Positions 1 to 64,000 of a stretch of 64,000 bases of DNA are shown here, piece by piece; within the stretch, counting starts at the first letter, position 1, and each line of letters starts with the position of its first letter. Source of the stretch: Clostridiaceae bacterium (lineage in GTDB: Bacteria > Bacillota > Clostridia > Lachnospirales > Lachnospiraceae); the NCBI GenBank assembly GCA_910574345.1, contig CAJSZV010000009.1, forward strand, positions 1 through 64,000, read 5' to 3'. Below the pieces are notes generated by a model that did not search any database, was not told the origin of the DNA, and saw only the letters and a list, made by a program, of their open reading frames with translations. A program made the translations under genes and the position numbers.

Positions 1-1461
1 AGAGGCTGGGCTCAGGAAGATGATACATGGGTATACTTAAACAGCAGCGGAGAGAGAGTAACCGAGGAGTGGAAAAGATCCGGCAATAACTACTACTGGT
101 TAGACGAGAACGGCGAGATGGCCAAGAACCAGATCGTTGAGAGCAATGACAATTACTATTATGTAAATGAGGACGGCGTTCGTCTTGCTAATCAGTGGGT
201 ATCTGTTGAGAATACAGATGATGATACCGTTGACGGCAAGGAAGTAGATGTTCTTTGGTATTACTTAGGAACTACCGGTCGTGCTTATAAGTCCAATGAT
301 CCTGACATGCTGAAGACCAGCCTGATCAATGGCAAGAGATATTTCTTTGATGAGAATGCTCACATGGTAAGCGGCTGGACTACCACAATGGACAGCGGTA
401 GCAAGGAATTCACCTATTATCTTGGTGATGAGAATGAAGGTTGGGCATATACAGGCTGGCAGTTCCTTGAGATCCCGGAAGAAATTCAGGGCGAGTATGA
501 TGTAGACGAAGCTTGGTTCAACTTCCAGAGCAGTGGTAAGGCACGTAAGAGTGCAAGAGCATATATCAGCAATGCATACTACTCATTTGATGATAACGGA
601 GTAATGCTTGATGACTGGGTTGACGGAACAAGTACCACTACATTGGCTTCACCAGAAAGCATTAAGTTAAACAACGATGATGCAAAATCCTTCTATAATC
701 TTGAGACAGGTAACCAGGGAAGCGGTTGGGTTCATACCTATCAGAGCGAAGATGAAGGTGGAGATGAGAAATGGTTCTATCTGGAGTCCAGTAAGTATAA
801 CCAGGTATACAACAACAATGGTAAAGATGCTAAAGGTAGTGTTACTACAGCTCAGAAGTATATCAGTGGCAATCAGGCAGATGGTAATGCTTTGACCAAG
901 GTTGCAGCCAAGGTTATCAAGGGCAAAACATACCTCTTCAATAACAAGGGTGAGATGTTAACTGGTGTATATTACTTTAATGGCAAAGTACCATGTAGTG
1001 GTGGCCAGGCATTAGATCAGGGCTTCTATTACTTCAGCAAGAAGAGCGGATCTGCAGAAGGTCGTATGGAGAAGGGAAGAACTGCCATTGATTATGATGG
1101 TGAGACCTTCACCTATTACTTCACTCAGAATGGTAAGGCATGCATGAACCAGGTAAATGATGGTGCTGTATATGATCAGTTTGGTGTTCGCGTAGAGGCT
1201 AAGGATGGCAATGCTAACCAGACATATCAGATTAGTACTATTACTGGAGGAGCTCCTCTGAAGGTAAATGCTAACTTGTCTTATGATGAGGGTACAATTG
1301 TTGTATCTTCTACTGGTAAGATCAGAACTGGTAGTGTAATCATTGATGATGTTAGATATGTAATCAAGAACTATGTAGTAGAGACAGCATATGACAGACA
1401 TGATGCTGAGAAGAACGATCTTGGTGATATGTATGTTCCAGCTGTAAAAACCACTAATTAA
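1..1461 (+). CDS. Choline-binding-type repeat surface protein, 5' partial
   Basis: The reading frame is open from base 1, so the start and any signal peptide lie outside the window; 486 residues are visible. The protein is almost entirely aromatic/glycine repeats (GW, YYY, YYF, WFY followed by a DENG or NNKG turn), the pattern of choline- and glucan-binding cell wall repeats. No catalytic domain is seen. The first visible residues, RGWAQEDDTW, match the mature start of the paralogue encoded convergently at 1629-3227, and the first 141 bases are identical to that gene. Likely role: an exported protein held non-covalently on a cell-surface polymer. Ligand identity (choline or another glycan group) is inferred from the family. 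Confidence 0.85.
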   Translation, partial: RGWAQEDDTWVYLNSSGERVTEEWKRSGNNYYWLDENGEMAKNQIVESNDNYYYVNEDGVRLANQWVSVENTDDDTVDGKEVDVLWYYLGTTGRAYKSNDPDMLKTSLINGKRYFFDENAHMVSGWTTTMDSGSKEFTYYLGDENEGWAYTGWQFLEIPEEIQGEYDVDEAWFNFQSSGKARKSARAYISNAYYSFDDNGVMLDDWVDGTSTTTLASPESIKLNNDDAKSFYNLETGNQGSGWVHTYQSEDEGGDEKWFYLESSKYNQVYNNNGKDAKGSVTTAQKYISGNQADGNALTKVAAKVIKGKTYLFNNKGEMLTGVYYFNGKVPCSGGQALDQGFYYFSKKSGSAEGRMEKGRTAIDYDGETFTYYFTQNGKACMNQVNDGAVYDQFGVRVEAKDGNANQTYQISTITGGAPLKVNANLSYDEGTIVVSSTGKIRTGSVIIDDVRYVIKNYVVETAYDRHDAEKNDLGDMYVPAVKTTN

Positions 1462-1472
1462 TTAAGCTTCAT

Positions 1473-1522
1473 AAAAAGGAGCATTGCAACCAAAGATTTT
1501 AAGGGGTGCAATGCTCCTTTTT
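1473..1522 (+). terminator. Intrinsic terminator of the first repeat protein
   Basis: A perfect 16-bp stem (1473-1488 with 1507-1522) has AAAAAGGAGC on the left arm and GCTCCTTTTT on the right, so the U-tract is built into the stem. It begins 11 bases after the stop codon. Confidence 0.9.
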
Positions 1523-1554
1523 AGTTTTAGTGGATTCAACTCATATCTAAAACT

Positions 1555-1609
1555 AAAAAAGGGCATTGCTGCCCAACTGATTTCTCAGTCTTCTTGCAAT
1601 ACCCTTTTC
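1555..1609 (-). terminator. Intrinsic terminator of the second repeat protein
   Basis: On the minus strand the arm AAAAGGGTATTGC (1609-1596) pairs with GCAATGCCCTTTTTT (1569-1555) with one G-T wobble and ends in a T-run. Its core resembles the neighbouring plus-strand terminator. Confidence 0.8.
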
Positions 1610-1628
1610 TGCAAATATCTAACTGGTC

Positions 1629-3227
1629 TTACTGTACCTCTACCCAGTCTTTAGCTGTATCATCCCATTTTACCTGATGAGCCGGTACGAACATGTCTGT
1701 CAGTGTAGTCTTATCAGAATCATGTCTGTCATATGCATCTGTTACCACATAATTATTAACGATATATCTAACATCATCAATAATTACGCTGCCGGTTCTG
1801 ATCTTACCAGTTGAGGATACGATAATGCTTCCTGCATCAAAATACTTTGTACCTAACTTTAATGGAGTGCTGGCAATACCCTCGGAACCGCTGATGCTGT
1901 ATACCTGGTTAGCATTACCATCTTTGGCTTCTACACGAACACCTCTCCAGTTATATACGGCACCATCATTTAACTCGTTTACACAAGCCTTACCGTTCTT
2001 ATTGAAGTAGTATGTGAACTTCTCTCCATCATAATCAATTGTTGTTCTGCCCTTTTCCATACGGCCTTCTGCAGAACCACCGTTCTTGCTGAAGTAATAG
2101 TAACCCTGGTCTAATGCCTGACCGCCGCTGCAACGTACTTTAGCGTTTGGATCAGTAGCACTGCTCAGTCTGTATACACCAGTTACCATTTCACCCTTGT
2201 TATTGAAGAGATAGGTCTTGCCCTTGATAACCTTAGCTGCTACGCGATCTAACGCTGCGCTGGTATCCGGTGCACCGCTGACAAACTTCTTTGCTACTAC
2301 ATCATTGTTGGCAGCATCTTTTCCATTGTTATTGAATACCTGGTTGTTCTTGGTAGACTCAAGATAGAACCACTTCTCATCTCCACCCTCATCATCATCC
2401 TGATAGGTGTGAACCCAGCCGGTTCCCTGGTTACCTGTCTCAAGGTTATAGAATGTCTTGCCATTAGGATCATCCAGCTTAATGTTAGCAGGTGTACTTA
2501 CAACCGTATCGCTGCCTCTCTGCCAGTCATCCAGCATTACGCCATTATCATCAAATGAATAGTATGCATTGCTGATGTATGCTCTTGTGCTCTTGCGAGC
2601 CTTGCCGCTGCTCTGGAAGTTGAACCAAGCTTCATCTACATCATACTCACCCTGGATTTCCTCTGGAATCTCAAGGAATGCCCAGCCGGTTGTTGCCCAG
2701 CCTTCATTCTCTTCGCCAAGATAATAAGTAGCTTCAGAACCGCCGCTGCTTGTTGTAGTGGTCCAGCCGCTTACCATGTGAGCATTCTCATCAAAGAAAT
2801 ATCTCTTGCCATTGATCAGGCTGGTCTTCAGCATATCCGGATCTTCGGACTTATAAGCACGGCCAGTGGTTCCTAAATAATACCACAGAACATCTACTTC
2901 CTTGCCGTCAACGGTATCATCATCATCATTTTCAACAGATACCCACTGACTAGCAAGACGAACGCCGTCCTCGTTTACATAGTAATAATTATCGTTGTGC
3001 TCAACGATCTGGTTCTTGGCCATCTCGCCGTTCTCGTCTAACCAGTAGTAGTTATTGCCGGATCTTTTCCACTCCTCGGTTACTCTCTCTCCGCTGCTGT
3101 TTAAGTATACCCATGTATCATCTTCCTGAGCCCAGCCTCTTGCAGCTGCGAAGGAAGTCATGGATGCACCGATAGCGAACAGAGCAGCTGCAGACAGAAC
3201 TGCAACTAATTTTGTTTGCTTTCTCAT
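1629..3227 (-). CDS. Secreted choline-binding-type repeat protein
   Basis: 532 residues. A signal peptide is visible at residues 1-28 (MRKQ, a hydrophobic core, then TSFAAA); mature protein begins near RGWAQ. The rest is a tandem array of cell wall-binding-type repeats rich in W, Y, G and D/N, with no enzyme domain, so the array itself may be the functional part (surface layer, adhesin or spacer). It is a close paralogue of the partial gene at 1-1461, lies in the opposite direction, and diverges most at the C-terminus (ends DWVEVQ). A well-spaced RBS (CTCCTT complement at 3240-3245) and a strong sigma-A promoter precede it. Adjacent choline-activation gene supports choline as ligand, by inference. 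Confidence 0.88.
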   Translation of the reverse strand: MRKQTKLVAVLSAAALFAIGASMTSFAAARGWAQEDDTWVYLNSSGERVTEEWKRSGNNYYWLDENGEMAKNQIVEHNDNYYYVNEDGVRLASQWVSVENDDDDTVDGKEVDVLWYYLGTTGRAYKSEDPDMLKTSLINGKRYFFDENAHMVSGWTTTTSSGGSEATYYLGEENEGWATTGWAFLEIPEEIQGEYDVDEAWFNFQSSGKARKSTRAYISNAYYSFDDNGVMLDDWQRGSDTVVSTPANIKLDDPNGKTFYNLETGNQGTGWVHTYQDDDEGGDEKWFYLESTKNNQVFNNNGKDAANNDVVAKKFVSGAPDTSAALDRVAAKVIKGKTYLFNNKGEMVTGVYRLSSATDPNAKVRCSGGQALDQGYYYFSKNGGSAEGRMEKGRTTIDYDGEKFTYYFNKNGKACVNELNDGAVYNWRGVRVEAKDGNANQVYSISGSEGIASTPLKLGTKYFDAGSIIVSSTGKIRTGSVIIDDVRYIVNNYVVTDAYDRHDSDKTTLTDMFVPAHQVKWDDTAKDWVEVQ

Positions 3228-3297
3228 AATGAATGCACTCTCCTTTTTCCTTTTTTGAACCTTCTTTTTCGAAAGTTCCTATTGCATTACGAGGTCA

Positions 3298-3326
3298 ATT
3301 ATACTTCCTATAATGGAAATTATCAA
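3298..3326 (-). promoter_or_regulatory. Sigma-A promoter of the repeat protein gene
   Basis: Minus strand: -35 TTGATA (3326-3321), 17-base spacer, -10 TATAAT (3303-3298), giving an untranslated leader of about 60 bases. The rest of 3228-3592 is AT-rich and no further gene is seen in it. Confidence 0.75.
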
Positions 3327-3592
3327 TACCTTTTTAGCTTTTTCGGCATTTTTTATAAATGTTTTAGAAATCGCCTAGTATTTATTATTTCCGGGAAGTA
3401 TGCTTCCCTCAATCACATCGTTAGTATAATACACTTTTCGAAAAAATGCTATAACTTTTCTCTGTGCATTTTCTTACGTAAAGTTTACGAAAAGCAACTT
3501 TCTTTCTTAGATTGTACTTAAATTAGTACAAGCATACCCCCTTATGCGTATTTGACAGTGACTTTGCTCTTTACACCCCTTTCTTTTTCCTC

Positions 3593-3620
3593 TTGTCTTT
3601 TTTCCCTTCCATGATATAAT
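3593..3620 (+). promoter_or_regulatory. Putative promoter of the LicC-LicA fusion gene
   Basis: TTGTCT at 3593-3598, 16-base spacer, perfect TATAAT at 3615-3620. RBS GGAGG at 3655-3659 lies 5 bases before the ATG at 3665. Confidence 0.55.
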
Positions 3621-3664
3621 GTTCATATATTTTAATAAACCATTGTTTTTGAACGGAGGTTCCT

Positions 3665-5503
3665 ATGGACAGACATGCATTGATATGCAGGAATATAAAA
3701 GAACAGCCTCAGACCAGCCAAAGGGATTTGGCCCGTACCATGAATATTTCTCTTGGAGCGATCAACCGTCTTATAAAAGAATGTCTGGAAAGAGGACTGA
3801 TTACACTTTTGGAAGACGGACACTATCAGGTAACTTCTCATGGCCTTGATTTTCTGGAACAGTACCGGGCAGACGGAGCAGTAATCATCGCCGCAGGATT
3901 CGGCTCCCGTTTTGTTCCCCTCACATTCGAGACCCCCAAAGGCCTGTTGGAAGTCTTTGGCGAGCGGATGATTGAGAGGCAGATCCGCCAGCTCCATGAA
4001 GCCGGAATCACCGATATTACCATTGTGGTTGGATATCTGAAAGAAAAGTTTGATTACCTTATAGATAAATATCAGGTTAAGCTTCTTTATAATCCGGAGT
4101 ATTCCGTTAAGAATACTCTTGCCACAGTCTATCACGCCCGGCATCTGTTTAGAGGACGGAATGTATACCTTCTCTCATCCGACAACTGGATGCGGGAAAA
4201 TATGTTCCACACATACGAATGCGGCTCCTGGTACTCTTCTGTCTATCAGGAAGGCCATACTTCCGAATGGTGTCTTTCCTTTAATAAGAAGGGAAAAATC
4301 CTGCGCGTGGAGGTGGGCGGCCATGATTCCTGGGTTATGTATGGCCCTGTTTTCCTTCGGAGGGAATGGTCGGAGCAGTTTCTTCCTGTTCTGGAAGCTT
4401 ATTATTCGCTCCCCGGAACGGAACAATTCTATTGGGAAAATGTATATCTGGAATTGGTCAATGAAACCGCACAGAAACGTCTTCTGGAAGCGGGAATCCG
4501 CCAAAAGACAGACTCGGAATATCTGAGTCTTTACATCAACCAGCAAAGCCCTGATCAGGTCTATGAGTTTGAGAATCTGGAAGAACTGCGGCTTTTTGAT
4601 CCCAGATATCAGAATCATTCTGATAATAAAGCCATGGAGCTGGTGGCACAAGTCCTTCATGTACCCGAATCCGAGATCCGCCGCATCAAATGTCTGAAAG
4701 CGGGAATGACCAATAAGTCTTTTCTCTTTTCCGTTGGTGACAAACGGTATATCTGCCGGATTCCCGGTCCGGGGACGGAACTTTTAATCAACCGCCGGCA
4801 GGAGGCCGCCGTATATGAGGTTGTGAAACCTTTGGGAATTACAGAACGGGTGATCTATTTTAACCCGGAAAATGGTTATAAAATTTCCGAATATTATGAA
4901 GGAGCCCGTAACTCTGATGCCAAAAACCAGGCGGATGTAAGCCTGTGCATGAAACTGTTAAAGCGGGTTCATGAAGCCGGCCTTCAGGTACAGCACCATT
5001 TTAATATTGGGGAACGGATTGAATTTTATGAAACCCTCTGCAAAAGTCACGGGGATATTCCCTTTGAAGATTATCCTCAGGTCAAAGCGCAGATGGATGA
5101 ATTGACGGATCGCCTGGATCACTTGGGCCGGCCGGAGACCCTCTCCCACATCGACAGTGTGGCTGACAACTTTTTATTCCTGGCCGACGGCAGTCTCCGC
5201 CTCATTGACTGGGAATATGCGGGTATGTGCGATCCGCTTATTGATGTGGCCATGTGTGCTATCTACTCTTACTATGATGAAGAGCAGACAGACCGCCTGA
5301 TTGAAACATATTTGGAACGAAAGCCTGACAAAACGGAACAAACTGTGGTATACTCTTATGTGGCCCTGGGCGGTTTTTTATGGTGCCTGTGGGCGGTATA
5401 TAAAAGCTATGTGGGAGAAGAATTTGGAGAGTATACATTAATCATGTATCGATACGCTAAGAATTATTACCGGAAAGTGCAGAATCTGGTACAAAAATTG
5501 TAA
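3665..5503 (+). CDS. HTH - phosphocholine cytidylyltransferase - choline kinase fusion (LicC-LicA)
   Basis: 612 residues in three parts. Residues 1-65 form a winged-helix-like DNA-binding region (SQRDLARTMNISLGAINRLI). Residues 72-300 form a nucleotidyltransferase: GFGSR at 78-82 and PKGLLEV at 91-97 are the sugar/choline nucleotidyltransferase signature. Residues 325-600 form an APH/choline kinase fold with the Brenner motif H495-x-D497-x4-N502 and the metal-binding D515 in LIDWEYAG. Predicted reactions: choline + ATP to phosphocholine, then + CTP to CDP-choline, in the cytoplasm. LicA and LicC are separate proteins in Streptococcus pneumoniae; the HTH addition suggests autoregulation or a relic. 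It sits between choline-binding-type proteins. A different aminoalcohol (ethanolamine) is possible. Confidence 0.85.
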   Translation: MDRHALICRNIKEQPQTSQRDLARTMNISLGAINRLIKECLERGLITLLEDGHYQVTSHGLDFLEQYRADGAVIIAAGFGSRFVPLTFETPKGLLEVFGERMIERQIRQLHEAGITDITIVVGYLKEKFDYLIDKYQVKLLYNPEYSVKNTLATVYHARHLFRGRNVYLLSSDNWMRENMFHTYECGSWYSSVYQEGHTSEWCLSFNKKGKILRVEVGGHDSWVMYGPVFLRREWSEQFLPVLEAYYSLPGTEQFYWENVYLELVNETAQKRLLEAGIRQKTDSEYLSLYINQQSPDQVYEFENLEELRLFDPRYQNHSDNKAMELVAQVLHVPESEIRRIKCLKAGMTNKSFLFSVGDKRYICRIPGPGTELLINRRQEAAVYEVVKPLGITERVIYFNPENGYKISEYYEGARNSDAKNQADVSLCMKLLKRVHEAGLQVQHHFNIGERIEFYETLCKSHGDIPFEDYPQVKAQMDELTDRLDHLGRPETLSHIDSVADNFLFLADGSLRLIDWEYAGMCDPLIDVAMCAIYSYYDEEQTDRLIETYLERKPDKTEQTVVYSYVALGGFLWCLWAVYKSYVGEEFGEYTLIMYRYAKNYYRKVQNLVQKL

Positions 5504-5545
5504 TAAAAATATTTCCATTTTTCTCTACCCCTAAGGTGATACTTA

Positions 5546-5554
5546 TGTTATACT
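5546..5554 (+). promoter_or_regulatory. Extended -10 promoter
   Basis: TG-T-TATACT at 5546-5554, an extended -10 element upstream of the gene starting at 5601. No good -35 is visible. Confidence 0.4.
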
Positions 5555-5600
5555 AGTAAAGCGCAGCTATTGATACCAACAGATAAGGGGGAGTTAAACT

Positions 5601-6632
5601 TTGATATACCAAAAGCATTTTCGTGCCATCGCTGCGGCAGGCATATTGGGACTTATGACTCTGGCCCCGGCATCTGACGCGCTGGCCGCTGGCTGGAGTA
5701 AAAGCGGCAACAGTTGGGTTTATTATGATGATAACGGTTCTCTGTATAAAGGCTGGATTCGGACCTCGGACGGATATTATTATCTTGACCTGACCTCAGG
5801 CAAGATGACCACTGGCTGGAAGCAGATTAACAATAAGTGGTATTATTTTAAATCCAACGGTTTGATGGTAGCCAATACCTGGATGACGGATGCCGGTAAG
5901 TTCTATTATCTGCTGGATGACGGAACCATGGTCACAGGATGGTTAAAGATCGGCGATGATTATTATTTTCTCAAGCCTGACGGTTCCATGACTATTGGCT
6001 GGCGGCAGATGGATAATACCTGGTATTATTTTGAGAGCAACGGCAAAGTAGTTATGGGCTGGAAGCAGATCAACGGTTCTTGGTATCATTTCGGTTCCGA
6101 TGCCAAGATGTCTACAGGATGGCTGAATCTGAATAACACTTACTACTACTTGAATTCTGACGGAAGGATGCTGACAGGATGGCTCAGCGACAACACCAAC
6201 CGGTATTACATGAATCCTTCCAACGGCGCCATGTCCACGGACTGGAAGCAGATCGACGGAAGCTGGTATTATTTTAACGGCTCCGGCCACATGCAGACCG
6301 GATGGGTTACCTTGAACGGTAATTACTACTATCTGGATCCGTCCAGCGGAAAGATGGCTGCCAACACCACGCTGACGATCAATGGAGTGTCTTATTCCTT
6401 TAATGCTAACGGCGTCTATCAGTCCGGCGGTTCTTCTGCTCCCGGAGGGAACAATTCTTCCGGCACCAGTGCTCCGGGGAATTCCTACAGCGGTCCCGGC
6501 GGAAGCACAGGAAGTACTTACACTCCCTCTTACAACAGCCCCACATCTTCCGGAAACCCGTCTTCCAATTCGAATTCCAATTACAAGACTCTCAAGCCGG
6601 GACTTACAGGAGGACCGGGAACTTATCGCTGA
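5601..6632 (+). CDS. Secreted cell wall-binding repeat protein
   Basis: 343 residues. TTG is taken as the start because AAGGGGGAG lies 8 bases upstream and no ATG precedes the signal peptide (residues 1-29, ending DALAA). About ten tandem repeats of roughly 20 residues follow (GW-x-WYYF-x-SNGKMxTGW), a classic choline-binding-type array, then a tail of about 70 residues rich in Gly, Ser, Pro and Asn from residue 270. There is no sortase motif or enzyme domain. It lies 97 bases after the LicC-LicA fusion, on the same strand but with its own promoter. Likely a surface-bound structural or adhesive protein. Confidence 0.87.
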   Translation: MIYQKHFRAIAAAGILGLMTLAPASDALAAGWSKSGNSWVYYDDNGSLYKGWIRTSDGYYYLDLTSGKMTTGWKQINNKWYYFKSNGLMVANTWMTDAGKFYYLLDDGTMVTGWLKIGDDYYFLKPDGSMTIGWRQMDNTWYYFESNGKVVMGWKQINGSWYHFGSDAKMSTGWLNLNNTYYYLNSDGRMLTGWLSDNTNRYYMNPSNGAMSTDWKQIDGSWYYFNGSGHMQTGWVTLNGNYYYLDPSSGKMAANTTLTINGVSYSFNANGVYQSGGSSAPGGNNSSGTSAPGNSYSGPGGSTGSTYTPSYNSPTSSGNPSSNSNSNYKTLKPGLTGGPGTYR

Positions 6633-6641
6633 TAATAATCA

Positions 6642-6670
6642 GGGGATGCCTGAAGGCATCCCCGTTTTTA
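6642..6670 (+). terminator. Intrinsic terminator
   Basis: GGGGATGCC / GGCATCCCC stem (6642-6650, 6655-6663) with a TGAA loop and GTTTTTA tail. The hairpin also lies at the 3' side of the convergent leuA and may serve both. Confidence 0.85.
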
Positions 6671-6679
6671 TTGTCGTTT

Positions 6680-8347
6680 TTAATAGAATAATCTGTTCAC
6701 AGCGCTGAATATGCCGCGGAAGGAAGCTCTGGTAATATTGGAACTGATTCCTACGCCATATGTCACTTTTCCCGTCTTTACATCCATCAGATGAATGTAG
6801 GAAGCCGCCTGAGCACCGGAACCCGATGTCAGTGCATGTTCATTGTAGTCCAACACGCGGATCTCAATACCCAGTTCTTTCTCAAGACCTTTCTGTACGG
6901 CATCAATAGGACCGTTCCCCACTCCTTCAAATACTTTCTCAAGGCCGTGGTTGGTGTACGTAACCTTTACAAGAGTAGCGAAATCGCCGTCCTCGTTTTC
7001 CGTATCCGTGATCTGGCATCTGCGGAAATGAATGGGCTCTTTCCGCTCCGTATAACTGTGGCGGAATTCTTCCATGATCTGTTCCGGCGCCACCTCTCCT
7101 TGCTTTTCGGAGATGGCCTGAATCACATCCGCGAATTCCTTATGCATTCCTTTGGGCAGCTTAAACCCAAAGAACGTATCCATAACAAAGGCTACCCCGC
7201 CTTTGCCTGACTGGCTGTTGATACGGACGATAGGCTCGTACTCTCTGCCGATATCGCTTGGGTCAACAGGCAGGTAGGGAACCTCCCAGTACTCTCCCTT
7301 TCTCTCGTGGAGAGCCGCCATTCCCTTGTTGATCGCATCCTGATGCGAGCCTGAGAATGCGGTAAATACTAATTTGCCCGCATAGGGATGGCGTTCCGGA
7401 ATATCCATCTTTGTACAGCGCTCATAAACCTCTCCAATATCGCGTACATTTTCAATCTCCAATTCCGGATTGATCCCCTGGGAGAACATATTGTATGCCA
7501 AGGTCAGAATATCCACATTGCCTGTCCTCTCGCCGTTTCCGAACAAAGTCCCCTCCACTCTCTCTGCTCCGGCCAGAAGGGCAAGCTCTGTGGCCGCCAC
7601 TCCTGTTCCCCGGTCATTATGGGGATGTACGCTTAAGATAATGCTGTCCCTGTTCTTAAAATGGGTGTTCATCCATTCGATCTGATCTGCATATACATTG
7701 GGAGTCGTCATCTCAACAGTGGACGGCAGGTTGATAATAATCGGATTCTCAGGAGTGGCTCCCCAGGTCTCCTGAACTGCCGTACAGATCTCCAGTGCAT
7801 AGTCCAGTTCCGTTCCCGTAAAGCTTTCCGGCGAATACTCCAGTACCAGGTTGCCCTCAAAACCTTTGGCATACTTTTTCACCATATTGGTTCCGTCAAC
7901 GGCAATCTGGATGATCTCTTCCTTGCTCTTATGGAATACTACATCCCTCTGCAATGTAGAGGTGGAGTTATAAATGTGTACCACCACATTCTTTATTCCG
8001 CGGATTGCCTCAAAGGTTCTCTTAATCAGATGCTCCCTGCACTGTACCAGTACCTGAACCCGCACATCATCGGGAATCATCTTCCTCTCCACCAGCTGAC
8101 GAAGGAAATCATATTCGATCTGGGACGCCGCCGGGAAACCGATCTCGATTTCCTTAAATCCCAGTCTCAGCAGCATATTGAAAAACTCAATCTTTTCCTC
8201 CACTACCATAGGCTCCACCAATGCCTGGTTGCCGTCTCTTAAATCCACACTGCACCAAACGGGCGCCTTTTCAATCTGTCTGCCCGGCCAGGTTCGCTCC
8301 GGAAGATGGACCACCGGCACTCTCTTATATCTCTTATAATTTAACAT
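6680..8347 (-). CDS. leuA: 2-isopropylmalate synthase
   Basis: 555 residues, the long LeuA class. It condenses acetyl-CoA with 2-oxoisovalerate, the first committed step of leucine synthesis. Seen: catalytic TIM barrel opening with the DLRDGNQAL motif near residue 35, HPHNDRGTG metal-binding histidines near 245, and a C-terminal allosteric domain from about 430 (GNGPIDAVQKGLEKELG; SGSGAQAASYIHL), so leucine feedback is expected. Start ATG follows AAGGA. It is monocistronic here with its own promoter at 8404-8432; no other leu genes adjoin it. Confidence 0.95.
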   Translation of the reverse strand: MLNYKRYKRVPVVHLPERTWPGRQIEKAPVWCSVDLRDGNQALVEPMVVEEKIEFFNMLLRLGFKEIEIGFPAASQIEYDFLRQLVERKMIPDDVRVQVLVQCREHLIKRTFEAIRGIKNVVVHIYNSTSTLQRDVVFHKSKEEIIQIAVDGTNMVKKYAKGFEGNLVLEYSPESFTGTELDYALEICTAVQETWGATPENPIIINLPSTVEMTTPNVYADQIEWMNTHFKNRDSIILSVHPHNDRGTGVAATELALLAGAERVEGTLFGNGERTGNVDILTLAYNMFSQGINPELEIENVRDIGEVYERCTKMDIPERHPYAGKLVFTAFSGSHQDAINKGMAALHERKGEYWEVPYLPVDPSDIGREYEPIVRINSQSGKGGVAFVMDTFFGFKLPKGMHKEFADVIQAISEKQGEVAPEQIMEEFRHSYTERKEPIHFRRCQITDTENEDGDFATLVKVTYTNHGLEKVFEGVGNGPIDAVQKGLEKELGIEIRVLDYNEHALTSGSGAQAASYIHLMDVKTGKVTYGVGISSNITRASFRGIFSAVNRLFY

Positions 8348-8403
8348 ACTTGCTCATTCCTTTTCTGTTTAATTGATGAATCTGTCTGTCAGAATGCTTT
8401 TTG

Positions 8404-8432
8404 ATTGTACCACACCGCTAATTCTGTGACAA
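8404..8432 (-). promoter_or_regulatory. leuA promoter
   Basis: Minus strand TTGTCA (8432-8427), 17-base spacer, TACAAT (8409-8404). The -35 overlaps the 3' end of the upstream peptidase gene. With only about 57 bases of leader there is no room for a T-box. Confidence 0.65.
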
Positions 8433-9596
8433 GCCCCGGCAGTAATTCATTACCATCTGGAATCCCACTTTGTAGCCGGACATCAAAGAGTCAATCATAA
8501 TATATTCCTCTCTTGTGTGAGCTCCGCTTCCCTCATAAGTACCCATGCAAAGGCTGGGAATTCCCATAGACAGAGGGATGTTGCAGTCTGTGGAGCCGGG
8601 AGTCTGATTGGGAACTTTACCGGTATACTCTGTGACAGTATCCGATGCCAGTTTAATCATATTCTCTCTTGCCTGCTTGTCCACATCCCCTTCGCACGGA
8701 CGCAGCCCCACCACTTCTATCTGAAGGTTCACGCCTCGCTTTTTTGCATTTTCCATAATATGTTCAAACTTATCTTCCATATAGCTTAAGCCTTCCCGGC
8801 TGTCAGACCGGAATTCATAAAGCATCTCAGCCGACTGGGCTATGGTATTCACAGAAGTTCCGCCGGAAATCATGCCTACATTATAAGTTGTCTTTCCTTC
8901 CCTCGGAACCTGAACCTGATATAATTCGTGAATCAGCTCCGAAAGCTGGGCGATAGCATTGGGATTACCAAAGGCGCCATAGGAATGGCCGCCTATGGTG
9001 CGCACTGTAATCCGAAATCTCTTGGAACCTACGGCCCGAACCGCCATATCAGACAGGGTTCCGTCAAAACTGTAAAACTCTTTTATCCTCTTGCCATAGG
9101 TTTCACAGATCTTTCTGGAACCTTTCAGATTCCCTAAGCCTTCCTCACCGGAATTGCAGACCAAAAGCAGGCCCCATGGCTGTACCCCAGCTGCGGCCGC
9201 ACATTCCAACTCGTTCACCAGCCCAGTCTCCGTCATATATTTGGCGATCATCATAAGACATGCCAGGTTGGCCGTATCATCGCCCACCCCCGGACAGCAT
9301 ATCTTTCCGTCCTCAATCTTAAGGGGAAGAGAATCTGTATCCGGAAATACCACATCCGTGTGGGCCATGAATACGACCACAGGATTCTCCTCTGTCACGG
9401 CTATGGGATAGATCACATTAAGTGCGTCATCAATAAAGACTCCTTTGGCTCCCTGCATCTCAAGCCATTCCCTGCAGAACTCTGCCCGCTTCTCTTCATG
9501 GTTGGAGGGAGAAGGAATCTGGGCCAGGGTAATGAGAAGTTCCCTGGCTTCTTTGGCATGGGATTCGATATAATCCAGTATTCTTTGATCCAGCAT
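8418..9596 (-). CDS. M20-family metallopeptidase (PepT/ArgE-like)
   Basis: 392 residues. Di-zinc hydrolase of the M20/M25/M40 class acting on small peptides or N-acyl amino acids. Visible motifs: HTDVVFP near residue 80 (first metal ligand and catalytic Asp), GVGDDTANLA near 108 (bridging Asp), GEEGLGNLKG near 150 (general-base Glu and ligand), a dimerisation insert around 195-290 (GGHSYGAFGNP) and the closing histidine in GAHTREEY near 370. Cytoplasmic, no signal peptide. Substrate cannot be read from sequence; tripeptide or aminoacyl-histidine are possible. Start ATG is preceded by AGGAGAG. Confidence 0.85.
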   Translation of the reverse strand: MLDQRILDYIESHAKEARELLITLAQIPSPSNHEEKRAEFCREWLEMQGAKGVFIDDALNVIYPIAVTEENPVVVFMAHTDVVFPDTDSLPLKIEDGKICCPGVGDDTANLACLMMIAKYMTETGLVNELECAAAAGVQPWGLLLVCNSGEEGLGNLKGSRKICETYGKRIKEFYSFDGTLSDMAVRAVGSKRFRITVRTIGGHSYGAFGNPNAIAQLSELIHELYQVQVPREGKTTYNVGMISGGTSVNTIAQSAEMLYEFRSDSREGLSYMEDKFEHIMENAKKRGVNLQIEVVGLRPCEGDVDKQARENMIKLASDTVTEYTGKVPNQTPGSTDCNIPLSMGIPSLCMGTYEGSGAHTREEYIMIDSLMSGYKVGFQMVMNYCRGLSQN

Positions 9597-9638
9597 AGTA
9601 TATTCTCTCCTATCAATGAGTATGGTATTCTGTCTGTT

Positions 9639-10991
9639 CTACAGCAGGTGTCCCTGTGCCTCCATCACTTTAATTACCTGATCCACATATTTTTCGCAGA
9701 TTTCATGGCTGGCAGCCTCCACCATAACCCGGACTACAGGCTCCGTGCCTGACTGACGAAGGAGGATTCGTCCCTCTTCACCCAGACTTTTTCTCACTTT
9801 CTCCACTTCAGCCTTCACTTCCGGATCCTCCTGAGCTGCAAGTTTATCTTTCACTTTTACATTCTTGAGGACCTGAGGATAGATATCCACTTCGCCGGCC
9901 AGCTTTGCCAGTGTCTGCTTTTTCTCAAGAATCACTTCCATAACTTTTAAGGAAGTGAGAATTCCATCTCCTGTGGTAGCATTCTTGCTGAAGATAATAT
10001 GGCCTGACTGCTCGCCGCCCAGGCAGTGGCCGTTGGCTGACATATTCTCATAGACATACTTATCTCCCACTGCCGTCTTCTCGTAAGAGATTCCCTCCCG
10101 GTCCAGTGCCTTATATAAGCCGAAATTCGACATAACCGTAGTCACTATGGTATTGTTCACCAAAGTTCCCTGTTCTTTCATATACTTTCCGCAGATGTAC
10201 ATGATCTTATCGCCGTCCACCACTTCACCGTTGCTGTCCACAGCGATGCAGCGGTCCGCATCTCCGTCGTAGGCAAATCCCACATCGAGATGATTCGCTC
10301 TCACATGCTCCTGAAGCACATGAATATGGGTGGAACCGCAGTCCGTATTAATATTCAGACCGTTGGGATCATTGTTGATCACATAGGTATCGGCTCCCAA
10401 TGCATCAAACACATTCTTTGCAATCGCCGACGCGCTGCCGTTGGCACAGTCCAGACCTACGCGCATATTTTTAAAGGAACGGGTGGCAATGGAGATCAGA
10501 TAGCCGATATAACGGTTCCGTCCGGCGGCAAAATCAGTGGTCCGTCCGATCTTCTCTTTCTGAGCCAGCAAAATCTCCCCCGACTCTCCGTCCAGATACT
10601 TCTCTATCTGCTCAATTACGGATTCCTCCAGCTTCTCTCCGCGCCCATTGATCACCTTAATTCCATTGTCATAGAATGGATTATGGCTGGCCGAAATCAT
10701 GATTCCGCAGTGAAACCCTTCCGTGCGGACTACATAGGACACGCTTGGAGTGGTGGTCACATGGAGAAGGGATACATCCGCACCTGATGCAGTCAGCCCT
10801 GCCACCAGAGAATACTCAAACATATAACTGCTTCTCCTGGTATCCTTTCCAATCACTACCCGGCATCGCATATCCGGCTCTTTCTGACCATAATACCAGC
10901 CCAGGAAACGGCCCACCTTATATGCATGCTCCACTGTCAGATTTACATTGGCCTCCCCGCGAAAGCCGTCGGTTCCAAAATATTTTCCCAT
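9639..10991 (-). CDS. glmM: Phosphoglucosamine mutase
   Basis: 450 residues. Converts glucosamine-6-phosphate to glucosamine-1-phosphate for UDP-GlcNAc and peptidoglycan. Seen: GTDGFRGEAN at the N-terminus, phosphoserine loop ISASHNPF near residue 100, metal loop DGDADRC near 243, and phosphate-binding RQSGTEPVVRVMVE near 410. ATG at 10991 is preferred over the in-frame ATG two codons upstream because AAAGGAG then lies 7 bases away rather than 1. Downstream of the sortase gene on the same strand. Confidence 0.95.
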   Translation of the reverse strand: MGKYFGTDGFRGEANVNLTVEHAYKVGRFLGWYYGQKEPDMRCRVVIGKDTRRSSYMFEYSLVAGLTASGADVSLLHVTTTPSVSYVVRTEGFHCGIMISASHNPFYDNGIKVINGRGEKLEESVIEQIEKYLDGESGEILLAQKEKIGRTTDFAAGRNRYIGYLISIATRSFKNMRVGLDCANGSASAIAKNVFDALGADTYVINNDPNGLNINTDCGSTHIHVLQEHVRANHLDVGFAYDGDADRCIAVDSNGEVVDGDKIMYICGKYMKEQGTLVNNTIVTTVMSNFGLYKALDREGISYEKTAVGDKYVYENMSANGHCLGGEQSGHIIFSKNATTGDGILTSLKVMEVILEKKQTLAKLAGEVDIYPQVLKNVKVKDKLAAQEDPEVKAEVEKVRKSLGEEGRILLRQSGTEPVVRVMVEAASHEICEKYVDQVIKVMEAQGHLL

Positions 10992-11082
10992 GTTCATACT
11001 CCTTTACGTTCTATACTTACAAAAATATCCGTTTTCCCTGAAAATCCACCATAGTATAGCACACTTTTTCCTCATTTGCAAT

Positions 11083-11904
11083 TTATCTTGCAGTTTCCTT
11101 TTCTTCTCCGGTTTCCACCGCAAATAGTACGGTGCGCCCATCCTCCACCTCATAGCTGCAGGTGACAAGAACAAACAGACGGCTGACAGGGTCCTGAGGA
11201 ATTTCAGCATACTCGCAGGGTTCCAACATCTCCCTCACAAATGCCTGAAAGGAATCGTCATCATGAAATTTCGTCTTGCGCACCATAGGATCGTTTTCTA
11301 TGTAGTAGCAGGAAACCGCTTTCAAGTGAATGGTTTCTTTTGGCGTGTAGATTTCAAAATATTGATGGTCCTTAAAATATTGCTCATCCTTATATTCCAC
11401 CACATCTTTAAACATAGAGCCGTTTTTCATGTGATGGCCATAAATGATATTGTTGTAGCCCTCCATATCGCTTTGACTCTCAAAATCCAGGAAAATACTT
11501 CCTGCCGCCGTACTCTCCCCTTCAAAGCTTTTGCGCAGATAAGTATCATTGTCCTGGGACTGGACAATAGGGTAATCAATGTTGGTGTCCGGAATGGTAA
11601 TCCAGCCCACCACATCCGGATTGATCTGTGCAAGGGCTTCAAAATCAATGGGCGAAACATAGGGGGCCTCTGTCTCCTCCTCCTGCTCCGTCTCCTCTTC
11701 GGGTTCCGCAGCGGACCGGGGTTCCGGTACAGCCGTGGTCTCTTCTTTTACCATCTGTGCCAGCTGCTTATATTCCCGCTCCATGTTCCAGTCATCTATG
11801 TATTTACCTGCGATCCTGTACCCGCTTACTGCCATAATGCCTATGAGAACCGCCAATATTATCTTATGCGCGGGACCATATTTTGGTGCTCCTTTTTGCT
11901 TCAA
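11083..11904 (-). CDS. srtB: Class B sortase
   Basis: 273 residues. Membrane-anchored transpeptidase that attaches surface proteins to the cell wall. One N-terminal membrane segment (about 13-32), an acidic linker (58-82) and a sortase fold. Catalytic triad is visible: H157 in YGHHM, C249 in VTCSYE, R257 in DGRTVLF. The spacing and the long helical stretch before the Cys fit class B. TTG start with AGGAG 6 bases upstream. No LPXTG- or NPQTN-type substrate was seen in the window, so this is probably a housekeeping or dispersed-substrate sortase. Confidence 0.88.
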   Translation of the reverse strand: MKQKGAPKYGPAHKIILAVLIGIMAVSGYRIAGKYIDDWNMEREYKQLAQMVKEETTAVPEPRSAAEPEEETEQEEETEAPYVSPIDFEALAQINPDVVGWITIPDTNIDYPIVQSQDNDTYLRKSFEGESTAAGSIFLDFESQSDMEGYNNIIYGHHMKNGSMFKDVVEYKDEQYFKDHQYFEIYTPKETIHLKAVSCYYIENDPMVRKTKFHDDDSFQAFVREMLEPCEYAEIPQDPVSRLFVLVTCSYEVEDGRTVLFAVETGEEKETAR

Positions 11905-11933
11905 GAAATGCTCCTCCCTCCCTTTTCACATAA

Positions 11934-11979
11934 ATACCCCGGAGCTGGCCTGTCATTCAGTCACATGCTTCCGGGGTAT
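11934..11979 (-). terminator. Terminator-like hairpin after prfA
   Basis: Ten-bp stem ATACCCCGGA / TCCGGGGTAT (11934-11943, 11970-11979); the minus-strand tail is TTTATG, so termination may be incomplete with readthrough to the sortase gene. Confidence 0.6.
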
Positions 11980-11989
11980 GTTCATTCCT

Positions 11990-13066
11990 TTATGCCACTT
12001 CGTTCATCCTGGCCAGCTTAGCCGCCTGATCGGCGGCAATCAAACTGTCTATAATCTCCTGTATATCTCCGTTCATGACAGAATCAATCTTATACAGCGT
12101 AAGCTTAATGCGGTGTTCCGTAACGCGTCCCTGAGGGAAGTTGTAAGTTCTGATTTTCTCGGAACGGTCCCCTGTGCCGATCTGGCTTCTCCTCTCTTCC
12201 GCCTCAGAGCTCTGGCGCTTCTCCAGCTCCATATCATACAGTTTGGACCGCAGCAGGCGGAATGCCTTTTCTTTGTTCTGCAGCTGGGACTTCTCTGTCT
12301 GGCTGTAAATCACGATTCCTGTGGGAATATGCGTCAGACGTACGGCAGAGTCTGTAGTATTGACACACTGTCCTCCATTGCCGGAAGCTCTCATGACGTC
12401 AATCCGGCAGTCCTTCATATCGATCTGCACATCCACATCCTCCGCCTCAGGCATCACCGCAACCGTGGCTGTGGACGTATGAATACGACCGCCGCTTTCG
12501 GTCTCAGGTACCCTCTGTACCCGATGGACACCGCTTTCATATTTCAGCTTGGAATATGCCCCTTTTCCTGTAACCATAGCGATGACTTCTTTGAAACCGC
12601 CGATTCCGTTCTCATTGACACTGACAATCTCCACTTTCCATCGCTGACTCTCTGCATAGTTTACATACATCCGATACAGTTCGGCAGCAAACAGCGCTGC
12701 CTCATCGCCGCCTGCCCCTGCCCTGATCTCAAGAATAATATTTTTATCGTCATTAGGGTCCTTGGGAAGAAGAAGAATCTTCAATTCCTGCTCCAGCTCC
12801 TCCACTCGCTTTCTGGCGTCAGCCAATTCCTCCTTGGCCAGCTCCCGCATCTCCTCATCGCTTTCCTCTTCCAAAAGAGCCACGCTGTCTTCAATATCCT
12901 GTTTCGCCTTTTTATACTGACTGTATGCTTCCACAATAGGGGACAAGTCCGCCTGCTCCTTCATAAGCTTCCGAAAACGATTCTGATCTTCGGCTACAGA
13001 CGGATTGTTCAGCTCCAGCATTAACTCTTCATAGTGGATCAGCATATCATCTAAACGGTCAAACAT
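11990..13066 (-). CDS. prfA: Peptide chain release factor 1
   Basis: 358 residues, normal RF1 length. Recognises UAG and UAA and triggers peptide release. Visible: the coiled N-terminal domain, the GGQ motif in [16 protein letters not shown] near residue 235, and [14 protein letters not shown] near 115. The PxT-type codon-recognition loop is not unambiguous by eye, but length and prmC coupling favour RF1 over RF2. GGAGG precedes the ATG, which overlaps the end of prmC by 8 bases, so the methyltransferase and its substrate are translationally coupled. Confidence 0.94.
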
Positions 13067-13949
13067 GGCTTCCTCCTTTTTCTTTTTTATCTGTCAATTC
13101 TGCACGAACTACCCGGTCCTTTCCAGGCAGATCCTTTATGACTTTAATCTTATCAAATCCGGCTTCCTTAAGAAGACCGCTGACCGCCTCCGCCTGGTCA
13201 TGACCAATCTCCAGATAGATACAGCCGCCTGCATTCAGCCACTCTCCTGCCTCGGCGGCAATCCTGCGGTAAAAACACAGTCCATCCTGATCTCCATCCA
13301 AAGCCATCAGAGGCTCATAATTCTGAACCTCCGGCTGGAGTCCCTTAATAATCTGAGTGGGAATGTAGGGCGGGTTAGCCGTCAGTATATCATAGGTATC
13401 ACCTGGCCTCAGGGCGTGAAACAAGTCCCCTTGGAGAAATCGGATCCTTCTCCCTTCCAGAAGACGCTCCTGATTATTTTTTGCCGTCTTTAACGCCTCC
13501 TCTGACAGATCGGTGGCTGTCACATCCTGAAACTTCCCCAGAACGGCCAGACTGACGGCAATGCAGCCTGAACCGGTACAGAGATCAAGAACCCGCCTGC
13601 GTGGATTTTTCTGCTCTTCAAGAACCAATTCCACCAAGGTTTCTGTGTCCTGTCTCGGTATAAGCACATGGCGGTTTACCCGAAACTCAAGCCCCATGAA
13701 TTCCTGACTTCCCACAATATACTGGAGGGGCATCCTGCGGCAGCGCTTATCAATCATCTGCCGGTAGTCTTGTACAGCATAAGCAACCGCCTCTGTATCC
13801 TCCAGAGGCTCCATACGGTTCATGAGAAAATGCACGGTATCCAGGCGGAAAGCCTCCAAAAGAAGCCTTCTGGCATCTGTTCCGGCCTCCCCGTCCCCGG
13901 CCCTCTCAAGCTGTCCTGTTCCTTGGTTTAATAATTGATGCAGGGTCAT
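13059..13949 (-). CDS. prmC: Release factor glutamine methyltransferase
   Basis: 296 residues. Methylates the glutamine of the release factor GGQ motif using S-adenosylmethionine. Seen: SAM-binding motif [16 protein letters not shown] near residue 110 and the catalytic NPPY motif (TANPPYIP) near 185. N-terminal helical domain present. Located immediately upstream of prfA, the standard arrangement. RBS GGAG sits 7 bases before the ATG. Confidence 0.93.
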
Positions 13950-13961
13950 ATCAAGGCTCCT

Positions 13962-14915
13962 TCAAGGCTTCCCGCCGGAATATTTCTCAGGGAAGTTATC
14001 CTTAAGATATGTCTTCCAGTCAAATACGGCTTCCACTGCCGCTATGGCCACCTCAATCATACTGTCATCTGGTTCCTTTGTCGTCATATTCTGCATCCAC
14101 AGCCCCGGTTTGCTCAGGAAATTCACGACAGCCGAGTCGCTTCTTCCTGCAAGCCTGAGAAATTCGTAGGACACCCCCGCAATCACAGGTATCAAAACAA
14201 TTCTGCTGATTATCTTGGGAATCAATCCCTCCACCCTGATGACCATGAAAAAAAGAATGCTGATCATCATGACAATAATCAAAAAGCTGGTTCCGCATCG
14301 CTTATGCTGCTTGGAACTGGCTCTTACATTATCCACGTTAAGTTCCAAACCGTGCTCAATGCAGTTGATGCACTTATGTTCCGCCCCATGGTACATAAAC
14401 GTGCGGCGGATATCCTCCATGTTGGAGACTAACTTAATATAAGCGATGAAGATCGCAAGACGGATCACACCCTCCAAAAATGCCATTACCGTATCCGATG
14501 AAATCAAGGGGCGCAGAAGACTGCTGATTCCAAGGGGCAGAATCATAAAGATCACCACAGCCGCCACGACAGAAAACGCCATCACCGCAGGCATCAGGAA
14601 TTTCTCCAGTTTCTCTCCCAATGTATCATCCAGCCATTTTTCAAACTTTGACGGTTCCTCGCCCTCATCGTCCTCAAAAAAACCGGCAGAAAAGGTCAGA
14701 GTCTTCATCCCCAGAATCATGGAATCCGCAAAGCTGAACACCCCTCTGACAAATGGGAGGGAGAACAGTTTTACCTTCTCCGTCATGCTCACATACCGGT
14801 CTTTCTGCACTTCGATCCCACCGTCCGGTTTGCGCACAGCTGTTGCGTATTCCTGTTTATTCTTCATCATGATTCCTTCAATGACAGCCTGGCCGCCGAT
14901 TCCGGAATATTTCAT
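13962..14915 (-). CDS. DUF1385 membrane protein (YqhQ family)
   Basis: 317 residues. The ATG at 14915 is chosen because GGGAGG lies 5 bases upstream and the conserved YSGIGGQAVIEGIMMK starts there; an open frame runs 126 bases further upstream but its codons read as non-conserved Cys-rich sequence over hairpins. Several hydrophobic segments (about 105-160 and 200-260) and the conserved YHGAEHK motif are visible. Function unknown; the family often sits between rpmE and prmC-prfA, as here. The HGAEHKC motif suggests metal binding, which is speculative. Confidence 0.85.
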   Translation of the reverse strand: MKYSGIGGQAVIEGIMMKNKQEYATAVRKPDGGIEVQKDRYVSMTEKVKLFSLPFVRGVFSFADSMILGMKTLTFSAGFFEDDEGEEPSKFEKWLDDTLGEKLEKFLMPAVMAFSVVAAVVIFMILPLGISSLLRPLISSDTVMAFLEGVIRLAIFIAYIKLVSNMEDIRRTFMYHGAEHKCINCIEHGLELNVDNVRASSKQHKRCGTSFLIIVMMISILFFMVIRVEGLIPKIISRIVLIPVIAGVSYEFLRLAGRSDSAVVNFLSKPGLWMQNMTTKEPDDSMIEVAIAAVEAVFDWKTYLKDNFPEKYSGGKP

Positions 14916-14963
14916 AGTTTCCTCCCTTCCGGTCTTTATAGTAAACCCTTCGGGGGATGCACA

Positions 14964-15004
14964 CGGAATGCAAAAACGGCATTCCGGCGCTGTACAGTCA
15001 GCGC
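14964..15004 (-). other. Two tandem hairpins in the DUF1385 leader
   Basis: CGGAATGC/GCATTCCG (14964-14971, 14979-14986) is followed directly by GCGCTG/CAGCGC (14987-14992, 14999-15004). They lie between the rpmE terminator and the DUF1385 RBS and are unexplained. Confidence 0.5.
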
Positions 15005-15046
15005 AGCAAGTGCGCATACCTGCCGTGAGGGTTCGATACATTTATA

Positions 15047-15093
15047 GTAAAACAGGTTGAGCATAAGTGTCGCCACTTAGGTCTCAACCTGTT
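15047..15093 (-). terminator. Terminator of rpmE
   Basis: Eleven-bp outer stem AACAGGTTGAG/CTCAACCTGTT (15051-15061, 15083-15093) with an inner TAAGTG/CACTTA stem; the minus-strand tail TTTTACT is short. Confidence 0.65.
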
Positions 15094-15110
15094 CTTTACT
15101 CATACTCTGA

Positions 15111-15320
15111 TTACTTGCCTGCATTAACGCCATACTTACGATTGAACTTATCTATACGTCCGCGGGCAGCAATATTCTTCTGCTGTCCTGTATAGAAGGA
15201 ATGGCACTTGGAACAAACTTCTACGTGAATCTCCTGCTTAGTTGAGCCTGTTACGAACTCATTCCCGCAGTTACAGGTAACTTTTGCCTGGTAGTATGTT
15301 GGATGGATACCTTCTCTCAT
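15111..15320 (-). CDS. rpmE: 50S ribosomal protein L31
   Basis: 69 residues. Large-subunit protein of the zinc-binding type: CNCG near residue 16 and CSKC near 35 give the four-Cys site. Starts [11 protein letters not shown], the usual L31 N-terminus. ATG at 15320 is chosen over the GTG three codons upstream because that GTG is part of the ribosome binding site GAGGTG. The zinc form implies that expression of a non-zinc L31 paralogue elsewhere may be zinc-controlled, which cannot be seen here. Confidence 0.95.
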
Positions 15321-15393
15321 GCTTTTCACCTCTCAAATTCCTTTTTATTATATACCCTTTCCTCAGGGATTTTGTCAGTTAAACAGCTTGTAC

Positions 15394-15422
15394 AGTATAT
15401 CATAGAATATATTTTAATGCAA
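15394..15422 (-). promoter_or_regulatory. rpmE promoter
   Basis: Minus strand TTGCAT (15422-15417), 17-base spacer, TATACT (15399-15394), in the gap between rho and rpmE. Confidence 0.65.
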
Positions 15423-15429
15423 GCCTAAT

Positions 15430-16821
15430 TTAGAAAAATCTCATTCTCTTGGAATTGTCGATAAATTCCCGGTTGGTCTTTGTCTTGGCAAACAGATCCA
15501 GAATCCTTTCTACGGACTCCTCAGGCTTCAAACTGTTAGTCGCTTTCCTCACCATATCCACACATTCTTTTTCCTCCGCATTCAAGAGCAGATGGTCATT
15601 CCTGGTGCCTGACTTTAAGATATCAATAGCCGGGAAGATCCGCTTCTCGGACAGTTTCCTGTCAAGAACAAGCTCCATATTGCCGGTCCCCTTAAATTCC
15701 TCGTAGATCACATCATCCATGCGGCTTCCCGTATCCACAAGGGCTGTAGCCAGAATGGTTAAGCTTCCGCCCTCTCTCATGTTTCTGGCAGCACCAAAAA
15801 ATCTCTTGGGCATGTGAAGAGCTGCCGGATCAAGACCGCCGGAAAGGGTACGTCCGCTGGGAGGAACTACCAGATTATAAGCTCTTGCCAGCCGGGTAAT
15901 ACTGTCCAAAAGAATCACCACGTCTCTTCCATGTTCTACCAGACGTCTGGCTCTCTCGATTACCATCTCTGACACTCTCTTGTGGCGTTCGGCCAGCTCG
16001 TCGAAGGTGGAATAGATCACTTCCACATTCTTTCCTGTCACGGATTCCTTAATATCCGTAACCTCCTCCGGCCGCTCGTCAATCAGCAGAATGATCAGAT
16101 GCATGTCAGGATTATTGGTGGTGATGGCCTGAGCCACCTGTTTTAAAAGGGTGGTCTTACCTGCTTTTGGCGGGGACACGATCATACCGCGCTGCCCCTT
16201 GCCAATGGGCGACAAAAGATCCAGTACACGCATAGCCGTACTGTTCACCCTGCCTCTCGTCTCCATATGAAGACGCTCGTTAGGAAAAATCGGAGTCAAA
16301 TCCTCAAAATTGGGACGTCTCTCAATAACTGAAGGCGGATAACCGTTGATGCTGGTCACATACAGCAGCGCGGCAAACTTTTCCGTAACTGCCTTGATTC
16401 TCCGGTTGCCTTTAATCATATCACCGGTCTTTAAGTTAAAGCGGCGAATCTGTGAAGGCGCCACATACACATCATTCTCGCCGGGCAGGAAATTCTCACA
16501 GCGGATGAATCCGAATCCATCCGGCATAACCTCCAAAATACCGTCTGCTTCAATCCCGCTGTCCAGTTCCGGCAAATCCTGAGGGCCTTCTGCCACAGGA
16601 GCGGCATAAGATTTCTGAGGCTGATTATTATTATTCTGCGGCTGGTTCTGCGTTCTTACAGGCTTTGCCGCCGCTTTCTTCTGTTCTTCTATCTCTTTCT
16701 CTTTTTCACACAGCAGATCAATAAGATCGCCTTTCTTCATCCCGCTGATTCCCTTAATCCCCTGGGATTTCGCGATCTCTTTCAATTCCGCCAATGGTAA
16801 CGTCTGTAATTTTTCACGCAT
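15430..16821 (-). CDS. rho: Transcription termination factor Rho
   Basis: 463 residues. Hexameric RNA helicase that ends transcripts. Domains: Rho N-terminal SAP-like helices (1-45), a short Gln/Asn-rich linker (60-75), cold-shock RNA-binding domain with [10 protein letters not shown] near 105, and the ATPase with Walker [14 protein letters not shown] near 215, [11 protein letters not shown] near 245 and the Q/R-loop region [12 protein letters not shown] near 320. RBS AAAGGAGAG precedes the ATG. It follows rarA on the same strand with a gap of 168 bases. Confidence 0.96.
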
Positions 16822-16932
16822 ACGATTCTCTCCTTTTTATCACTCTCAAGATACTTTTATACTTTTCGGTTCTCGTTCAGGGATTGTTCCTTTGAACCAG
16901 GAATAAACGAAATGTTCTTGGACTTAAGATCC

Positions 16933-16963
16933 GGCGGCCATCAGGCCGCCTGTGTTTTTATTA
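16933..16963 (+). terminator. GC-rich hairpin between rho and rarA
   Basis: GGCGGCC/GGCCGCC (16933-16939, 16944-16950) with a T-run on the plus-strand side only, although both flanking genes are on the minus strand. It may instead act as a processing or pausing hairpin downstream of rarA. Confidence 0.4.
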
Positions 16964-16989
16964 TAGACCATATTATGGCAAAAGAAAAG

Positions 16990-18306
16990 CTATTTTTTCA
17001 GAAAAGCAAAATATTTTTGTACATCCTGCTCGTAACCCTGGTCCGACATGTGATAAAAGTTTTGTTTTTCCATACCGTCAGGCAGATACTGCTGTTTTAC
17101 ATAATGATTGGGGTAGTCATGAGGATACAAATATCCCTTGCCATGCCCCAGTTTCTCGGCTCCTTTATAGTGCTTATCCTGAAGATGAACAGGTACAGGC
17201 ATGGTCCTTTCTTTCCGCACTGCCTCCATAGCCTCCCCGATAGCCGCCGCTGCGGAGTTGCTCTTGGGAGCTGTGGCCACATAGATGGCCGCCTCCGCCA
17301 GAATAATCTGAGCCTCCGGCATCCCCACCCGCTCCACGGCCTGAGCCGCGCTTACTGCCACCACCAAAGCCCGGGGATCAGCAATTCCCACATCTTCCGC
17401 AGCATGTATCATAATCCTTCTGGCGATAAACTTAATGTCTTCTCCTGCATACAGCATCCTTGCTAGGTAATAGACTGCAGCATCCGGATCCGAACCCCTC
17501 ATGCTCTTAATAAACGCCGAAATGGTATCATAGTGATTATCTCCGCCCTTATCATAACGGACAGCCCGCTTCTGAATACATTCCTGGGCCACATTCAGAT
17601 CAATATGAATCCTTCCGTCGCTGCCTCTGCCCGTAGTCAGGATTCCCAGTTCCACCGCATTGAGGGCGGCCCTGGCGTCCCCGTTGGCCACATCGGCCAG
17701 AAACTCCATGGCGTCGTCATCAATCCGGGCATCATAGCTCCCCATGCCCTTTTCTTTATCATACACAGCCCTTTGGATCAGCTCTTTTATATCCTCTTTT
17801 TCAAGAGCTTTGAGTTCAAAAACCCGGCTGCGGGAAAGCAGAGCGCCATTCACCTCAAAGTAAGGATTCTCCGTAGTCGCCCCGATCAAGATCAGGGTTC
17901 CGTCTTCCACGAAGGGGAGCAGGTAATCCTGCTGGCCTTTATTGAACCTGTGAATCTCGTCCACAAACAAAATGGTTTTCCGCCCATACATTCCCAGGGC
18001 GTCCTTTGCCTCTCTTACCACTTCTTCCATATCCTTTTTTCCTGCCACTGTAGCGTTGATCTGACGAAAATTCGCCTTGGTGGTATTCGCGATAACTTTG
18101 GCAAGGGTGGTCTTTCCTGTTCCCGGAGGGCCGTAGAAAATAACAGACCCCAGCTTATCAGCCTCAATGGCACGGTACAGCAGTTTATCTTTTCCGATAA
18201 TATGTTTTTGTCCCACCACTTCATCCAGTGATGCCGGCCGAAGCCTGGATGCCAGGGGAGACTCTTTTTCCTGCGTATTACTTCTCATATAGTCAAATAA
18301 ATCCAT
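16990..18306 (-). CDS. rarA: Replication-associated recombination ATPase
   Basis: 438 residues. Clamp-loader-like AAA+ protein (MgsA/RarA) acting at stalled forks. Walker A YGPPGTGKTTLA near residue 58, Walker B LFVDEIHRFNKGQQD near 110, sensor GATTENPYFEVN near 142, and C-terminal tetramerisation region including YLARMLYAGED and YPHDYP near 400. The ORF starts ATG with GGGAGA upstream. A polysaccharide deacetylase gene lies 25 bases upstream on the same strand, probably in the same transcript. Confidence 0.94.
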   Translation of the reverse strand: MDLFDYMRSNTQEKESPLASRLRPASLDEVVGQKHIIGKDKLLYRAIEADKLGSVIFYGPPGTGKTTLAKVIANTTKANFRQINATVAGKKDMEEVVREAKDALGMYGRKTILFVDEIHRFNKGQQDYLLPFVEDGTLILIGATTENPYFEVNGALLSRSRVFELKALEKEDIKELIQRAVYDKEKGMGSYDARIDDDAMEFLADVANGDARAALNAVELGILTTGRGSDGRIHIDLNVAQECIQKRAVRYDKGGDNHYDTISAFIKSMRGSDPDAAVYYLARMLYAGEDIKFIARRIMIHAAEDVGIADPRALVVAVSAAQAVERVGMPEAQIILAEAAIYVATAPKSNSAAAAIGEAMEAVRKERTMPVPVHLQDKHYKGAEKLGHGKGYLYPHDYPNHYVKQQYLPDGMEKQNFYHMSDQGYEQDVQKYFAFLKK

Positions 18307-18331
18307 ATTTCTCCCGCTTCCAATTGTTCTT

Positions 18332-19066
18332 CTATTCTATCAGCAGTTCATCTACTGTAACAAAATTATAGCCTTCCAGGGAAAGTGTGTCAATAACTTC
18401 CAGCGCCGCCTCCACAGACGCGTCATACACGTCATGAAGCAGAATAATGCTTCCGTCCTCCACATGGTTTACAATGTGACGGACAATCCGGTCCTTATTC
18501 TGAGTCTTCCAGTCCAGAGGGTCCACGCTCCATAATACCACTTTCATGGGAACAAGGCATTCCAGTTCCTCGCTCCAGGAGCCAAAGGGCGGGCGGACAT
18601 ACTCCGGTATCTGTCCTGTAATGTTTTTAATCTGATCATTGGTACGGTTAATCTGATCACAGGCCTCTTTTGTCTGTTCCTTTGTCAGCTGCATATGATT
18701 CTGGCTATGGTTGCCGATTAAGTGCCCGTCTTCTTTCATTCGCAGGATAATGTCCTCGTTGCCGTCAATATTTTGTCCAATAAGAAAAAAGGTGACATGC
18801 ACTCCCCGCTCTTTTAATCCTTCCAAAAGTCTGGGGGTATAAATCGGATGAGGGCCGTCATCGAAGGTTAATGCAACCGTCTTTTTTTCCACAGGTCTCT
18901 GATGCGCTGTCTCGCCAACACTGGTATAGACAGTCCCCTTGACAGACTGCTGTCTGCTTGCCCCTGTCTTCACTCCATAGAAATCTACAGCCAGCAGCAG
19001 CCCAATGATCCCCCATATAGTCAGGGTAATCCTGCCGCTCCTTCCTGCGCCTCTCCCAATGATCAC
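18332..19066 (-). CDS. Polysaccharide deacetylase (NodB family, CE4)
   Basis: 244 residues. One N-terminal membrane segment (about 12-30) places the catalytic domain outside. NodB motifs are visible: TFDDGPHP (catalytic and metal Asp) near residue 68, HSQNH (metal His) near 120, RPPFGSW near 158, WSVDPLDW near 180 and LLHD near 214. Likely removes N-acetyl groups from peptidoglycan or a related glycan. GTG start with GAGGTG upstream. PdaA/PdaB-type roles in sporulation cannot be separated from vegetative roles here. Confidence 0.88.
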   Translation of the reverse strand: MIIGRGAGRSGRITLTIWGIIGLLLAVDFYGVKTGASRQQSVKGTVYTSVGETAHQRPVEKKTVALTFDDGPHPIYTPRLLEGLKERGVHVTFFLIGQNIDGNEDIILRMKEDGHLIGNHSQNHMQLTKEQTKEACDQINRTNDQIKNITGQIPEYVRPPFGSWSEELECLVPMKVVLWSVDPLDWKTQNKDRIVRHIVNHVEDGSIILLHDVYDASVEAALEVIDTLSLEGYNFVTVDELLIE

Positions 19067-19096
19067 ATTGCCACCTCTTTTTTATATCATGATGTT

Positions 19097-19174
19097 GGGG
19101 GCAAAAGGCATTCTGCCCCCTGATGCCAACGGATTGCTGCGCATTTCATACATGACCTTTTGACCCTGGCATCA
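19097..19174. repeat. Palindromic element upstream of the deacetylase gene
   Basis: GGGGGCA/TGCCCCC (19097-19103, 19114-19120) is followed by TGATGCCA at 19121-19128, whose perfect inverse TGGCATCA lies at 19167-19174. The compact double palindrome between two genes looks like a dispersed intergenic repeat, but no second copy was found in this window. Confidence 0.4.
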
Positions 19175-19234
19175 TGTCATTATTAATCATATGACAGCGC
19201 AGGCAGGCTTTAGTACTTTCTAAAACTGAAAACA

Positions 19235-19270
19235 GCGAAAGTATTGTGTCAGGACACAGGATACTTTCGC
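19235..19270 (-). terminator. Terminator of uxaB
   Basis: GCGAAAGTAT/ATACTTTCGC stem (19235-19244, 19261-19270) with an inner TGTC/GACA stem and TGTTTTC tail on the minus strand. Confidence 0.75.
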
Positions 19271-19318
19271 CGTCTCTATGGGGTTAATGTTCATTCATTC
19301 TTATGAGGAATATTGGCT

Positions 19319-20656
19319 TTATTGACCCAAAACCGCATCATAAGCCTTATTCATGCCTTCTTTCTGAATCAAATCATACCACTTGGATACCTCAGGAAGC
19401 ATATCCGTAAGATCCTGACCCCAATATTCTGTCTTTGCCAGAATATCGGCCACAGAAGCATCTTTCATAAACTTCATAATATCCTCATTGTCATTGGCTG
19501 CATCTGTACGGTAAAATGCGATCAATGCGGCAAGGGAAAAGGTCAGGCCCTGGGGGAAGCTTCCAAATGACTCCTTATACTCCAAAATGGTAGGAAGAAC
19601 CCTGGCCTTAAACTTGGATACGGAGTTCAAGGCAATGGACAGCAGCAGATGCTTGATAAACGGATTAGAAAAACGTTCCAGCACAGCTGCACCGAACTGC
19701 CGATTATCTTCATTATCGCCAATGGTAGGAATGATCTCGTCAAAAATACACTTCTTAAGAAGGGCGGACACTTTCTCATCCTTCAGGCATTCTCCCACGG
19801 TCTCCAGGCCATAGAGATGAGCGCCTAAAACCATGGACGTATGGGCGCCATTAAGGATTCTTACCTTTCTTTTCTTATATGGATCCACATTATCGGTCCA
19901 AATCACATGAAATCCGGCCTTCTTAAGAGGAAGTTCATCTTCATGGTGGCCTTCAATTACCCACAGATGAAAAATCTCGGCAGTATCCATCATGTTGTCT
20001 TCCTCACCGATGCGCTTGCAGAGCGCCTCATGTTCATCTCTTGGGAAACCGGTCACAATGCGGTCTACCAGCGTGGAGCAGAAATCATTCTCATTCTTTA
20101 ACCAGGTCTTGAAATCCTCCCCCAGATTCCACAGGTCTGCATACCGGAGGCAGCATTTCTCAAGTTCCTCTCCGTTATGGTCGATCAGTTCGCAGGAAAG
20201 GATAATAAAGCCTTTCAGTCCCAAACGGAATCTCTTATATAAAAGCTGAGTCAGCTTTCCTGGGAAGCTTTTGGCCGGAGCATCTTCAAACTTATTCTCC
20301 GGTACAAATTCAATGCCTGCTTCTGTCGTATTTGACACGACAAAACGGAAATCCGGATTCTCTGCAAGGGCCATGTAAGCGGCATGATCCGTATATGGAT
20401 TCACACATCTGGAGATCACATCAATATGGGTATGTTCATCCACTACCTGACCGTCATCAATTCCCCTTAAAAACAGATTATATTCACAGTTCTGCTTCTC
20501 AAGCATCTCGCACATTCCCCGCTCAATGGGCTGAACCACTACAACGGAACCGTCGAACAGCCCCTGGTCTTTCATCTTCTGAAAAAAATAATCTACGAAT
20601 CCTCTTAAAAAGCCACCTTCGCCAAACTGAATCACCGTTTCTTTTACATTCTTCAT
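19319..20656 (-). CDS. uxaB: Tagaturonate reductase (altronate oxidoreductase)
   Basis: 445 residues, mannitol dehydrogenase superfamily. NAD-dependent interconversion of D-tagaturonate and D-altronate in galacturonate breakdown. Seen: Rossmann motif FGEGGFLRGF near residue 10, VVSNTTEAGI near 100, and the catalytic lysine region KVRILNGAHTSM near 265. ATG at 20656 is chosen because GGAGG lies 10 bases upstream; a TTG three codons earlier touches the RBS. No other uronate genes adjoin it. Two LacI-family-type operators flank its promoter, so induction by a uronate or sugar plus catabolite control is likely. Confidence 0.88.
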   Translation of the reverse strand: MKNVKETVIQFGEGGFLRGFVDYFFQKMKDQGLFDGSVVVVQPIERGMCEMLEKQNCEYNLFLRGIDDGQVVDEHTHIDVISRCVNPYTDHAAYMALAENPDFRFVVSNTTEAGIEFVPENKFEDAPAKSFPGKLTQLLYKRFRLGLKGFIILSCELIDHNGEELEKCCLRYADLWNLGEDFKTWLKNENDFCSTLVDRIVTGFPRDEHEALCKRIGEEDNMMDTAEIFHLWVIEGHHEDELPLKKAGFHVIWTDNVDPYKKRKVRILNGAHTSMVLGAHLYGLETVGECLKDEKVSALLKKCIFDEIIPTIGDNEDNRQFGAAVLERFSNPFIKHLLLSIALNSVSKFKARVLPTILEYKESFGSFPQGLTFSLAALIAFYRTDAANDNEDIMKFMKDASVADILAKTEYWGQDLTDMLPEVSKWYDLIQKEGMNKAYDAVLGQ

Positions 20657-20683
20657 CGCCTGCAAACCTCCATCATTACTTCT

Positions 20684-20697
20684 TGTAAGTGCTTACA
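20684..20697. promoter_or_regulatory. Downstream operator of uxaB
   Basis: TGTAAGTGCTTACA, a near-perfect palindrome of LacI-family type, placed just after the predicted start of transcription where a bound repressor would block initiation. Confidence 0.6.
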
Positions 20698-20711
20698 TTA
20701 TTATTAACTTT

Positions 20712-20740
20712 ACTATACACTATTTTAAAGAAGATTGCAA
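20712..20740 (-). promoter_or_regulatory. uxaB promoter
   Basis: Minus strand TTGCAA (20740-20735), 17-base spacer, TATAGT (20717-20712), between two operator-like palindromes. Confidence 0.7.
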
Positions 20741-20748
20741 GACCTTTT

Positions 20749-20762
20749 TGAAAGCGCTTACA
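20749..20762. promoter_or_regulatory. cre-like operator upstream of uxaB
   Basis: TGAAAGCGCTTACA matches the CcpA cre consensus TGWAANCGNTNWCA at every position. It could equally be the upstream half of a pair bound by a local LacI-family repressor. Confidence 0.6.
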
Positions 20763-20784
20763 AAATATTTTTTTTACATAACTC

Positions 20785-20813
20785 TTGACATATTGGAATT
20801 TAGATGATACACT
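20785..20813 (+). promoter_or_regulatory. Cold-shock gene promoter
   Basis: TTGACA (20785-20790), 17-base spacer, TACACT (20808-20813). Transcription would give a leader of about 120 bases before the ATG at 20939. Confidence 0.6.
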
Positions 20814-20841
20814 TAGTGTGTATTTTGAATGAACTTTTGAT

Positions 20842-20893
20842 TCACATATTTTTGTAAGTCATTTGTCATCAGATGATTTACAAAAATATGTGA
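20842..20893 (+). promoter_or_regulatory. Long leader hairpin of the cold-shock gene
   Basis: Left arm 20842-20865 pairs with 20870-20893 around a TCAT loop: 16 bp perfect at the base, then a G-U pair and one mismatch. It is followed by TTTTTG, so it resembles an attenuator or a temperature-sensitive switch. Confidence 0.65.
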
Positions 20894-20938
20894 TTTTTGT
20901 TTACGAGAAATGCAAATATTATAATAGGAGGTACCATC

Positions 20939-21145
20939 ATGAATAAAGGTACAGTTAAGTGGTTTAATGCAACTAAGGGTTATGGCTTCATCACCAACGA
21001 CGAGACCGGGGAAGAGGTTTTCGTTCACTTTTCCGGTATCGTAGCTGACGGCTACAAGACTCTCGAAGATGGGCAGAAGGTTACCTTCGACATGGCTGAA
21101 GGCAATCGTGGCATGCAGGCAGTGAATGTCTGTGTCGTTAAGTAA
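20939..21145 (+). CDS. cspA: Cold-shock protein (CspA family)
   Basis: 68 residues, one OB-fold cold-shock domain. RNA chaperone. RNP1 is KGYGFIT near residues 13-19 and RNP2 is VFVHFS near 27-32. The ATG at 20939 has AGGAGG 7 bases upstream; the open frame extends 14 codons further but without an RBS. The long leader with a 24-base hairpin is typical of cold-regulated csp genes. It stands alone, convergent with rplL. Confidence 0.95.
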
Positions 21146-21181
21146 CCAGGTTTCACAACAAAGTTTCTTGAATACAAGGAA

Positions 21182-21210
21182 GGCAGAACCATTGCGGTTC
21201 TGCCCTTTTT
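21182..21210 (+). terminator. Terminator of the cold-shock gene
   Basis: GGCAGAACC/GGTTCTGCC stem (21182-21190, 21196-21204) followed by CTTTTT. Confidence 0.9.
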
Positions 21211-21342
21211 GCATGTGTTTTTGTTTGAGGGGATGGCAGAGGATCCGCCTCTTAAAATATCCCCAGGCCTGCGGCCTTTTTTGTTTAAAGCATTCCAAGA
21301 ATGCAGTCTCGCGGGACGGACCTTCTCGAATCCTCCCCCCAA

Positions 21343-21382
21343 CAAAAAAGGCCCCCGCAACCCATCCTTAGATTGCGGGAGC
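21343..21382 (-). terminator. Terminator of the ribosomal protein operon
   Basis: Minus-strand hairpin of GCTCCCGCAA with TTGCGGGGGC (one bulged base) followed by CTTTTTTG, just after rplL. It ends the operon before any RNA polymerase gene. Confidence 0.8.
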
Positions 21383-21397
21383 AAAGAAGAGTCATAA

Positions 21398-21772
21398 TTA
21401 CTTCAAAGTAACTTTTGCGCCTTCTGCCTCTAACTTGGTCTTTAAATCCTCGGCCTCTTCCTTGGAAACGCCGGTCTTTACTGCCTTCGGAGCACTGTCT
21501 ACTACTTCCTTTGCTTCCTTTAAGCCAAGGCCTGTAGCTTCACGAACAACCTTGATAACCTTAACCTTGTTAGGACCAACCTCAGTCAGTTCTACGTCAA
21601 ACTCGGTCTTCTCTTCCTCTACAGGGCCTGCTGCGCCTGCTGCCGCAACTACTACACCTGCTGCTGCGGATACGCCGAATTCCTCTTCACATGCTTTTAC
21701 TAATTCGTTTAACTCTAAAACAGATAATTCCTTGATAGCTTCGATAAACTCTGCAGTTGTTAACTTTGCCAT
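21398..21772 (-). CDS. rplL: 50S ribosomal protein L7/L12
   Basis: 124 residues. Stalk protein that recruits translation GTPases. N-terminal dimerisation helices, Ala/Gly-rich hinge (about residues 38-52, [14 protein letters not shown]) and C-terminal factor-binding domain ([25 protein letters not shown]). GGAGG precedes the ATG. It follows rplJ after an unusually structured gap of 193 bases. rpoB does not follow. Confidence 0.97.
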
Positions 21773-21854
21773 GATAAATACCTCCGTATATTATTATTGG
21801 TTTGTGATATAACAGTTCTGGGGATATGGCATCCCACTGCTTTTTTATGGGGAT

Positions 21855-21936
21855 GTTCGATTCCCTTTGGTCATCGAACGGCTGATTTTCTAATAACTCT
21901 CAGCACCCATTCAGGGTACTGCTCCTTAAGAAAATC
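21855..21936 (-). other. Structured rplJ-rplL intercistronic region
   Basis: GTTCGAT/ATCGAAC (about 21855-21880) and a larger hairpin whose base is GATTTTC/GAAAATC (21884-21890, 21930-21936) with an inner AGCACCC/GGGTACTGCT stem. Likely a processing or stability element adjusting the excess of L7/L12 over L10; inferred. Confidence 0.5.
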
Positions 21937-21965
21937 ACGCCGGAAAATCATACCGGCCGTGCCAA

Positions 21966-22451
21966 TTATGCCTTTGCTTCTGCGATCTGGTTGAGAACGC
22001 GGGCAAGATTGGTGATCGGAGACTGGATGCTTCCAAGGAGCTTTCCGAGAAGTTCCTCTCTGGACGGGATAGTGGCAATTACCTGCATACCCTTTGCGTC
22101 ATAATATGTGTCCTCCACAACACCGCCCTTGATCTCCAGCTTTGGTGCTGTCTTAGCAAAATTAGCGATGATTCTTGCCGGCGCCGTGGCATCTGTCTTG
22201 GATACGGCCAACGCTGTAGGTCCCTCCAGATTGGGCTCTAAAGCTTCAAAAGGCGTACCCTTTGCAGCAAACCGGATCATGGTGTTCTTATACACTTTGT
22301 AAGTGATTCCGGCTTCTCTTAACTGCTTACGCAGAACGGTATCCTGCTCCACAGTCAAACCGCGGTAATCAACAACAACCGCTGTCTGAGCACCATCTAA
22401 AAGTTCTGAAATCTCAGCAACAATAGGCTGCTTTAATTCAACTTTTGCCAT
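21966..22451 (-). CDS. rplJ: 50S ribosomal protein L10
   Basis: 161 residues. Base of the ribosomal stalk, binding L7/L12 dimers through its C-terminal helix (about 130-161). Conserved DYRGLTVEQDTVLRKQLREA near residue 28. AAGGAGG precedes the ATG. The transcript leader upstream carries the L10-binding autoregulatory structure. Confidence 0.96.
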   Translation of the reverse strand: MAKVELKQPIVAEISELLDGAQTAVVVDYRGLTVEQDTVLRKQLREAGITYKVYKNTMIRFAAKGTPFEALEPNLEGPTALAVSKTDATAPARIIANFAKTAPKLEIKGGVVEDTYYDAKGMQVIATIPSREELLGKLLGSIQSPITNLARVLNQIAEAKA

Positions 22452-22492
22452 GAATGATCTACCTCCTTATTTTTTAGTCGTATTGAGATCCG

Positions 22493-22660
22493 AAAAAATC
22501 TCCCTGCCCCGAAAGACAGAGAGATCTACAAATCACGTAATGTGAATCTTGTATATATCCTCGGCAGGCGTCTACACCTTATGCCTTGCGGCACCTGCTG
22601 TCTTCGGCATTCAATACTTGTAAACTTTCGTCAGCTGTCAGCTGATGATATGGACGCACA
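22493..22660 (-). promoter_or_regulatory. Ribosomal L10 leader with attenuator
   Basis: Minus strand carries CCGAAGACAGCAGGTGC and later CGCCTGCCGAGG (about 22610-22560), the hallmark of the Firmicutes L10 leader where excess L10(L12)4 binds. It is followed by a terminator hairpin ATCTCTCTGTC/GGCAGGGAGAT (22525-22515, 22508-22498) and a T6 run at 22498-22493. The region 22452-22722 holds no gene. Confidence 0.85.
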
Positions 22661-22722
22661 CGAATGTGCTTCCACAGTGTAACACAAATATATAGGAATT
22701 GTCAACCCAAAAGTAAAACCAA

Positions 22723-23418
22723 TTAATTTGTTAATTTTACTACATTCAGCTTCACACCTGGTCCCATGGTAGAAGTCATGGTAACGCTCTTAAGGTATAC
22801 ACCTTTCAGAGTAGTTGGTTTTGCTTTAACGATGGCATCCATAAGCGTCTGGAAGTTGTCCGCCAACTGTTCTTCTGTGAAAGAAACCTTTCCTACTGGC
22901 ACGTGAATAATATTTGTCTTATCAAGTCTGTATTCGATCTTACCTGCTTTGATGTCGTTGATGGCCTTGGTTACATCCATAGTCACGGTTCCGGCCTTGG
23001 GGTTAGGCATAAGTCCCTTAGGTCCAAGTACACGGCCCAGACGTCCTACGACACCCATCATATCAGGAGTAGCCACAACTACATCAAAATCAAGCCATCC
23101 TTCGTTCTGGATCTTCGGAATCAGTTCCTCTGCACCGACAAAATCAGCGCCTGCTGCCTCTGCCTCGTCTGCCTTGGCGCCCTTTGCAAATACCAGGATT
23201 TTTACAGTCTTGCCTGTTCCGTGAGGCAGAACGACTGCTCCACGAATCTGCTGATCTGCATGACGTCCGTCGCAGCCGGTTCTGATATGAACTTCAACAG
23301 TCTCATCGAATTTTGCAACAGCAGCTTTCTTTACCAGTGCAATGGCATCTGCTGTATCATAAAGGGTAGTGCGGTCTACTAATTTAGCAGCCTCTGCGTA
23401 TTTTTTTCCTCTTTTCAT
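22723..23418 (-). CDS. rplA: 50S ribosomal protein L1
   Basis: 231 residues. Binds the 23S L1 stalk. Conserved [21 protein letters not shown] near residue 37, [14 protein letters not shown] near 130 and the C-terminal rRNA-binding stretch with [16 protein letters not shown] lies upstream of the ATG. 61 bases separate it from rplK. Confidence 0.97.
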
Positions 23419-23479
23419 TCTAATAACCTCCTAGTGGTGTTGTCGGGGATAGCCCTCCCACGATTCGGGTACGTCCGCC

Positions 23480-23905
23480 TTATTCTTCAACGGTGATTCC
23501 CATACTTCTTGCAGTACCTGCAATCATACTCATAGCTGCCTCAAGACTTGCAGCATTCAGATCCGGCATCTTAAGTTCAGCGATCTTCTGAAGTTCTGCC
23601 TTGGAAATGCTTGCCACTTTCGTCTTGTTGGGAGCTGCGGAACCGGATTTAATCTTGCATGCCTTCTTTAACAATACGGCTGCCGGCGGAGTCTTGGTTA
23701 TGAAGCTGAAGCTTCTGTCTGCATATACAGTGATGACAACAGGAATGATCATATCTCCCTGATCCGCTGTTCTTGCGTTAAACTCCTTGGTAAACTGAAC
23801 AATATTCACGCCATGCTGTCCAAGGGCAGGACCAACTGGTGGTGCTGGTGTAGCCTTTCCTGCTGGAATCTGCAATTTAATATAACCTGTTACTTTCTTT
23901 GCCAT
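23480..23905 (-). CDS. rplK: 50S ribosomal protein L11
   Basis: 141 residues, standard length. Binds the GTPase-associated centre of 23S rRNA. Starts [34 protein letters not shown] and the C-terminal GTARSMGI are typical. ATG at 23905 follows AGGAGG; a longer open frame of 17 extra codons upstream lacks an RBS. Confidence 0.97.
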
Positions 23906-23969
23906 AATTAGGCACCTCCTAAATAATGTGGTAATGTCGGGGGATGTCCCTCCCACTTGTTACTCTCAG

Positions 23970-24485
23970 TTACATCTTTTTCACTTCTTTGAATGCAAGT
24001 TCAACTGGTGTCTCGCGGCCGAACATCTCAACATTGATGGTCACAGTCTTCTTGCCTTCATTGATGGACTTAATAGCGCCAACGGTATCCTTCCATGCTC
24101 CGGCAGTCACCACCACCGTATCGCCCTCTTCAAACCCTACGACTACATCTGGTGCTTTAAAGCCAAGGCCCGCCATCTCCTCCTCGGAAAGAGGAACCGG
24201 CTTGGAACCTGGTCCTACGAATCCGGTCACGCCGCGGGTGTTGCGCACCACGTACCATGTATCATCATTCATAATCATATGAATCAGAACATAGCCTGGA
24301 AACAACTTTTTATCCGCCGCCTTTTCGACTCCGTTTTTAATCTCAACTACAGACTGCATGGGAACGGACACTTCCAGGATCTGATCCTGAAGGTTCCTGT
24401 TCTCTATGGTCTTCTCAATATCGACTTTTACCTTGTTTTCATAGCCTGAATAGGTATGGACTACATACCAGTTTGCCTCTGCCAT
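23970..24485 (-). CDS. nusG: Transcription elongation/antitermination factor NusG
   Basis: 171 residues. NGN domain (WYVVHTYSGYENKV at the start; FPGYVLI near 68; VRNTRGVTGFVG near 90) and a C-terminal KOW domain (EGDTVVVTAGAWKDTVG near 125). Couples RNA polymerase to ribosome and Rho. ATG at 24485 is preferred; the GTG three codons upstream is part of the RBS AAAGGTG. Confidence 0.96.
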   Translation of the reverse strand: MAEANWYVVHTYSGYENKVKVDIEKTIENRNLQDQILEVSVPMQSVVEIKNGVEKAADKKLFPGYVLIHMIMNDDTWYVVRNTRGVTGFVGPGSKPVPLSEEEMAGLGFKAPDVVVGFEEGDTVVVTAGAWKDTVGAIKSINEGKKTVTINVEMFGRETPVELAFKEVKKM

Positions 24486-24502
24486 ACGATTCACCTTTGC
24501 CT

Positions 24503-24721
24503 TTATAGAATAAAACTAAGACCGAATTTAATAATCAGATCCAGGAGTGCAATGATTAAACCTAATGCAATGGAGCATGCAACGACAGCAGCTGTCTGCT
24601 TTCCCACAGTCTCCCTGTCAGGCCAGATGATTTTGTTGAATTCAATCTTCAACCCCTTAAAAAAGCTGTTCTTTTTTGCCTTTGTCTTTGGAGTCTTCTC
24701 TTTACTTGCTGCTTCTGCCAT
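24503..24721 (-). CDS. secE: Preprotein translocase subunit SecE
   Basis: 72 residues with one C-terminal membrane segment (about 45-70). Conserved EFNKIIWPDRETVGKQT precedes it. Essential partner of SecY. ATG at 24721 fits the family length; the upstream open frame overlaps rpmG. 17 bases separate it from nusG, in the standard rpmG-secE-nusG order. Confidence 0.94.
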   Translation of the reverse strand: MAEAASKEKTPKTKAKKNSFFKGLKIEFNKIIWPDRETVGKQTAAVVACSIALGLIIALLDLIIKFGLSFIL

Positions 24722-24747
24722 GATCTCACGTCCTTTACTAAACCTGA

Positions 24748-24897
24748 TTACTTCGTCTCTTTGTGCAAAGTATGTGTCTTGCAGAATCTGCAATACTTCT
24801 TAGTTTCCATTCTGTCAGGATGGGTCTTCTTATCCTTCGTCATGTTATAATTACGTTGTTTGCATTCCGTACATGCCAGTGTAATTCTTGTGCGCAC
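24748..24897 (-). CDS. rpmG: 50S ribosomal protein L33
   Basis: 49 residues, GTG start with GGAGG 8 bases upstream. Sequence [17 protein letters not shown], then [10 protein letters not shown]: the two CxxC pairs make it the zinc-binding form. First gene of the secE-nusG-ribosomal protein transcript. Confidence 0.93.
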
Positions 24898-25004
24898 GAC
24901 TTCCACCTCCACTTTCAAATTCGTTGTTGTGTGGGTCTTCTTCTTCTGGACAAGATAATTTTGAGCATAAAAAAAAAGACCTATATTCTTCCATTCGCTC
25001 GTTT

Positions 25005-25033
25005 ACTATACCATATGTAAAAGCCTACGTCAA
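25005..25033 (-). promoter_or_regulatory. Promoter of the rpmG-secE-nusG-rplKAJL operon
   Basis: Minus strand TTGACG (25033-25028), 17-base spacer, TATAGT (25010-25005), then a leader of about 100 bases before rpmG containing a long T-run. Confidence 0.7.
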
Positions 25034-25049
25034 TGGGTTTTTCAGATTT

Positions 25050-25775
25050 TTATGCTCCCCTTCCTATAAAGAGGGTCAGTGTATAGATCTGCCTGGCACC
25101 CATAATTTTCAAGATCTGGGCGCAGGCTTCCAGAGTGCTCCCTGTGGTGTAGATATCGTCTATCAGCAAAATCTTCTTTGCTCCCGGCGGAAGAATCCCC
25201 GGTTCAAAAGCCTGACGCAGATTCCTCAGACGTTCTATGGGGCTTAACTCTTTCTGCGGGGCAGTCTTTTTCCATCGGATCAGCGCTTTTTCACAGACAG
25301 GTATTTTCAGATATTCAGAAAGTCCAAAGGCCAGAATGGCAGCCTGATTGAAGCCTCTCTCCCGCCGGCGGGCAGGATGGATGGGAACGGGAACAATCAC
25401 ATCAGGGTTCATAACCGCAAGGCGCTTTCCAAAACGATACCAGGCCGCCTCCCTATAAAAATCCAGATATTCCCGCTTATTTTTATATTTTATGGCGGAC
25501 ATGGAGCTGCTTGCCTGATCATTGTACTCAAAAACAGCCAGGTTATACTCAAATGTCCGCTCACGTCCCGCACAGTCCAGGCAATACTCTGTCCGCTCAT
25601 GATTCACCATCTTGCCGCATTTCTTGCAGACAGGATTTTTCACCGGAACCAGCTTTCCCGCGCACTCCGGACAGATAAGTTCTCCCATGGGCTTTACGAT
25701 GTCAAAGCACACCGGACAGCGGCGGGGATAGAAAAGGTCCGCCGCTGTTTTGGTTATCTTACGTAATTTTTTCAT
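25050..25775 (-). CDS. comF: ComF-family phosphoribosyltransferase-like protein
   Basis: 241 residues. N-terminal zinc ribbons (CPVCFD near residue 18, CPECAG near 35, CKKCGK near 51, CLDCAG near 67) and a C-terminal PRTase fold with PRPP-binding LLIDDIYTTGST near 205. ComF proteins act in DNA uptake for transformation; the anaerobe may not be competent. Lies 11 bases after recD2, so the two are probably co-transcribed. Confidence 0.88.
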   Translation of the reverse strand: MKKLRKITKTAADLFYPRRCPVCFDIVKPMGELICPECAGKLVPVKNPVCKKCGKMVNHERTEYCLDCAGRERTFEYNLAVFEYNDQASSSMSAIKYKNKREYLDFYREAAWYRFGKRLAVMNPDVIVPVPIHPARRRERGFNQAAILAFGLSEYLKIPVCEKALIRWKKTAPQKELSPIERLRNLRQAFEPGILPPGAKKILLIDDIYTTGSTLEACAQILKIMGARQIYTLTLFIGRGA

Positions 25776-25786
25776 AAATTCCTTTC

Positions 25787-28063
25787 TTAATTCTCCAGTT
25801 CGCAGATCCTCTCTTTTAAACCTGAGTATCGCCGCTGTTCTACCTGGTTGTCTACCATATACTGAAACATATCAGGAATTCCCGTCAAACAGACACAGGA
25901 TTTGGCCCGGGTCACTGCGGTATAGATCAAATTCCGGCTCATAAGCATTCTGGGACCGCTGTGGATGGGGATAATAACAGCCGGATACTCGCTTCCCTGG
26001 GATTTATGGATGGTAATGGCATAAGCCAGTTCCAGTTCCTCCAGCTGCTTAAAACTATATTCCACCATCTTCCCTTCATCAAATTCTACAGTAAGGATCT
26101 CTGCAAACAGATTCAGCTCACGGATAATTCCCATATCTCCGTTGAATATTCCTGTTCCCGTCTCCAAGGGGATATTATGCTTATTGCGTATCTCCCAGGC
26201 AATCTGATAATTATTTTTTATCTGCATGACTTTATCGCCCAGCCGGAAGATGACGCCTCCTGCCTCCTTTTCCGGTTTTTCTTTTCCCGGCGGATTCAAA
26301 TGCATCTGGAGAATGGAATTCAACCGCTCCACCCCCAGCACCCCTTTCCTCATGGGAGTCATAATCTGGATGTCAAGAGGTTTTGCATGGACATATCCGG
26401 GCAGCTTTTTTGTCATGAGAGTAACCATGGTGCTGATAATATTCTCCGGATTATCCTGACGGATAAAAAGAAAATCTCTGCTGCGTTTTCCAAGATTGAT
26501 CTGTTCCCCTCTGTTTATCTTGTGGGCGTTTACAATAATATCGCTTTCCGCTGCCTGGCGGAAAATACGGGTCAGTTTTACCACGTTGAAAGAGCCTGAG
26601 TGTATCATGTCTTTCAGCACATTGCCCGGACCTACGGAAGGCAGCTGGTTTACATCTCCTACCAGTATCAGTCTTGTACCCACATTCACTGCCTTTAAAA
26701 GAGACTGCATCAGCTGAATATCCACCATGGACATCTCATCAATAATGATAACGTCTGCTTCCAGGGGATTCTCTTCATTTCTCTGAAACCGGGTGTTCAC
26801 CGTTCCTTCCTCCCCCGGCCCTCCGCTTAATTCCAGGAGACGGTGAATCGTCTTTGCCTCCCAGCCTGTTGCCTCCGTCATCCTTTTTGCTGCGCGGCCT
26901 GTGGGAGCCGCTAAAAGAATCTCCATATCCTCCGACTCAAAATAACGGATAATCGTGTTGATGGTAGTGGTTTTTCCTGTGCCTGGTCCTCCTGTGATAA
27001 TCAGAAGTCCGCTGTTGACTGCCTCCATGACTGCCTGCATCTGCATGGAATCCAGTTCCAGCTCTTCTTCCTTCTGAATCCTCATAAGGCGGCTGCGTAT
27101 CTCTTCCTCCGGAACATCACCTCTGATGTTCAGATCATGGAGCATCTTTGCAGTGTTAAGTTCCATATAGTAATAGGGAGCGGCATAGACATGGTGACAG
27201 CAGGACGGCGTATCCTCTGATTCCGGGCAACGGTCTTTTTGCAGTTCCTTTGTCCCCTGACCTGCTGCGGTCTTTACCACAATCCGCTTTTCCATCTGCA
27301 TATCCATAAGGTATTTTTCCATATCCTCATCCACTTTTAAAAGTTCCGCTGCCTGGCAAAGCAGTTCTTCCTTTGGCAGATATGTATGTCCCTGGGCGGA
27401 TGCCTGAAAGAGAGTGTAGAGAAGACCTGCTTTAATCCGGTAATCGGAATCCGTAAAGATACCGACTTTCTGGGCAATCTCATCGGCCATTTTAAACCCC
27501 ACGCCAGGGATATCATCAGCCAGACGGTAAGGATTTTCCTTGATAATACCATACATTCTGGGACCGTACTCCTGATATATTTTGACAGCCAGGTTCATGG
27601 AGATGCCGTACTCCTGAAGAAACATCATAGCCTGGCGCATATCCTTCTTTTCTTCCATCTGACGGGCTATAGCCATGACCAGCTTCTCACTGACTCCCTT
27701 CACTTCCGAAAGCCGCTCCGGTTCCTCCTCTATGATGCGGAATGTATCCCCTTTAAAGCGCCGTACAATTCTGGCTGCCAATGCCGCTCCCACACCTTTT
27801 ATAGCCCCGGAGCCCAGATACCGTTCCATAGCCTGGGTATCCCCTGGGGCTTTGATCTCATAGGACTCCACCTGGAGCTGTTCTCCGTACACGGGATGTT
27901 CTGTCATGGTTCCTCTGGCTTCTATCATCTCACCTTCATCTATGTAATGGAATGTACCTACAAGAACAAATTCATCTTTTCCGGAAGACACATTGAGAAC
28001 GCTGTAGCCGTTATCTTCGTTTCGATATTTGATTTTTTCTACAAATCCCGTCACTGACGCCAC
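25787..28063 (-). CDS. recD2: RecD2-type ATP-dependent DNA helicase
   Basis: 758 residues. SF1B 5'-3' helicase without RecBC. N-terminal OB-like and helix-hairpin-helix region (1-320), then Walker A ITGGPGTGKTTTINTI near residue 357, DEMSMVD near 450, and C-terminal SH3-like and UvrD-like helicase motifs (AYAITIHKSQGSEYPAVI near 680; YTAVTRAK near 720). GTG start after GGAGGTGG. Role: DNA repair and fork maintenance. Confidence 0.94.
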   Translation of the reverse strand: MASVTGFVEKIKYRNEDNGYSVLNVSSGKDEFVLVGTFHYIDEGEMIEARGTMTEHPVYGEQLQVESYEIKAPGDTQAMERYLGSGAIKGVGAALAARIVRRFKGDTFRIIEEEPERLSEVKGVSEKLVMAIARQMEEKKDMRQAMMFLQEYGISMNLAVKIYQEYGPRMYGIIKENPYRLADDIPGVGFKMADEIAQKVGIFTDSDYRIKAGLLYTLFQASAQGHTYLPKEELLCQAAELLKVDEDMEKYLMDMQMEKRIVVKTAAGQGTKELQKDRCPESEDTPSCCHHVYAAPYYYMELNTAKMLHDLNIRGDVPEEEIRSRLMRIQKEEELELDSMQMQAVMEAVNSGLLIITGGPGTGKTTTINTIIRYFESEDMEILLAAPTGRAAKRMTEATGWEAKTIHRLLELSGGPGEEGTVNTRFQRNEENPLEADVIIIDEMSMVDIQLMQSLLKAVNVGTRLILVGDVNQLPSVGPGNVLKDMIHSGSFNVVKLTRIFRQAAESDIIVNAHKINRGEQINLGKRSRDFLFIRQDNPENIISTMVTLMTKKLPGYVHAKPLDIQIMTPMRKGVLGVERLNSILQMHLNPPGKEKPEKEAGGVIFRLGDKVMQIKNNYQIAWEIRNKHNIPLETGTGIFNGDMGIIRELNLFAEILTVEFDEGKMVEYSFKQLEELELAYAITIHKSQGSEYPAVIIPIHSGPRMLMSRNLIYTAVTRAKSCVCLTGIPDMFQYMVDNQVEQRRYSGLKERICELEN

Positions 28064-28102
28064 TTGTCTCCACCTCCGGCTGCTTTATAAATCACGGCAC
28101 AA

Positions 28103-28129
28103 CAAATACCCCCGCCATCAGCAGGGGTA
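28103..28129 (-). terminator. Terminator of mreB
   Basis: TACCCC/GGGGTA-type stem (28107-28129) with TTTGTTG tail on the minus strand. Confidence 0.7.
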
Positions 28130-28144
28130 CTCTGCCATCACCTT

Positions 28145-29149
28145 TTAGAAATCTTTCTTTGAATCTCCCCCATGGGAAAATTCGATAAACTTGCCGGTTC
28201 CCACTGCAACTGCCGTCAGCGGGTCCTCGGCAATCATGGTACTGATGCCTGTCTTCTCTTCAATCAGAGCATCCAGTCCGCTGAGCAGAGAGCCGCCTCC
28301 TGTCAGCACGATTCCTCTGTCAAAAATATCGGAGGCCAGTTCCGGAGGCGTGCGCTCCAAAACATTGTGAACGGCATCCACGATCTGCATAGCCGGCTCC
28401 CTTAGGGCTTCCAAGGTCTCGTCCGACGTTACCACAATAGTCTTTGGCAGCCCTGTCACCAGGTTCCTCCCCCTTACTTCCATGGTCAGCACTTCCGGCC
28501 TCTTATAAGCCGCGCCTATATTGATCTTAATCTCCTCCGCAGTTCTCTCGCCGATAAGAAGATTATGCTTCTTCCTCATATAACGCACTAACGCCTCATC
28601 AAAATCATCTCCGGCCACTTTTATGGAAGTACTTACCACCGTACCGCCCAGAGAGATCACTGCAATATCCGCTGTTCCGCCGCCGATATCCACGATCATA
28701 TTGCCGCAGGCTTTTGAAATATCAATGCCTGCGCCGATAGCCGCCGCCACCGGCTCCTCAATAATGGATACGTCTCTGGCTCCTGCCTGATAAGTGGCAT
28801 CCTCCACTGCCTTTCTCTCCACCTCAGTGGCGCCGCTGGGAATGCATACGGCGATCCGGGGCTTTCTTAATGCCTTCTTGCCCACGGCTTTATTGATAAA
28901 ATACTTAAGCATCTTCTCTGTCACGGTGTAATCAGAGATGACCCCCTGCCTCAGGGGCCTGATAGCCACAATATTCCCAGGCGTTCTTCCGATCATCAGG
29001 CGCGCCTCTTCTCCAAAGGTGATGATCCGCTTGGAATCCCGGTCAATAGCCACCACGGAAGGTTCCTTTAACACCACGCCCTTCCCTTTAATATATACAA
29101 GGATACTTGCCGTACCCAGATCAATTCCAATGTCATTGGACATCAACAT
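28145..29149 (-). CDS. mreB: Rod-shape actin homologue MreB/Mbl
   Basis: 334 residues from the chosen ATG at 29149, which has AGGAGG 11 bases upstream; the longer frame adds 23 residues that do not belong to the family. Actin fold motifs: DIGIDLGTASILVY (phosphate 1), VDIGGGTADIAVISLGG (phosphate 2) and GIVLTGGGSLLSGLD (adenosine). Directs lateral cell wall synthesis. It is not followed by mreC-mreD, so it may be an Mbl- or MreBH-type copy. Confidence 0.92.
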   Translation of the reverse strand: MLMSNDIGIDLGTASILVYIKGKGVVLKEPSVVAIDRDSKRIITFGEEARLMIGRTPGNIVAIRPLRQGVISDYTVTEKMLKYFINKAVGKKALRKPRIAVCIPSGATEVERKAVEDATYQAGARDVSIIEEPVAAAIGAGIDISKACGNMIVDIGGGTADIAVISLGGTVVSTSIKVAGDDFDEALVRYMRKKHNLLIGERTAEEIKINIGAAYKRPEVLTMEVRGRNLVTGLPKTIVVTSDETLEALREPAMQIVDAVHNVLERTPPELASDIFDRGIVLTGGGSLLSGLDALIEEKTGISTMIAEDPLTAVAVGTGKFIEFSHGGDSKKDF

Positions 29150-29320
29150 ATGCTCTGCTTCCTCCTGTCTTTCCTGCTTATACATATGATTCCACATTAT
29201 CGGTTTTATTATATACAATCTCCAGATGTTTTTAAAGGGTTTTTTTTTATTTTATTTTTTTTATCCTTATTTTATCTTGGGTACACACTTTAGTCACATT
29301 TTTCTTATATACTCTAACTA

Positions 29321-29497
29321 CGTTATCCGAAAGGGTAACGGGCCTTTGTTTCAAGTAGACCACTTGAAATCACAAAGCTTTTTCATACTCATACCTGTCA
29401 GGGGCAACCCTGACAGGCCCCCCTAAAACAATTTCCTAAAATATACCTACCATTCCCTTTGGAGCGGTCCCGCTTTTGCGGGGCCGTCTTCTTTTTG
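29321..29497 (+). ncRNA. Candidate structured RNA with its own terminator
   Basis: Three consecutive hairpins: CGTTATCC-GAAA-GGGTAACG (29321-29340), CTTTG..TTTCAAGT/ACTTGAAA..CAAAG (29344-29377), and a 10-bp stem closed by a GCAA loop (29394-29417). Two GNRA tetraloops on the plus strand fix polarity. A strong terminator ends it at 29465-29497. A separate promoter for the next gene lies after the terminator, so this looks like an independent RNA and not only a leader. Class not recognised. TATACT at 29308-29313 could be its -10. Confidence 0.5.
29465..29497 (+). terminator. Terminator of the candidate RNA
   Basis: CGGTCCCGC-TTTT-GCGGGGCCG (29465-29486) followed by TCTTCTTTTT. No plus-strand coding gene ends before it. 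Confidence 0.8.
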
Positions 29498-29516
29498 GTT
29501 TTCCCCCAAAATATAG

Positions 29517-29545
29517 TTGTAAGTAAACCCAAAAATGGCTATGAT
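29517..29545 (+). promoter_or_regulatory. Promoter of the CmpB-like gene
   Basis: TTGTAA (29517-29522), 17-base spacer, TATGAT (29540-29545). Confidence 0.55.
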
Positions 29546-29598
29546 AAAGAGAGAGACTTGCACAAGCACATGTATATTTTTTACTATTGGAGGTTTTT

Positions 29599-30585
29599 AT
29601 GTACACCTATTCCTGGTATCACTGGATCACATTTTTCTATATATACTGTTTTTTCGGCTGGATTTTTGAATCCTCATACGTATCCATAAAAAAAGGACAG
29701 TTTGTTAACAGGGGCTTCCTCCGGCTTCCCATGCTCCCTCTATATGGAACGGGAGCCGTGATGATGCTGTGGGTCTCCCTTCCGGTGAAAGATCATTTAA
29801 GTCTGGTCTATATCTTTGGTGTAGCCGCTGCCACAGCCCTGGAGTATGTGACCGGTTATGTGATGGAACGGTTATTTAAAATGAAATATTGGGATTACAG
29901 CAATCAAAAAATTCAGCTGAACGGATATATATGCCTTACCTCCTCCATCGCCTGGGGATTTCTGACGATTTTTCTCACGGAAGTAATTCACAGACCTGTG
30001 GCAGGTCTGGTACTGTCCATGAATCCTGTTGTTGAGTTTTCCTTTTTGATAATTGTCAGCGCTTTCTTTGCCGCGGATGTCATACAGTCCACCAGAGAGG
30101 CTCTGGCTCTTGGCCGTACGCTTGAGGCCATGTCCAGAATGAAATCCGAAATGGAAGAACTGCAGCTTCAGCTGGCTCTCCTAAAATCCGAGACACGGGT
30201 TCGGGCCGCCGAATTAAAAGATGACACCCGGCTGAAAGTTGCAGAGTTAAAAGCAACTACAAAACACCGCATCAGCGAACTGGAGGAACAGGCGGTTCAG
30301 TTCAGAGAAGATCTGAAAGCATCCGTCACACGGCAGACTGCCCAGCTCCGGGAAGAGGCGGCGGCCTTATCCCGCGAAGCCGGAAAAGAATCTTTTGTGC
30401 TGGCTGAACGCATCCGTTCTCTGACGGAACAGCGCGATCATCTTCTGGAATCCCGCAGGAAACTTTCTTCTCACATGTCCTTCTACAGAAAAGGCCTTCT
30501 GAAAGGCAATCCTACGGCCTCATCCAGCAGGTTTGCCGGCGCACTTCAGGAACTTCGGGATATGCTGGAGCGAAAAGAATCATAG
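29599..30585 (+). CDS. CmpB-like membrane protein with coiled-coil tail
   Basis: 328 residues. ATG at 29599 has GGAGG 5 bases upstream. Residues 1-170 form about five membrane segments with the pattern of the putative ABC-transporter type IV / CmpB family (FFGWIFES near residue 16; RGFLRLPMLPLYG near 37; EYVTGYVMERLF near 83; WGF near 120). Residues 180-290 are a long charged coiled coil (EELQLQLALLKSETRVRAAELK). Function unknown; no ABC ATPase is adjacent. The cytoplasmic coiled coil suggests an interaction or scaffold role, which is inference. Confidence 0.75.
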   Translation: MYTYSWYHWITFFYIYCFFGWIFESSYVSIKKGQFVNRGFLRLPMLPLYGTGAVMMLWVSLPVKDHLSLVYIFGVAAATALEYVTGYVMERLFKMKYWDYSNQKIQLNGYICLTSSIAWGFLTIFLTEVIHRPVAGLVLSMNPVVEFSFLIIVSAFFAADVIQSTREALALGRTLEAMSRMKSEMEELQLQLALLKSETRVRAAELKDDTRLKVAELKATTKHRISELEEQAVQFREDLKASVTRQTAQLREEAAALSREAGKESFVLAERIRSLTEQRDHLLESRRKLSSHMSFYRKGLLKGNPTASSSRFAGALQELRDMLERKES

Positions 30586-30592
30586 TACCGTA

Positions 30593-30638
30593 AAAACAGC
30601 TGGAGACAGGACAGTTACGGGTCCTGTTTCCAGCTGTT
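30593..30638. terminator. Shared bidirectional terminator
   Basis: AACAGCTGGA..ACAGGAC/GTCCTGT..TCCAGCTGTT stem (30595-30638) between convergent genes; the acyltransferase stop codon falls inside the right arm. Confidence 0.75.
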
Positions 30639-31631
30639 ATATAATTTATCCGGCACTTTCTGCAACTGCTTAAATCCCTGCGCAAACCATGAATTTCCCA
30701 GCACAAAGGTCACTGCCCCGGCCAGAACAACGACCAGCGCCACATTGACCCGATACCTGGAAGTGACTGTTTCATAGAATCCGCCGTATTCCATCATATC
30801 CCGGAGCAGACGGTGAATAATATAGATCTGGAGGGTTCTCTGTCCAAGAAATGTCCAGAACATCTTTTTCTTCGGTATCACCGCCATGAGACCCAGAATC
30901 ATGACTGCAGCTCCAACATAACAGCCCAATCTGATTACAGCTCCCCACTGGTAGAATGCCGGAGCCATCCTGCTGTAATTCATCCCGTACACGATCACAT
31001 TTATTTCCTGAACATGGTCATTGCCCAATATCACTGCAGCCCCCATGAAGCAGGCCGCCGCAAAGAACAAAAACCGTCTCCTGCTGCTGCGAAACTCCTT
31101 CACCTGACTGCTGTTCCAATAGTATCCCCAGTAAAAAAACGGCGCAAAGGTTAAGGTACGGCTCACGGCCAGAACACTTCCCACGGAATCCTGATAGCCG
31201 CTTAAAAGCCCTGCTGCAACACTTAACGCCAAAACCGTCTTAGGCTTCAGCTCCGCCTGACATGGTACGGACAGATTCCACCAAATCATGGCCAGAAGAT
31301 ACCACGGAGCTCCTGATTCCCTGAAAAAATCAATATTTCCCGTTATGGGAGTTCCTGCCGCCAGATTCTCTGTCACATGGGCGCACAGTTTAAACAGAAT
31401 ATAGAACCAGATAAGACGGAATATTCTGTCTGTCCGGTACCGCCCATTCTCGTACACATGTTTCGCAAAATATCCTGTAGTCAACGCAAACATGGGCATA
31501 TGAAACAGATAGATGACATTGATCAGGCTGTCTGTCAGCCTTGTCTTATCCATTGGCATTAAAAAGTGCCCGATTACGACAAGCGTAATCAGGGCACCTT
31601 TCACATTATCAAAGTAATAATCACGAGTCAT
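30615..31631 (-). CDS. Acyltransferase 3 family membrane protein
   Basis: 338 residues, about ten membrane segments. Starts YYFDNVKGALITLVVIGHF, the AT3/OafA-type N-terminus in which the histidine (H22) is catalytic; FHMPMFALTTGYF follows near residue 45. Such proteins O-acetylate surface polysaccharides or other envelope molecules. It begins 10 bases after the phosphoglucomutase gene, probably on the same transcript, which would link sugar-nucleotide supply with surface glycan modification. Confidence 0.82.
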   Translation of the reverse strand: MTRDYYFDNVKGALITLVVIGHFLMPMDKTRLTDSLINVIYLFHMPMFALTTGYFAKHVYENGRYRTDRIFRLIWFYILFKLCAHVTENLAAGTPITGNIDFFRESGAPWYLLAMIWWNLSVPCQAELKPKTVLALSVAAGLLSGYQDSVGSVLAVSRTLTFAPFFYWGYYWNSSQVKEFRSSRRRFLFFAAACFMGAAVILGNDHVQEINVIVYGMNYSRMAPAFYQWGAVIRLGCYVGAAVMILGLMAVIPKKKMFWTFLGQRTLQIYIIHRLLRDMMEYGGFYETVTSRYRVNVALVVVLAGAVTFVLGNSWFAQGFKQLQKVPDKLYNSWKQDP

Positions 31632-31641
31632 ATCTTCTTCA

Positions 31642-33378
31642 TTACATCATGGAATCTACCATGGCCTGTACCGCTTCGCCGAAGGCTTTGGACTTGGCGT
31701 CTGCATCTTCCAGGGAAGTCCCCTTCACCCCGTAATAGAACTTGATCTTTGGCTCTGTTCCGGAAGGCCTTACGCACATCCATGCCCCGTCATTCATATC
31801 ATAATAAAGAACATTGGAGGAAGGAAGTCCTGTAGGCTTCACTTCTCCTGTAGCCATATCCTTAATGGTATCCAGCTTATAGTCTCTTGCGGACTCCACA
31901 TGGTATCCGCCTACCTCTGCAGGAGTGCTGCCGCGCAGAGTATCCATAATATTCTGGATCTTTGCCAGACCTTCAATGCCGCTTAAGCCGATGGACTTCA
32001 CCGCGTCTTTATAGTAGCCGTACTTCTCATACATGGCTACCATGGCATCCCACAGCGTCATGTCCTTTGTCTTATAATAAGCGGCGGCTTCACACAGAGC
32101 CACGCTGGCTGATACCGCATCCTTGTCGCGGGCATAAGTTCCGATGAGGCAGCCATAGCTTTCCTCAAGACCGAACATATAATGACCCACGCCCGTATTC
32201 TCTTCCTTTAAAATCTGCTGGCCTATCCACTTAAAACCGGTCAGGCATTCTACAAGTTTACAGTTATAACTTGCTGCAACCGCGTCTACCAGGTTGGTAG
32301 TAACGATAGACTTTACTACTTCCGCGTCTGCCGGAATGGCATTCTTGGCAGCCTTCTGGCTCAGCACATATTCACACAGCAGAGAGCCGGACATGTTGCC
32401 TGTCAGGGGAATATACTGTCCGGACTTTGAATCCTTTACATAGACCCCAAGGCGGTCTGCATCCGGATCCGTAGCCAGTACCAGATCTGCATCCAGTTCC
32501 TTAGCCATACCAAGACCAAGGGCGAACGCCTCCGCTGCCTCCGGGTTGGGATAACTTACTGTGGGGAACTCTCCGTCGGGAAGTTCCTGCTGCGGAACCA
32601 CATATACATGCTCAAAACCGATCTCTTTCAGTACTCTTCTTACAGGAATATTGCCGGTTCCGTGAAGAGGCGTGTAGACGATCTTGATGCTGTCCTGCAT
32701 CTTATGAATGGCATCCTGATTCACCACCTGCGCCTTTACATGAGCGATATACTTATCATCAATCTCTGCACCGATGACTTTATAGAGACCTGCCGCCTTA
32801 GCATCGGATGCAGTCATAGTCTTTACGGAAGACAGATCTTCAATAGCCAGAACCTCCTCTGTAACCCCTTTGTCATGAGGCGGCGTAAACTGTGCGCCGT
32901 CCTCCCAGTATACCTTATAACCGTTATACTCCGGCGGATTATGGCTGGCGGTTACGTTGATACCTGCGATACAGCCAAGCTCACGAACAGCAAAGGACAG
33001 CTCCGGTGTGGGGCGTAAGGATTCAAACTTGTATGCCATAATACCGTTGGCAGCCAGGGTCCTTGCAGCCTCATCTGCAAATTCCGGAGACATACGGCGG
33101 GAATCGTAGGCAATCGCCACTCCCTTGGAAGCGCCGCCCTGCTTGATGATGTAGTTGGCAAGGCCCTGAGTGGCTCTGCGGACCACATAAATATTCATAC
33201 GGTTAATACCGGCTCCGATGATACCGCGAAGTCCTGCTGTTCCAAATTCCAGATCCATATAAAAACGCTCTTTAATTTCGTTCTCATCATCTGCGATGGC
33301 ACGCAGTTCTGCTTTGGTTGCCTCATCAAAATATGGATTGGACAGCCATTCTTCGTAGATCTTTTTATAATCCTTCAT
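31642..33378 (-). CDS. pgcA: Phosphoglucomutase/phosphomannomutase
   Basis: 578 residues. Interconverts glucose-1- and glucose-6-phosphate. Seen: LEFGTAGLRGIIGAG near residue 37, phosphoserine loop NVTASHNPPEYNGYK near 135, metal loop ATDPDADRLG near 300, and RPSGTEPKIKFYYGV near 545. ATG at 33378 has AAGGGGG 8 bases upstream; an in-frame TTG six codons earlier overlaps that RBS. A -10 TATAAT lies at 33416-33411 on the minus strand. Confidence 0.94.
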   Translation of the reverse strand: MKDYKKIYEEWLSNPYFDEATKAELRAIADDENEIKERFYMDLEFGTAGLRGIIGAGINRMNIYVVRRATQGLANYIIKQGGASKGVAIAYDSRRMSPEFADEAARTLAANGIMAYKFESLRPTPELSFAVRELGCIAGINVTASHNPPEYNGYKVYWEDGAQFTPPHDKGVTEEVLAIEDLSSVKTMTASDAKAAGLYKVIGAEIDDKYIAHVKAQVVNQDAIHKMQDSIKIVYTPLHGTGNIPVRRVLKEIGFEHVYVVPQQELPDGEFPTVSYPNPEAAEAFALGLGMAKELDADLVLATDPDADRLGVYVKDSKSGQYIPLTGNMSGSLLCEYVLSQKAAKNAIPADAEVVKSIVTTNLVDAVAASYNCKLVECLTGFKWIGQQILKEENTGVGHYMFGLEESYGCLIGTYARDKDAVSASVALCEAAAYYKTKDMTLWDAMVAMYEKYGYYKDAVKSIGLSGIEGLAKIQNIMDTLRGSTPAEVGGYHVESARDYKLDTIKDMATGEVKPTGLPSSNVLYYDMNDGAWMCVRPSGTEPKIKFYYGVKGTSLEDADAKSKAFGEAVQAMVDSMM

Positions 33379-33460
33379 TGTAAAAACCCCCTTCAATTTT
33401 GCTGTCTTCTATTATACTTCAAAACTTGGAAAAAGGGAAGACAAACAACAGGAAAGATTA

Positions 33461-34438
33461 TCATTTTATAATGGACAAAAAGCGATTTCTCTGCTCCGCC
33501 TGTATCTCCAGGTTCTTCAGCTTTTCCAGATTTCGGGCAGGGATCCACACCTTGTTGGCATTCATATAAAAATTAATCTGCTTCCAATATTTTTCCGGAT
33601 ACAAAAACAGATAATACAGACTTTCCCGGTCCCTGTCAGTGAGAGGATTCATTCTGTCATATGCTGTGAGAAGCTCCAGCCCCAGTTCCTGGTCCCATTC
33701 ATGTTTTTCCATAACCTTTCTCACAAAATGGTACAGATCCCTCATCTGATCCCCCAGATGCATCTTGTGGTATTCGATCACCGCCACGCTTTTTTCTTCT
33801 ATTAAGATATGATGCTGATCCAGATCCCCATGGCACAGGCAGGAAGATACCGTATCAAAATCCTGAGACAGATGTCCCATTCCCTCCACGGCCTGCCGGG
33901 CCTGTTCAAAAAACATGGAAAAATTGCTCAAGGCGCATCTCTCGAAATCCGTCTTTCTCCGCTTGCTCTTCATAAAATTTCTGGCCCTTTTCAATTCCTG
34001 GCTGTGGCGCTCCATCTCCTGCCTGGCTGTTTCCACTACAATAGACCCTAAATTCCATTCTTCCTTAAGAGGAATTTTTTTCAGCACTTGGTGCAGAATG
34101 GCGATCTTTCCCACCACCTGTCTCATCTCTCTGTGATCCCTGATGTTGCATTCCCGTCCGGTATACCAGTGTTTCAGGGTATGCCTGGTGCCGTCCTCAG
34201 AAAGAGAGATCAGTTCCCCCTGTGTCGTCCTGATATAATCATCAACCTGAAGCAGGCCGGACTGCCTGACCTGTCCCAGAACCTGAGTTTCAAACTCCAG
34301 GCGTTTTATTGTACCACGATACTCCTGTAAAAGCATGGTTCCCTGGCCCGTCTCACAGATCCACCCGCTGCGCCCTTTGCGGACACTGTCCACAGCTATG
34401 TCATACTGTGCCAGAGCCTCCAAATGTCTCTCGTTCAC
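33461..34438 (-). CDS. CotS-like spore coat kinase homologue
   Basis: 325 residues from GTG at 34438 (GGAGG 7 bases upstream; a GTG two codons earlier abuts the RBS). Aminoglycoside phosphotransferase/CotS fold: CLCHGDLDQHHILIE near residue 210 holds the HGDxxxxN-like motif but with His where Asn is usual, and VIEYHKMHLGDQMRDLYHF follows where IDxD is usual, with Glu for Asp. These substitutions suggest altered metal binding, as in CotS/YutH-type coat proteins. Likely associated with spore formation; substrate unknown. Confidence 0.72.
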   Translation of the reverse strand: MNERHLEALAQYDIAVDSVRKGRSGWICETGQGTMLLQEYRGTIKRLEFETQVLGQVRQSGLLQVDDYIRTTQGELISLSEDGTRHTLKHWYTGRECNIRDHREMRQVVGKIAILHQVLKKIPLKEEWNLGSIVVETARQEMERHSQELKRARNFMKSKRRKTDFERCALSNFSMFFEQARQAVEGMGHLSQDFDTVSSCLCHGDLDQHHILIEEKSVAVIEYHKMHLGDQMRDLYHFVRKVMEKHEWDQELGLELLTAYDRMNPLTDRDRESLYYLFLYPEKYWKQINFYMNANKVWIPARNLEKLKNLEIQAEQRNRFLSIIK

Positions 34439-34498
34439 ATCCACCCCTCCAAACGCCCTTTTAATAGCTACTTCTAGGGTATGAGAGGGCGGAAAAGA

Positions 34499-35719
34499 TT
34501 ATGTGAATTTTTTTATGGCTTTCTCCGCTTCCTTTACAAGACTTTCTTTCGTATTCCGTTCCGGATATGCCAGTACCAGTTCAAGAAGGTACTCCAGGAT
34601 CTCGCCTATGGCCTGCCCCGGTTTCATTCCCATGGCGATGAGATCCCGGCCTGTAACAGCCAGGGTTTTCAGACTTACGCAGTCGCCTCTGTTCCGGATT
34701 AAGTGTGTGATTTGGGCAATTCGTTCCAGCTCTTCTGAATCTTCATAAATCTCCGGCGTAAACTTTTTCATGACAAGAAGATCATCATAGGCCTCCGGCG
34801 TCATTCTGCTCATGACTTTTCGGACGGATATCTCCTCTGCTTCCATGGGTTTTCTCCACCACTGTATCAGAAGCTTCACAGAGGCAATGGTAGCATTGTC
34901 CATCTTAAGTTCTTTCAAAATACGTTCGGCCTCCTTTTCCGTCTCCCACCGCAAAAAGGCAGCCCACCGCAGATGGCGCAGCCCGGGAAGATCAGGACTA
35001 ATGGAACCGTCCCGGTAATGGATACGGGCAAAGGCTTCTGATATAAACGGAGCAATGCCATCCTCAAAAATCTCTCTCACATGGTTTGGATGAACGCTTA
35101 AAAGTATCTTTGTCACTTCCATCTGAATCCGTTCCCTGCTCACATGGACCAGATTGGGAGCCAGAGTCCTTATGGCGGCTCTGGTCTCCGGTTCGATATC
35201 AAATCCCAGCTGAGCGCTGAAACGAATGGCCCGCAGGATTCTTAAGGCATCTTCCGTAAACCGGTCCATGGCATTCCCCACACAGCGGATTTTTCTCTCT
35301 CTCAAATCTGAAATGCCCTGGAATTCATCAATAAGGCCGTCTTTATGGCTGTAAGCCATGGCATTGATCGTAAAATCTCTCCGCTTTAAATCCTCTGTCA
35401 GATTTGATGTAAATACCACATTCTTCGGATGTCTTTTGTCCTCATACTCGCCGTCAATGCGGTATGTGGTGACTTCGTAGCTCTCCCGCCCCCGCATAAC
35501 CGTCACCGTGCCATGGGCAATGCCTGTATCAATGGTTCTGCCGAACATGGACTTCACTGCCCAAGGCGGCGCAGAGGTAGTGATGTCCCAGTCCTCAGGG
35601 TTCTTCCCTAAAAGACTGTCCCTGACGCAGCCGCCAACTACATAAGCCTGAAAGCCATGGCTGTTCAGGGTCTCTATAATATACTGGGCCTGGGGCGGAA
35701 TCGTGATTCCTTCTGTCAT
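34499..35719 (-). CDS. cca: CCA tRNA nucleotidyltransferase
   Basis: 406 residues. Class II enzyme adding or repairing tRNA 3' CCA. N-terminal head: AYVVGGCVRDSLLGKNPEDWDITTSA (first part of the G-loop and DxD metal motif) near residues 25-48; RRDFTINAMAY near 113; EDALRILRAIRFSAQLGF near 175. There is no HD phosphohydrolase domain. Begins 24 bases after proS on the same strand, so tRNA maturation and charging genes are clustered. Confidence 0.92.
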   Translation of the reverse strand: MTEGITIPPQAQYIIETLNSHGFQAYVVGGCVRDSLLGKNPEDWDITTSAPPWAVKSMFGRTIDTGIAHGTVTVMRGRESYEVTTYRIDGEYEDKRHPKNVVFTSNLTEDLKRRDFTINAMAYSHKDGLIDEFQGISDLRERKIRCVGNAMDRFTEDALRILRAIRFSAQLGFDIEPETRAAIRTLAPNLVHVSRERIQMEVTKILLSVHPNHVREIFEDGIAPFISEAFARIHYRDGSISPDLPGLRHLRWAAFLRWETEKEAERILKELKMDNATIASVKLLIQWWRKPMEAEEISVRKVMSRMTPEAYDDLLVMKKFTPEIYEDSEELERIAQITHLIRNRGDCVSLKTLAVTGRDLIAMGMKPGQAIGEILEYLLELVLAYPERNTKESLVKEAEKAIKKFT

Positions 35720-35743
35720 ACATGTTCACCTCTTTGGCCGGTT

Positions 35744-37183
35744 TTAATATGCCTTTCCCCAATATACCATCTTGACAGCCGGTTTGCCGCAGCAGACACA
35801 TGTGTCTGACAGCTGTTCCTGCTCAAAAGGCATGCAGCGGGAGGTGGCTCCTGTATCTTCCTTGATCTTATCCTCGCACTCCCGGCATCCGCACCACATA
35901 GCCTTGACAAAACCTGGTTTTTCATTGATGGTTTTTACAAAGTCTTCGTAGTTCACCGCCTCATAGGTGTGTGCATCGCGATGGGCCTTTGCCCGTTCAA
36001 ACATGTCTTTCTGGATGGTATCCAGCAGTTCTTTCACCTTTTCTTCCAGATCGGACAAAGCTGCGGTAATCTTCTCATGGGTATCCCGCCGCACCAGTAC
36101 TGCCTGGTTCTGCTCCATGTCTTTGGGACCGATCTCCACACGAAGGGGAATTCCTCTCATCTCGCAGTCGCTGAACTTCCAGCCCGGACTCTTATCGGAG
36201 TCATCTGCTTTTACCCGGAAACCGGAGGCAGTGAGCCGGTCTTTTAATTCAAAGGCCTTGTCAAGAACCCCTTCCTTCTTCTGCTGAATCGGCACTACCA
36301 TTACCTGAACCGGAGCAATTCTGGGAGGAAGCATCAAACCGTTGTCGTCTCCATGAACCATAATAATGGCTCCGATCATACGGGTAGTCATGCCCCATGA
36401 TGTCTGATGGACATATTTCAGGGTATTATCCTTATCTGCATACTGGATCTCAAAGGCTTTGGCAAATCCGTCTCCAAAGTTATGGCTGGTGCCGCTCTGG
36501 AGGGCTTTTCCGTCATGCATGAGAGCCTCAATGGTATAAGTAGCCTCCGCCCCTGCAAATTTCTCCTTATCGGTCTTGCGGCCCCGAACTACGGGAATAG
36601 CCAGAACCTCTTCGCAGAAATCAGCGTAGACATTAAGCATCTGCTCGGTTCTTTCCTCCGCCTCCTTAGCCGTGGCATGGGCTGTGTGTCCCTCCTGCCA
36701 TAAAAACTCTCTGGAGCGCAGGAAGGGTCTGGTGGTCTTCTCCCATCTTACTACGGAACACCACTGGTTGTACAGCTTCGGCAGATCTCTGTAGGAATGA
36801 ATGTCCTTTGCATAAAAATCACAGAACAGGGTCTCTGATGTGGGTCTGACGCACATTCTCTCCTGAAGAGGCTCCAAACCTCCGTGGGTTACCCAGGCAA
36901 CCTCCGGGGCAAACCCTTCTACATGATCTTTCTCCTTCTCAAGAAGACTCTCCGGAATAAACATGGGCATATAGACATTCTCCACCCCTGTTTCTTTGAA
37001 GCGTCTGTCCAGTTCCTTCTGAATATTTTCCCAGATTGCATATCCGGCAGGCTTGATCACCATACAGCCTTTCACGCTTGCATAATCGCACAGCTCCGCT
37101 TTTTTTACCACATCTGTGTACCACTGGGCAAAATCCACGTCCATGGAGGTTATGGCCTCCACCAGTTTTTTCTCCGTTGCCAT
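35744..37183 (-). CDS. proS: Prolyl-tRNA synthetase (archaeal/eukaryotic-like type)
   Basis: 479 residues, class II synthetase lacking the bacterial editing insertion. Seen: [19 protein letters not shown] near residue 37, class II motif 2 region [21 protein letters not shown] near 145, and a C-terminal extension with Cys-rich [17 protein letters not shown] near 420 ending in Tyr (GKAY). ATG at 37183 follows AAGGAG; the longer open frame runs through the hairpins upstream and is not coding. Controlled by a T-box leader. Confidence 0.95.
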
Positions 37184-37221
37184 GATAAAACTCCTTTCTT
37201 TTTGGTCAGTGGCCAAAGTCA

Positions 37222-37316
37222 CCCCCCCCCCTTGACATCGGCCCGCTGCCTTCGCGGGAATAAAAAAGAATCCTGCTCCGCAGGATTCTCCGCCTGCGGC
37301 GGGTCGCTTCAGCGAC
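37222..37316 (-). repeat. Palindrome cluster and C10/G10 tract in the proS leader
   Basis: Between the T-box terminator and proS: a run of ten C on the plus strand (37222-37231), CCCGC/GCGGG (37242-37258), a terminator-like hairpin AGAATCCTG/CAGGATTCT (37267-37275, 37281-37289) with TTTTTTA on the minus side, and GTCGC-TTCA-GCGAC (37303-37316). Looks like inserted REP-type palindromes. Confidence 0.55.
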
Positions 37317-37355
37317 ATAATTCCTTTCTGCCGCAGTGCGATCCTAAGCAGAGCG

Positions 37356-37392
37356 TTTTGCTTTATAGAACGCAATTATCTATAAAGCAAAA
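37356..37392. repeat. 13-bp inverted repeat after the T-box terminator
   Basis: TTTTGCTTTATAG at 37356-37368 and its perfect inverse at 37380-37392, directly abutting the T-box terminator T-run. Confidence 0.6.
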
Positions 37393-37393
37393 A

Positions 37394-37660
37394 GTCATCC
37401 GGTCCCTGCCATACTTAATATGTGACAAGGGACCGGATGACGGTAAATCCGGCGGTACCACCCTGATTAACTGTCCGGACTCCTCTGCCCCAGACAATTC
37501 TCTCTTCGCTCCGTTAACGCCGGAATACGCCGTATTTTCATACGGGGCTCCAAGGTGGGTTGGGCTTTCAGGGACATAAGGGCCTTTCAGCTTTTGGTCC
37601 TCTCTCTGTGATGTATGTCGGCTTACTGGTCCTCTTCATCGCCGGTATATCTTGTTGATG
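37394..37660 (-). promoter_or_regulatory. T-box riboswitch of proS
   Basis: The minus strand holds GGGTGGTACCGCC (37463-37451), the T-box sequence that pairs with uncharged tRNA. It is followed by a 14-bp terminator stem GTCATCCGGTCCCT/AGGGACCGGATGAC (37441-37428, 37407-37394) and TTTTTG. Just before TTGGAGC, AACCCACC (37561-37554) contains the proline codons CCC and CCA, consistent with a proline specifier. Low charged tRNA-Pro should raise proS expression. Confidence 0.88.
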
Positions 37661-37667
37661 TATGCTG

Positions 37668-37696
37668 ATTTTACGCCAAATCCCAGGGATTGTCAA
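37668..37696 (-). promoter_or_regulatory. proS promoter
   Basis: Minus strand TTGACA (37696-37691), 17-base spacer, TAAAAT (37673-37668). Confidence 0.7.
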
Positions 37697-37743
37697 CCTT
37701 CTAAGCAGATATCTATTAATTTTTTCTTTTCCCCTCAAAAATA

Positions 37744-37752
37744 TGGTATACT
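37744..37752 (+). promoter_or_regulatory. nudC promoter (extended -10)
   Basis: TG-G-TATACT at 37744-37752, about 35 bases before the ATG; AAAGGA serves as RBS. Confidence 0.5.
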
Positions 37753-37786
37753 CTAATTACATAACGCACAAAGGATGGTATGAATT

Positions 37787-38641
37787 ATGATACAGGATAT
37801 TGCCCCCCACCGTTACAGCAACGCATACACGCCCCTTCCTCCCAGACCCCGGGACTGTGTGCTGTACTATGAACCTCACAAGACATTACTGCGGCGCCAT
37901 AAGGATCAGATTGTCTTTCCCACATTTGAAGAACTGAACTCTCATAATCAGGGCATTCAGAATGAGGCTACCTTTCTTTTTGCCATTGACGACTGCCGTT
38001 TCTATCTGGCGGACCATGTTGATCCGGTTCCTTTATCTGGTTTTACCCTGGAGAATACGGAAGTCTTCCGTCTCGCCGACCCGCAGCATCTGGCATTTGC
38101 GGGAATCACCGGATATCAGCTGTATCAGTGGTATCACTCCCGCAGATTCTGCGGATGCTGCGGCAGTCCTATGGAAAAAGACGCAAAAGAACGGATGTTA
38201 TTCTGCCCTGTCTGCAAAAGTATGGAATATCCCAAGCTTTCCCCGGCAGTCATCATTGCCCTGACTCATAAAAACCGCCTTCTTCTGTCCAAATATGCCG
38301 GCCGCACCTTTAAAAAGTACGCGCTTCTGGCAGGATTCGTAGAGATCGGCGAAACTTTGGAAGATACGGTGAAGCGGGAGGTCATGGAAGAAGTGGGACT
38401 TCCCGTTACCAACATCCGCTATTATAAAAGCCAGCCCTGGTCTTTCAGCGGCACTGTACTTATGGGATTCTTCTGTGATCTGGAAGGTGATGACGAACAG
38501 ATTACTTTAGACGAACATGAACTGTCTCTGGCCCAATGGTTCGACAGAGAAGATATTCCTGTCTCTCCCGCCAGAGACAGCCTGACCAATGAGATGATTA
38601 TGACTTTTGTCCGCAAAAAAGAACCGCGCCAGGCCGGATAG
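37787..38641 (+). CDS. nudC: NADH pyrophosphatase (NudC family Nudix hydrolase)
   Basis: 284 residues. Zinc ribbon CGCCGSPM..CPVC near residues 122-145 and a Nudix box GFVEIGETLEDTVKREVMEE near 184 with the SQPWSFSGTVLMGF motif (SQPWPFPxS-like) near 217 that marks NudC. Hydrolyses NADH and may decap NAD-RNA. Divergent from proS; separate promoter. Confidence 0.92.
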   Translation: MIQDIAPHRYSNAYTPLPPRPRDCVLYYEPHKTLLRRHKDQIVFPTFEELNSHNQGIQNEATFLFAIDDCRFYLADHVDPVPLSGFTLENTEVFRLADPQHLAFAGITGYQLYQWYHSRRFCGCCGSPMEKDAKERMLFCPVCKSMEYPKLSPAVIIALTHKNRLLLSKYAGRTFKKYALLAGFVEIGETLEDTVKREVMEEVGLPVTNIRYYKSQPWSFSGTVLMGFFCDLEGDDEQITLDEHELSLAQWFDREDIPVSPARDSLTNEMIMTFVRKKEPRQAG

Positions 38642-38658
38642 GGCCTGGCGGTTCTTTT
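38617..38658 (+). terminator. Terminator overlapping the end of nudC
   Basis: AAAAGAACCGC..CCAGGCC/GGCCTGG..CGGTTCTTTT; the nudC stop codon is in the loop. Likely shared with the convergent ROK gene. Confidence 0.8.
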
Positions 38659-38709
38659 CTTTATCCTGCAGTCTTTCAAATTCCTCCATATTTCCCTGCA
38701 TCATCTCTT

Positions 38710-39654
38710 TTACTTTCCTTTTTCCGCCTCATTTCCATAACGGCTCAAAAAGTAACTGTATGCGCCGATTAAATTGGCATCATTGAAAAACTTACATGTA
38801 GCCACATCCGCCTTCTGCCCTGGCCAGCGGAACTGGGTGTAAAAATAATCCAGATTCTTTTGAATATACTCAAGGAGCAAGGGCTGTCTGCTGATACCGC
38901 CTCCTATGGCAAACCTGTCGGGGTCATAGATAATCTGCAGATTAATGATCATATGGGCGATACTTCTGGTAAACTGGCTCAGGGCCATAAGGACATAAGG
39001 ATCCCCCTCCTCTGCCCAGCGAAATACATCAAAGCCGTCGATGGTATCCGGATCCTCGATGCCTTTTGCATTGGCCACCAGCCGGCGGAGCCTGGGATTG
39101 CCGGCCCGGCCTGCCCAGGTATCACAATGCTCATCCATATCCTCTCCCAAAGTAAGAAAACTGAACTCCCCTGCGGCAAAACTCCTGCCGAAATGAACCT
39201 TTCCGTCCTTGATCAGCGCTCCGCCGATGCCTGTTCCCAGGACAATGACAATACCGTCCCTGCAGTCGGATAAGGCCCCCCACTTTGCCTCTGCCATAGC
39301 CGCGCTCTTGGCATCATTCATAACCGTCACCGGAACGCTTAAGCGCTTTGTCATCTCACCTGCAAGATTGAAGTTCCTGACAAAATCCAGATTGCCTCCG
39401 CTGATACAGATTCCGTTCTCGCTGTCGATTACTCCCGGAACCGACATGGCGATTCCCTGCACCTGTCCTTCTACGCTTCTGTAAAGCTTTTCCAAAGCCA
39501 TGAGATAAGGTTCCACCCCCTCATGGGGCGTCGGAATATCTCCTTTTCCCGTCAGATTCAGATCAGAATCAATGAGTCCATATTTGATTGCGCTTCCTCC
39601 TACATCCACACATAGGCATTTGTTTTTTGAATCTGTTATCACTTTCTTGTCCAT
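38710..39654 (-). CDS. ROK family sugar kinase
   Basis: 314 residues. Actin-like sugar kinase fold: phosphate loop CVDVGGSAIKYGLID near residue 14, catalytic VMNDAKSAAMAEAKWG near 115 and VLGTGIGGALI near 140. The CxCGxxGC zinc motif common in ROK proteins is missing; the equivalent stretch reads HCDTWAGRAG. That variant is also seen in beta-glucoside kinase-type members, so the substrate may be a glucoside rather than glucose. ATG at 39654 follows AGGGGTG. Confidence 0.82.
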   Translation of the reverse strand: MDKKVITDSKNKCLCVDVGGSAIKYGLIDSDLNLTGKGDIPTPHEGVEPYLMALEKLYRSVEGQVQGIAMSVPGVIDSENGICISGGNLDFVRNFNLAGEMTKRLSVPVTVMNDAKSAAMAEAKWGALSDCRDGIVIVLGTGIGGALIKDGKVHFGRSFAAGEFSFLTLGEDMDEHCDTWAGRAGNPRLRRLVANAKGIEDPDTIDGFDVFRWAEEGDPYVLMALSQFTRSIAHMIINLQIIYDPDRFAIGGGISRQPLLLEYIQKNLDYFYTQFRWPGQKADVATCKFFNDANLIGAYSYFLSRYGNEAEKGK

Positions 39655-39713
39655 GGCAGCCTTCACCCCTATCCTTTGAATTTAACAAAAGTATATCATA
39701 CCTTCCCTGTCTT

Positions 39714-40769
39714 TTACAACTCTTCTGCTGTAAATTCCTTCACAAGGAGAATCCCCAAAGGTCCCAGCAAAAATCCCCAAAGGCCAAAGAGCTGCAGACC
39801 AGCATAAATGGATATAAGGGTCTCCAAAGGTGTCAGCCCCACCTGGTTCGCCATCAGCCTGGCCTCCAAAATTTCCCGCAGAAAATAACATACCAGATAA
39901 ATGGCAAAAATCGCTGCCCCCCGTCCCCATCTGCCCCGCAGAAGGCAAAAAAGAGTCCACGGAATCAGAACCGTTCCTGTTCCGAATACGGGCAGAGCAT
40001 CTAAAATCCCGATCCCCGCTCCGGCCAGGATATAATAGGGATTTTTCAGAAGAAAAAATCCCGCCATACATACAATGGAAGTGAGAACCATAATAATTCC
40101 CTGGGTACGCAGATAGGCGTTGGCCGTCTCCTGAAGGAGCCTTCCAATTCTCTCAAATTCCCGGCTGTATAAAGACCTTTCTGTTTTCTCCTTCCACGCC
40201 GGTATCTCCTGAATAAACAGCAGGACTCCTATGATATATAAAACCCCAAGAATGCAGCATTGAATACAGTATTTTGCTATATTTACGGAATTTCCCATAA
40301 GATAGGGCATGACGCCCTGCTTAAGGGTACTGACGAGACTTCGTATCATGTCTCTTGCCATTCGCACCATCGTATCCTGTTTCAGAGACAGAGCCCCCTC
40401 CAGCTGCCTGCAGACTCCGGTCAGATACAGATCCAGCTGTTCCAAAAACCACGGGAAACGATTGGCCAGCATGGCCACTTCCTCATACAGCCTTTTCCCT
40501 CCCACATAAAACAGGCCGGCTGCCCAGGCTATAAGAAACGCCAGCTCAGCCAGACCCACCACCCCGGCCGGCACCCCAAAACTTCTGCCTCTCCATGACA
40601 CCTTAAGCTTTCCTGCTATGGCATAAGCCGAAGGTTTCAGCACAAGAGCCGTCATCCATGCAAACAAAAAAGGAGCGGCCAGAGGCAGCAGATACCGAAA
40701 TACCATGTATACCGCCCCTGACACTCCTATGACTCTTATGCACTTCCTGATTTTCTTATTATCCCGCAT
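39714..40769 (-). CDS. ytvI: AI-2E family / YtvI-like membrane protein
   Basis: 351 residues, about eight membrane segments. The C-terminal half has the family pattern GIGILDALPVFGTGTVLIPW and GLTPLETLISIYAGLQLFG. Closest by pattern to the sporulation membrane protein YtvI; transport substrate unknown. The start is uncertain: ATG at 40769 is given, but TTG at 40784 and GTG at 40778 are in frame and no strong RBS decides. Confidence 0.75.
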   Translation of the reverse strand: MRDNKKIRKCIRVIGVSGAVYMVFRYLLPLAAPFLFAWMTALVLKPSAYAIAGKLKVSWRGRSFGVPAGVVGLAELAFLIAWAAGLFYVGGKRLYEEVAMLANRFPWFLEQLDLYLTGVCRQLEGALSLKQDTMVRMARDMIRSLVSTLKQGVMPYLMGNSVNIAKYCIQCCILGVLYIIGVLLFIQEIPAWKEKTERSLYSREFERIGRLLQETANAYLRTQGIIMVLTSIVCMAGFFLLKNPYYILAGAGIGILDALPVFGTGTVLIPWTLFCLLRGRWGRGAAIFAIYLVCYFLREILEARLMANQVGLTPLETLISIYAGLQLFGLWGFLLGPLGILLVKEFTAEEL

Positions 40770-40873
40770 TCCTGACACCCACAATCCTGTTTTGCTGACT
40801 TATCATTATTGTGAATGCTTTTTTTTGATCTATGCAAAAGTTTTTCTGTCAGTTTCTAGCAAATAAAACTCTT

Positions 40874-42709
40874 TTAAATCTCTTCTCTCAGCCAGATAAA
40901 TCCATATGCCGGCAGAGTGACGTACCCTTCCGGGGCGCCGTCTTCCCCAGTCAGCAGATTCTTGCCGCCGCCTATCCAGGATACGGTTTTCTCGCTTCTG
41001 CTGAAATTATAGATTCCTGTAATACGCTCTGTCCCGCCGGTCCGCATAATCCCAAGAACGGAGTCATCATCCCAGCCAATGGTTTCTGCATGAGCCTGGG
41101 CTGTAAAGGATTCATGAGTTCCCCTTATGGTCTCCAACTGTCTGAGTCCTTTGAAAATCTTTCCCTGAATGGTATCCGGCTCTTTTGCTTTCCCCGCCAG
41201 TTCCCATCGGAAAGAAGAGCGATGCACGTACCGGGAATCCACTGCCTTCGCCGGTTCCTCCTTGTAGGAATAATCGTTAAGCTGTCCGATCTCATCCCCG
41301 CTGTAGATCACCGGAATCCCTGCCTGCTGCAACATAAAGGCATGGAGTGTCAGATCCAGGCGAAGGGCCTGCTCCATAGCCTCTTTGTCTTCCGTCTCAA
41401 GAGCCGCCTCCACACCGCACATGGATGCGGTAGTGCCGCAGAATCTGGCGTCCTTTGTCACAGGGTCGTCATTGTACAGTTCACCCCGGCTGAAGCTTTC
41501 CCAGACCTTGCCCGTATAAAAATCATTGAGATACTTTTTGTGGGGAACCTGCATCATATCCCAGCCTTCCAGCTGGTCATAATCGAGACCCCAGCCGATG
41601 TCGTCATGACACCGGAGATAATTTAAGAAGGTATAGGTCTTTGGCAGGCAATATACGGCATCCAGCTGTTTCCTAAGCAGCCTGATATCCTGAACCGCCA
41701 CTGTGTGCCAGATGGTAGCCATAGTCGTCACGTTGTACAGCATGTGACACTCCGGCTTTTCAACGGTTCCGAAATAAGGCGCCACCTTGGCCGGTTCCAT
41801 AACCACTTCGCCTAAAAGAAGAATGCCCGGACACACGATCTCCCCGATCATGCGCATCATGCGCACAATGGTATGGACTTGGGGCAGATTGCGGCAGCTG
41901 GTTCCCAGCTCTTTCCAGATATAGGGCACTGCGTCGATACGGATCACATCAATTCCCAGATTGGCAAAAAACAGGAAATTGTACATCATCTCGTTAAATA
42001 CCACTGGATTTCTGTAATCCAAATCCCACTGATAGGGATAAAATGTAGTCAGAACATGCTTTTTACAATCCTCAAGCCAGGTAAAATTCCCCGGCGCCGT
42101 GGTGGGGAATACCTGGGGTACAGTCTTTTCATATTCCTCCGGAATATCCCAGGTATCATAGAAGAAATACCGGTCCTCATACTCCTTCTCACCGGCTCTG
42201 GCCCGCTTGGCCCACTCGTGATCTTCTGACGTATGGTTCATGACAAAATCCAGGCATAAACTCATGCCCTGCTTATGGCAGCTGTGGGCCAGATGCTCCA
42301 GATCGTCAACGGTTCCAAGCTCCGGCTGAACCTTTCTGAAATCTGCCACCGCATAACCCCCGTCCGAGCGGTCCTTTGGAGATTCCATAAGAGGCATAAG
42401 GTGTACGTAATTCACGCCGCAGGACTGAAGATAATCCAGATGTCCCTCCACCCCTTTCAACGTGCCGCCAAAAAGGTTGGTATAAATCATCATTCCCAGC
42501 ATGTCATTGCCTTTAAACCATTCCGGATCCGCCTCCCTCTCAAGATCCAGAGCTTTCAGAGAATCGTTTCTCTCACAATACACCTTTTCCATGGTGCTGC
42601 ACAATTCATCAAACATCTCAGGAGCATCATACAATTCCATGTAAAGCCATTTTAATTCGTCCAGATGCTTTTCAAAACGCTTTTGATAAATTTCCTTTTC
42701 GCTGCCCAT
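40874..42709 (-). CDS. Amylosucrase-like GH13 enzyme
   Basis: 611 residues. GH13 barrel with an N-terminal helical region (1-65). FGGTLKGVEGHLDYL near 80, FVMNHTSEDHEWA near 155, nucleophile D259 in RIDAV, acid/base E301 in LLGEV, and H368-D369 in RCHDDIGW follow the amylosucrase pattern, which uses sucrose to build alpha-glucan or splits it. PGNFTW and TTFYPYQWDLDYRNP also match that subfamily. No signal peptide, so intracellular. The next genes are not sugar transporters. GGGAGGG precedes the ATG. Confidence 0.8.
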   Translation of the reverse strand: MGSEKEIYQKRFEKHLDELKWLYMELYDAPEMFDELCSTMEKVYCERNDSLKALDLEREADPEWFKGNDMLGMMIYTNLFGGTLKGVEGHLDYLQSCGVNYVHLMPLMESPKDRSDGGYAVADFRKVQPELGTVDDLEHLAHSCHKQGMSLCLDFVMNHTSEDHEWAKRARAGEKEYEDRYFFYDTWDIPEEYEKTVPQVFPTTAPGNFTWLEDCKKHVLTTFYPYQWDLDYRNPVVFNEMMYNFLFFANLGIDVIRIDAVPYIWKELGTSCRNLPQVHTIVRMMRMIGEIVCPGILLLGEVVMEPAKVAPYFGTVEKPECHMLYNVTTMATIWHTVAVQDIRLLRKQLDAVYCLPKTYTFLNYLRCHDDIGWGLDYDQLEGWDMMQVPHKKYLNDFYTGKVWESFSRGELYNDDPVTKDARFCGTTASMCGVEAALETEDKEAMEQALRLDLTLHAFMLQQAGIPVIYSGDEIGQLNDYSYKEEPAKAVDSRYVHRSSFRWELAGKAKEPDTIQGKIFKGLRQLETIRGTHESFTAQAHAETIGWDDDSVLGIMRTGGTERITGIYNFSRSEKTVSWIGGGKNLLTGEDGAPEGYVTLPAYGFIWLREEI

Positions 42710-42740
42710 CTTAACCCTCCCATATTTGTGTAATGACTTT

Positions 42741-42770
42741 ATTTTAGCAAACCCGCTTATGCAAAGTCAA
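42741..42770 (-). promoter_or_regulatory. Promoter of the amylosucrase-like gene
   Basis: Minus strand TTGACT (42770-42765), 18-base spacer, TAAAAT (42746-42741). Confidence 0.6.
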
Positions 42771-42793
42771 TACTATCCGCCGTCTGTTTGCAA

Positions 42794-42843
42794 TAAAAAG
42801 GAGCCGGCCATTCAGGCAGAAACTCCTTAACATGGTCAGCTCC
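42794..42843 (-). terminator. Terminator of the oligopeptide transporter operon
   Basis: GGAGCTGACCAT/ATGGCCGGCTCC stem (42843-42832, 42811-42800) with CTTTTTATTG tail on the minus strand. Confidence 0.75.
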
Positions 42844-42862
42844 CAGTAACATTATTCTGATC

Positions 42863-43816
42863 TTATTCACTTAAAAAGCAGGAAACAAAATGTCCCGGCC
42901 TGATCTCCTTAAGCTGCGGCTCCCCATTCCTGCATCGGTCTGTGGCATGAGGACAGCGGTTTGCAAACCGGCAGGCAGCCGGAGGTTCGATAGGAGATGT
43001 TATCTCACCTTTTAAGAGAATCCTCTCTCTGCGGTTATCCAGGGACGGAACCGGAATGGCAGACAGAAGAGCTTTTGTATAGGGATGGGTCGGATTGGCA
43101 AACAATTCCTCAGAGGGAGCCTTTTCAATAAGCTTTCCAAGATACATAACGGCAATATCATCGGAAAAGTGGTTGACAACAGACAGATCATGAGTAATGA
43201 ACATGTAAGTCAGCCCCATCTTTTTCTGAAGCTCCTTCATCAGGTTCAGAATCTGTGCCTGAATCGAAACATCCAAAGCCGAAACCGGCTCGTCACAGAC
43301 AATGAACTTGGGATTGAGTGCCAGCGCACGGGCAATACCGATTCTCTGACGGCGGCCGCCGTCCAGCTCATGAGGATAGGTGTTGATGAGACGGTCAGCA
43401 AGTCCTACAATCTCCATAAGCTCACGCACACGCTCCAGCTGTTTGGCCGGATCCGTAATAATCTTATTGATCTTAAGGGGATCTGCAATAATCTGGCTGA
43501 TGGTCTTACGGGGATTCAGGCTGGAAAAGGGATCCTGGAAAATAATCTGCATCTCCGTACGCTTTTTCCTCATCTCTTCCTTGGAGAGCTTTACCACATC
43601 CTGGCCTTCAAACAGTACCTCACCGGATGTAGGTTCAAGCAGCCTTAAGATCGCCCGTCCCGTTGTGGACTTTCCGCAGCCGGACTCTCCAACCACACCA
43701 AGGGTTTTCCCTTTTTCAATGGTGAAGGTGACATCGTCAACGGCGTGGAGCATCCCCTTAGGCGTGCTGAAATATTTCTTTAAATTTCTAACGTCAAGCA
43801 ACGGCTGTGTACTCAT
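42863..43816 (-). CDS. oppF: Oligopeptide/dipeptide ABC transporter ATPase (OppF/DppF)
   Basis: 317 residues. Walker [14 protein letters not shown] near residue 38, Walker [15 protein letters not shown] near 165, and the C-terminal Opp-type extension with Cys residues ([17 protein letters not shown] near 280). The signature reads ELDGGRRQR instead of FSGGQRQR, a variant that keeps the second Gly. Its ATG overlaps the end of oppD by 4 bases. Last gene of the operon. Confidence 0.9.
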
Positions 43817-44826
43817 CGGCTCTTCACCTTCCCTTCCTGAATATTATCCTTGTTATACAGGTGGCATTCAACGTAATGGGTATCGCTGCGGTAGGTACGG
43901 CCCGGTTTCTCGGTCTTGCAGATATCCATGGCATAATCGCAGCGCGGACAGAAGGCACAGCCCTTTGGCAGATTGCTGGGATCAGGCATTAAACCCTTGA
44001 TGGGCTTTAGCTCAGCCTGACGGTCTTCCAGGTTGGGAAGGGAGTTGAAAAGTCCTTCCGTATAAGGATGACGGGTATTTTTGAAGATATCCTCAAGGGT
44101 TCCATGCTCGATGACACGGCCGGCATAAATAACAGAAACTTTGTCGCAGATCTCCGCGACGATTCCCAGGTCATGGGTAATCATCAGCATGGATGTATTA
44201 TATTTCTCACGAAGACCTTTCATCATCTCCAGAACCTGTGCCTGAATGGTCACATCCAAAGCTGTAGTAGGCTCGTCGGCAATCAAAAGTTCCGGGTTGC
44301 AGGCAAGAGCCATGGCAATAACCACGCGCTGCTTCATACCACCGGAAAACTGATGGGGATACTCGCCGCCCCTGCTTCCGGGGATGCCTACCAGTTCCAG
44401 CATCTCTCTGGCCCGCTTTAAGGCCTCGGCCTGTCCGCCTTCCTCATGAAGTTTAATTACCTCGGCAATCTGCTGCTCAACGGTCATAACCGGGTCCAAT
44501 GAGGTCATGGGATCCTGGAAGATCATAGCCACAGTCTTACCGCGGATAGCCTGCATCTCCTTATCGCCCATGGAAAGAATATCCTTTCCGTCAAGCTTGA
44601 TGGAACCGGAGACGATAACGCCCGGCGGGTTTGGAATCAGACGCAGGAGAGAAAGGCCCGTAGTCGTCTTGCCGGCACCGGTTTCGCCTACCAGTCCCAG
44701 AGTCTTACCTCTTTCAATCTCCAGTTCCAGGCCGTTTAAAGCCTGAACAACGCCGTAATCCGTGCGGAACTCCACAACCAGATCCTTGATCTCGGCAGTT
44801 AAATCTTTTTTCGCATTTTCACTCAT
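43813..44826 (-). CDS. oppD: Oligopeptide/dipeptide ABC transporter ATPase (OppD/DppD)
   Basis: 337 residues. Walker [14 protein letters not shown] near residue 42, signature FSGGMKQRV near 165, Walker [14 protein letters not shown] near 185, and the OppD-type C-terminal Cys stretch ([14 protein letters not shown] near 298). Pairs with OppF to power import. Intact signature contrasts with the variant in OppF. Confidence 0.93.
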
Positions 44827-44838
44827 CTCGGCACCTCC

Positions 44839-45732
44839 TTAACGCAGTCTGGGATCAAGGGCATCACGCAGACCGTCGCCCAACAGATTCAGGGAAAGGA
44901 TGGTGATCATGATCGCAAGTCCCGGGAACATACACATATAGCTGTAGTCACGTATATAGGAACGGGAACCGGAAAGCATGGCGCCCCATTCTGGTCTCGG
45001 AGCCGGGATACCAAGGCCGATAAAGGAAAGTCCGGCTATGGAAAGAATAACCGAAGCTACCTCCAGAGTAGTCTGAACAATAATCGGAGCCAGGCTGTTG
45101 GGAAGGACATCATGGAAAATAATGGTGGTGTCTTTGGCTCCTATGGCACGGGCCGCTTCCACGTATTCGGAATCACGGACCGTCATGACGGCGCCCCGGA
45201 CCACGCGGGCAAATTTAGGCGTGGCGGACACTGCCTGGGCAATGATCAGATTCATAATGGAATTGCCAAGGGACGCAACGATACAGATTGCCAAAAGCGT
45301 TCCTGGAATAGCCAGAAAAATATCCATAATACGCATAATAATCATGTCCACTTTACCGCCAAAATATCCTGCTGCAGAACCTAACACCAATCCTACAGCC
45401 AAGGCCACAATCACCGTGACGATACCGATAGAAAGGGAAGTTGAAGTGGCGTACAGGGTACGGATCAGAATGTCACGGCCCAGCTCATCCGTACCGAAAG
45501 GATGCTCCGCAGACGGAGGCTGAAGGGTGCTGGAATAATCGGTCTTGATTACCTGTGTCTCATAGTCAAAAATGATAGGAGAGAGGATACCGATCAGAAC
45601 TAAGAGGCTGACGATCACAAGTCCCAAAACAGCCGTTTTGTTGCGGCAGAGACGTTTCCAGACATCCACAAACTGGCTTTTTTTCTTGACAGAAATTTGT
45701 TCATTTTCTTTTACAGCAGAAACACTGTTCAT
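44839..45732 (-). CDS. oppC: Oligopeptide/dipeptide ABC transporter permease (OppC/DppC)
   Basis: 297 residues, six membrane segments with the N-terminal cytoplasmic extension (1-30) typical of OppC. GTDELGRDILIRTLYATSTS near residue 78 and the EAA loop EAARAIGAKDTTIIFHDVLPN near 195. AGGAGG precedes the ATG. Confidence 0.93.
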   Translation of the reverse strand: MNSVSAVKENEQISVKKKSQFVDVWKRLCRNKTAVLGLVIVSLLVLIGILSPIIFDYETQVIKTDYSSTLQPPSAEHPFGTDELGRDILIRTLYATSTSLSIGIVTVIVALAVGLVLGSAAGYFGGKVDMIIMRIMDIFLAIPGTLLAICIVASLGNSIMNLIIAQAVSATPKFARVVRGAVMTVRDSEYVEAARAIGAKDTTIIFHDVLPNSLAPIIVQTTLEVASVILSIAGLSFIGLGIPAPRPEWGAMLSGSRSYIRDYSYMCMFPGLAIMITILSLNLLGDGLRDALDPRLR

Positions 45733-45747
45733 ATTTTATCCTCCTTC

Positions 45748-46677
45748 CTATTTATACTGCGCTTTAATACGCGGATCAATAAAGCCGTAAATCAAATCCA
45801 CAAGCAGATTGATGAGTGCAAAGCCGATGGCAAAGATAATGATGCAGCCCATAACCGAAGGAATGTCGCGGCCCTGAATGGACTGAATCATATAACGCCC
45901 GATTCCCGGCCATGCAAAAACACTCTCCGTGAGAACGGAACCGCCAAGCATCTGGCCGATCTGCAAACCGATAACCGTAGTAGTCGGGATCAGAGCGTTG
46001 CGCAGAGCGTGGTCTGTAATGATCTCATGTTCCGGAAGTCCCTTGGCGCGTACGGTACGGATATAATCCTGACGAATGGTCTCAAGCATGGAACTTCGCG
46101 TCGTACGGGCGATGGCAGCCATGTGCATGAACCCTAATGCCACGGAAGGCAGCACCAGGCTCTTTATTCCCTGATCAGCACCGGCCACAGGGAACCATCC
46201 CAGTTTTACGGAGAAGAAAAGAATCAATAAAAGTCCCATCCAGAAGACAGGCATGGAAATACCCAATAGCGATATGAACATACTGACACCGTCAAACAGC
46301 GTATTTTGCTTGATGGCGGCAATAATGCCCAGAGGCAGAGCAAGGAGAATGGCAACTACCGTGGAGGTCAGCGCCAGCGTAATGGTATTGGGAAGACGGG
46401 CCCATACCTCCTCGCCTACGGGATCCCGGGTCTTGTAGGAAGTTCCCAGGTCTCCCTGAACCAGATCGAACATATACCGGCCATAGCGGACGATAAACGG
46501 ATCGTTGAGCCCCATCTCCTCCCGCAGTGCGGCAATGTCTTCAGGACGCGCCTGCTCGCCCAGAATGGTTTTGGCAGGATCGCCGGGAGCCAGGTCAAGG
46601 ATAAAAAATACCAGCAAGGTAACGCCAAGCAGAACAGGAATCAGCGCCACCAGACGTTTGATAATAAACTTGATCAT
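45748..46677 (-). CDS. oppB: Oligopeptide/dipeptide ABC transporter permease (OppB/DppB)
   Basis: 309 residues, six membrane segments. Starts with the OppB pattern IKRLVALIPVLLGVTLLVFF; EAA loop RTVRAKGLPEHEIITDHALRN near 192 and final YGFIDPRIK. AAAGGAGG precedes the ATG. Follows the binding-protein gene after a gap of 91 bases that includes a hairpin. Confidence 0.93.
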   Translation of the reverse strand: MIKFIIKRLVALIPVLLGVTLLVFFILDLAPGDPAKTILGEQARPEDIAALREEMGLNDPFIVRYGRYMFDLVQGDLGTSYKTRDPVGEEVWARLPNTITLALTSTVVAILLALPLGIIAAIKQNTLFDGVSMFISLLGISMPVFWMGLLLILFFSVKLGWFPVAGADQGIKSLVLPSVALGFMHMAAIARTTRSSMLETIRQDYIRTVRAKGLPEHEIITDHALRNALIPTTTVIGLQIGQMLGGSVLTESVFAWPGIGRYMIQSIQGRDIPSVMGCIIIFAIGFALINLLVDLIYGFIDPRIKAQYK

Positions 46678-46700
46678 GCTGTGTGATCCCCTCCTTTCTT

Positions 46701-46734
46701 AAGTTTAAAAAAGGAACCGGCCCCGCCAGGGGCC
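46701..46734 (-). terminator. Intercistronic hairpin after the binding-protein gene
   Basis: CGGCCCC-TGGC-GGGGCCG (46734-46717) then GTTCCTTTTTT on the minus strand. Probably a leaky terminator or 3' stabiliser that keeps binding protein in excess over permeases. Confidence 0.65.
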
Positions 46735-46768
46735 GATCCCTGTCTAAATGCAGGTTAAACCATATTGA

Positions 46769-48376
46769 TTAGTTTCCCCAGCTCATCCAGTCGTAGTACG
46801 TATTGCCGCCTGCATTCAGATTGAAGCCGGCCAGACCGGAATCGTAAGCGCGGACATTATTACGCATGTACAGCGGAACCTGAGGACACAGTTCGTTAAT
46901 GGCAAGGTTGAACTCTGTAACGATCTTCTCATTCTCAGCCTGATCAACGGTTGCCTGGATCTTCTCGATCAGAGCGTCAATCTCCGGCTCGTTGGTACGG
47001 GTCTTGTTGGAAGCGTTAATGGAATCGGAGTGATATACGCCCTGTGCATAAGCCAGCAGAGAGTTGGAGGTATATCCGCCGATAGCAGCGTCATAGTCTC
47101 CTGTTGCCGTCACATCAAGATATGTAGCAAGGTCCATGGACTCCAGAGTAATATCAATTCCAAGATTCTCCTTTAAGCAGCTCTGAATAACCTGGCCTAC
47201 ACGAAGCTTGGTATCATCGGAACAGATCAGGGCAAAACCGCAGTCAGCCGCATTCAGTCCGGACTCGGCAAAGTAAGCCTTAGCCTTCTCCACATCATAG
47301 GTGGGAGCGCCTTCGTTAGTCGTTCCTGGGAAGCAGTCCGGAACCATGGAATCAGCTACCGTACCTGCACCGTTTAAAGCCACCTGAATAATCGCGTTCT
47401 TGTCAATGGCGGCATCAATGGCACGACGGAAGTTCACATTGTCAAAAGGAGCCTTCTCATTGTTGATCATCATAAAGTTGTGAGAAGTGGAACCCTCGTT
47501 GAAAACAGCTACCTTGGAATTATCTGCCAGACGGGAAAGATCGTTGTTCTCCACCTCGACGATTAAGTCAGCCTCGCCTGCCTCAAGTGCCATGGTACGG
47601 GAAGAACCTTCGGGGATTACCTTCCAGATCACTTTCTTGATGGGAGGCTCGCCCTTGAAATAATCTGCAAATGCTTCAAACTCAAGGCTCTCGCCCTTGT
47701 TCCACGCAGTCAACTTGTATGGGCCTGTACCAATAGGCTCTTTGTTGAAATCATGACCGCTTTCGATCAGAGCGGCGGGAAGAATGGCGTTGCCGTGATG
47801 GCAAAGATCAATCAAAAGACCGGACTGAGGGCCGTCTGTGGTGATCTTTACTGTGTAGTCATCAACTACCTCAATGGTTCCGGTGGAAGTTCCGTACAGG
47901 GAAACATCGGGGGAAACCTTACAAAGCTCCAGAGAAGCCTTAACGTCTGCAGCCTTCATCTCCTCGCCGTTGTGGAACTTCACGCCCTGTTTCAGCTTGA
48001 ATACCCACTCGGTGTCGCTGGGGTTCTCGTAGCTCTCAACCAGATCCGGCTGTACAGCCATGTTCTCATCCATATAGAACAGACAGTTATGAGTCATTCT
48101 GTTCAGATAATCTCCGGCTACTGCGTTATGCAGGTTTGTGGTTACGCTTGGCGTCTCATTGGCTGTTACGATAATCAGAGTGTCCTTACCTGATGAGGAA
48201 GCTGCTCCTGAACCAGAAGCGTCTCCTGAGCCGCCCGCTGCCTGAGTAGTATCTGCTCCTCCCTGAGTCGTATCGGAACTACCCTGTTTGTTCCCTGAAC
48301 TGCAGCCGGTAAACAGACTGGCGGCAAGGGAAAGGACCATTGCAGTGGCAAAAACCCGCAGTGTTCTTTTTCTCAT
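46769..48376 (-). CDS. oppA: Oligopeptide/dipeptide ABC transporter solute-binding lipoprotein
   Basis: 535 residues, SBP family 5. Lipoprotein signal: hydrophobic core then LFTGC with Cys25, followed by a Ser/Gly/Thr-rich linker (26-70). WVFKLKQGVKFHNGEEMKA near 135, EPIGTGPYKL near 208 and RRAIDAAIDKNAII near 325 are typical. First gene of the importer operon; divergent from the esterase operon. Ligand not readable: peptides, modified peptides, or the product of the divergent operon. Confidence 0.92.
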   Translation of the reverse strand: MRKRTLRVFATAMVLSLAASLFTGCSSGNKQGSSDTTQGGADTTQAAGGSGDASGSGAASSSGKDTLIIVTANETPSVTTNLHNAVAGDYLNRMTHNCLFYMDENMAVQPDLVESYENPSDTEWVFKLKQGVKFHNGEEMKAADVKASLELCKVSPDVSLYGTSTGTIEVVDDYTVKITTDGPQSGLLIDLCHHGNAILPAALIESGHDFNKEPIGTGPYKLTAWNKGESLEFEAFADYFKGEPPIKKVIWKVIPEGSSRTMALEAGEADLIVEVENNDLSRLADNSKVAVFNEGSTSHNFMMINNEKAPFDNVNFRRAIDAAIDKNAIIQVALNGAGTVADSMVPDCFPGTTNEGAPTYDVEKAKAYFAESGLNAADCGFALICSDDTKLRVGQVIQSCLKENLGIDITLESMDLATYLDVTATGDYDAAIGGYTSNSLLAYAQGVYHSDSINASNKTRTNEPEIDALIEKIQATVDQAENEKIVTEFNLAINELCPQVPLYMRNNVRAYDSGLAGFNLNAGGNTYYDWMSWGN

Positions 48377-48448
48377 AATGCTCTCACCTCTTAATATTTA
48401 TTTGCACGGCCATAAGGCCGGATGCATCGAAAAGCAAACTATTTTAGT

Positions 48449-48477
48449 AATATAACATAATTTTAACGGTAAATCAA
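48449..48477 (-). promoter_or_regulatory. Promoter of the importer operon
   Basis: Minus strand TTGATT (48477-48472), 17-base spacer, TGT-TATATT (-10 at 48454-48449). GGTAA (48468-48472) and TTACC (48487-48491) form an inverted repeat over the -35, a possible operator. Confidence 0.6.
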
Positions 48478-48534
48478 TACAAAATGTTACCATTTTATTA
48501 CTTTAAACTTATGCACTAACAAATCATTCAAATC

Positions 48535-48563
48535 TTGATATTTGACTTTTCTTGTGCTATATT
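48535..48563 (+). promoter_or_regulatory. Promoter of the esterase/ATP-grasp operon
   Basis: TTGATA (48535-48540), 17-base spacer, TATATT (48558-48563), followed by GGGAGG before the ATG at 48602. Confidence 0.65.
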
Positions 48564-48601
48564 TAACGCAACAAACTAAACACACTGGATAGGGAGGAAG
48601 T

Positions 48602-49369
48602 ATGATAGAGAAGTGGGATATCACCATCCCGGAACTGACAGGCAGCGAAACACGGAAGGCCTACCTGTATCTTCCGGATTATTATGACGAGACACCTGAT
48701 GAACATTATCCTGTTCTTTATATGTTTGACGGACACAATGTATTTTTTGATTCAGACGCCACTTACGGCAAAAGCTGGGGCATGAAGGAATTCATGGAAG
48801 AAAACCGGGTTCCGCTGATCATCGCTGCAGTGGAATGCAATCACAGCCCCGACCACGGACGTCTGAAAGAATATTCCCCTTATACCTTTCGGGACCCCCA
48901 GTTCGGGCAGATTCCCGGATGGGGCAAGATCACCATGGAGTGGATGATTCATAAGTTTAAGCCGGAGATCGACAGTATGGTCCGCACGCGCCCTGACCGT
49001 GAGCACACATTTATTGCCGGCAGCTCCATGGGGGGACTTATGAGCCTGTACGCATTGCTCCAGTATAACCGGTATTTTTCCAAAGCCGCTGCCCTTTCCC
49101 CTTCTCTCTGGGTGGATCCGGACAGGCTTTCGCTTTTAATCCGCACTGCAAGGCTTCACCCTGACACCACTCTTTACATGGATTATGGGTCAAAAGAGCT
49201 TGCCAATCATTCCAATATGATCCACAGTTTCGGGAACCTTGTATCTCTTCTTATGGAGCGCCGGATATTTGTTAACTGCCGGATTGTTCCCGGCGGCGAA
49301 CACTGCGAAGCCAGCTGGGAACAGCAGATTCCGTTTTTTATGGAGACATTGTTCTATAAAGAGCATTAG
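48602..49369 (+). CDS. Esterase, alpha/beta hydrolase (esterase D/Fes-like)
   Basis: 255 residues, no signal peptide. PF00756-type fold: nucleophile S142 in GSSMGG, oxyanion stretch MFDGHNVFF near 41, candidate acid near DYGSKE (about 194) and catalytic H234 in GGEHCEASW. Related enzymes hydrolyse acylglutathione, siderophore esters or acyl sugars. First gene of a three-gene operon with a second esterase 15 bases on and an ATP-grasp ligase. Substrate unknown. Confidence 0.82.
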   Translation: MIEKWDITIPELTGSETRKAYLYLPDYYDETPDEHYPVLYMFDGHNVFFDSDATYGKSWGMKEFMEENRVPLIIAAVECNHSPDHGRLKEYSPYTFRDPQFGQIPGWGKITMEWMIHKFKPEIDSMVRTRPDREHTFIAGSSMGGLMSLYALLQYNRYFSKAAALSPSLWVDPDRLSLLIRTARLHPDTTLYMDYGSKELANHSNMIHSFGNLVSLLMERRIFVNCRIVPGGEHCEASWEQQIPFFMETLFYKEH

Positions 49370-49384
49370 AAGGAGGAAACCACA

Positions 49385-50137
49385 ATGGAAATGCAGTATT
49401 TTAAAAATTACAGCCCGGCCCTTGACCGGGATATGGAATGCAAGGTCTATGGACATGGGGGAAGGCCGGTGCTTTTTATTCCATGTCAGGACGGACGCTT
49501 TTTTGATTTCGAGAATTATAAGATGGCTGATGTATGGTCTCCCTGGATCGAATCGGGACGGGTTATGGTATTTGCAATCGACACCATAGATCAGGAAACC
49601 TGGTCCAACAAAAGCGGCGATCCCGGCTGGCGCATCTGGCGCCACGAGCAGTGGGTTCGCTATATTACCGACGAGATGGTTCCGTTTATACGGGCCGTAG
49701 TCAATGAACGCAACGGATGGAACGGATATCCGGGGATCATCACCTTCGGCTGCAGCCTGGGCGCGACCCATGCCGCCACCTTGTTCTTCCGCCGCCCGGA
49801 CCTTTTTGACGGCGTCCTGGCTCTCAGCGGAATCTACACCGCCGACTATGGATTTGACGGGTTTATGAATGAGCTGGTATACAATAACTCACCGGTTCAT
49901 TTTCTTCCCAACATGCCTTCTGACCATCCATATATTGATATGTACAATCAAAGGAAAGGCATTATCTGCGTGGGGCAGGGACCATGGGAAATTCCTGATT
50001 CCACCAGACAGCTTGACGGGATTCTTAAGAGCAAAGGCATCCAGCTGTGGGTAGATTACTGGGGGTATGACTGTGCCCACGACTGGCCCTGGTGGTACAA
50101 GCAGGTAACTTATTTTGTACCGTACCTCTTAGAGTAA
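49385..50137 (+). CDS. Esterase-family protein, second copy
   Basis: 250 residues. Nucleophile S124 in GCSLGATHA; GHGGRPVLFIPCQDGRFFDFENY near residues 23-45 and YDCAHDWPWWYKQ near the C-terminus supply the other active-site parts. The PF00756 type is clear but it is only distantly similar to the preceding esterase, so it is not a simple tandem duplication. AAGGAGG precedes the ATG. Together with the next gene it suggests coupled making and breaking of an ester or amide. Confidence 0.8.
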   Translation: MEMQYFKNYSPALDRDMECKVYGHGGRPVLFIPCQDGRFFDFENYKMADVWSPWIESGRVMVFAIDTIDQETWSNKSGDPGWRIWRHEQWVRYITDEMVPFIRAVVNERNGWNGYPGIITFGCSLGATHAATLFFRRPDLFDGVLALSGIYTADYGFDGFMNELVYNNSPVHFLPNMPSDHPYIDMYNQRKGIICVGQGPWEIPDSTRQLDGILKSKGIQLWVDYWGYDCAHDWPWWYKQVTYFVPYLLE

Positions 50138-50186
50138 TACTGCACCAATATATCAATCTCAAACAAAAGAAGGGAAGGGACATAGT

Positions 50187-51380
50187 ATGAAAAACTGTAT
50201 CTTTATCTCGCCGAATTTTCCCACAAATTATTGGCAGTTCTGCCATGAGCTGAAAAATAACGGCATGAATGTACTGGGGATCGGCGATCAGCCTTATGAC
50301 GAATTGACAGATGAGCTGAAAAACAGCTTAAACGAGTACTACAAAGTCACCAGCCTGGAAAATGAAGATGAAGTCTACCGGGCCGTCGCATTCTTTATTT
50401 TCAAGCATGGACGCATAGACTGGCTGGAATCCAACAACGAATATTGGCTGGAGCGAGACGCAAAGCTGAGGACGGATTTCCATATCACCAGCGGTTTTCA
50501 GGTGGAAGACATTCCGCGGATTAAATTTAAATCCCGGATGAAGGAATACTATATCAAGGCCAAAATTCCGGTTGCACGCCATCATCTGGTAGATACTCTT
50601 GAAGGCTGTCTTGCATTTATTAAAACAGTGGGCTATCCCGTCATAGCAAAACCTGACAACGGAGTGGGAGCGGCTCACACCTACAAGCTCTCTGACGACG
50701 AAGAGCTTAAGACTTTTCTGGAGCGGAAACTTCCCGATATTCCTTATATCATGGAAGAATTCATCGACGCTGAGGTGAACTCTTATGATGCTGTCATCGG
50801 CGCCGACGGCGAGCCTTTATTCGAGACCGGCAATGTGACTCCCAACTCCATTATGGATATTGTCAACAATGCCGACAACTCCATCTATTATATCGTAAAG
50901 GAACTGGCCCCGGATACCAGGGAAGCCGGACGGGCCGCTGTAAAAAGTTTCGGTGTTAAAAGCCGTTTCGTTCATTTTGAGTTCTTCCGTCTTCTGAAAG
51001 ACCATGAAGGCCTTGGCAAAAAAGGGCAGATTACCGCTCTGGAAGTCAATATGCGTCCCTGCGGCGGCTTCACTCCGGATATGATTAACTTTGCCCACAG
51101 CACCAATGTCTACAAAATCTGGGCCGATATGATTGCCTTTGGCCGCTCCACCGTACCCGTAGGCAAACATGCCTACTGCGCATTCGCAGGACTGCGGGAC
51201 GGGAAAAACTTTGTTATGAGTCATGAGGATATTATGGAAAAATACGGAAAGAACATGAGGATGGTGGGAAGAATTCCCGATGTGCTGTCAGGAGCCATGG
51301 GCAACCAGATGTATGTAGCGGTATTTGATACCAAGAGACAGCTGGATTCATTCTATAAAAATGTTTTAAAATGCAAATAG
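50187..51380 (+). CDS. ATP-grasp ligase
   Basis: 397 residues. N-terminal Rossmann-like domain (1-110), then ATP-grasp: RMKEYYIKAKIPVARH near 117, lysine K155 in VIAKPDNGVGAAHTY, adenine-binding YIMEEFIDAEV near 187, and metal ligands E286 and N288 in ALEVNMRPCGG. Forms a C-N bond between a carboxylate and an amine through an acyl phosphate. Carbamoyl-phosphate and biotin carboxylase-like domains are absent. No known pathway is adjacent; candidate products are a dipeptide or amino acid conjugate. Confidence 0.83.
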   Translation: MKNCIFISPNFPTNYWQFCHELKNNGMNVLGIGDQPYDELTDELKNSLNEYYKVTSLENEDEVYRAVAFFIFKHGRIDWLESNNEYWLERDAKLRTDFHITSGFQVEDIPRIKFKSRMKEYYIKAKIPVARHHLVDTLEGCLAFIKTVGYPVIAKPDNGVGAAHTYKLSDDEELKTFLERKLPDIPYIMEEFIDAEVNSYDAVIGADGEPLFETGNVTPNSIMDIVNNADNSIYYIVKELAPDTREAGRAAVKSFGVKSRFVHFEFFRLLKDHEGLGKKGQITALEVNMRPCGGFTPDMINFAHSTNVYKIWADMIAFGRSTVPVGKHAYCAFAGLRDGKNFVMSHEDIMEKYGKNMRMVGRIPDVLSGAMGNQMYVAVFDTKRQLDSFYKNVLKCK

Positions 51381-51430
51381 CCTGCGTTCATATTTTATTC
51401 AAAAAACATTCAAAAACCTTTTACACAATG

Positions 51431-51555
51431 AACATGATTTCTTCATGTTTCCTGCCTATACTATAACTATCAACAACAAAGGTTGATAAGCCAATGCAAG
51501 TGCTTATAAGATTTTTTTCATAATACTCGAGCTGATAAAGTTACTTTATCAGCTC
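51431..51555 (+). other. Hairpin-rich intergenic region
   Basis: AACATGA/TCATGTT (51431-51449), TATCAAC/GTTGATA (51468-51488), overlapping ATAAGC/GCTTAT followed by A-AG-T7 (about 51485-51518, a likely terminator), and a 12-bp stem GAGCTGATAAAG/CTTTATCAGCTC (51529-51555). Overlapping stems are mutually exclusive. No coding gene is seen in 51381-51631. Confidence 0.45.
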
Positions 51556-51581
51556 TCCTCCCTTTTATCCCTTAATAAAAG

Positions 51582-51627
51582 TAAGAGACCCATACCTTTC
51601 ACAGCCGGTATCGGTCTCTTATTTTTT
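51582..51627. terminator. Bidirectional terminator
   Basis: AAGAGACC..ATACC/GGTAT..GGTCTCTT stem (51583-51620) with ATTTTTT on the plus side and TTTTATT on the minus side; serves the convergent antiporter gene. Confidence 0.75.
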
Positions 51628-51631
51628 ATGT

Positions 51632-52567
51632 CTACCGCACAATGATATATACGGTATATACTGCATACAGCCCCAGCATACAGAGTCCTTCCCGCCTGGT
51701 AACCGCCATTTTTGTCTTTCCCAGATACCATACAAAACAGCTGGACAAGATCAGAAAAAGAGCGTCAAAAATCGACAAAACATCTACTTTCATCGGACTG
51801 ATAAAGGCTGACGCCGCCAGCACAAGGAGGATGTTAAACAGATTGGAGCCGATTACATTGCCCAGGGCCAGGCTGTCCTCACCCTTTTTGGATGCAACCA
51901 CAGAAGTCACAAGCTCCGGCAGGGAAGTTCCGAAGGCCACCACAGTCAGTCCGATCAAAGTCTGGCTCAGCCCAAAGGAAGCCGCAATAATCGTGGCGTT
52001 ATCTACTACCAGATCGCCTCCGTACACAATAGCCGTCAGGCCTCCGCCAATAAATATTACGCTTTTAACCGGATTCTGCGCCTTGATGTCCTCCCCGTCC
52101 AAAACGCCTCCAAGGGCACGGCTTGCCAGGGTATTCCGTATCATCTGGAACAGAAAATATCCAAAAACCGCCAGGAGAATGCATCCGTCCAAGCGGCTCA
52201 GGGTCCGGTCTGCCATAAACAAAGCAAGCATCATAACCGTCACAAAAATACCAAAGAGATAATCTCCATACAAAACCTTCTTGTCCACTGCCACCGGAGC
52301 CACTATGCTGCAGGCTCCTATGACCACCAAGAGGTTAAAAATGTTGGAACCAATCACATTGCCCACAGCAATGTCATTATTCTCCGCCACAGAGGCGGAC
52401 AAGCTCACTGCAAGTTCCGGGGCGCTGGTGCCAAAAGCAACGATGGTTAAACCAATGATAATCGTAGGCACCCGCAAAAGTTTTGCAATGGAAGAACTTC
52501 CCTCCACAAAAAAATCCGCTCCTTTGATCAGCAGGACAAATCCTGCAATCAGCCATATATATTCCAT
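51632..52567 (-). CDS. Calcium/sodium antiporter (CaCA family, YrbG-like)
   Basis: 311 residues, about ten membrane segments in two inverted repeats. Each has the alpha-repeat motif: GLTIVAFGTSAPELAVS near residue 38 with VGNVIGSNIFN, and GLTVVAFGTSLPELVTS near 200 with LGNVIGSNLFN. Exchanges Ca2+ for Na+ across the membrane. ATG at 52567 has GGAGAG 6 bases upstream; the in-frame TTG six codons earlier precedes that RBS. Confidence 0.93.
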   Translation of the reverse strand: MEYIWLIAGFVLLIKGADFFVEGSSSIAKLLRVPTIIIGLTIVAFGTSAPELAVSLSASVAENNDIAVGNVIGSNIFNLLVVIGACSIVAPVAVDKKVLYGDYLFGIFVTVMMLALFMADRTLSRLDGCILLAVFGYFLFQMIRNTLASRALGGVLDGEDIKAQNPVKSVIFIGGGLTAIVYGGDLVVDNATIIAASFGLSQTLIGLTVVAFGTSLPELVTSVVASKKGEDSLALGNVIGSNLFNILLVLAASAFISPMKVDVLSIFDALFLILSSCFVWYLGKTKMAVTRREGLCMLGLYAVYTVYIIVR

Positions 52568-52640
52568 GTTGTTCTCTCCCTTCAAGGGAAAGTATATTGC
52601 ATTGCCTTTTTTCTTGTCAAGGTACTTTGCAAAAAATCAC

Positions 52641-54017
52641 TTAAGGATATCGGACATGGCTGTGCAGCATCAAAATCGCCGCCATATTGGGAAAGGCCAT
52701 AAGTCCGTTCCAGATATCCGACAGCTCCCACACAGCCGTCATGGTGCTGACGCATCCCAGAAATACGGAATACCCGTAGAGAATCAGATATCCCGCTTTT
52801 ATCTTCTGAACCGTGCTGTCTGTCATATTCACCCACCGGCTCATTTGAGCTGTAACCGCTTCCAGTGTCTGGCATCCCAGATAATACCAGGCGATCATGG
52901 TTGCAAATGCAAAGACCACCATGGAACCGGACACCAGATACCGGCCGGCTCCTCCCAGCACCGCCTCAAAGCAATAGGCAGTGAGAACGGCTCCGTCGTA
53001 AGAACCGCCTGCCGGATTCCCGGCTCCTCCCGTAACGCAGAGGATTACCAGGGCCGTCATGGTACAGATAACCACCGTATCAAAAAACACCTCAAACATA
53101 GCCCACATTCCCTGCTCAGAGGGGGTTGTGTCTTCCGCCGCTCCGTGAAGGCCGGCCAGGCTTCCCAATCCTGCTTCGTTGGAGAAGACGCCTCTTGCAA
53201 TCCCATATCGGAAAGCCCTGGCGATGCCGTATCCGCCTGCTCCCCCAACCATGGACTTGGGAAGCAGGGCACTTGCAAAGATTTCCTGAAACGCAGGAAT
53301 AATTCGGCTCCGGCATATAATCAGAACTGCCGCGGAAAACAGGATGTAGATGCCTGCAGATACGGGAACCAGGCGTTCGGCCACCCAGGCTACCCGATAT
53401 TTTCCTCCTATAGTCACAAAGACTACCAGCCCCGTAATGACAGCCGCACACAGTATGGGAGCTGCCCCCGTGAGATAGCATACGGTCTCAGCTGCGGCAT
53501 TGGACTGCACCATGCTGCCCATTCCCAGAGAGGCCATGAGACACAATATGCCGTACAGAAAACTGAATGCCGGTTTTCCAAGCCCCCGGTCAAGATATAC
53601 CATAGGACCGCAGATCCACCGTCCTTTGGCATCGCGGTATCGGTAAACGATCCCTAAGCTGGTCTCCGCATAGGCGGTCATCATGCCCAGTGCCGCGGAG
53701 ACCCACATCCAGAAGATCGCTCCCGGTCCCCCGGCAGTCAAAGCCGAGGCCACGCCTACGATATTCCCCGTCCCTATGGTGGCTGCAAGAGCCGTGCATG
53801 CAGCCTGTATCTTACTGATGGAATCCGTCTGTCCGGTATGTCCCGGCCCATGGTTTTTGTCTTTTTGCCTAAAAAGGCTTCCTATTGTACTTCCCCACCA
53901 TGTTCCAAACCCCCGAAACTGAAATCCACCTGACTCCAATGTAAAAAACAAACCGCCAAAGAGCAGAAGCCCCAAAAGTACAGGCCCCCATACCATGCCA
54001 TGCAGATGATGAATCAT
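52641..54017 (-). CDS. Sodium/alanine symporter (AGCS family)
   Basis: 458 residues, about eleven membrane segments. Family motifs GTGNIVGVASALTAGGPGAIFWMW near residue 85 (first part) and GIARGVFSNEAGLGS near 280. Sodium-coupled uptake of alanine or glycine. The start is uncertain: ATG at 54017 is given; TTG at 54029 is in frame. RBS is weak (GGGGCAGG). Confidence 0.9.
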   Translation of the reverse strand: MIHHLHGMVWGPVLLGLLLFGGLFFTLESGGFQFRGFGTWWGSTIGSLFRQKDKNHGPGHTGQTDSISKIQAACTALAATIGTGNIVGVASALTAGGPGAIFWMWVSAALGMMTAYAETSLGIVYRYRDAKGRWICGPMVYLDRGLGKPAFSFLYGILCLMASLGMGSMVQSNAAAETVCYLTGAAPILCAAVITGLVVFVTIGGKYRVAWVAERLVPVSAGIYILFSAAVLIICRSRIIPAFQEIFASALLPKSMVGGAGGYGIARAFRYGIARGVFSNEAGLGSLAGLHGAAEDTTPSEQGMWAMFEVFFDTVVICTMTALVILCVTGGAGNPAGGSYDGAVLTAYCFEAVLGGAGRYLVSGSMVVFAFATMIAWYYLGCQTLEAVTAQMSRWVNMTDSTVQKIKAGYLILYGYSVFLGCVSTMTAVWELSDIWNGLMAFPNMAAILMLHSHVRYP

Positions 54018-54102
54018 TGCCTGCCCCAATGCTTTTTTTATGATCTATTCCTTTATTTTTCAAACTATTCCAAAATAAGAGCTTTTATCAGTTTTAAAAA
54101 GA

Positions 54103-54111
54103 TGGTATACT
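54103..54111 (+). promoter_or_regulatory. Extended -10 promoter
   Basis: TG-G-TATACT at 54103-54111, ahead of AGGAGG and the ATG at 54143. Confidence 0.5.
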
Positions 54112-54142
54112 AAAGGAGAGTGTGTTCAAAAGGAGGTGCTCT

Positions 54143-55120
54143 ATGCCCGGATTTACCACCCATTACATTTTAGGGATGAAGGCTTATAATGATCTTCCTT
54201 CCAATCAGTTAAAACATATTATTTCCAAATACCGCTGGCTCTACCAGCTTGGACTTCAGGGGCCGGATATATTCTTTTACTACATTCCGGTTCTGCGGCA
54301 CAGAGATTACCGCAATGTAGGGTCCTATATGCATGAGCATCACGTAAACCAGTTTTTCCAGGTTTATCTAAAGGAGATGTCTCAGATCGCATCCAGGCAG
54401 CAGCGCGAACAGGCCCTTGCCTATTTCTGCGGATATGTGTGCCATTACATCGGCGATTCCATCTGCCACCCTTACGTCTATGGCCGTATTCAGTATGACA
54501 TCAATAATCCCAGCATTCAGCATCATGGCCTTCACGCGGAACTGGAGAATGATATTGATGCCCTGCTCCTGCGCAGATACAAAAAGAAAAAGCCCTCTGA
54601 ATTCAATCAGGCGGCTACCATATGTCTCAACGGTCAGGAGACTCAGTTTGTCTCCCGCCTTCTTTCAGGCTGCATTAACCAAACTTATTATCCTATTTCT
54701 TACCGGAATAATTTTCAGGTGACGCCCAGAATGGTTCATCAGTCCATTCTGGCTCTCCGCTTCGGCTGCCGGACCCTTTCAGACCCTTCCGGCAAGAAAC
54801 GAAGCAGCATTGAATTTTTCGAGTCCATTTTCCTGTCTAATCCTGTGGCGTCGCGGAAGCTGGTAACCGATCAGGTGGCCAATCCCCGCTGGAGTCTGAA
54901 TCTGGAACACGAGACCTGGTGCAATCCCTGGAACAGGCAGATGGCCTCCACCCGCTCTTTTCCTGATCTGTTCCGTCAATGTCTGGCCAAGTGCCATACC
55001 ATCTACCACATGATCAACGGGGCCATTACCAGCGGATTGCCTGTGGAAAAACAGGATTTCACACCCCTGATGCAGGAATTGGGCAACTATTCATACCACA
55101 GCGGATTGCCTGTAGACTAA
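54143..55120 (+). CDS. Zinc-dependent phospholipase C-like protein
   Basis: 325 residues. ATG at 54143 follows AGGAGG; a longer frame to 54122 includes the RBS. MPGFTTHYILG with histidine H6, QGPDIFFYY near 46, MHEHHVNQFF near 71 and CGYVCHYIGDSICHPYVYG near 104 supply the His/Asp ligands of a trinuclear zinc site typical of the family. No signal peptide, so an intracellular role is likely. Substrate unknown. Confidence 0.8.
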   Translation: MPGFTTHYILGMKAYNDLPSNQLKHIISKYRWLYQLGLQGPDIFFYYIPVLRHRDYRNVGSYMHEHHVNQFFQVYLKEMSQIASRQQREQALAYFCGYVCHYIGDSICHPYVYGRIQYDINNPSIQHHGLHAELENDIDALLLRRYKKKKPSEFNQAATICLNGQETQFVSRLLSGCINQTYYPISYRNNFQVTPRMVHQSILALRFGCRTLSDPSGKKRSSIEFFESIFLSNPVASRKLVTDQVANPRWSLNLEHETWCNPWNRQMASTRSFPDLFRQCLAKCHTIYHMINGAITSGLPVEKQDFTPLMQELGNYSYHSGLPVD

Positions 55121-55123
55121 CAT

Positions 55124-55160
55124 GTGCCTGCCGGAGTCAATCAGACTCACTGGCAGGCAC
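55124..55160. terminator. Hairpin between convergent genes
   Basis: GTGCCTGCC/GGCAGGCAC (55124-55132, 55152-55160) with an inner GAGTC/GACTC stem; T-tails are short on both sides. Confidence 0.55.
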
Positions 55161-55171
55161 TTACTTTGATC

Positions 55172-55678
55172 TCATCCCTCTGTCCCGGCACTTACAGGCC
55201 GATACTCTCCGGCGGGAATCGAATCCTCCAAAATCCATGTGCTTTTGTCATCCTTGCTGTCATCCATGCCGACCATGACATAGACATCATATTTCTCCAC
55301 AAAGCCTCCATAGGAATCTTCGCCGGAACGGGCATAACTGGTATTCTGCTCTGCCACCAGATCGTTAAATCCCTTAATCACCTCAGTGGCATAAGCTCCT
55401 GCCTCCTCCTGTGAAATGGCTGTATTCAAAAGCAGAAAGAACTTCAGCATATTCTCATCAGAAGACACCTGGGCATTCACGGTCTCTATGAATGGATAGA
55501 CAGCCTGATCGGCATAAGTATCATCAAAATCCTCCCAAAGCTGCTCCCACACCACACCGCCCTGGGGCTGAGGCAAATCATCAAACTGAGACCCATTGCC
55601 ATTGGGAACAATATTACTTTTTGTACAGCCGCATAACAGGCAAAGACCTGCCAGCAACATGAAAATCCGTCTCTTCAT
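55172..55678 (-). CDS. Small lipoprotein of unknown function
   Basis: 168 residues. Lipoprotein signal with Cys18 in LCLLCGC. Mature part is acidic with YADQAVYPFIETVNAQVSS near 55 and a predicted alternating helix/loop pattern; no domain recognised. GGAGG lies before the ATG. It is flanked by the phospholipase-like gene and the divergent BCCT gene. Confidence 0.75.
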   Translation of the reverse strand: MKRRIFMLLAGLCLLCGCTKSNIVPNGNGSQFDDLPQPQGGVVWEQLWEDFDDTYADQAVYPFIETVNAQVSSDENMLKFFLLLNTAISQEEAGAYATEVIKGFNDLVAEQNTSYARSGEDSYGGFVEKYDVYVMVGMDDSKDDKSTWILEDSIPAGEYRPVSAGTEG

Positions 55679-55777
55679 CTTTTTTCCTCCTTGTTTACGA
55701 CGTTTGTATTATATCGGAAAACCTGATATTTTTGTAGGGGTTTTTATAAAAAGTTAGAAAATCTTCATACTTTCCTC

Positions 55778-55806
55778 TTGCCAATTATGGATTTCAGTGC
55801 TATGAT
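55778..55806 (+). promoter_or_regulatory. BCCT transporter promoter
   Basis: TTGCCA (55778-55783), 17-base spacer, TATGAT (55801-55806). Confidence 0.6.
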
Positions 55807-55858
55807 GTTCAATATAATTTAAATATAACATTTTTTGAACACCTTGGAGGAACTTGCC

Positions 55859-57397
55859 ATGAACAATAAACCTAATCCGCCCATAAACAGACCTTTGGAT
55901 CTGATCACAACCATCATTCCATTTGTCTGCATCCTGTTACTATGCGCCCTCTTCTTCTTCTGTCCGGAAAGCTCCGGGAATGTACTGGCATCCATCCGGT
56001 ATTTTCTGGGAGACAAACTGGGAAGCTGCTATCTTGTCATGGGGCTTTTCATCTTTCTGTGTTCCCTCTATATCGCTTTCTCCAGGTATGGCCATATCCG
56101 CCTGGGCGAAAGCGAAAAGCCTGAATATTCATCCTTTCAATGGGGCGCCATGATGTTTACCTCCGGGCTCGCAGCGGATATTCTGTTCTACTCTCTATGC
56201 GAATGGATTCTCTATGCAGAAGAACCCAGGATCTCAGAGATGGGGGCCATGCAGGACTGGGCTTCCACATATCCTCTGTTTCACTGGGGCCCCATTCCAT
56301 GGAGTTTTTACATGATCCTGGCAGTAGCCTTTGGCTTCATGCTCCATGTGCGCAGGCGCAGTAAGCAGAAGTATTCCGAGGCCTGCCGGCCTCTTCTTGG
56401 AAAACATGTAGACGGCATTCCTGGGAAGTTAATTGACCTGACCGCAGTATTTGCCCTTCTGGCAGGAACAGCTACCACCTTTTCCCTGGCAACCCCTCTT
56501 CTGTCCGGCGCCATCAGCAGGGTTCTGGGACTGACTCAGAGCCATGGGACGACCATCTTTATCCTGGTGGTGATCTGTGTCACCTATACAGTCACCGTAT
56601 ACTTCGGCATGAAAGGCATAGCAAGGCTGGCCTCCTCCTGTACTTACCTCTTTTTTGCCCTTCTGGCCTATGTATTGATCGGCGGAGGACAGATCCGCTA
56701 TACCATAGAAACAGGTATTACTGCCCTGGGAAATCTGGCTCAGAATTTTATCGCATTATCCACCTGGACGGATTCCCTAAGGTCCTCCTCCTTCCCCCAG
56801 AACTGGACTATTTTCTACTGGGCTTACTGGATGGTATGGTGTGTGGCCACGCCGTTTTTCATCGGCACCATAAGCAAAGGCCGGACGATCCGTCAGACAA
56901 TTCTGGGCGGGTACTTCTATGGACTTGCCGGAACCTTTACTTCCTTCATTATACTGGGAAACTACAGTTTAGGCCTTCAGACCGCAGGCCGTCTGGATAT
57001 CATGGAATTATACCGAAACTCCGGTGATCTTTATGAGGTGATCCTTAAGATCATGGATACCCTTCCTCTGGCACAGGCAGGCCTTATCCTTCTGGCCCTC
57101 ACCATGATCGCCTTCTATGCCACCTCTTTCGACGCTCTGACCATGGTGGCCGCCACGTACTCCTACAAGGAGCTTCCTGATGGAAGGGAGCCTCACAAGA
57201 ATGTTAAATTATTCTGGGCAGTTCTTTTGATGCTCCTTCCCATTGCCCTGATCTTCTCGGACAGCTCTATGGCCAATCTCCAGTCCGTCTCAATTATTGC
57301 CGCATTTCCTGTGGGGATTATTATCCTCTTAATCGTAAAAAGCTTCTTCAAAGATGCATCCCTTTACCTGGAGGAACAGTCAGGGAAGCATTCATAA
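55859..57397 (+). CDS. BCCT family transporter
   Basis: 512 residues, twelve membrane segments. The Trp-rich TM8 stretch NWTIFYWAYWMVWC near residue 322 and the following ISKGRTIRQ are the BCCT hallmark; MMFTSGLAADILFY near 100 holds the substrate/Na-site region. Imports choline, betaine or carnitine. ATG at 55859 has GGAGG 8 bases upstream; the upstream in-frame TTG is before the RBS. Choline is a plausible substrate given the LicC-LicA fusion in the window; the family alone does not settle it. Confidence 0.88.
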   Translation: MNNKPNPPINRPLDLITTIIPFVCILLLCALFFFCPESSGNVLASIRYFLGDKLGSCYLVMGLFIFLCSLYIAFSRYGHIRLGESEKPEYSSFQWGAMMFTSGLAADILFYSLCEWILYAEEPRISEMGAMQDWASTYPLFHWGPIPWSFYMILAVAFGFMLHVRRRSKQKYSEACRPLLGKHVDGIPGKLIDLTAVFALLAGTATTFSLATPLLSGAISRVLGLTQSHGTTIFILVVICVTYTVTVYFGMKGIARLASSCTYLFFALLAYVLIGGGQIRYTIETGITALGNLAQNFIALSTWTDSLRSSSFPQNWTIFYWAYWMVWCVATPFFIGTISKGRTIRQTILGGYFYGLAGTFTSFIILGNYSLGLQTAGRLDIMELYRNSGDLYEVILKIMDTLPLAQAGLILLALTMIAFYATSFDALTMVAATYSYKELPDGREPHKNVKLFWAVLLMLLPIALIFSDSSMANLQSVSIIAAFPVGIIILLIVKSFFKDASLYLEEQSGKHS

Positions 57398-57401
57398 CGC
57401 C

Positions 57402-57437
57402 AAAAATACCGCAGACTCTTTTCTCAGCCTGCGGTAT
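57402..57437 (-). terminator. Terminator of the ABC-F gene (shared)
   Basis: ATACCGCAG/CTGCGGTAT stem (57406-57414, 57429-57437) with TTTTTGGCG on the minus strand; also lies at the end of the convergent BCCT gene. Confidence 0.75.
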
Positions 57438-57445
57438 GATCCGTC

Positions 57446-59092
57446 TTATTCTTCTGTAATGCCTTCGTCCTCTTTTACATTGATGGTGAATACTTGTCTC
57501 TTGCGGGCCATCTCGTCGCTTTCCAGATATTCATCGTATGTGGTAATCTTGTCAATCAGCTGCCCGCCCACGATCTCCATGATCCGGTTGGCAGTGGTCT
57601 GCACGATCTGATGGTCACGGGATGAGAAGATCAGAACACCGGGAAATTTCGTCAGGCCGTTGTTCAGAGCTGTAATGGCCTCCATATCCAGATGGTCCGT
57701 AGGTTCATCCAGCATCAGCACGTTGGCGCCGGAGATCATGAGTTTAGACAGCATGCAGCGGACCTTCTCGCCTCCTGACAGCACCTTTACCTTTTTCACG
57801 CCGTCCTCTCCCGCAAACAGCATTCTTCCCAGAAATCCTCTCACATAGGTGGCGTCCTTTTCAGGAGAATACTGTGTGAGCCATTCCACAATCGTATCTT
57901 CGTTGCTGAATTCTGCTGTGTTGTCTTTCGGGAAATAAGACTGAGTAGTAGTCAGGCCCCATTTATAACTGCCTTCATCGGGCTCCATCTCCCCGGCCAA
58001 TATCTTAAAGAGTATGGTCTTGGCCTGCTCGTTAGGCCCCACCAGAGCCACTTTGTCTTCCCGGTTTAAAATAAAGGAAATATTATCCAGAACCTTTACG
58101 CCGTCAATGGTCTTTGACAGATTCTCCACAGTCAGTACCTCGTTGCCTATCTCTCTGGCCGGGCGGAAATCAATATAAGGGTACTTTCTGCTGGAAGGCT
58201 TGATATCATCCAGTTCAATCTTCTCCAAAGCCCTCTTTCTGGAAGTGGCCTGCTTTGACTTGGAAGCGTTGGCAGAGAACCTCTGAATAAATTCCTGCAG
58301 TTCCTTAATCTTCTCTTCCTTCTTCCGATTCGCCTCCTTCATCTGGCGGACCATGAGCTGACTTGACTCATACCAGAAATCGTAGTTTCCCGCATACAGC
58401 TGGATCTTGCCATAGTCAATATCCGCCGTATGGGTACAAACTTTATTGAGGAAATAGCGGTCATGGGAAACCACAATGACTGTATTCTCAAAGCCAATCA
58501 AAAACTCCTCAAGCCAGGCGATGGCATCCAGATCCAAATGGTTGGTCGGCTCATCCAAAAGAAGAATGTCCGGATTGCCAAAAAGAGCCTGGGCCAGCAA
58601 AACTTTCACCTTCAGTGATCCCACCAGGTCTTTCATCAGAGTATAGTGATACTCCGTATCCACGCCGAGGCCATTGAGGAGGTTTGCAGCATCTGACTCC
58701 GCCTCCCAGCCATTCATCTCGGCAAATTCCGCTTCCAGATCCGCCGCCCGGATTCCGTCCTCGTCACTGAAGTCTTCTTTCATGTAAATGGCATCCTTTT
58801 CCTTCATCACTTCATAAAGACGGGGATTGCCCATAATTACGGTGTCTAATACGGGATACTCATCATATTTAAAATGGTCCTGCTGCAAAAAGGACAGTCT
58901 CTGGCCCGGAGTAATCACCACATCCCCGCTTGTGGACTCCAACTGACCGGATAAAATCTTCAAGAAAGTAGACTTACCAGCTCCGTTGGCCCCAATAAGA
59001 CCATAGCAGTTACCCTCTGTAAACTTAATGTTCACATCCTCGAACAATGCCTTCTTGCCTACACGAAGTGTTACATTGTTTGCACTAATCAT
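57446..59092 (-). CDS. ABC-F family ATPase (YkpA/YbiT-like)
   Basis: 548 residues, two ABC domains joined by a linker (about 235-310) and no membrane part. Domain 1: Walker A GANGAGKST near residue 37, Walker B LLLDEPTNHLDLDAI near 183, signature degenerate (LVGSLKVKV). Domain 2: Walker A degenerate (GPNEQAKT), signature canonical (LSGGEKVRC), Walker B LMLDEPTDHLDMEAI. Acts on ribosomes. ATG at 59092 follows AAGGTG; the GTG three codons upstream is part of the RBS. Confidence 0.88.
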   Translation of the reverse strand: MISANNVTLRVGKKALFEDVNIKFTEGNCYGLIGANGAGKSTFLKILSGQLESTSGDVVITPGQRLSFLQQDHFKYDEYPVLDTVIMGNPRLYEVMKEKDAIYMKEDFSDEDGIRAADLEAEFAEMNGWEAESDAANLLNGLGVDTEYHYTLMKDLVGSLKVKVLLAQALFGNPDILLLDEPTNHLDLDAIAWLEEFLIGFENTVIVVSHDRYFLNKVCTHTADIDYGKIQLYAGNYDFWYESSQLMVRQMKEANRKKEEKIKELQEFIQRFSANASKSKQATSRKRALEKIELDDIKPSSRKYPYIDFRPAREIGNEVLTVENLSKTIDGVKVLDNISFILNREDKVALVGPNEQAKTILFKILAGEMEPDEGSYKWGLTTTQSYFPKDNTAEFSNEDTIVEWLTQYSPEKDATYVRGFLGRMLFAGEDGVKKVKVLSGGEKVRCMLSKLMISGANVLMLDEPTDHLDMEAITALNNGLTKFPGVLIFSSRDHQIVQTTANRIMEIVGGQLIDKITTYDEYLESDEMARKRQVFTINVKEDEGITEE

Positions 59093-59144
59093 CTCTTTCA
59101 CCTTTCCAACTTTGTTCTGACATTCCCACAGTCAGAGGATTACC

Positions 59145-59178
59145 GTAAAAATGGGGTCCTTAACAAGAGGCCCCATTT
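59145..59178 (-). terminator. Terminator of pyrC
   Basis: AAATGGGG/CCCCATTT (59149-59156, 59171-59178) with TTTTTACGG on the minus strand. Confidence 0.75.
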
Positions 59179-59248
59179 GTAATATCAATCCTATTTTACA
59201 TGAAATTTCCTAATTTGCAAGAGGTTTTTGCTTGATTCATCCCGGTTT

Positions 59249-60517
59249 TCACTTATTTTCATATACAATCCGCCCGCTGCAGATGGTATAGCGTACCCTT
59301 CCCCGCAGTTTCCAGCCTGTAAAAGGCGAATTCACTGCCTTGGAGCGGAAGTTTTGTACAATGAACTCCTCTTCCGGATGAAAGATCACCAGATCCGCCA
59401 CAGCTCCGGCTTCCATCCTGCCGCAGTCCAGTCCATAAAGTCTGGCCGGATTCAGGCTCATCTTTTCCATCAGCTCAGGAATAGTCAGATATCCTTTGCC
59501 CGTCAGCTCCGTAACAGCCAGGGCCAAAGATGTCTCCAGGCCTGTAATGCCGCTGGGCGCCTCTGTAAGAGGTCTTTCCTTTTCCTCCCTGCTGTGAGGG
59601 GCATGGTCCGTGGCGATGATATCAATAGTACCGTCCTGAAGTCCCCGAATCAATGCCTGTCTGTCATGCTCCGTCCTGAGAGGCGGATTCATTTTCGCCA
59701 AAGTCCCATACTTAAGAACCGCATCTTCTGTCAAAGTAAAATGGTGAGGCGTAACCTCAGCCGTTACCCCTGCCCCCATACTCTTGGCCAGCCTTACAGC
59801 CTCCACACCGCCGGCGGAGCTGATATGCTGAATGTTAACTCTGGCCCCTGTATGAAGTGCAATCATACAATCTCTGGCCACCAGGCTGTCTTCTGCCACT
59901 GCCGGGGAGCCATAGATCCCAAGTTTCTCCGATACCGTGCCGTGATGAATCCCATTGTTCCCGATAAAAGCAGGGTCCTCCTCATGAAGGCTTATAGGAA
60001 CGTGAAGCCTGGCGGCCTGTTTCATAGCCTCATAAAGCAGTTTCCCATTCATCAATGGAATTCCGTCATCCGTAAAGCCTGCTGCTCCTTCTTCTCTCAG
60101 CAGTTCCATATCCACCAGCTCCTGTCCTTTCATCTCCACAGACACAGCTGCAGCTGCCAGAACATGGATTCCTGTCCGTCTCCCTTTTTCCAGGATGCAG
60201 CGGAGCGTTTCTGCATTATCAACAGGGGGCTTTGTGTTGGCCATGCAGACCACCGTAGTAAATCCGCCGGCGGCGGCAGCCCTGGCTCCTGTCTCTATAT
60301 CTTCCTTGTAGGTCAAACCCGGATCCCGGAAATGTACATGAACGTCTACTAACCCAGGGGCCACCACACAGCCGGCAGCATCAATCACCTGTTCGTAGCT
60401 TCCGTCATCTTCATACTTCCCAACAGCGGCAATCTTTCCCTCCTCTATTACAAGATCCGCTGTCTGTTCCTGTTTCCGCTCAGGATCTACGACCCTGCCT
60501 CCACGAATCAAAATCAT
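59249..60517 (-). CDS. pyrC: Dihydroorotase
   Basis: 422 residues, class I. Cyclises carbamoyl-aspartate in pyrimidine synthesis. Zinc motif DVHVHFRDPGLTYKED near residue 58, carboxylated-lysine region, NIQHISSAGG near 228 and TDHAPHSREEKE near 303. RBS AAAAGGGTGA. Lies downstream of a small XRE regulator, 12 bases apart; no other pyr genes adjoin. Confidence 0.94.
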   Translation of the reverse strand: MILIRGGRVVDPERKQEQTADLVIEEGKIAAVGKYEDDGSYEQVIDAAGCVVAPGLVDVHVHFRDPGLTYKEDIETGARAAAAGGFTTVVCMANTKPPVDNAETLRCILEKGRRTGIHVLAAAAVSVEMKGQELVDMELLREEGAAGFTDDGIPLMNGKLLYEAMKQAARLHVPISLHEEDPAFIGNNGIHHGTVSEKLGIYGSPAVAEDSLVARDCMIALHTGARVNIQHISSAGGVEAVRLAKSMGAGVTAEVTPHHFTLTEDAVLKYGTLAKMNPPLRTEHDRQALIRGLQDGTIDIIATDHAPHSREEKERPLTEAPSGITGLETSLALAVTELTGKGYLTIPELMEKMSLNPARLYGLDCGRMEAGAVADLVIFHPEEEFIVQNFRSKAVNSPFTGWKLRGRVRYTICSGRIVYENK

Positions 60518-60529
60518 CTTATCACCCTT

Positions 60530-60769
60530 TTAGTCTTCGGGCTCTAATTCATCAAAAATGTCTGAATCGTAAAATTCCCGCATAGTAACTCCAAGACCTT
60601 CTGCTATTTTCTTAATATTGACAATACCCGGATTCTGGCTTTTTCCATGGAGAATACTTTTTACCGTTGATGCAGGCATACCGGCTTGATAAATCAAAGC
60701 ATATTCCGACAGTCTTCTTTCTTTCCGCAGTTCGTTGATTCTTATATTGGTCGCCTCATAAATTCTCAT
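60530..60769 (-). CDS. Small XRE-family regulator
   Basis: 79 residues, one Cro/C1-type HTH: INELRKERRLSEYALIYQAGMPASTVKSIL is split over residues 12-41, followed by KIAEGLGVTMREFY. No other domain. The RBS GGAG lies in a hairpin ACTATCT/AGATAGT (60772-60793) that overlaps it, so translation may be self-limited. Shares a transcript with pyrC. Confidence 0.82.
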   Translation of the reverse strand: MRIYEATNIRINELRKERRLSEYALIYQAGMPASTVKSILHGKSQNPGIVNIKKIAEGLGVTMREFYDSDIFDELEPED

Positions 60770-60771
60770 TC

Positions 60772-60793
60772 ACTATCTCCTTTTTTAGATAGT
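60772..60793 (-). promoter_or_regulatory. Hairpin over the XRE gene RBS
   Basis: ACTATCT and AGATAGT (60793-60787, 60778-60772 on the minus strand) enclose AAAAAAGG, placing the GGAG Shine-Dalgarno at the edge of the right arm. It could be an operator or a translational lock. Confidence 0.5.
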
Positions 60794-60864
60794 GTATCCG
60801 AAACTTATGAGAAAATAGGGCGATCTATCGCCTTATTTGTTACATTCTTTCTACAAATTAATGC

Positions 60865-61803
60865 TTATTCTGACAATTTCTCTATATTTTTTTCTGCTTC
60901 CACAATATAAACCGGCCGGTCTTTTAACTCTGTAAATAAAATCCCGATATACTCTCCGATAATTCCCACGAGAACAAACAAAATGGCAAACATAAAACAA
61001 ATCAATACCACAATGGTTGCATACCCGCTGGGAGCCCCGCCTCTGGTAAAGAGGGTATAGATCATCACCAAAACCCCCAAGGCAGCAGCCATTCCTCCTG
61101 CGTAAATCCCTAATTTCAGAGGCAGATTGGAAAAACAGACAATGGTATTGACGGAAAACTGAACCAGCTTCCTGATACTGTATTTGCTTTTCCCGGCAGC
61201 CCGGACTCCCGCTTCGTAAGAAATCGTGATTTTTTTAAATCCCACATTCTGCACATATCCCCTTAAAAAGCGCACCTTTTCCCGGTAATGCTTCTTGAGA
61301 ACTCCGGCCACTCTCCTGCTGACTGCAAAAAAATCCGAGGCATTGCTTTCAAACTTAACATCCGACAGCATATTGATGACTTTATAGAAGGCTGACGAGG
61401 CCAGATTCTTAAACCATCCGGCGGATTCGTTTTTTGTCCTCACCATGTTAATGACTTCATATCCTGCTTCCAGTTTCTCGATTATGGAAGGAATGCAGGA
61501 CAAGGGATGCTGCAGATCCGCATCCATACAGACAATCCCGTCTCCCTTACTGTAATCAATCCCCGCGATCATGGCCGATTCATGGCCAAAATTCCTGGAG
61601 AAGCCAACTACCTTTACACAAGAGTCCCTATCCGCCAAATCTTCAAGAATTTCAAGGCTTCTGTCCGTGCTTCCGTCATTGACAAATAAGAGCTCATAAT
61701 CCCAGGGGATTTTGTCAAGAACCTTCTTTGCCTCCTTATAGAACAGTTCCAGAACCGCTTCTTCGTTGTAAACGGACACTACGACTGATAATACGTTTTT
61801 CAT
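60865..61803 (-). CDS. Family 2 glycosyltransferase (GtrB/DPM1-like)
   Basis: 312 residues. Catalytic GT-A domain: SVVVSVYNEEAVLELFYK near the start, NDGSTDRSLEIL near 43, DADLQHPLSCIP near 92, and QNVGFKKITISYEAGVRAAGKSKY split around 185-210. Two membrane segments at the C-terminus (about 222-290) fit GtrB-type enzymes that load sugars onto undecaprenyl phosphate. ATG at 61803; the longer frame starts at TTG without RBS. Follows licD in the same operon. Confidence 0.9.
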   Translation of the reverse strand: MKNVLSVVVSVYNEEAVLELFYKEAKKVLDKIPWDYELLFVNDGSTDRSLEILEDLADRDSCVKVVGFSRNFGHESAMIAGIDYSKGDGIVCMDADLQHPLSCIPSIIEKLEAGYEVINMVRTKNESAGWFKNLASSAFYKVINMLSDVKFESNASDFFAVSRRVAGVLKKHYREKVRFLRGYVQNVGFKKITISYEAGVRAAGKSKYSIRKLVQFSVNTIVCFSNLPLKLGIYAGGMAAALGVLVMIYTLFTRGGAPSGYATIVVLICFMFAILFVLVGIIGEYIGILFTELKDRPVYIVEAEKNIEKLSE

Positions 61804-61837
61804 GATCTTATTCCTCGATCCCCTGCCTTCTGCCAAT

Positions 61838-62680
61838 CTATCCCGTCACCTGTATCTGCCTGCCCGAATGGCTTGGCACTCTTTTCTCAACAGGCGGAAG
61901 TTCCATATAATCTCCATAAATCTGTGTCAATACCTGATGCCAGTTACCCGGCGCCATGAGTTTTGTATCTTCAAAAGGCAGCTCCACCGTCTCATCAGCC
62001 CATTGCTTTTCAAGGGTCACATAGAGATAATCCGGCTGGTAATTGCTGTAATAATAAAGGCTGCTTTTGCTCTTGTTATATTTTACCGCCAGGGCATACT
62101 GCATTTTGCGGATGACTTTCATAGGCATCTTTTTCCCCACGGCGGACAATACAGCCACAACAGCTTTTCCCCCAGCGCCGTATTTTGAATAATCCAGTTC
62201 ATACCTGTGCCCCATGGCCAAACCGTAGATCAGCGTGTGAAGTCCTTTCACCAGCGCCGCCTTCACTCTGCATTCCGGCTGGGTATCCAGAATAAACAGG
62301 TCCACCCACAGATGATTCAGCCTTCCCTCGTAATACTGCATCTCAGGCCCGTCGTCATGGGTGCTGCTGTTTAGATATACAATTCGGGGAGTAAAATCAT
62401 AAAACCCTTCCCCGCTGCGAAGCTGATTCGGTTCCAGAAGCTTCATCCCTCTGGGAAGCTCTTTTCTCACCACTTTCGCAAATCTCTCGTAATTTTCTCT
62501 GGTAAAGGCCACATCTGCGTCATCATCCCAGGGAATAAATCCCTGATGGCGCACGGCTCCGATGAGAGTTCCCGCGTCCAGCTGATATCGTATTCCATAT
62601 TTCCGGCAGATCCGGTCAATCTCTTTGAGCATTTTTAAATTAGCCTTGTGGACTGGCTCCAGCTCTTTTGTCTCCTCCAT
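61838..62680 (-). CDS. LicD family phosphotransferase
   Basis: 280 residues. LicD-family nucleotidyltransferase-like fold: YGIRYQLDAGTLIGAVRHQG near residue 32 and IPWDDDADVAF near 55, where the DDD cluster would bind metal; family members transfer phosphocholine or another phosphoalcohol from a CDP donor to a surface glycan. GGAGGGGG precedes the ATG. Its start overlaps the upstream aminotransferase-like gene by 41 bases, suggesting translational coupling. Confidence 0.85.
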   Translation of the reverse strand: MEETKELEPVHKANLKMLKEIDRICRKYGIRYQLDAGTLIGAVRHQGFIPWDDDADVAFTRENYERFAKVVRKELPRGMKLLEPNQLRSGEGFYDFTPRIVYLNSSTHDDGPEMQYYEGRLNHLWVDLFILDTQPECRVKAALVKGLHTLIYGLAMGHRYELDYSKYGAGGKAVVAVLSAVGKKMPMKVIRKMQYALAVKYNKSKSSLYYYSNYQPDYLYVTLEKQWADETVELPFEDTKLMAPGNWHQVLTQIYGDYMELPPVEKRVPSHSGRQIQVTG

Positions 62681-64000
62681 ATACCCCCTCCTTAATCACT
62701 TCAGCCATATAATCAATCATCTCGTCACTCATACCCGGATACACTCCCACCCAGAAAGTATCCCGCATAATCCTGTCCGTATTCGCAAGGCTTCCTGCAA
62801 TCCGATAGCCCTCCCCTGTCTCTCTCATCTGGTCAAAGCAAGGGTGTCTGGTCAAATTTCCCGCAAACAGCATTCTGGTCTGAACGCCTTTGCTCTCCAC
62901 ATATTGTACCACCTGATTCCGGTCCACTCCTTCTTTGCAGGTAATGAGGAACCCGAACCAGCTGGGTCTAGAATTTGCCGCTGCTTTTGGAAGAATCAGC
63001 TTATCCTCCATATCTTTGAGCCCTTCATAAAGCCGGTCAAAATTATGGCGGCGGCGCTCCACAAAGGAAGGAAATTTCTTAAGCTGGGCGCAGCCGATGG
63101 CTGCCTGCATGTCCGTGGCCTTTAAGTTATACCCGAAATGGGAATACACGTATTTGTGGTCGTACCCAGAAGGCAGTTCCTTGTACTGTCTGTCAAAACG
63201 ATGGCCGCACACATTGTCATGTCCTGAGGGACAGACGCAGTCCCGGCCCCAGTCCCTGAAGGAACGGATGATCTTGTGAAGCAGAGGATTATCAGTATAG
63301 ACGGCGCCTCCCTCCCCCATAGTCATATGATGGGGCGGATAAAAACTGGATGTGCCCAAATCTCCTATGGTTCCGGAAAATTTTTCTTTTCCTTCTATGG
63401 TGTATCTGGTTCCGAGGGCGTCGCAGTTATCTTCCACCAGCCACAGATTGTGTCTTTCACAGAATGCCTTTACTTTCCCCAAGTCAAAGGGATTGCCCAG
63501 GGTGTGGGCCAGCATCACGGCTTTCGTCTTTTCCGAATAAGCCTCCTCCAGCATGTCTGTGTCAATGTTATACTGAGGGATGGTCACATCCACAAATACA
63601 GGTACGGCTCCGTACTGGATCATAGGCGCCACCGTAGTGGGAAAACCTGCCGCCACAGTAATGACTTCATCTCCCCGTTTTACCTGGCGGTCTCCCAAAA
63701 GGGGAGAGGTCAGAGCCATAAAAGCCAGCAGATTAGCGGAAGAACCGGAATTCACCAGGGAGCAGTACGTCACTTCCAGGTATTTGGCCATCTTACTCTC
63801 AAATTCCTCTGTATAACGGCCGGAGGTCAGCCAGAACTCCAGGGAACTGTCCACCAGATTCATCATCTCTTCCTTGTCATAAACCCTGGAAGCATAGGGA
63901 ATCCTATCCCCCGCCTTATATGCCTTCTTCCGATGAAACCGCTCACAGTACTCCCCTGTCAGTTCCAATATTTCCTGTCTTGCCTGTTCCTCTGTCTTGT
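62640..64000 (-). CDS. rfbH: RfbH-type CDP-sugar 3-dehydrase, 5' partial
   Basis: The frame stays open to the right edge, so the start is outside; the visible part is about 453 residues. PLP fold type I enzyme of the DegT family, but the usual Schiff-base lysine is replaced by histidine in YPPHHMTMGEGG, and C-x-C-x7-C (CVCPSGHDNVC) supplies a [2Fe-2S] cluster. Both are hallmarks of the E1 dehydrase making CDP-4-keto-3,6-dideoxyhexoses. It needs an E3-type reductase, not in the window. Makes an unusual surface sugar; overlaps licD. Confidence 0.88.
   Translation of the reverse strand, partial: KTEEQARQEILELTGEYCERFHRKKAYKAGDRIPYASRVYDKEEMMNLVDSSLEFWLTSGRYTEEFESKMAKYLEVTYCSLVNSGSSANLLAFMALTSPLLGDRQVKRGDEVITVAAGFPTTVAPMIQYGAVPVFVDVTIPQYNIDTDMLEEAYSEKTKAVMLAHTLGNPFDLGKVKAFCERHNLWLVEDNCDALGTRYTIEGKEKFSGTIGDLGTSSFYPPHHMTMGEGGAVYTDNPLLHKIIRSFRDWGRDCVCPSGHDNVCGHRFDRQYKELPSGYDHKYVYSHFGYNLKATDMQAAIGCAQLKKFPSFVERRRHNFDRLYEGLKDMEDKLILPKAAANSRPSWFGFLITCKEGVDRNQVVQYVESKGVQTRMLFAGNLTRHPCFDQMRETGEGYRIAGSLANTDRIMRDTFWVGVYPGMSDEMIDYMAEVIKEGVYGGDKRAGASPQG

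Follow-up and report, generated by a model that had tools for sequence, protein, structure and literature searches.

A recurrent cassette of PF00756 hydrolases and a predicted ATP-grasp ligase, found mainly in Clostridia

Genes and flanking features of the locus

The window, i.e., the whole stretch of 64,000 nucleotides that was analysed, contains a cassette of three genes on the forward strand. E1 (48602–49369, 255 aa) and E2 (49385–50137, 250 aa) each encode a PF00756 hydrolase according to the ORF list and Pfam, and AG (50187–51380, 397 aa) encodes an ATP-grasp enzyme, as assigned from the ORF list, Pfam, and the predicted structure. The intergenic gaps are 15 bases (E1–E2) and 49 bases (E2–AG); the co-directional, tightly spaced arrangement described by an earlier sequence-only reading was borne out by the ORF list and the translations. 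Inspection of these translations by eye revealed no evident export signal in E1, E2, or AG. Across a 225-base gap from E1, and divergent from it, lies an Opp-type importer spanning 42863–48376 on the reverse strand. It consists of a substrate-binding protein (SBP, PF00496, 46769–48376), two BPD_transp_1 permeases of the OppB and OppC type (45748–46677 and 44839–45732), and two ATPases of the OppD and OppF type with ABC and oligo_HPY domains (43813–44826 and 42863–43816). Pfam thus agrees with the earlier description of a full oligopeptide ABC importer at this gap, and OppB passes NF045470 (354.4 against a cut-off of 350). The composition is that of an oligopeptide/nickel-type ABC system, its substrate class being predicted. 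The interval of that reading, 46769–51380, takes in the SBP alone of the importer genes, all of which we place outside the cassette.

Upstream of E1, a promoter-like site is present at 48535–48563 on the forward strand (TTGATA, 17 nt, TATATT, with TG before TATATT). Since 13 such sites were found in the stretch against 5.9 expected, the case for this one rests on conservation: its part TGCTATATT is identical in four relatives, including L055, the closest relative among the matches listed (AG 86%). The operon is therefore not dependent on the gap that it shares with the importer. Downstream of AG, a palindrome or putative hairpin at 51529–51555 (forward strand) is near-identical in L055 and L056; it is perhaps a terminator, although it is absent from the terminator scan list. 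Compared by eye with three relatives, neither the 225 bases that precede the operon nor the 252 bases that follow it showed a conserved small ORF. An RNA switch was considered and rejected, as Rfam gave no match at E 1 in the window from 40000 to 53000; in nine loci, Rfam matched just tRNA, tRNA-Sec, and, twice, pemK. Likewise, an anti-phage defence system was rejected, since E1, E2, and AG had no PADLOC match at E 0.01.

Predicted folds and conserved residues

Both hydrolases score well above the PF00756 cut-off of 22 bits (E1, 67.9; E2, 42.3), and each has a GxSxG serine followed by an invariant glutamate and histidine. The residues are S142, E199, and H234 in E1 (21 sequences) and S124, E202, and H232 in E2 (34 sequences). 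They are candidate catalytic triads, in which the acid was chosen by its order along the chain. The proposal that E1 and E2 are esterase-type hydrolases is upheld by the family scores and by the invariance of these candidate residues. The two proteins differ from described PF00756 hydrolases in fitting no NCBIfam family and in being regularly linked, in the genome, to an ATP-grasp gene.

E1 is predicted from sequence to be a CE1/IroE-like α/β hydrolase. In a single-sequence search the top rank was held by the IroE-like hydrolase 3gff (9.4e-9), a likeness to the IroE/BES/Fes siderophore esterases, whereas in a profile search feruloyl esterases came best (6rzo, 6e-18), with IroE-like proteins at 1.4e-12 and BES at 6.7e-12. 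E1 was rejected as an enterochelin esterase (NF007758) because it scores 28 bits where the cut-off is 222. A further difference from siderophore esterases is that no other gene family recurred beside the E1–E2–AG cassette in two clusterings of neighbours. The suggestion that siderophore esters are the substrate thus finds little support in the enterochelin esterase score and in a profile that favours feruloyl esterases. In Pararhizobium, a siderophore receptor and a binding protein are located 6.5–10 kb from AG.

The nearest solved structures to the model of E2, likewise an α/β hydrolase, are feruloyl esterases, the first from Bacteroides, and esterase D, so that its fold is predicted to be of the feruloyl-esterase/esterase-D/antigen-85 type. 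This fold is common to the feruloyl esterase BT_4077, S-formylglutathione hydrolase, and antigen 85, but the identity of E2 to these proteins is only 11–18%.

AG matches Pfam marginally (PF02786, 19.8 bits with a cut-off of 19.8; PF13535, 19.8 against 27). Its predicted structure backs an ATP-grasp fold over the full length, and the nearest solved folds are the L-amino acid ligases BL00235 and RizA; PurK and GAR-synthetase-type enzymes follow only about 3 Z behind. L-amino acid ligases (EC 6.3.2.28) join two unprotected amino acids while converting ATP to ADP, and an E-x-x-x-R-x-x-G motif with its arginine is a feature of these enzymes. K155, E265, E286, N288, and R290 of AG are invariant in 45 sequences, and K155, E265, E286, R290, and G293, all invariant in the same number of sequences, align with identical residues in RizA. 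AG thus has both the ATP/Mg residues and the motif arginine of this class. Its closest described counterparts are BL00235, RizA, and BacD/YwfE, to which its identity is 15–19%. Where RizA has T81-E82-K83-S84, AG has, in our reading of the alignment, N84-E85-Y86-W87, with N84, E85, and W87 invariant. Unlike L-amino acid ligases, AG has hydrolases as genomic partners and passed no NCBIfam model: seven matched, none close to its cut-off. The predicted structure and conserved residues nevertheless make the C–N ligase that had been proposed the best reading of AG, although a predicted fold in common with L-amino acid ligases is no proof of its reaction. Amidoligases were reportedly surveyed in 2009 by Iyer and colleagues.

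Conservation of the cassette

The search for AG covered 146 genomes from the order and 398 from the phylum, with its own genome counted and the two samples partly overlapping. In the phylum sample, up to four AG and six E2 candidates were scored per genome, so that its counts are lower bounds. AG is present in 12/146 order genomes and in at least 12/398 phylum genomes, i.e., its occurrence is sporadic. The E2 profile matches 13 of the order genomes, among them each of the 12 that carry AG; in the thirteenth (G053), E2 is cut by the contig end. In the phylum, E2 was found in at least 10/398 genomes, all within the 12 AG genomes listed, and stands adjacent to AG; two of the 12 (G444 and G466) have no E2 among the matches listed. 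In G195, E2 is split over two frames. E1 occurs in 13/146 order genomes (E 1e-40): the six with matches above 270 bits all carry AG (in G111, E1 is on a separate contig), and none of the seven with weaker matches does. The Fisher values were 1e-16 (order) and 3e-18 (phylum), with kinship ignored.

Gene order was compared in two sets of loci, namely 26 AG neighbourhoods from the genome samples and 80 from a species-level genome collection scanned with the AG alignment. In this collection, at least 574 of at least 594 pattern-matched stretches (stretches, not genomes) encode AG relatives, and the 80 loci are the best of these 574 or more. They are mainly from Lachnospiraceae, Oscillospiraceae, and other Clostridia, many of them from gut or rumen by their record titles. 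According to profiles, E1–E2–AG is present at 64 of these best 80 loci, E2–AG at 6, E1–AG at 6, and AG alone at 4, of which 3 end short upstream. Where at least 2 kb upstream is available, the full set is seen in 58/67 of the best 80. Kept at 64/80 loci, the order E1–E2–AG is above chance, with the qualification that these loci were chosen as the best among at least 574 and are mutually related. The 26 neighbourhoods comprise 5 with all three genes, 9 with E2–AG, 6 with AG–E2, 2 with E1–AG, and 4 with AG alone, i.e., E2 adjoins AG in 20/26, in both gene orders. E1 is missing from 10 of the best 80 loci and from 19/26 neighbourhoods and is therefore facultative.

Ten of the best 80 loci have no local E2. 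Six of them, with 2 kb or more of upstream sequence (L093, L098, L107, L112, L120, and L132), come from genomes that all carry E2 elsewhere, in four of them beside a second AG; these checks for E2 and for a second AG covered 12 and 9 chosen genomes, respectively, the other four loci (L059, L075, L129, and L134) being short upstream. Six of the 26 neighbourhoods also have no local E2: four genomes (G017, G102, G103, and G127) carry it beside another AG, and the others belong to G444 and G466. At the genome level, AG and E2 are rarely apart. Pairwise distances correlate between E2 and AG (r 0.92, 88 loci) and between E1 and AG (r 0.885, 70 loci). Within 69 near relatives the E2–AG value falls to 0.69, so the co-variation also mirrors shared ancestry.

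No further recurrent partner emerged from two neighbour clusterings. The first gave a 48-locus cluster, which we read as antisense ORFs; it disappeared from the second, in which ORFs that overlap E1, E2, or AG were excluded. The commonest family in the second was an ABC ATPase (assigned by eye) at 21/110 loci, 9 of them near AG, followed by a family at 11 loci, 7 near AG. The cassette has no recurrent transporter or regulator alongside it. Genes between E2 and AG are of different families (a hybrid histidine kinase in L109 and DUF6273 in L114).

AG–E2 also occurs on a Peptoclostridium megaplasmid and two rhizobial plasmids, and the pair therefore crosses phyla. E2-like proteins of about 31% identity are encoded on Rhizobium and Thiodictyon plasmids with no AG match in these records, and a Massilia plasmid carries AG behind genes for an aminotransferase and a methyltransferase and has no E2. 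In Pararhizobium, malonate genes adjoin the pair; this context was not seen among ten ORFs typed, nine of them from Sinorhizobium. AG is found on three short 'Bacteriophage sp.' faecal contigs, which are perhaps bacterial DNA. Viral carriage was rejected: none of 12 pattern-matched stretches in viral_contigs encodes a relative.

Collectively, the idea of a recurrent hydrolase–ligase system holds across families and, for AG–E2, in another phylum. Co-occurrence of the three genes and the importer, which the sequence-only reading had named as a check, was seen in part, the three genes being together at 64/80 of the best of at least 574 loci and the importer giving a single SBP match of 23% identity beside 106 AG loci.

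Proposed function and alternatives

We consider it probable that E1–E2–AG is an accessory cassette with its own promoter-like site that works in the cytosol to make or remodel a small amino-acid conjugate. With ATP, AG would activate a carboxylate (probably that of an amino acid or of a comparable small acid) as an acyl phosphate, which, by analogy with RizA and BacD, it would couple to an amine. E2, and E1 where present, would act on an acyl ester carried by the compound of AG, either hydrolysing or transferring it. Most likely, then, AG links a carboxylate to an amine, and trimming or transfer of an acyl group on that compound falls to the hydrolases; the close tie of AG to one specific hydrolase suggests a substrate common to both.

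The importer, which had been proposed as a partner, could instead form a single uptake-and-processing system with the operon, as the divergent genes and their common 225-base gap in one genome might suggest. We give this reading hardly any credence. At the 106 AG loci (the 26 neighbourhoods and the best 80 of at least 574), of which 23/26 and 61/80 extend 4.5 kb or more upstream of AG, OppB and OppC had no tblastn match at E 1e-8, and SBP had a single one (L123, 23% identity, 7 kb off). In L055, an amylase 88% identical to the importer-flanking one in the window stops some 0.3 kb short of E1 with no intervening importer, and the matches to window positions 39732–42704 and 48500–51589 stand 194 bases apart. 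L056 keeps the downstream neighbours, but its upstream sequence runs out with the contig some 0.2 kb from E1. At the genome level, one of 21 chosen genomes with related loci yielded an SBP relative at E 1e-60 (33% identity); in the order sample, SBP occurs in G000 and four other genomes, none of the four with AG. Free separation of importer and operon in relatives, named beforehand as refuting, was thus observed, and the idea of one system was rejected. Because the importer stands apart from the cassette in relatives, we conclude that it is an independent neighbour; it may have been acquired at this site, or relatives may have lost it, and it would have no fixed part in the cassette.

Salvage or detoxification is a rather unlikely explanation, although several observations are consistent with it. 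E1 and E2 would cleave acyl esters derived from diet, plant, or host, and AG would trap the acid as an amino-acid amide. The feruloyl/CE1 esterases that best match the E1 profile, the Bacteroides feruloyl esterase nearest the E2 model, the sporadic occurrence, the many gut or rumen loci among the best 80 of at least 574, and the further members in rhizobia all fit, the habitat signal being possibly biased because the collection is rich in gut genomes. However, an exported hydrolase or an uptake gene recurring beside the cassette would be in keeping with such a role, and neither an evident signal (by eye) nor such a gene (two clusterings) was found. AG could also be a peptide cyclase of the graspetide type, with the hydrolases processing a ribosomal peptide, but this is very unlikely: the 15- and 49-base gaps leave no room for a precursor gene, no conserved small ORF was noticed by eye in the immediate flanks of the operon and of three relatives, and the predicted fold of AG is closest to ligases of free amino acids. 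ATP-grasp enzymes do form the lactones and lactams of graspetides, according to PMC8939145.

Returning to the conjugate-forming cassette, the folds are already known, and it is the regular ligase–hydrolase partnership that lacks a name or description in the sources searched. The curated models searched (Pfam, NCBIfam, and PADLOC) do not name it, and no description was found in the open-licence literature searched, where the beginnings of abstracts and, for PMC9321006 and PMC2922099, passages of text were covered. Tentatively, AG–E2 might be the core of an undescribed cross-phylum two-enzyme chemistry, combining an L-amino-acid-ligase-like enzyme and an antigen-85-like acyl hydrolase or transferase, which E1 joins in gut Clostridia such as Faecalibacterium to give a new class of small amino-acid conjugates. 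If AG makes a peptide-like metabolite, this would be an unread product of gut bacteria, in which the cassette is a recurrent, sharply defined unit that can be tested as a two-enzyme assay. By record title, the taxa among the best 80 of at least 574 loci include Faecalibacterium prausnitzii, Faecalicatena contorta, and Flintibacter muris.

A conserved palindrome-bearing stretch downstream of the ligase gene

Downstream of the gene for the ATP-grasp enzyme (AG) lies a stretch of approximately 80 bases with a 27-base palindrome (window 51495–51585). By eye, these bases are near-identical in the locus of the closest relative (L055) and in a second related locus (L056), within aligned surroundings that share only about 77–79% identity with the two. 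Its single match in its own genome is this site, and its predicted folding gives a z value of −4.8.

Further occurrences of AG

In the phylum-sample genome G195, the PF00756 hydrolase gene E2 adjoining AG is broken across two reading frames (L049, 8161–8905), representing either a pseudogene or a sequencing error. A full E1-E2-AG triad, whose AG is 67% identical to that of the window, is present in a bin labelled Mailhella, a Desulfovibrio relative (L123), reflecting either transfer or mis-binning.

AG on a plasmid and a virus-labelled contig

On a Massilia litorea plasmid (L149, 7869–11170), the genes preceding AG encode an aminotransferase of class III and a methyltransferase, and no E2 accompanies AG there. 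This gene set is a different small putative pathway, having the ligase family in common with the window’s AG. An unverified faecal ‘Bacteriophage sp.’ contig (L153, MT836893.1) also bears an AG, 71% identical to that of the window, and is perhaps bacterial DNA within a virus preparation.
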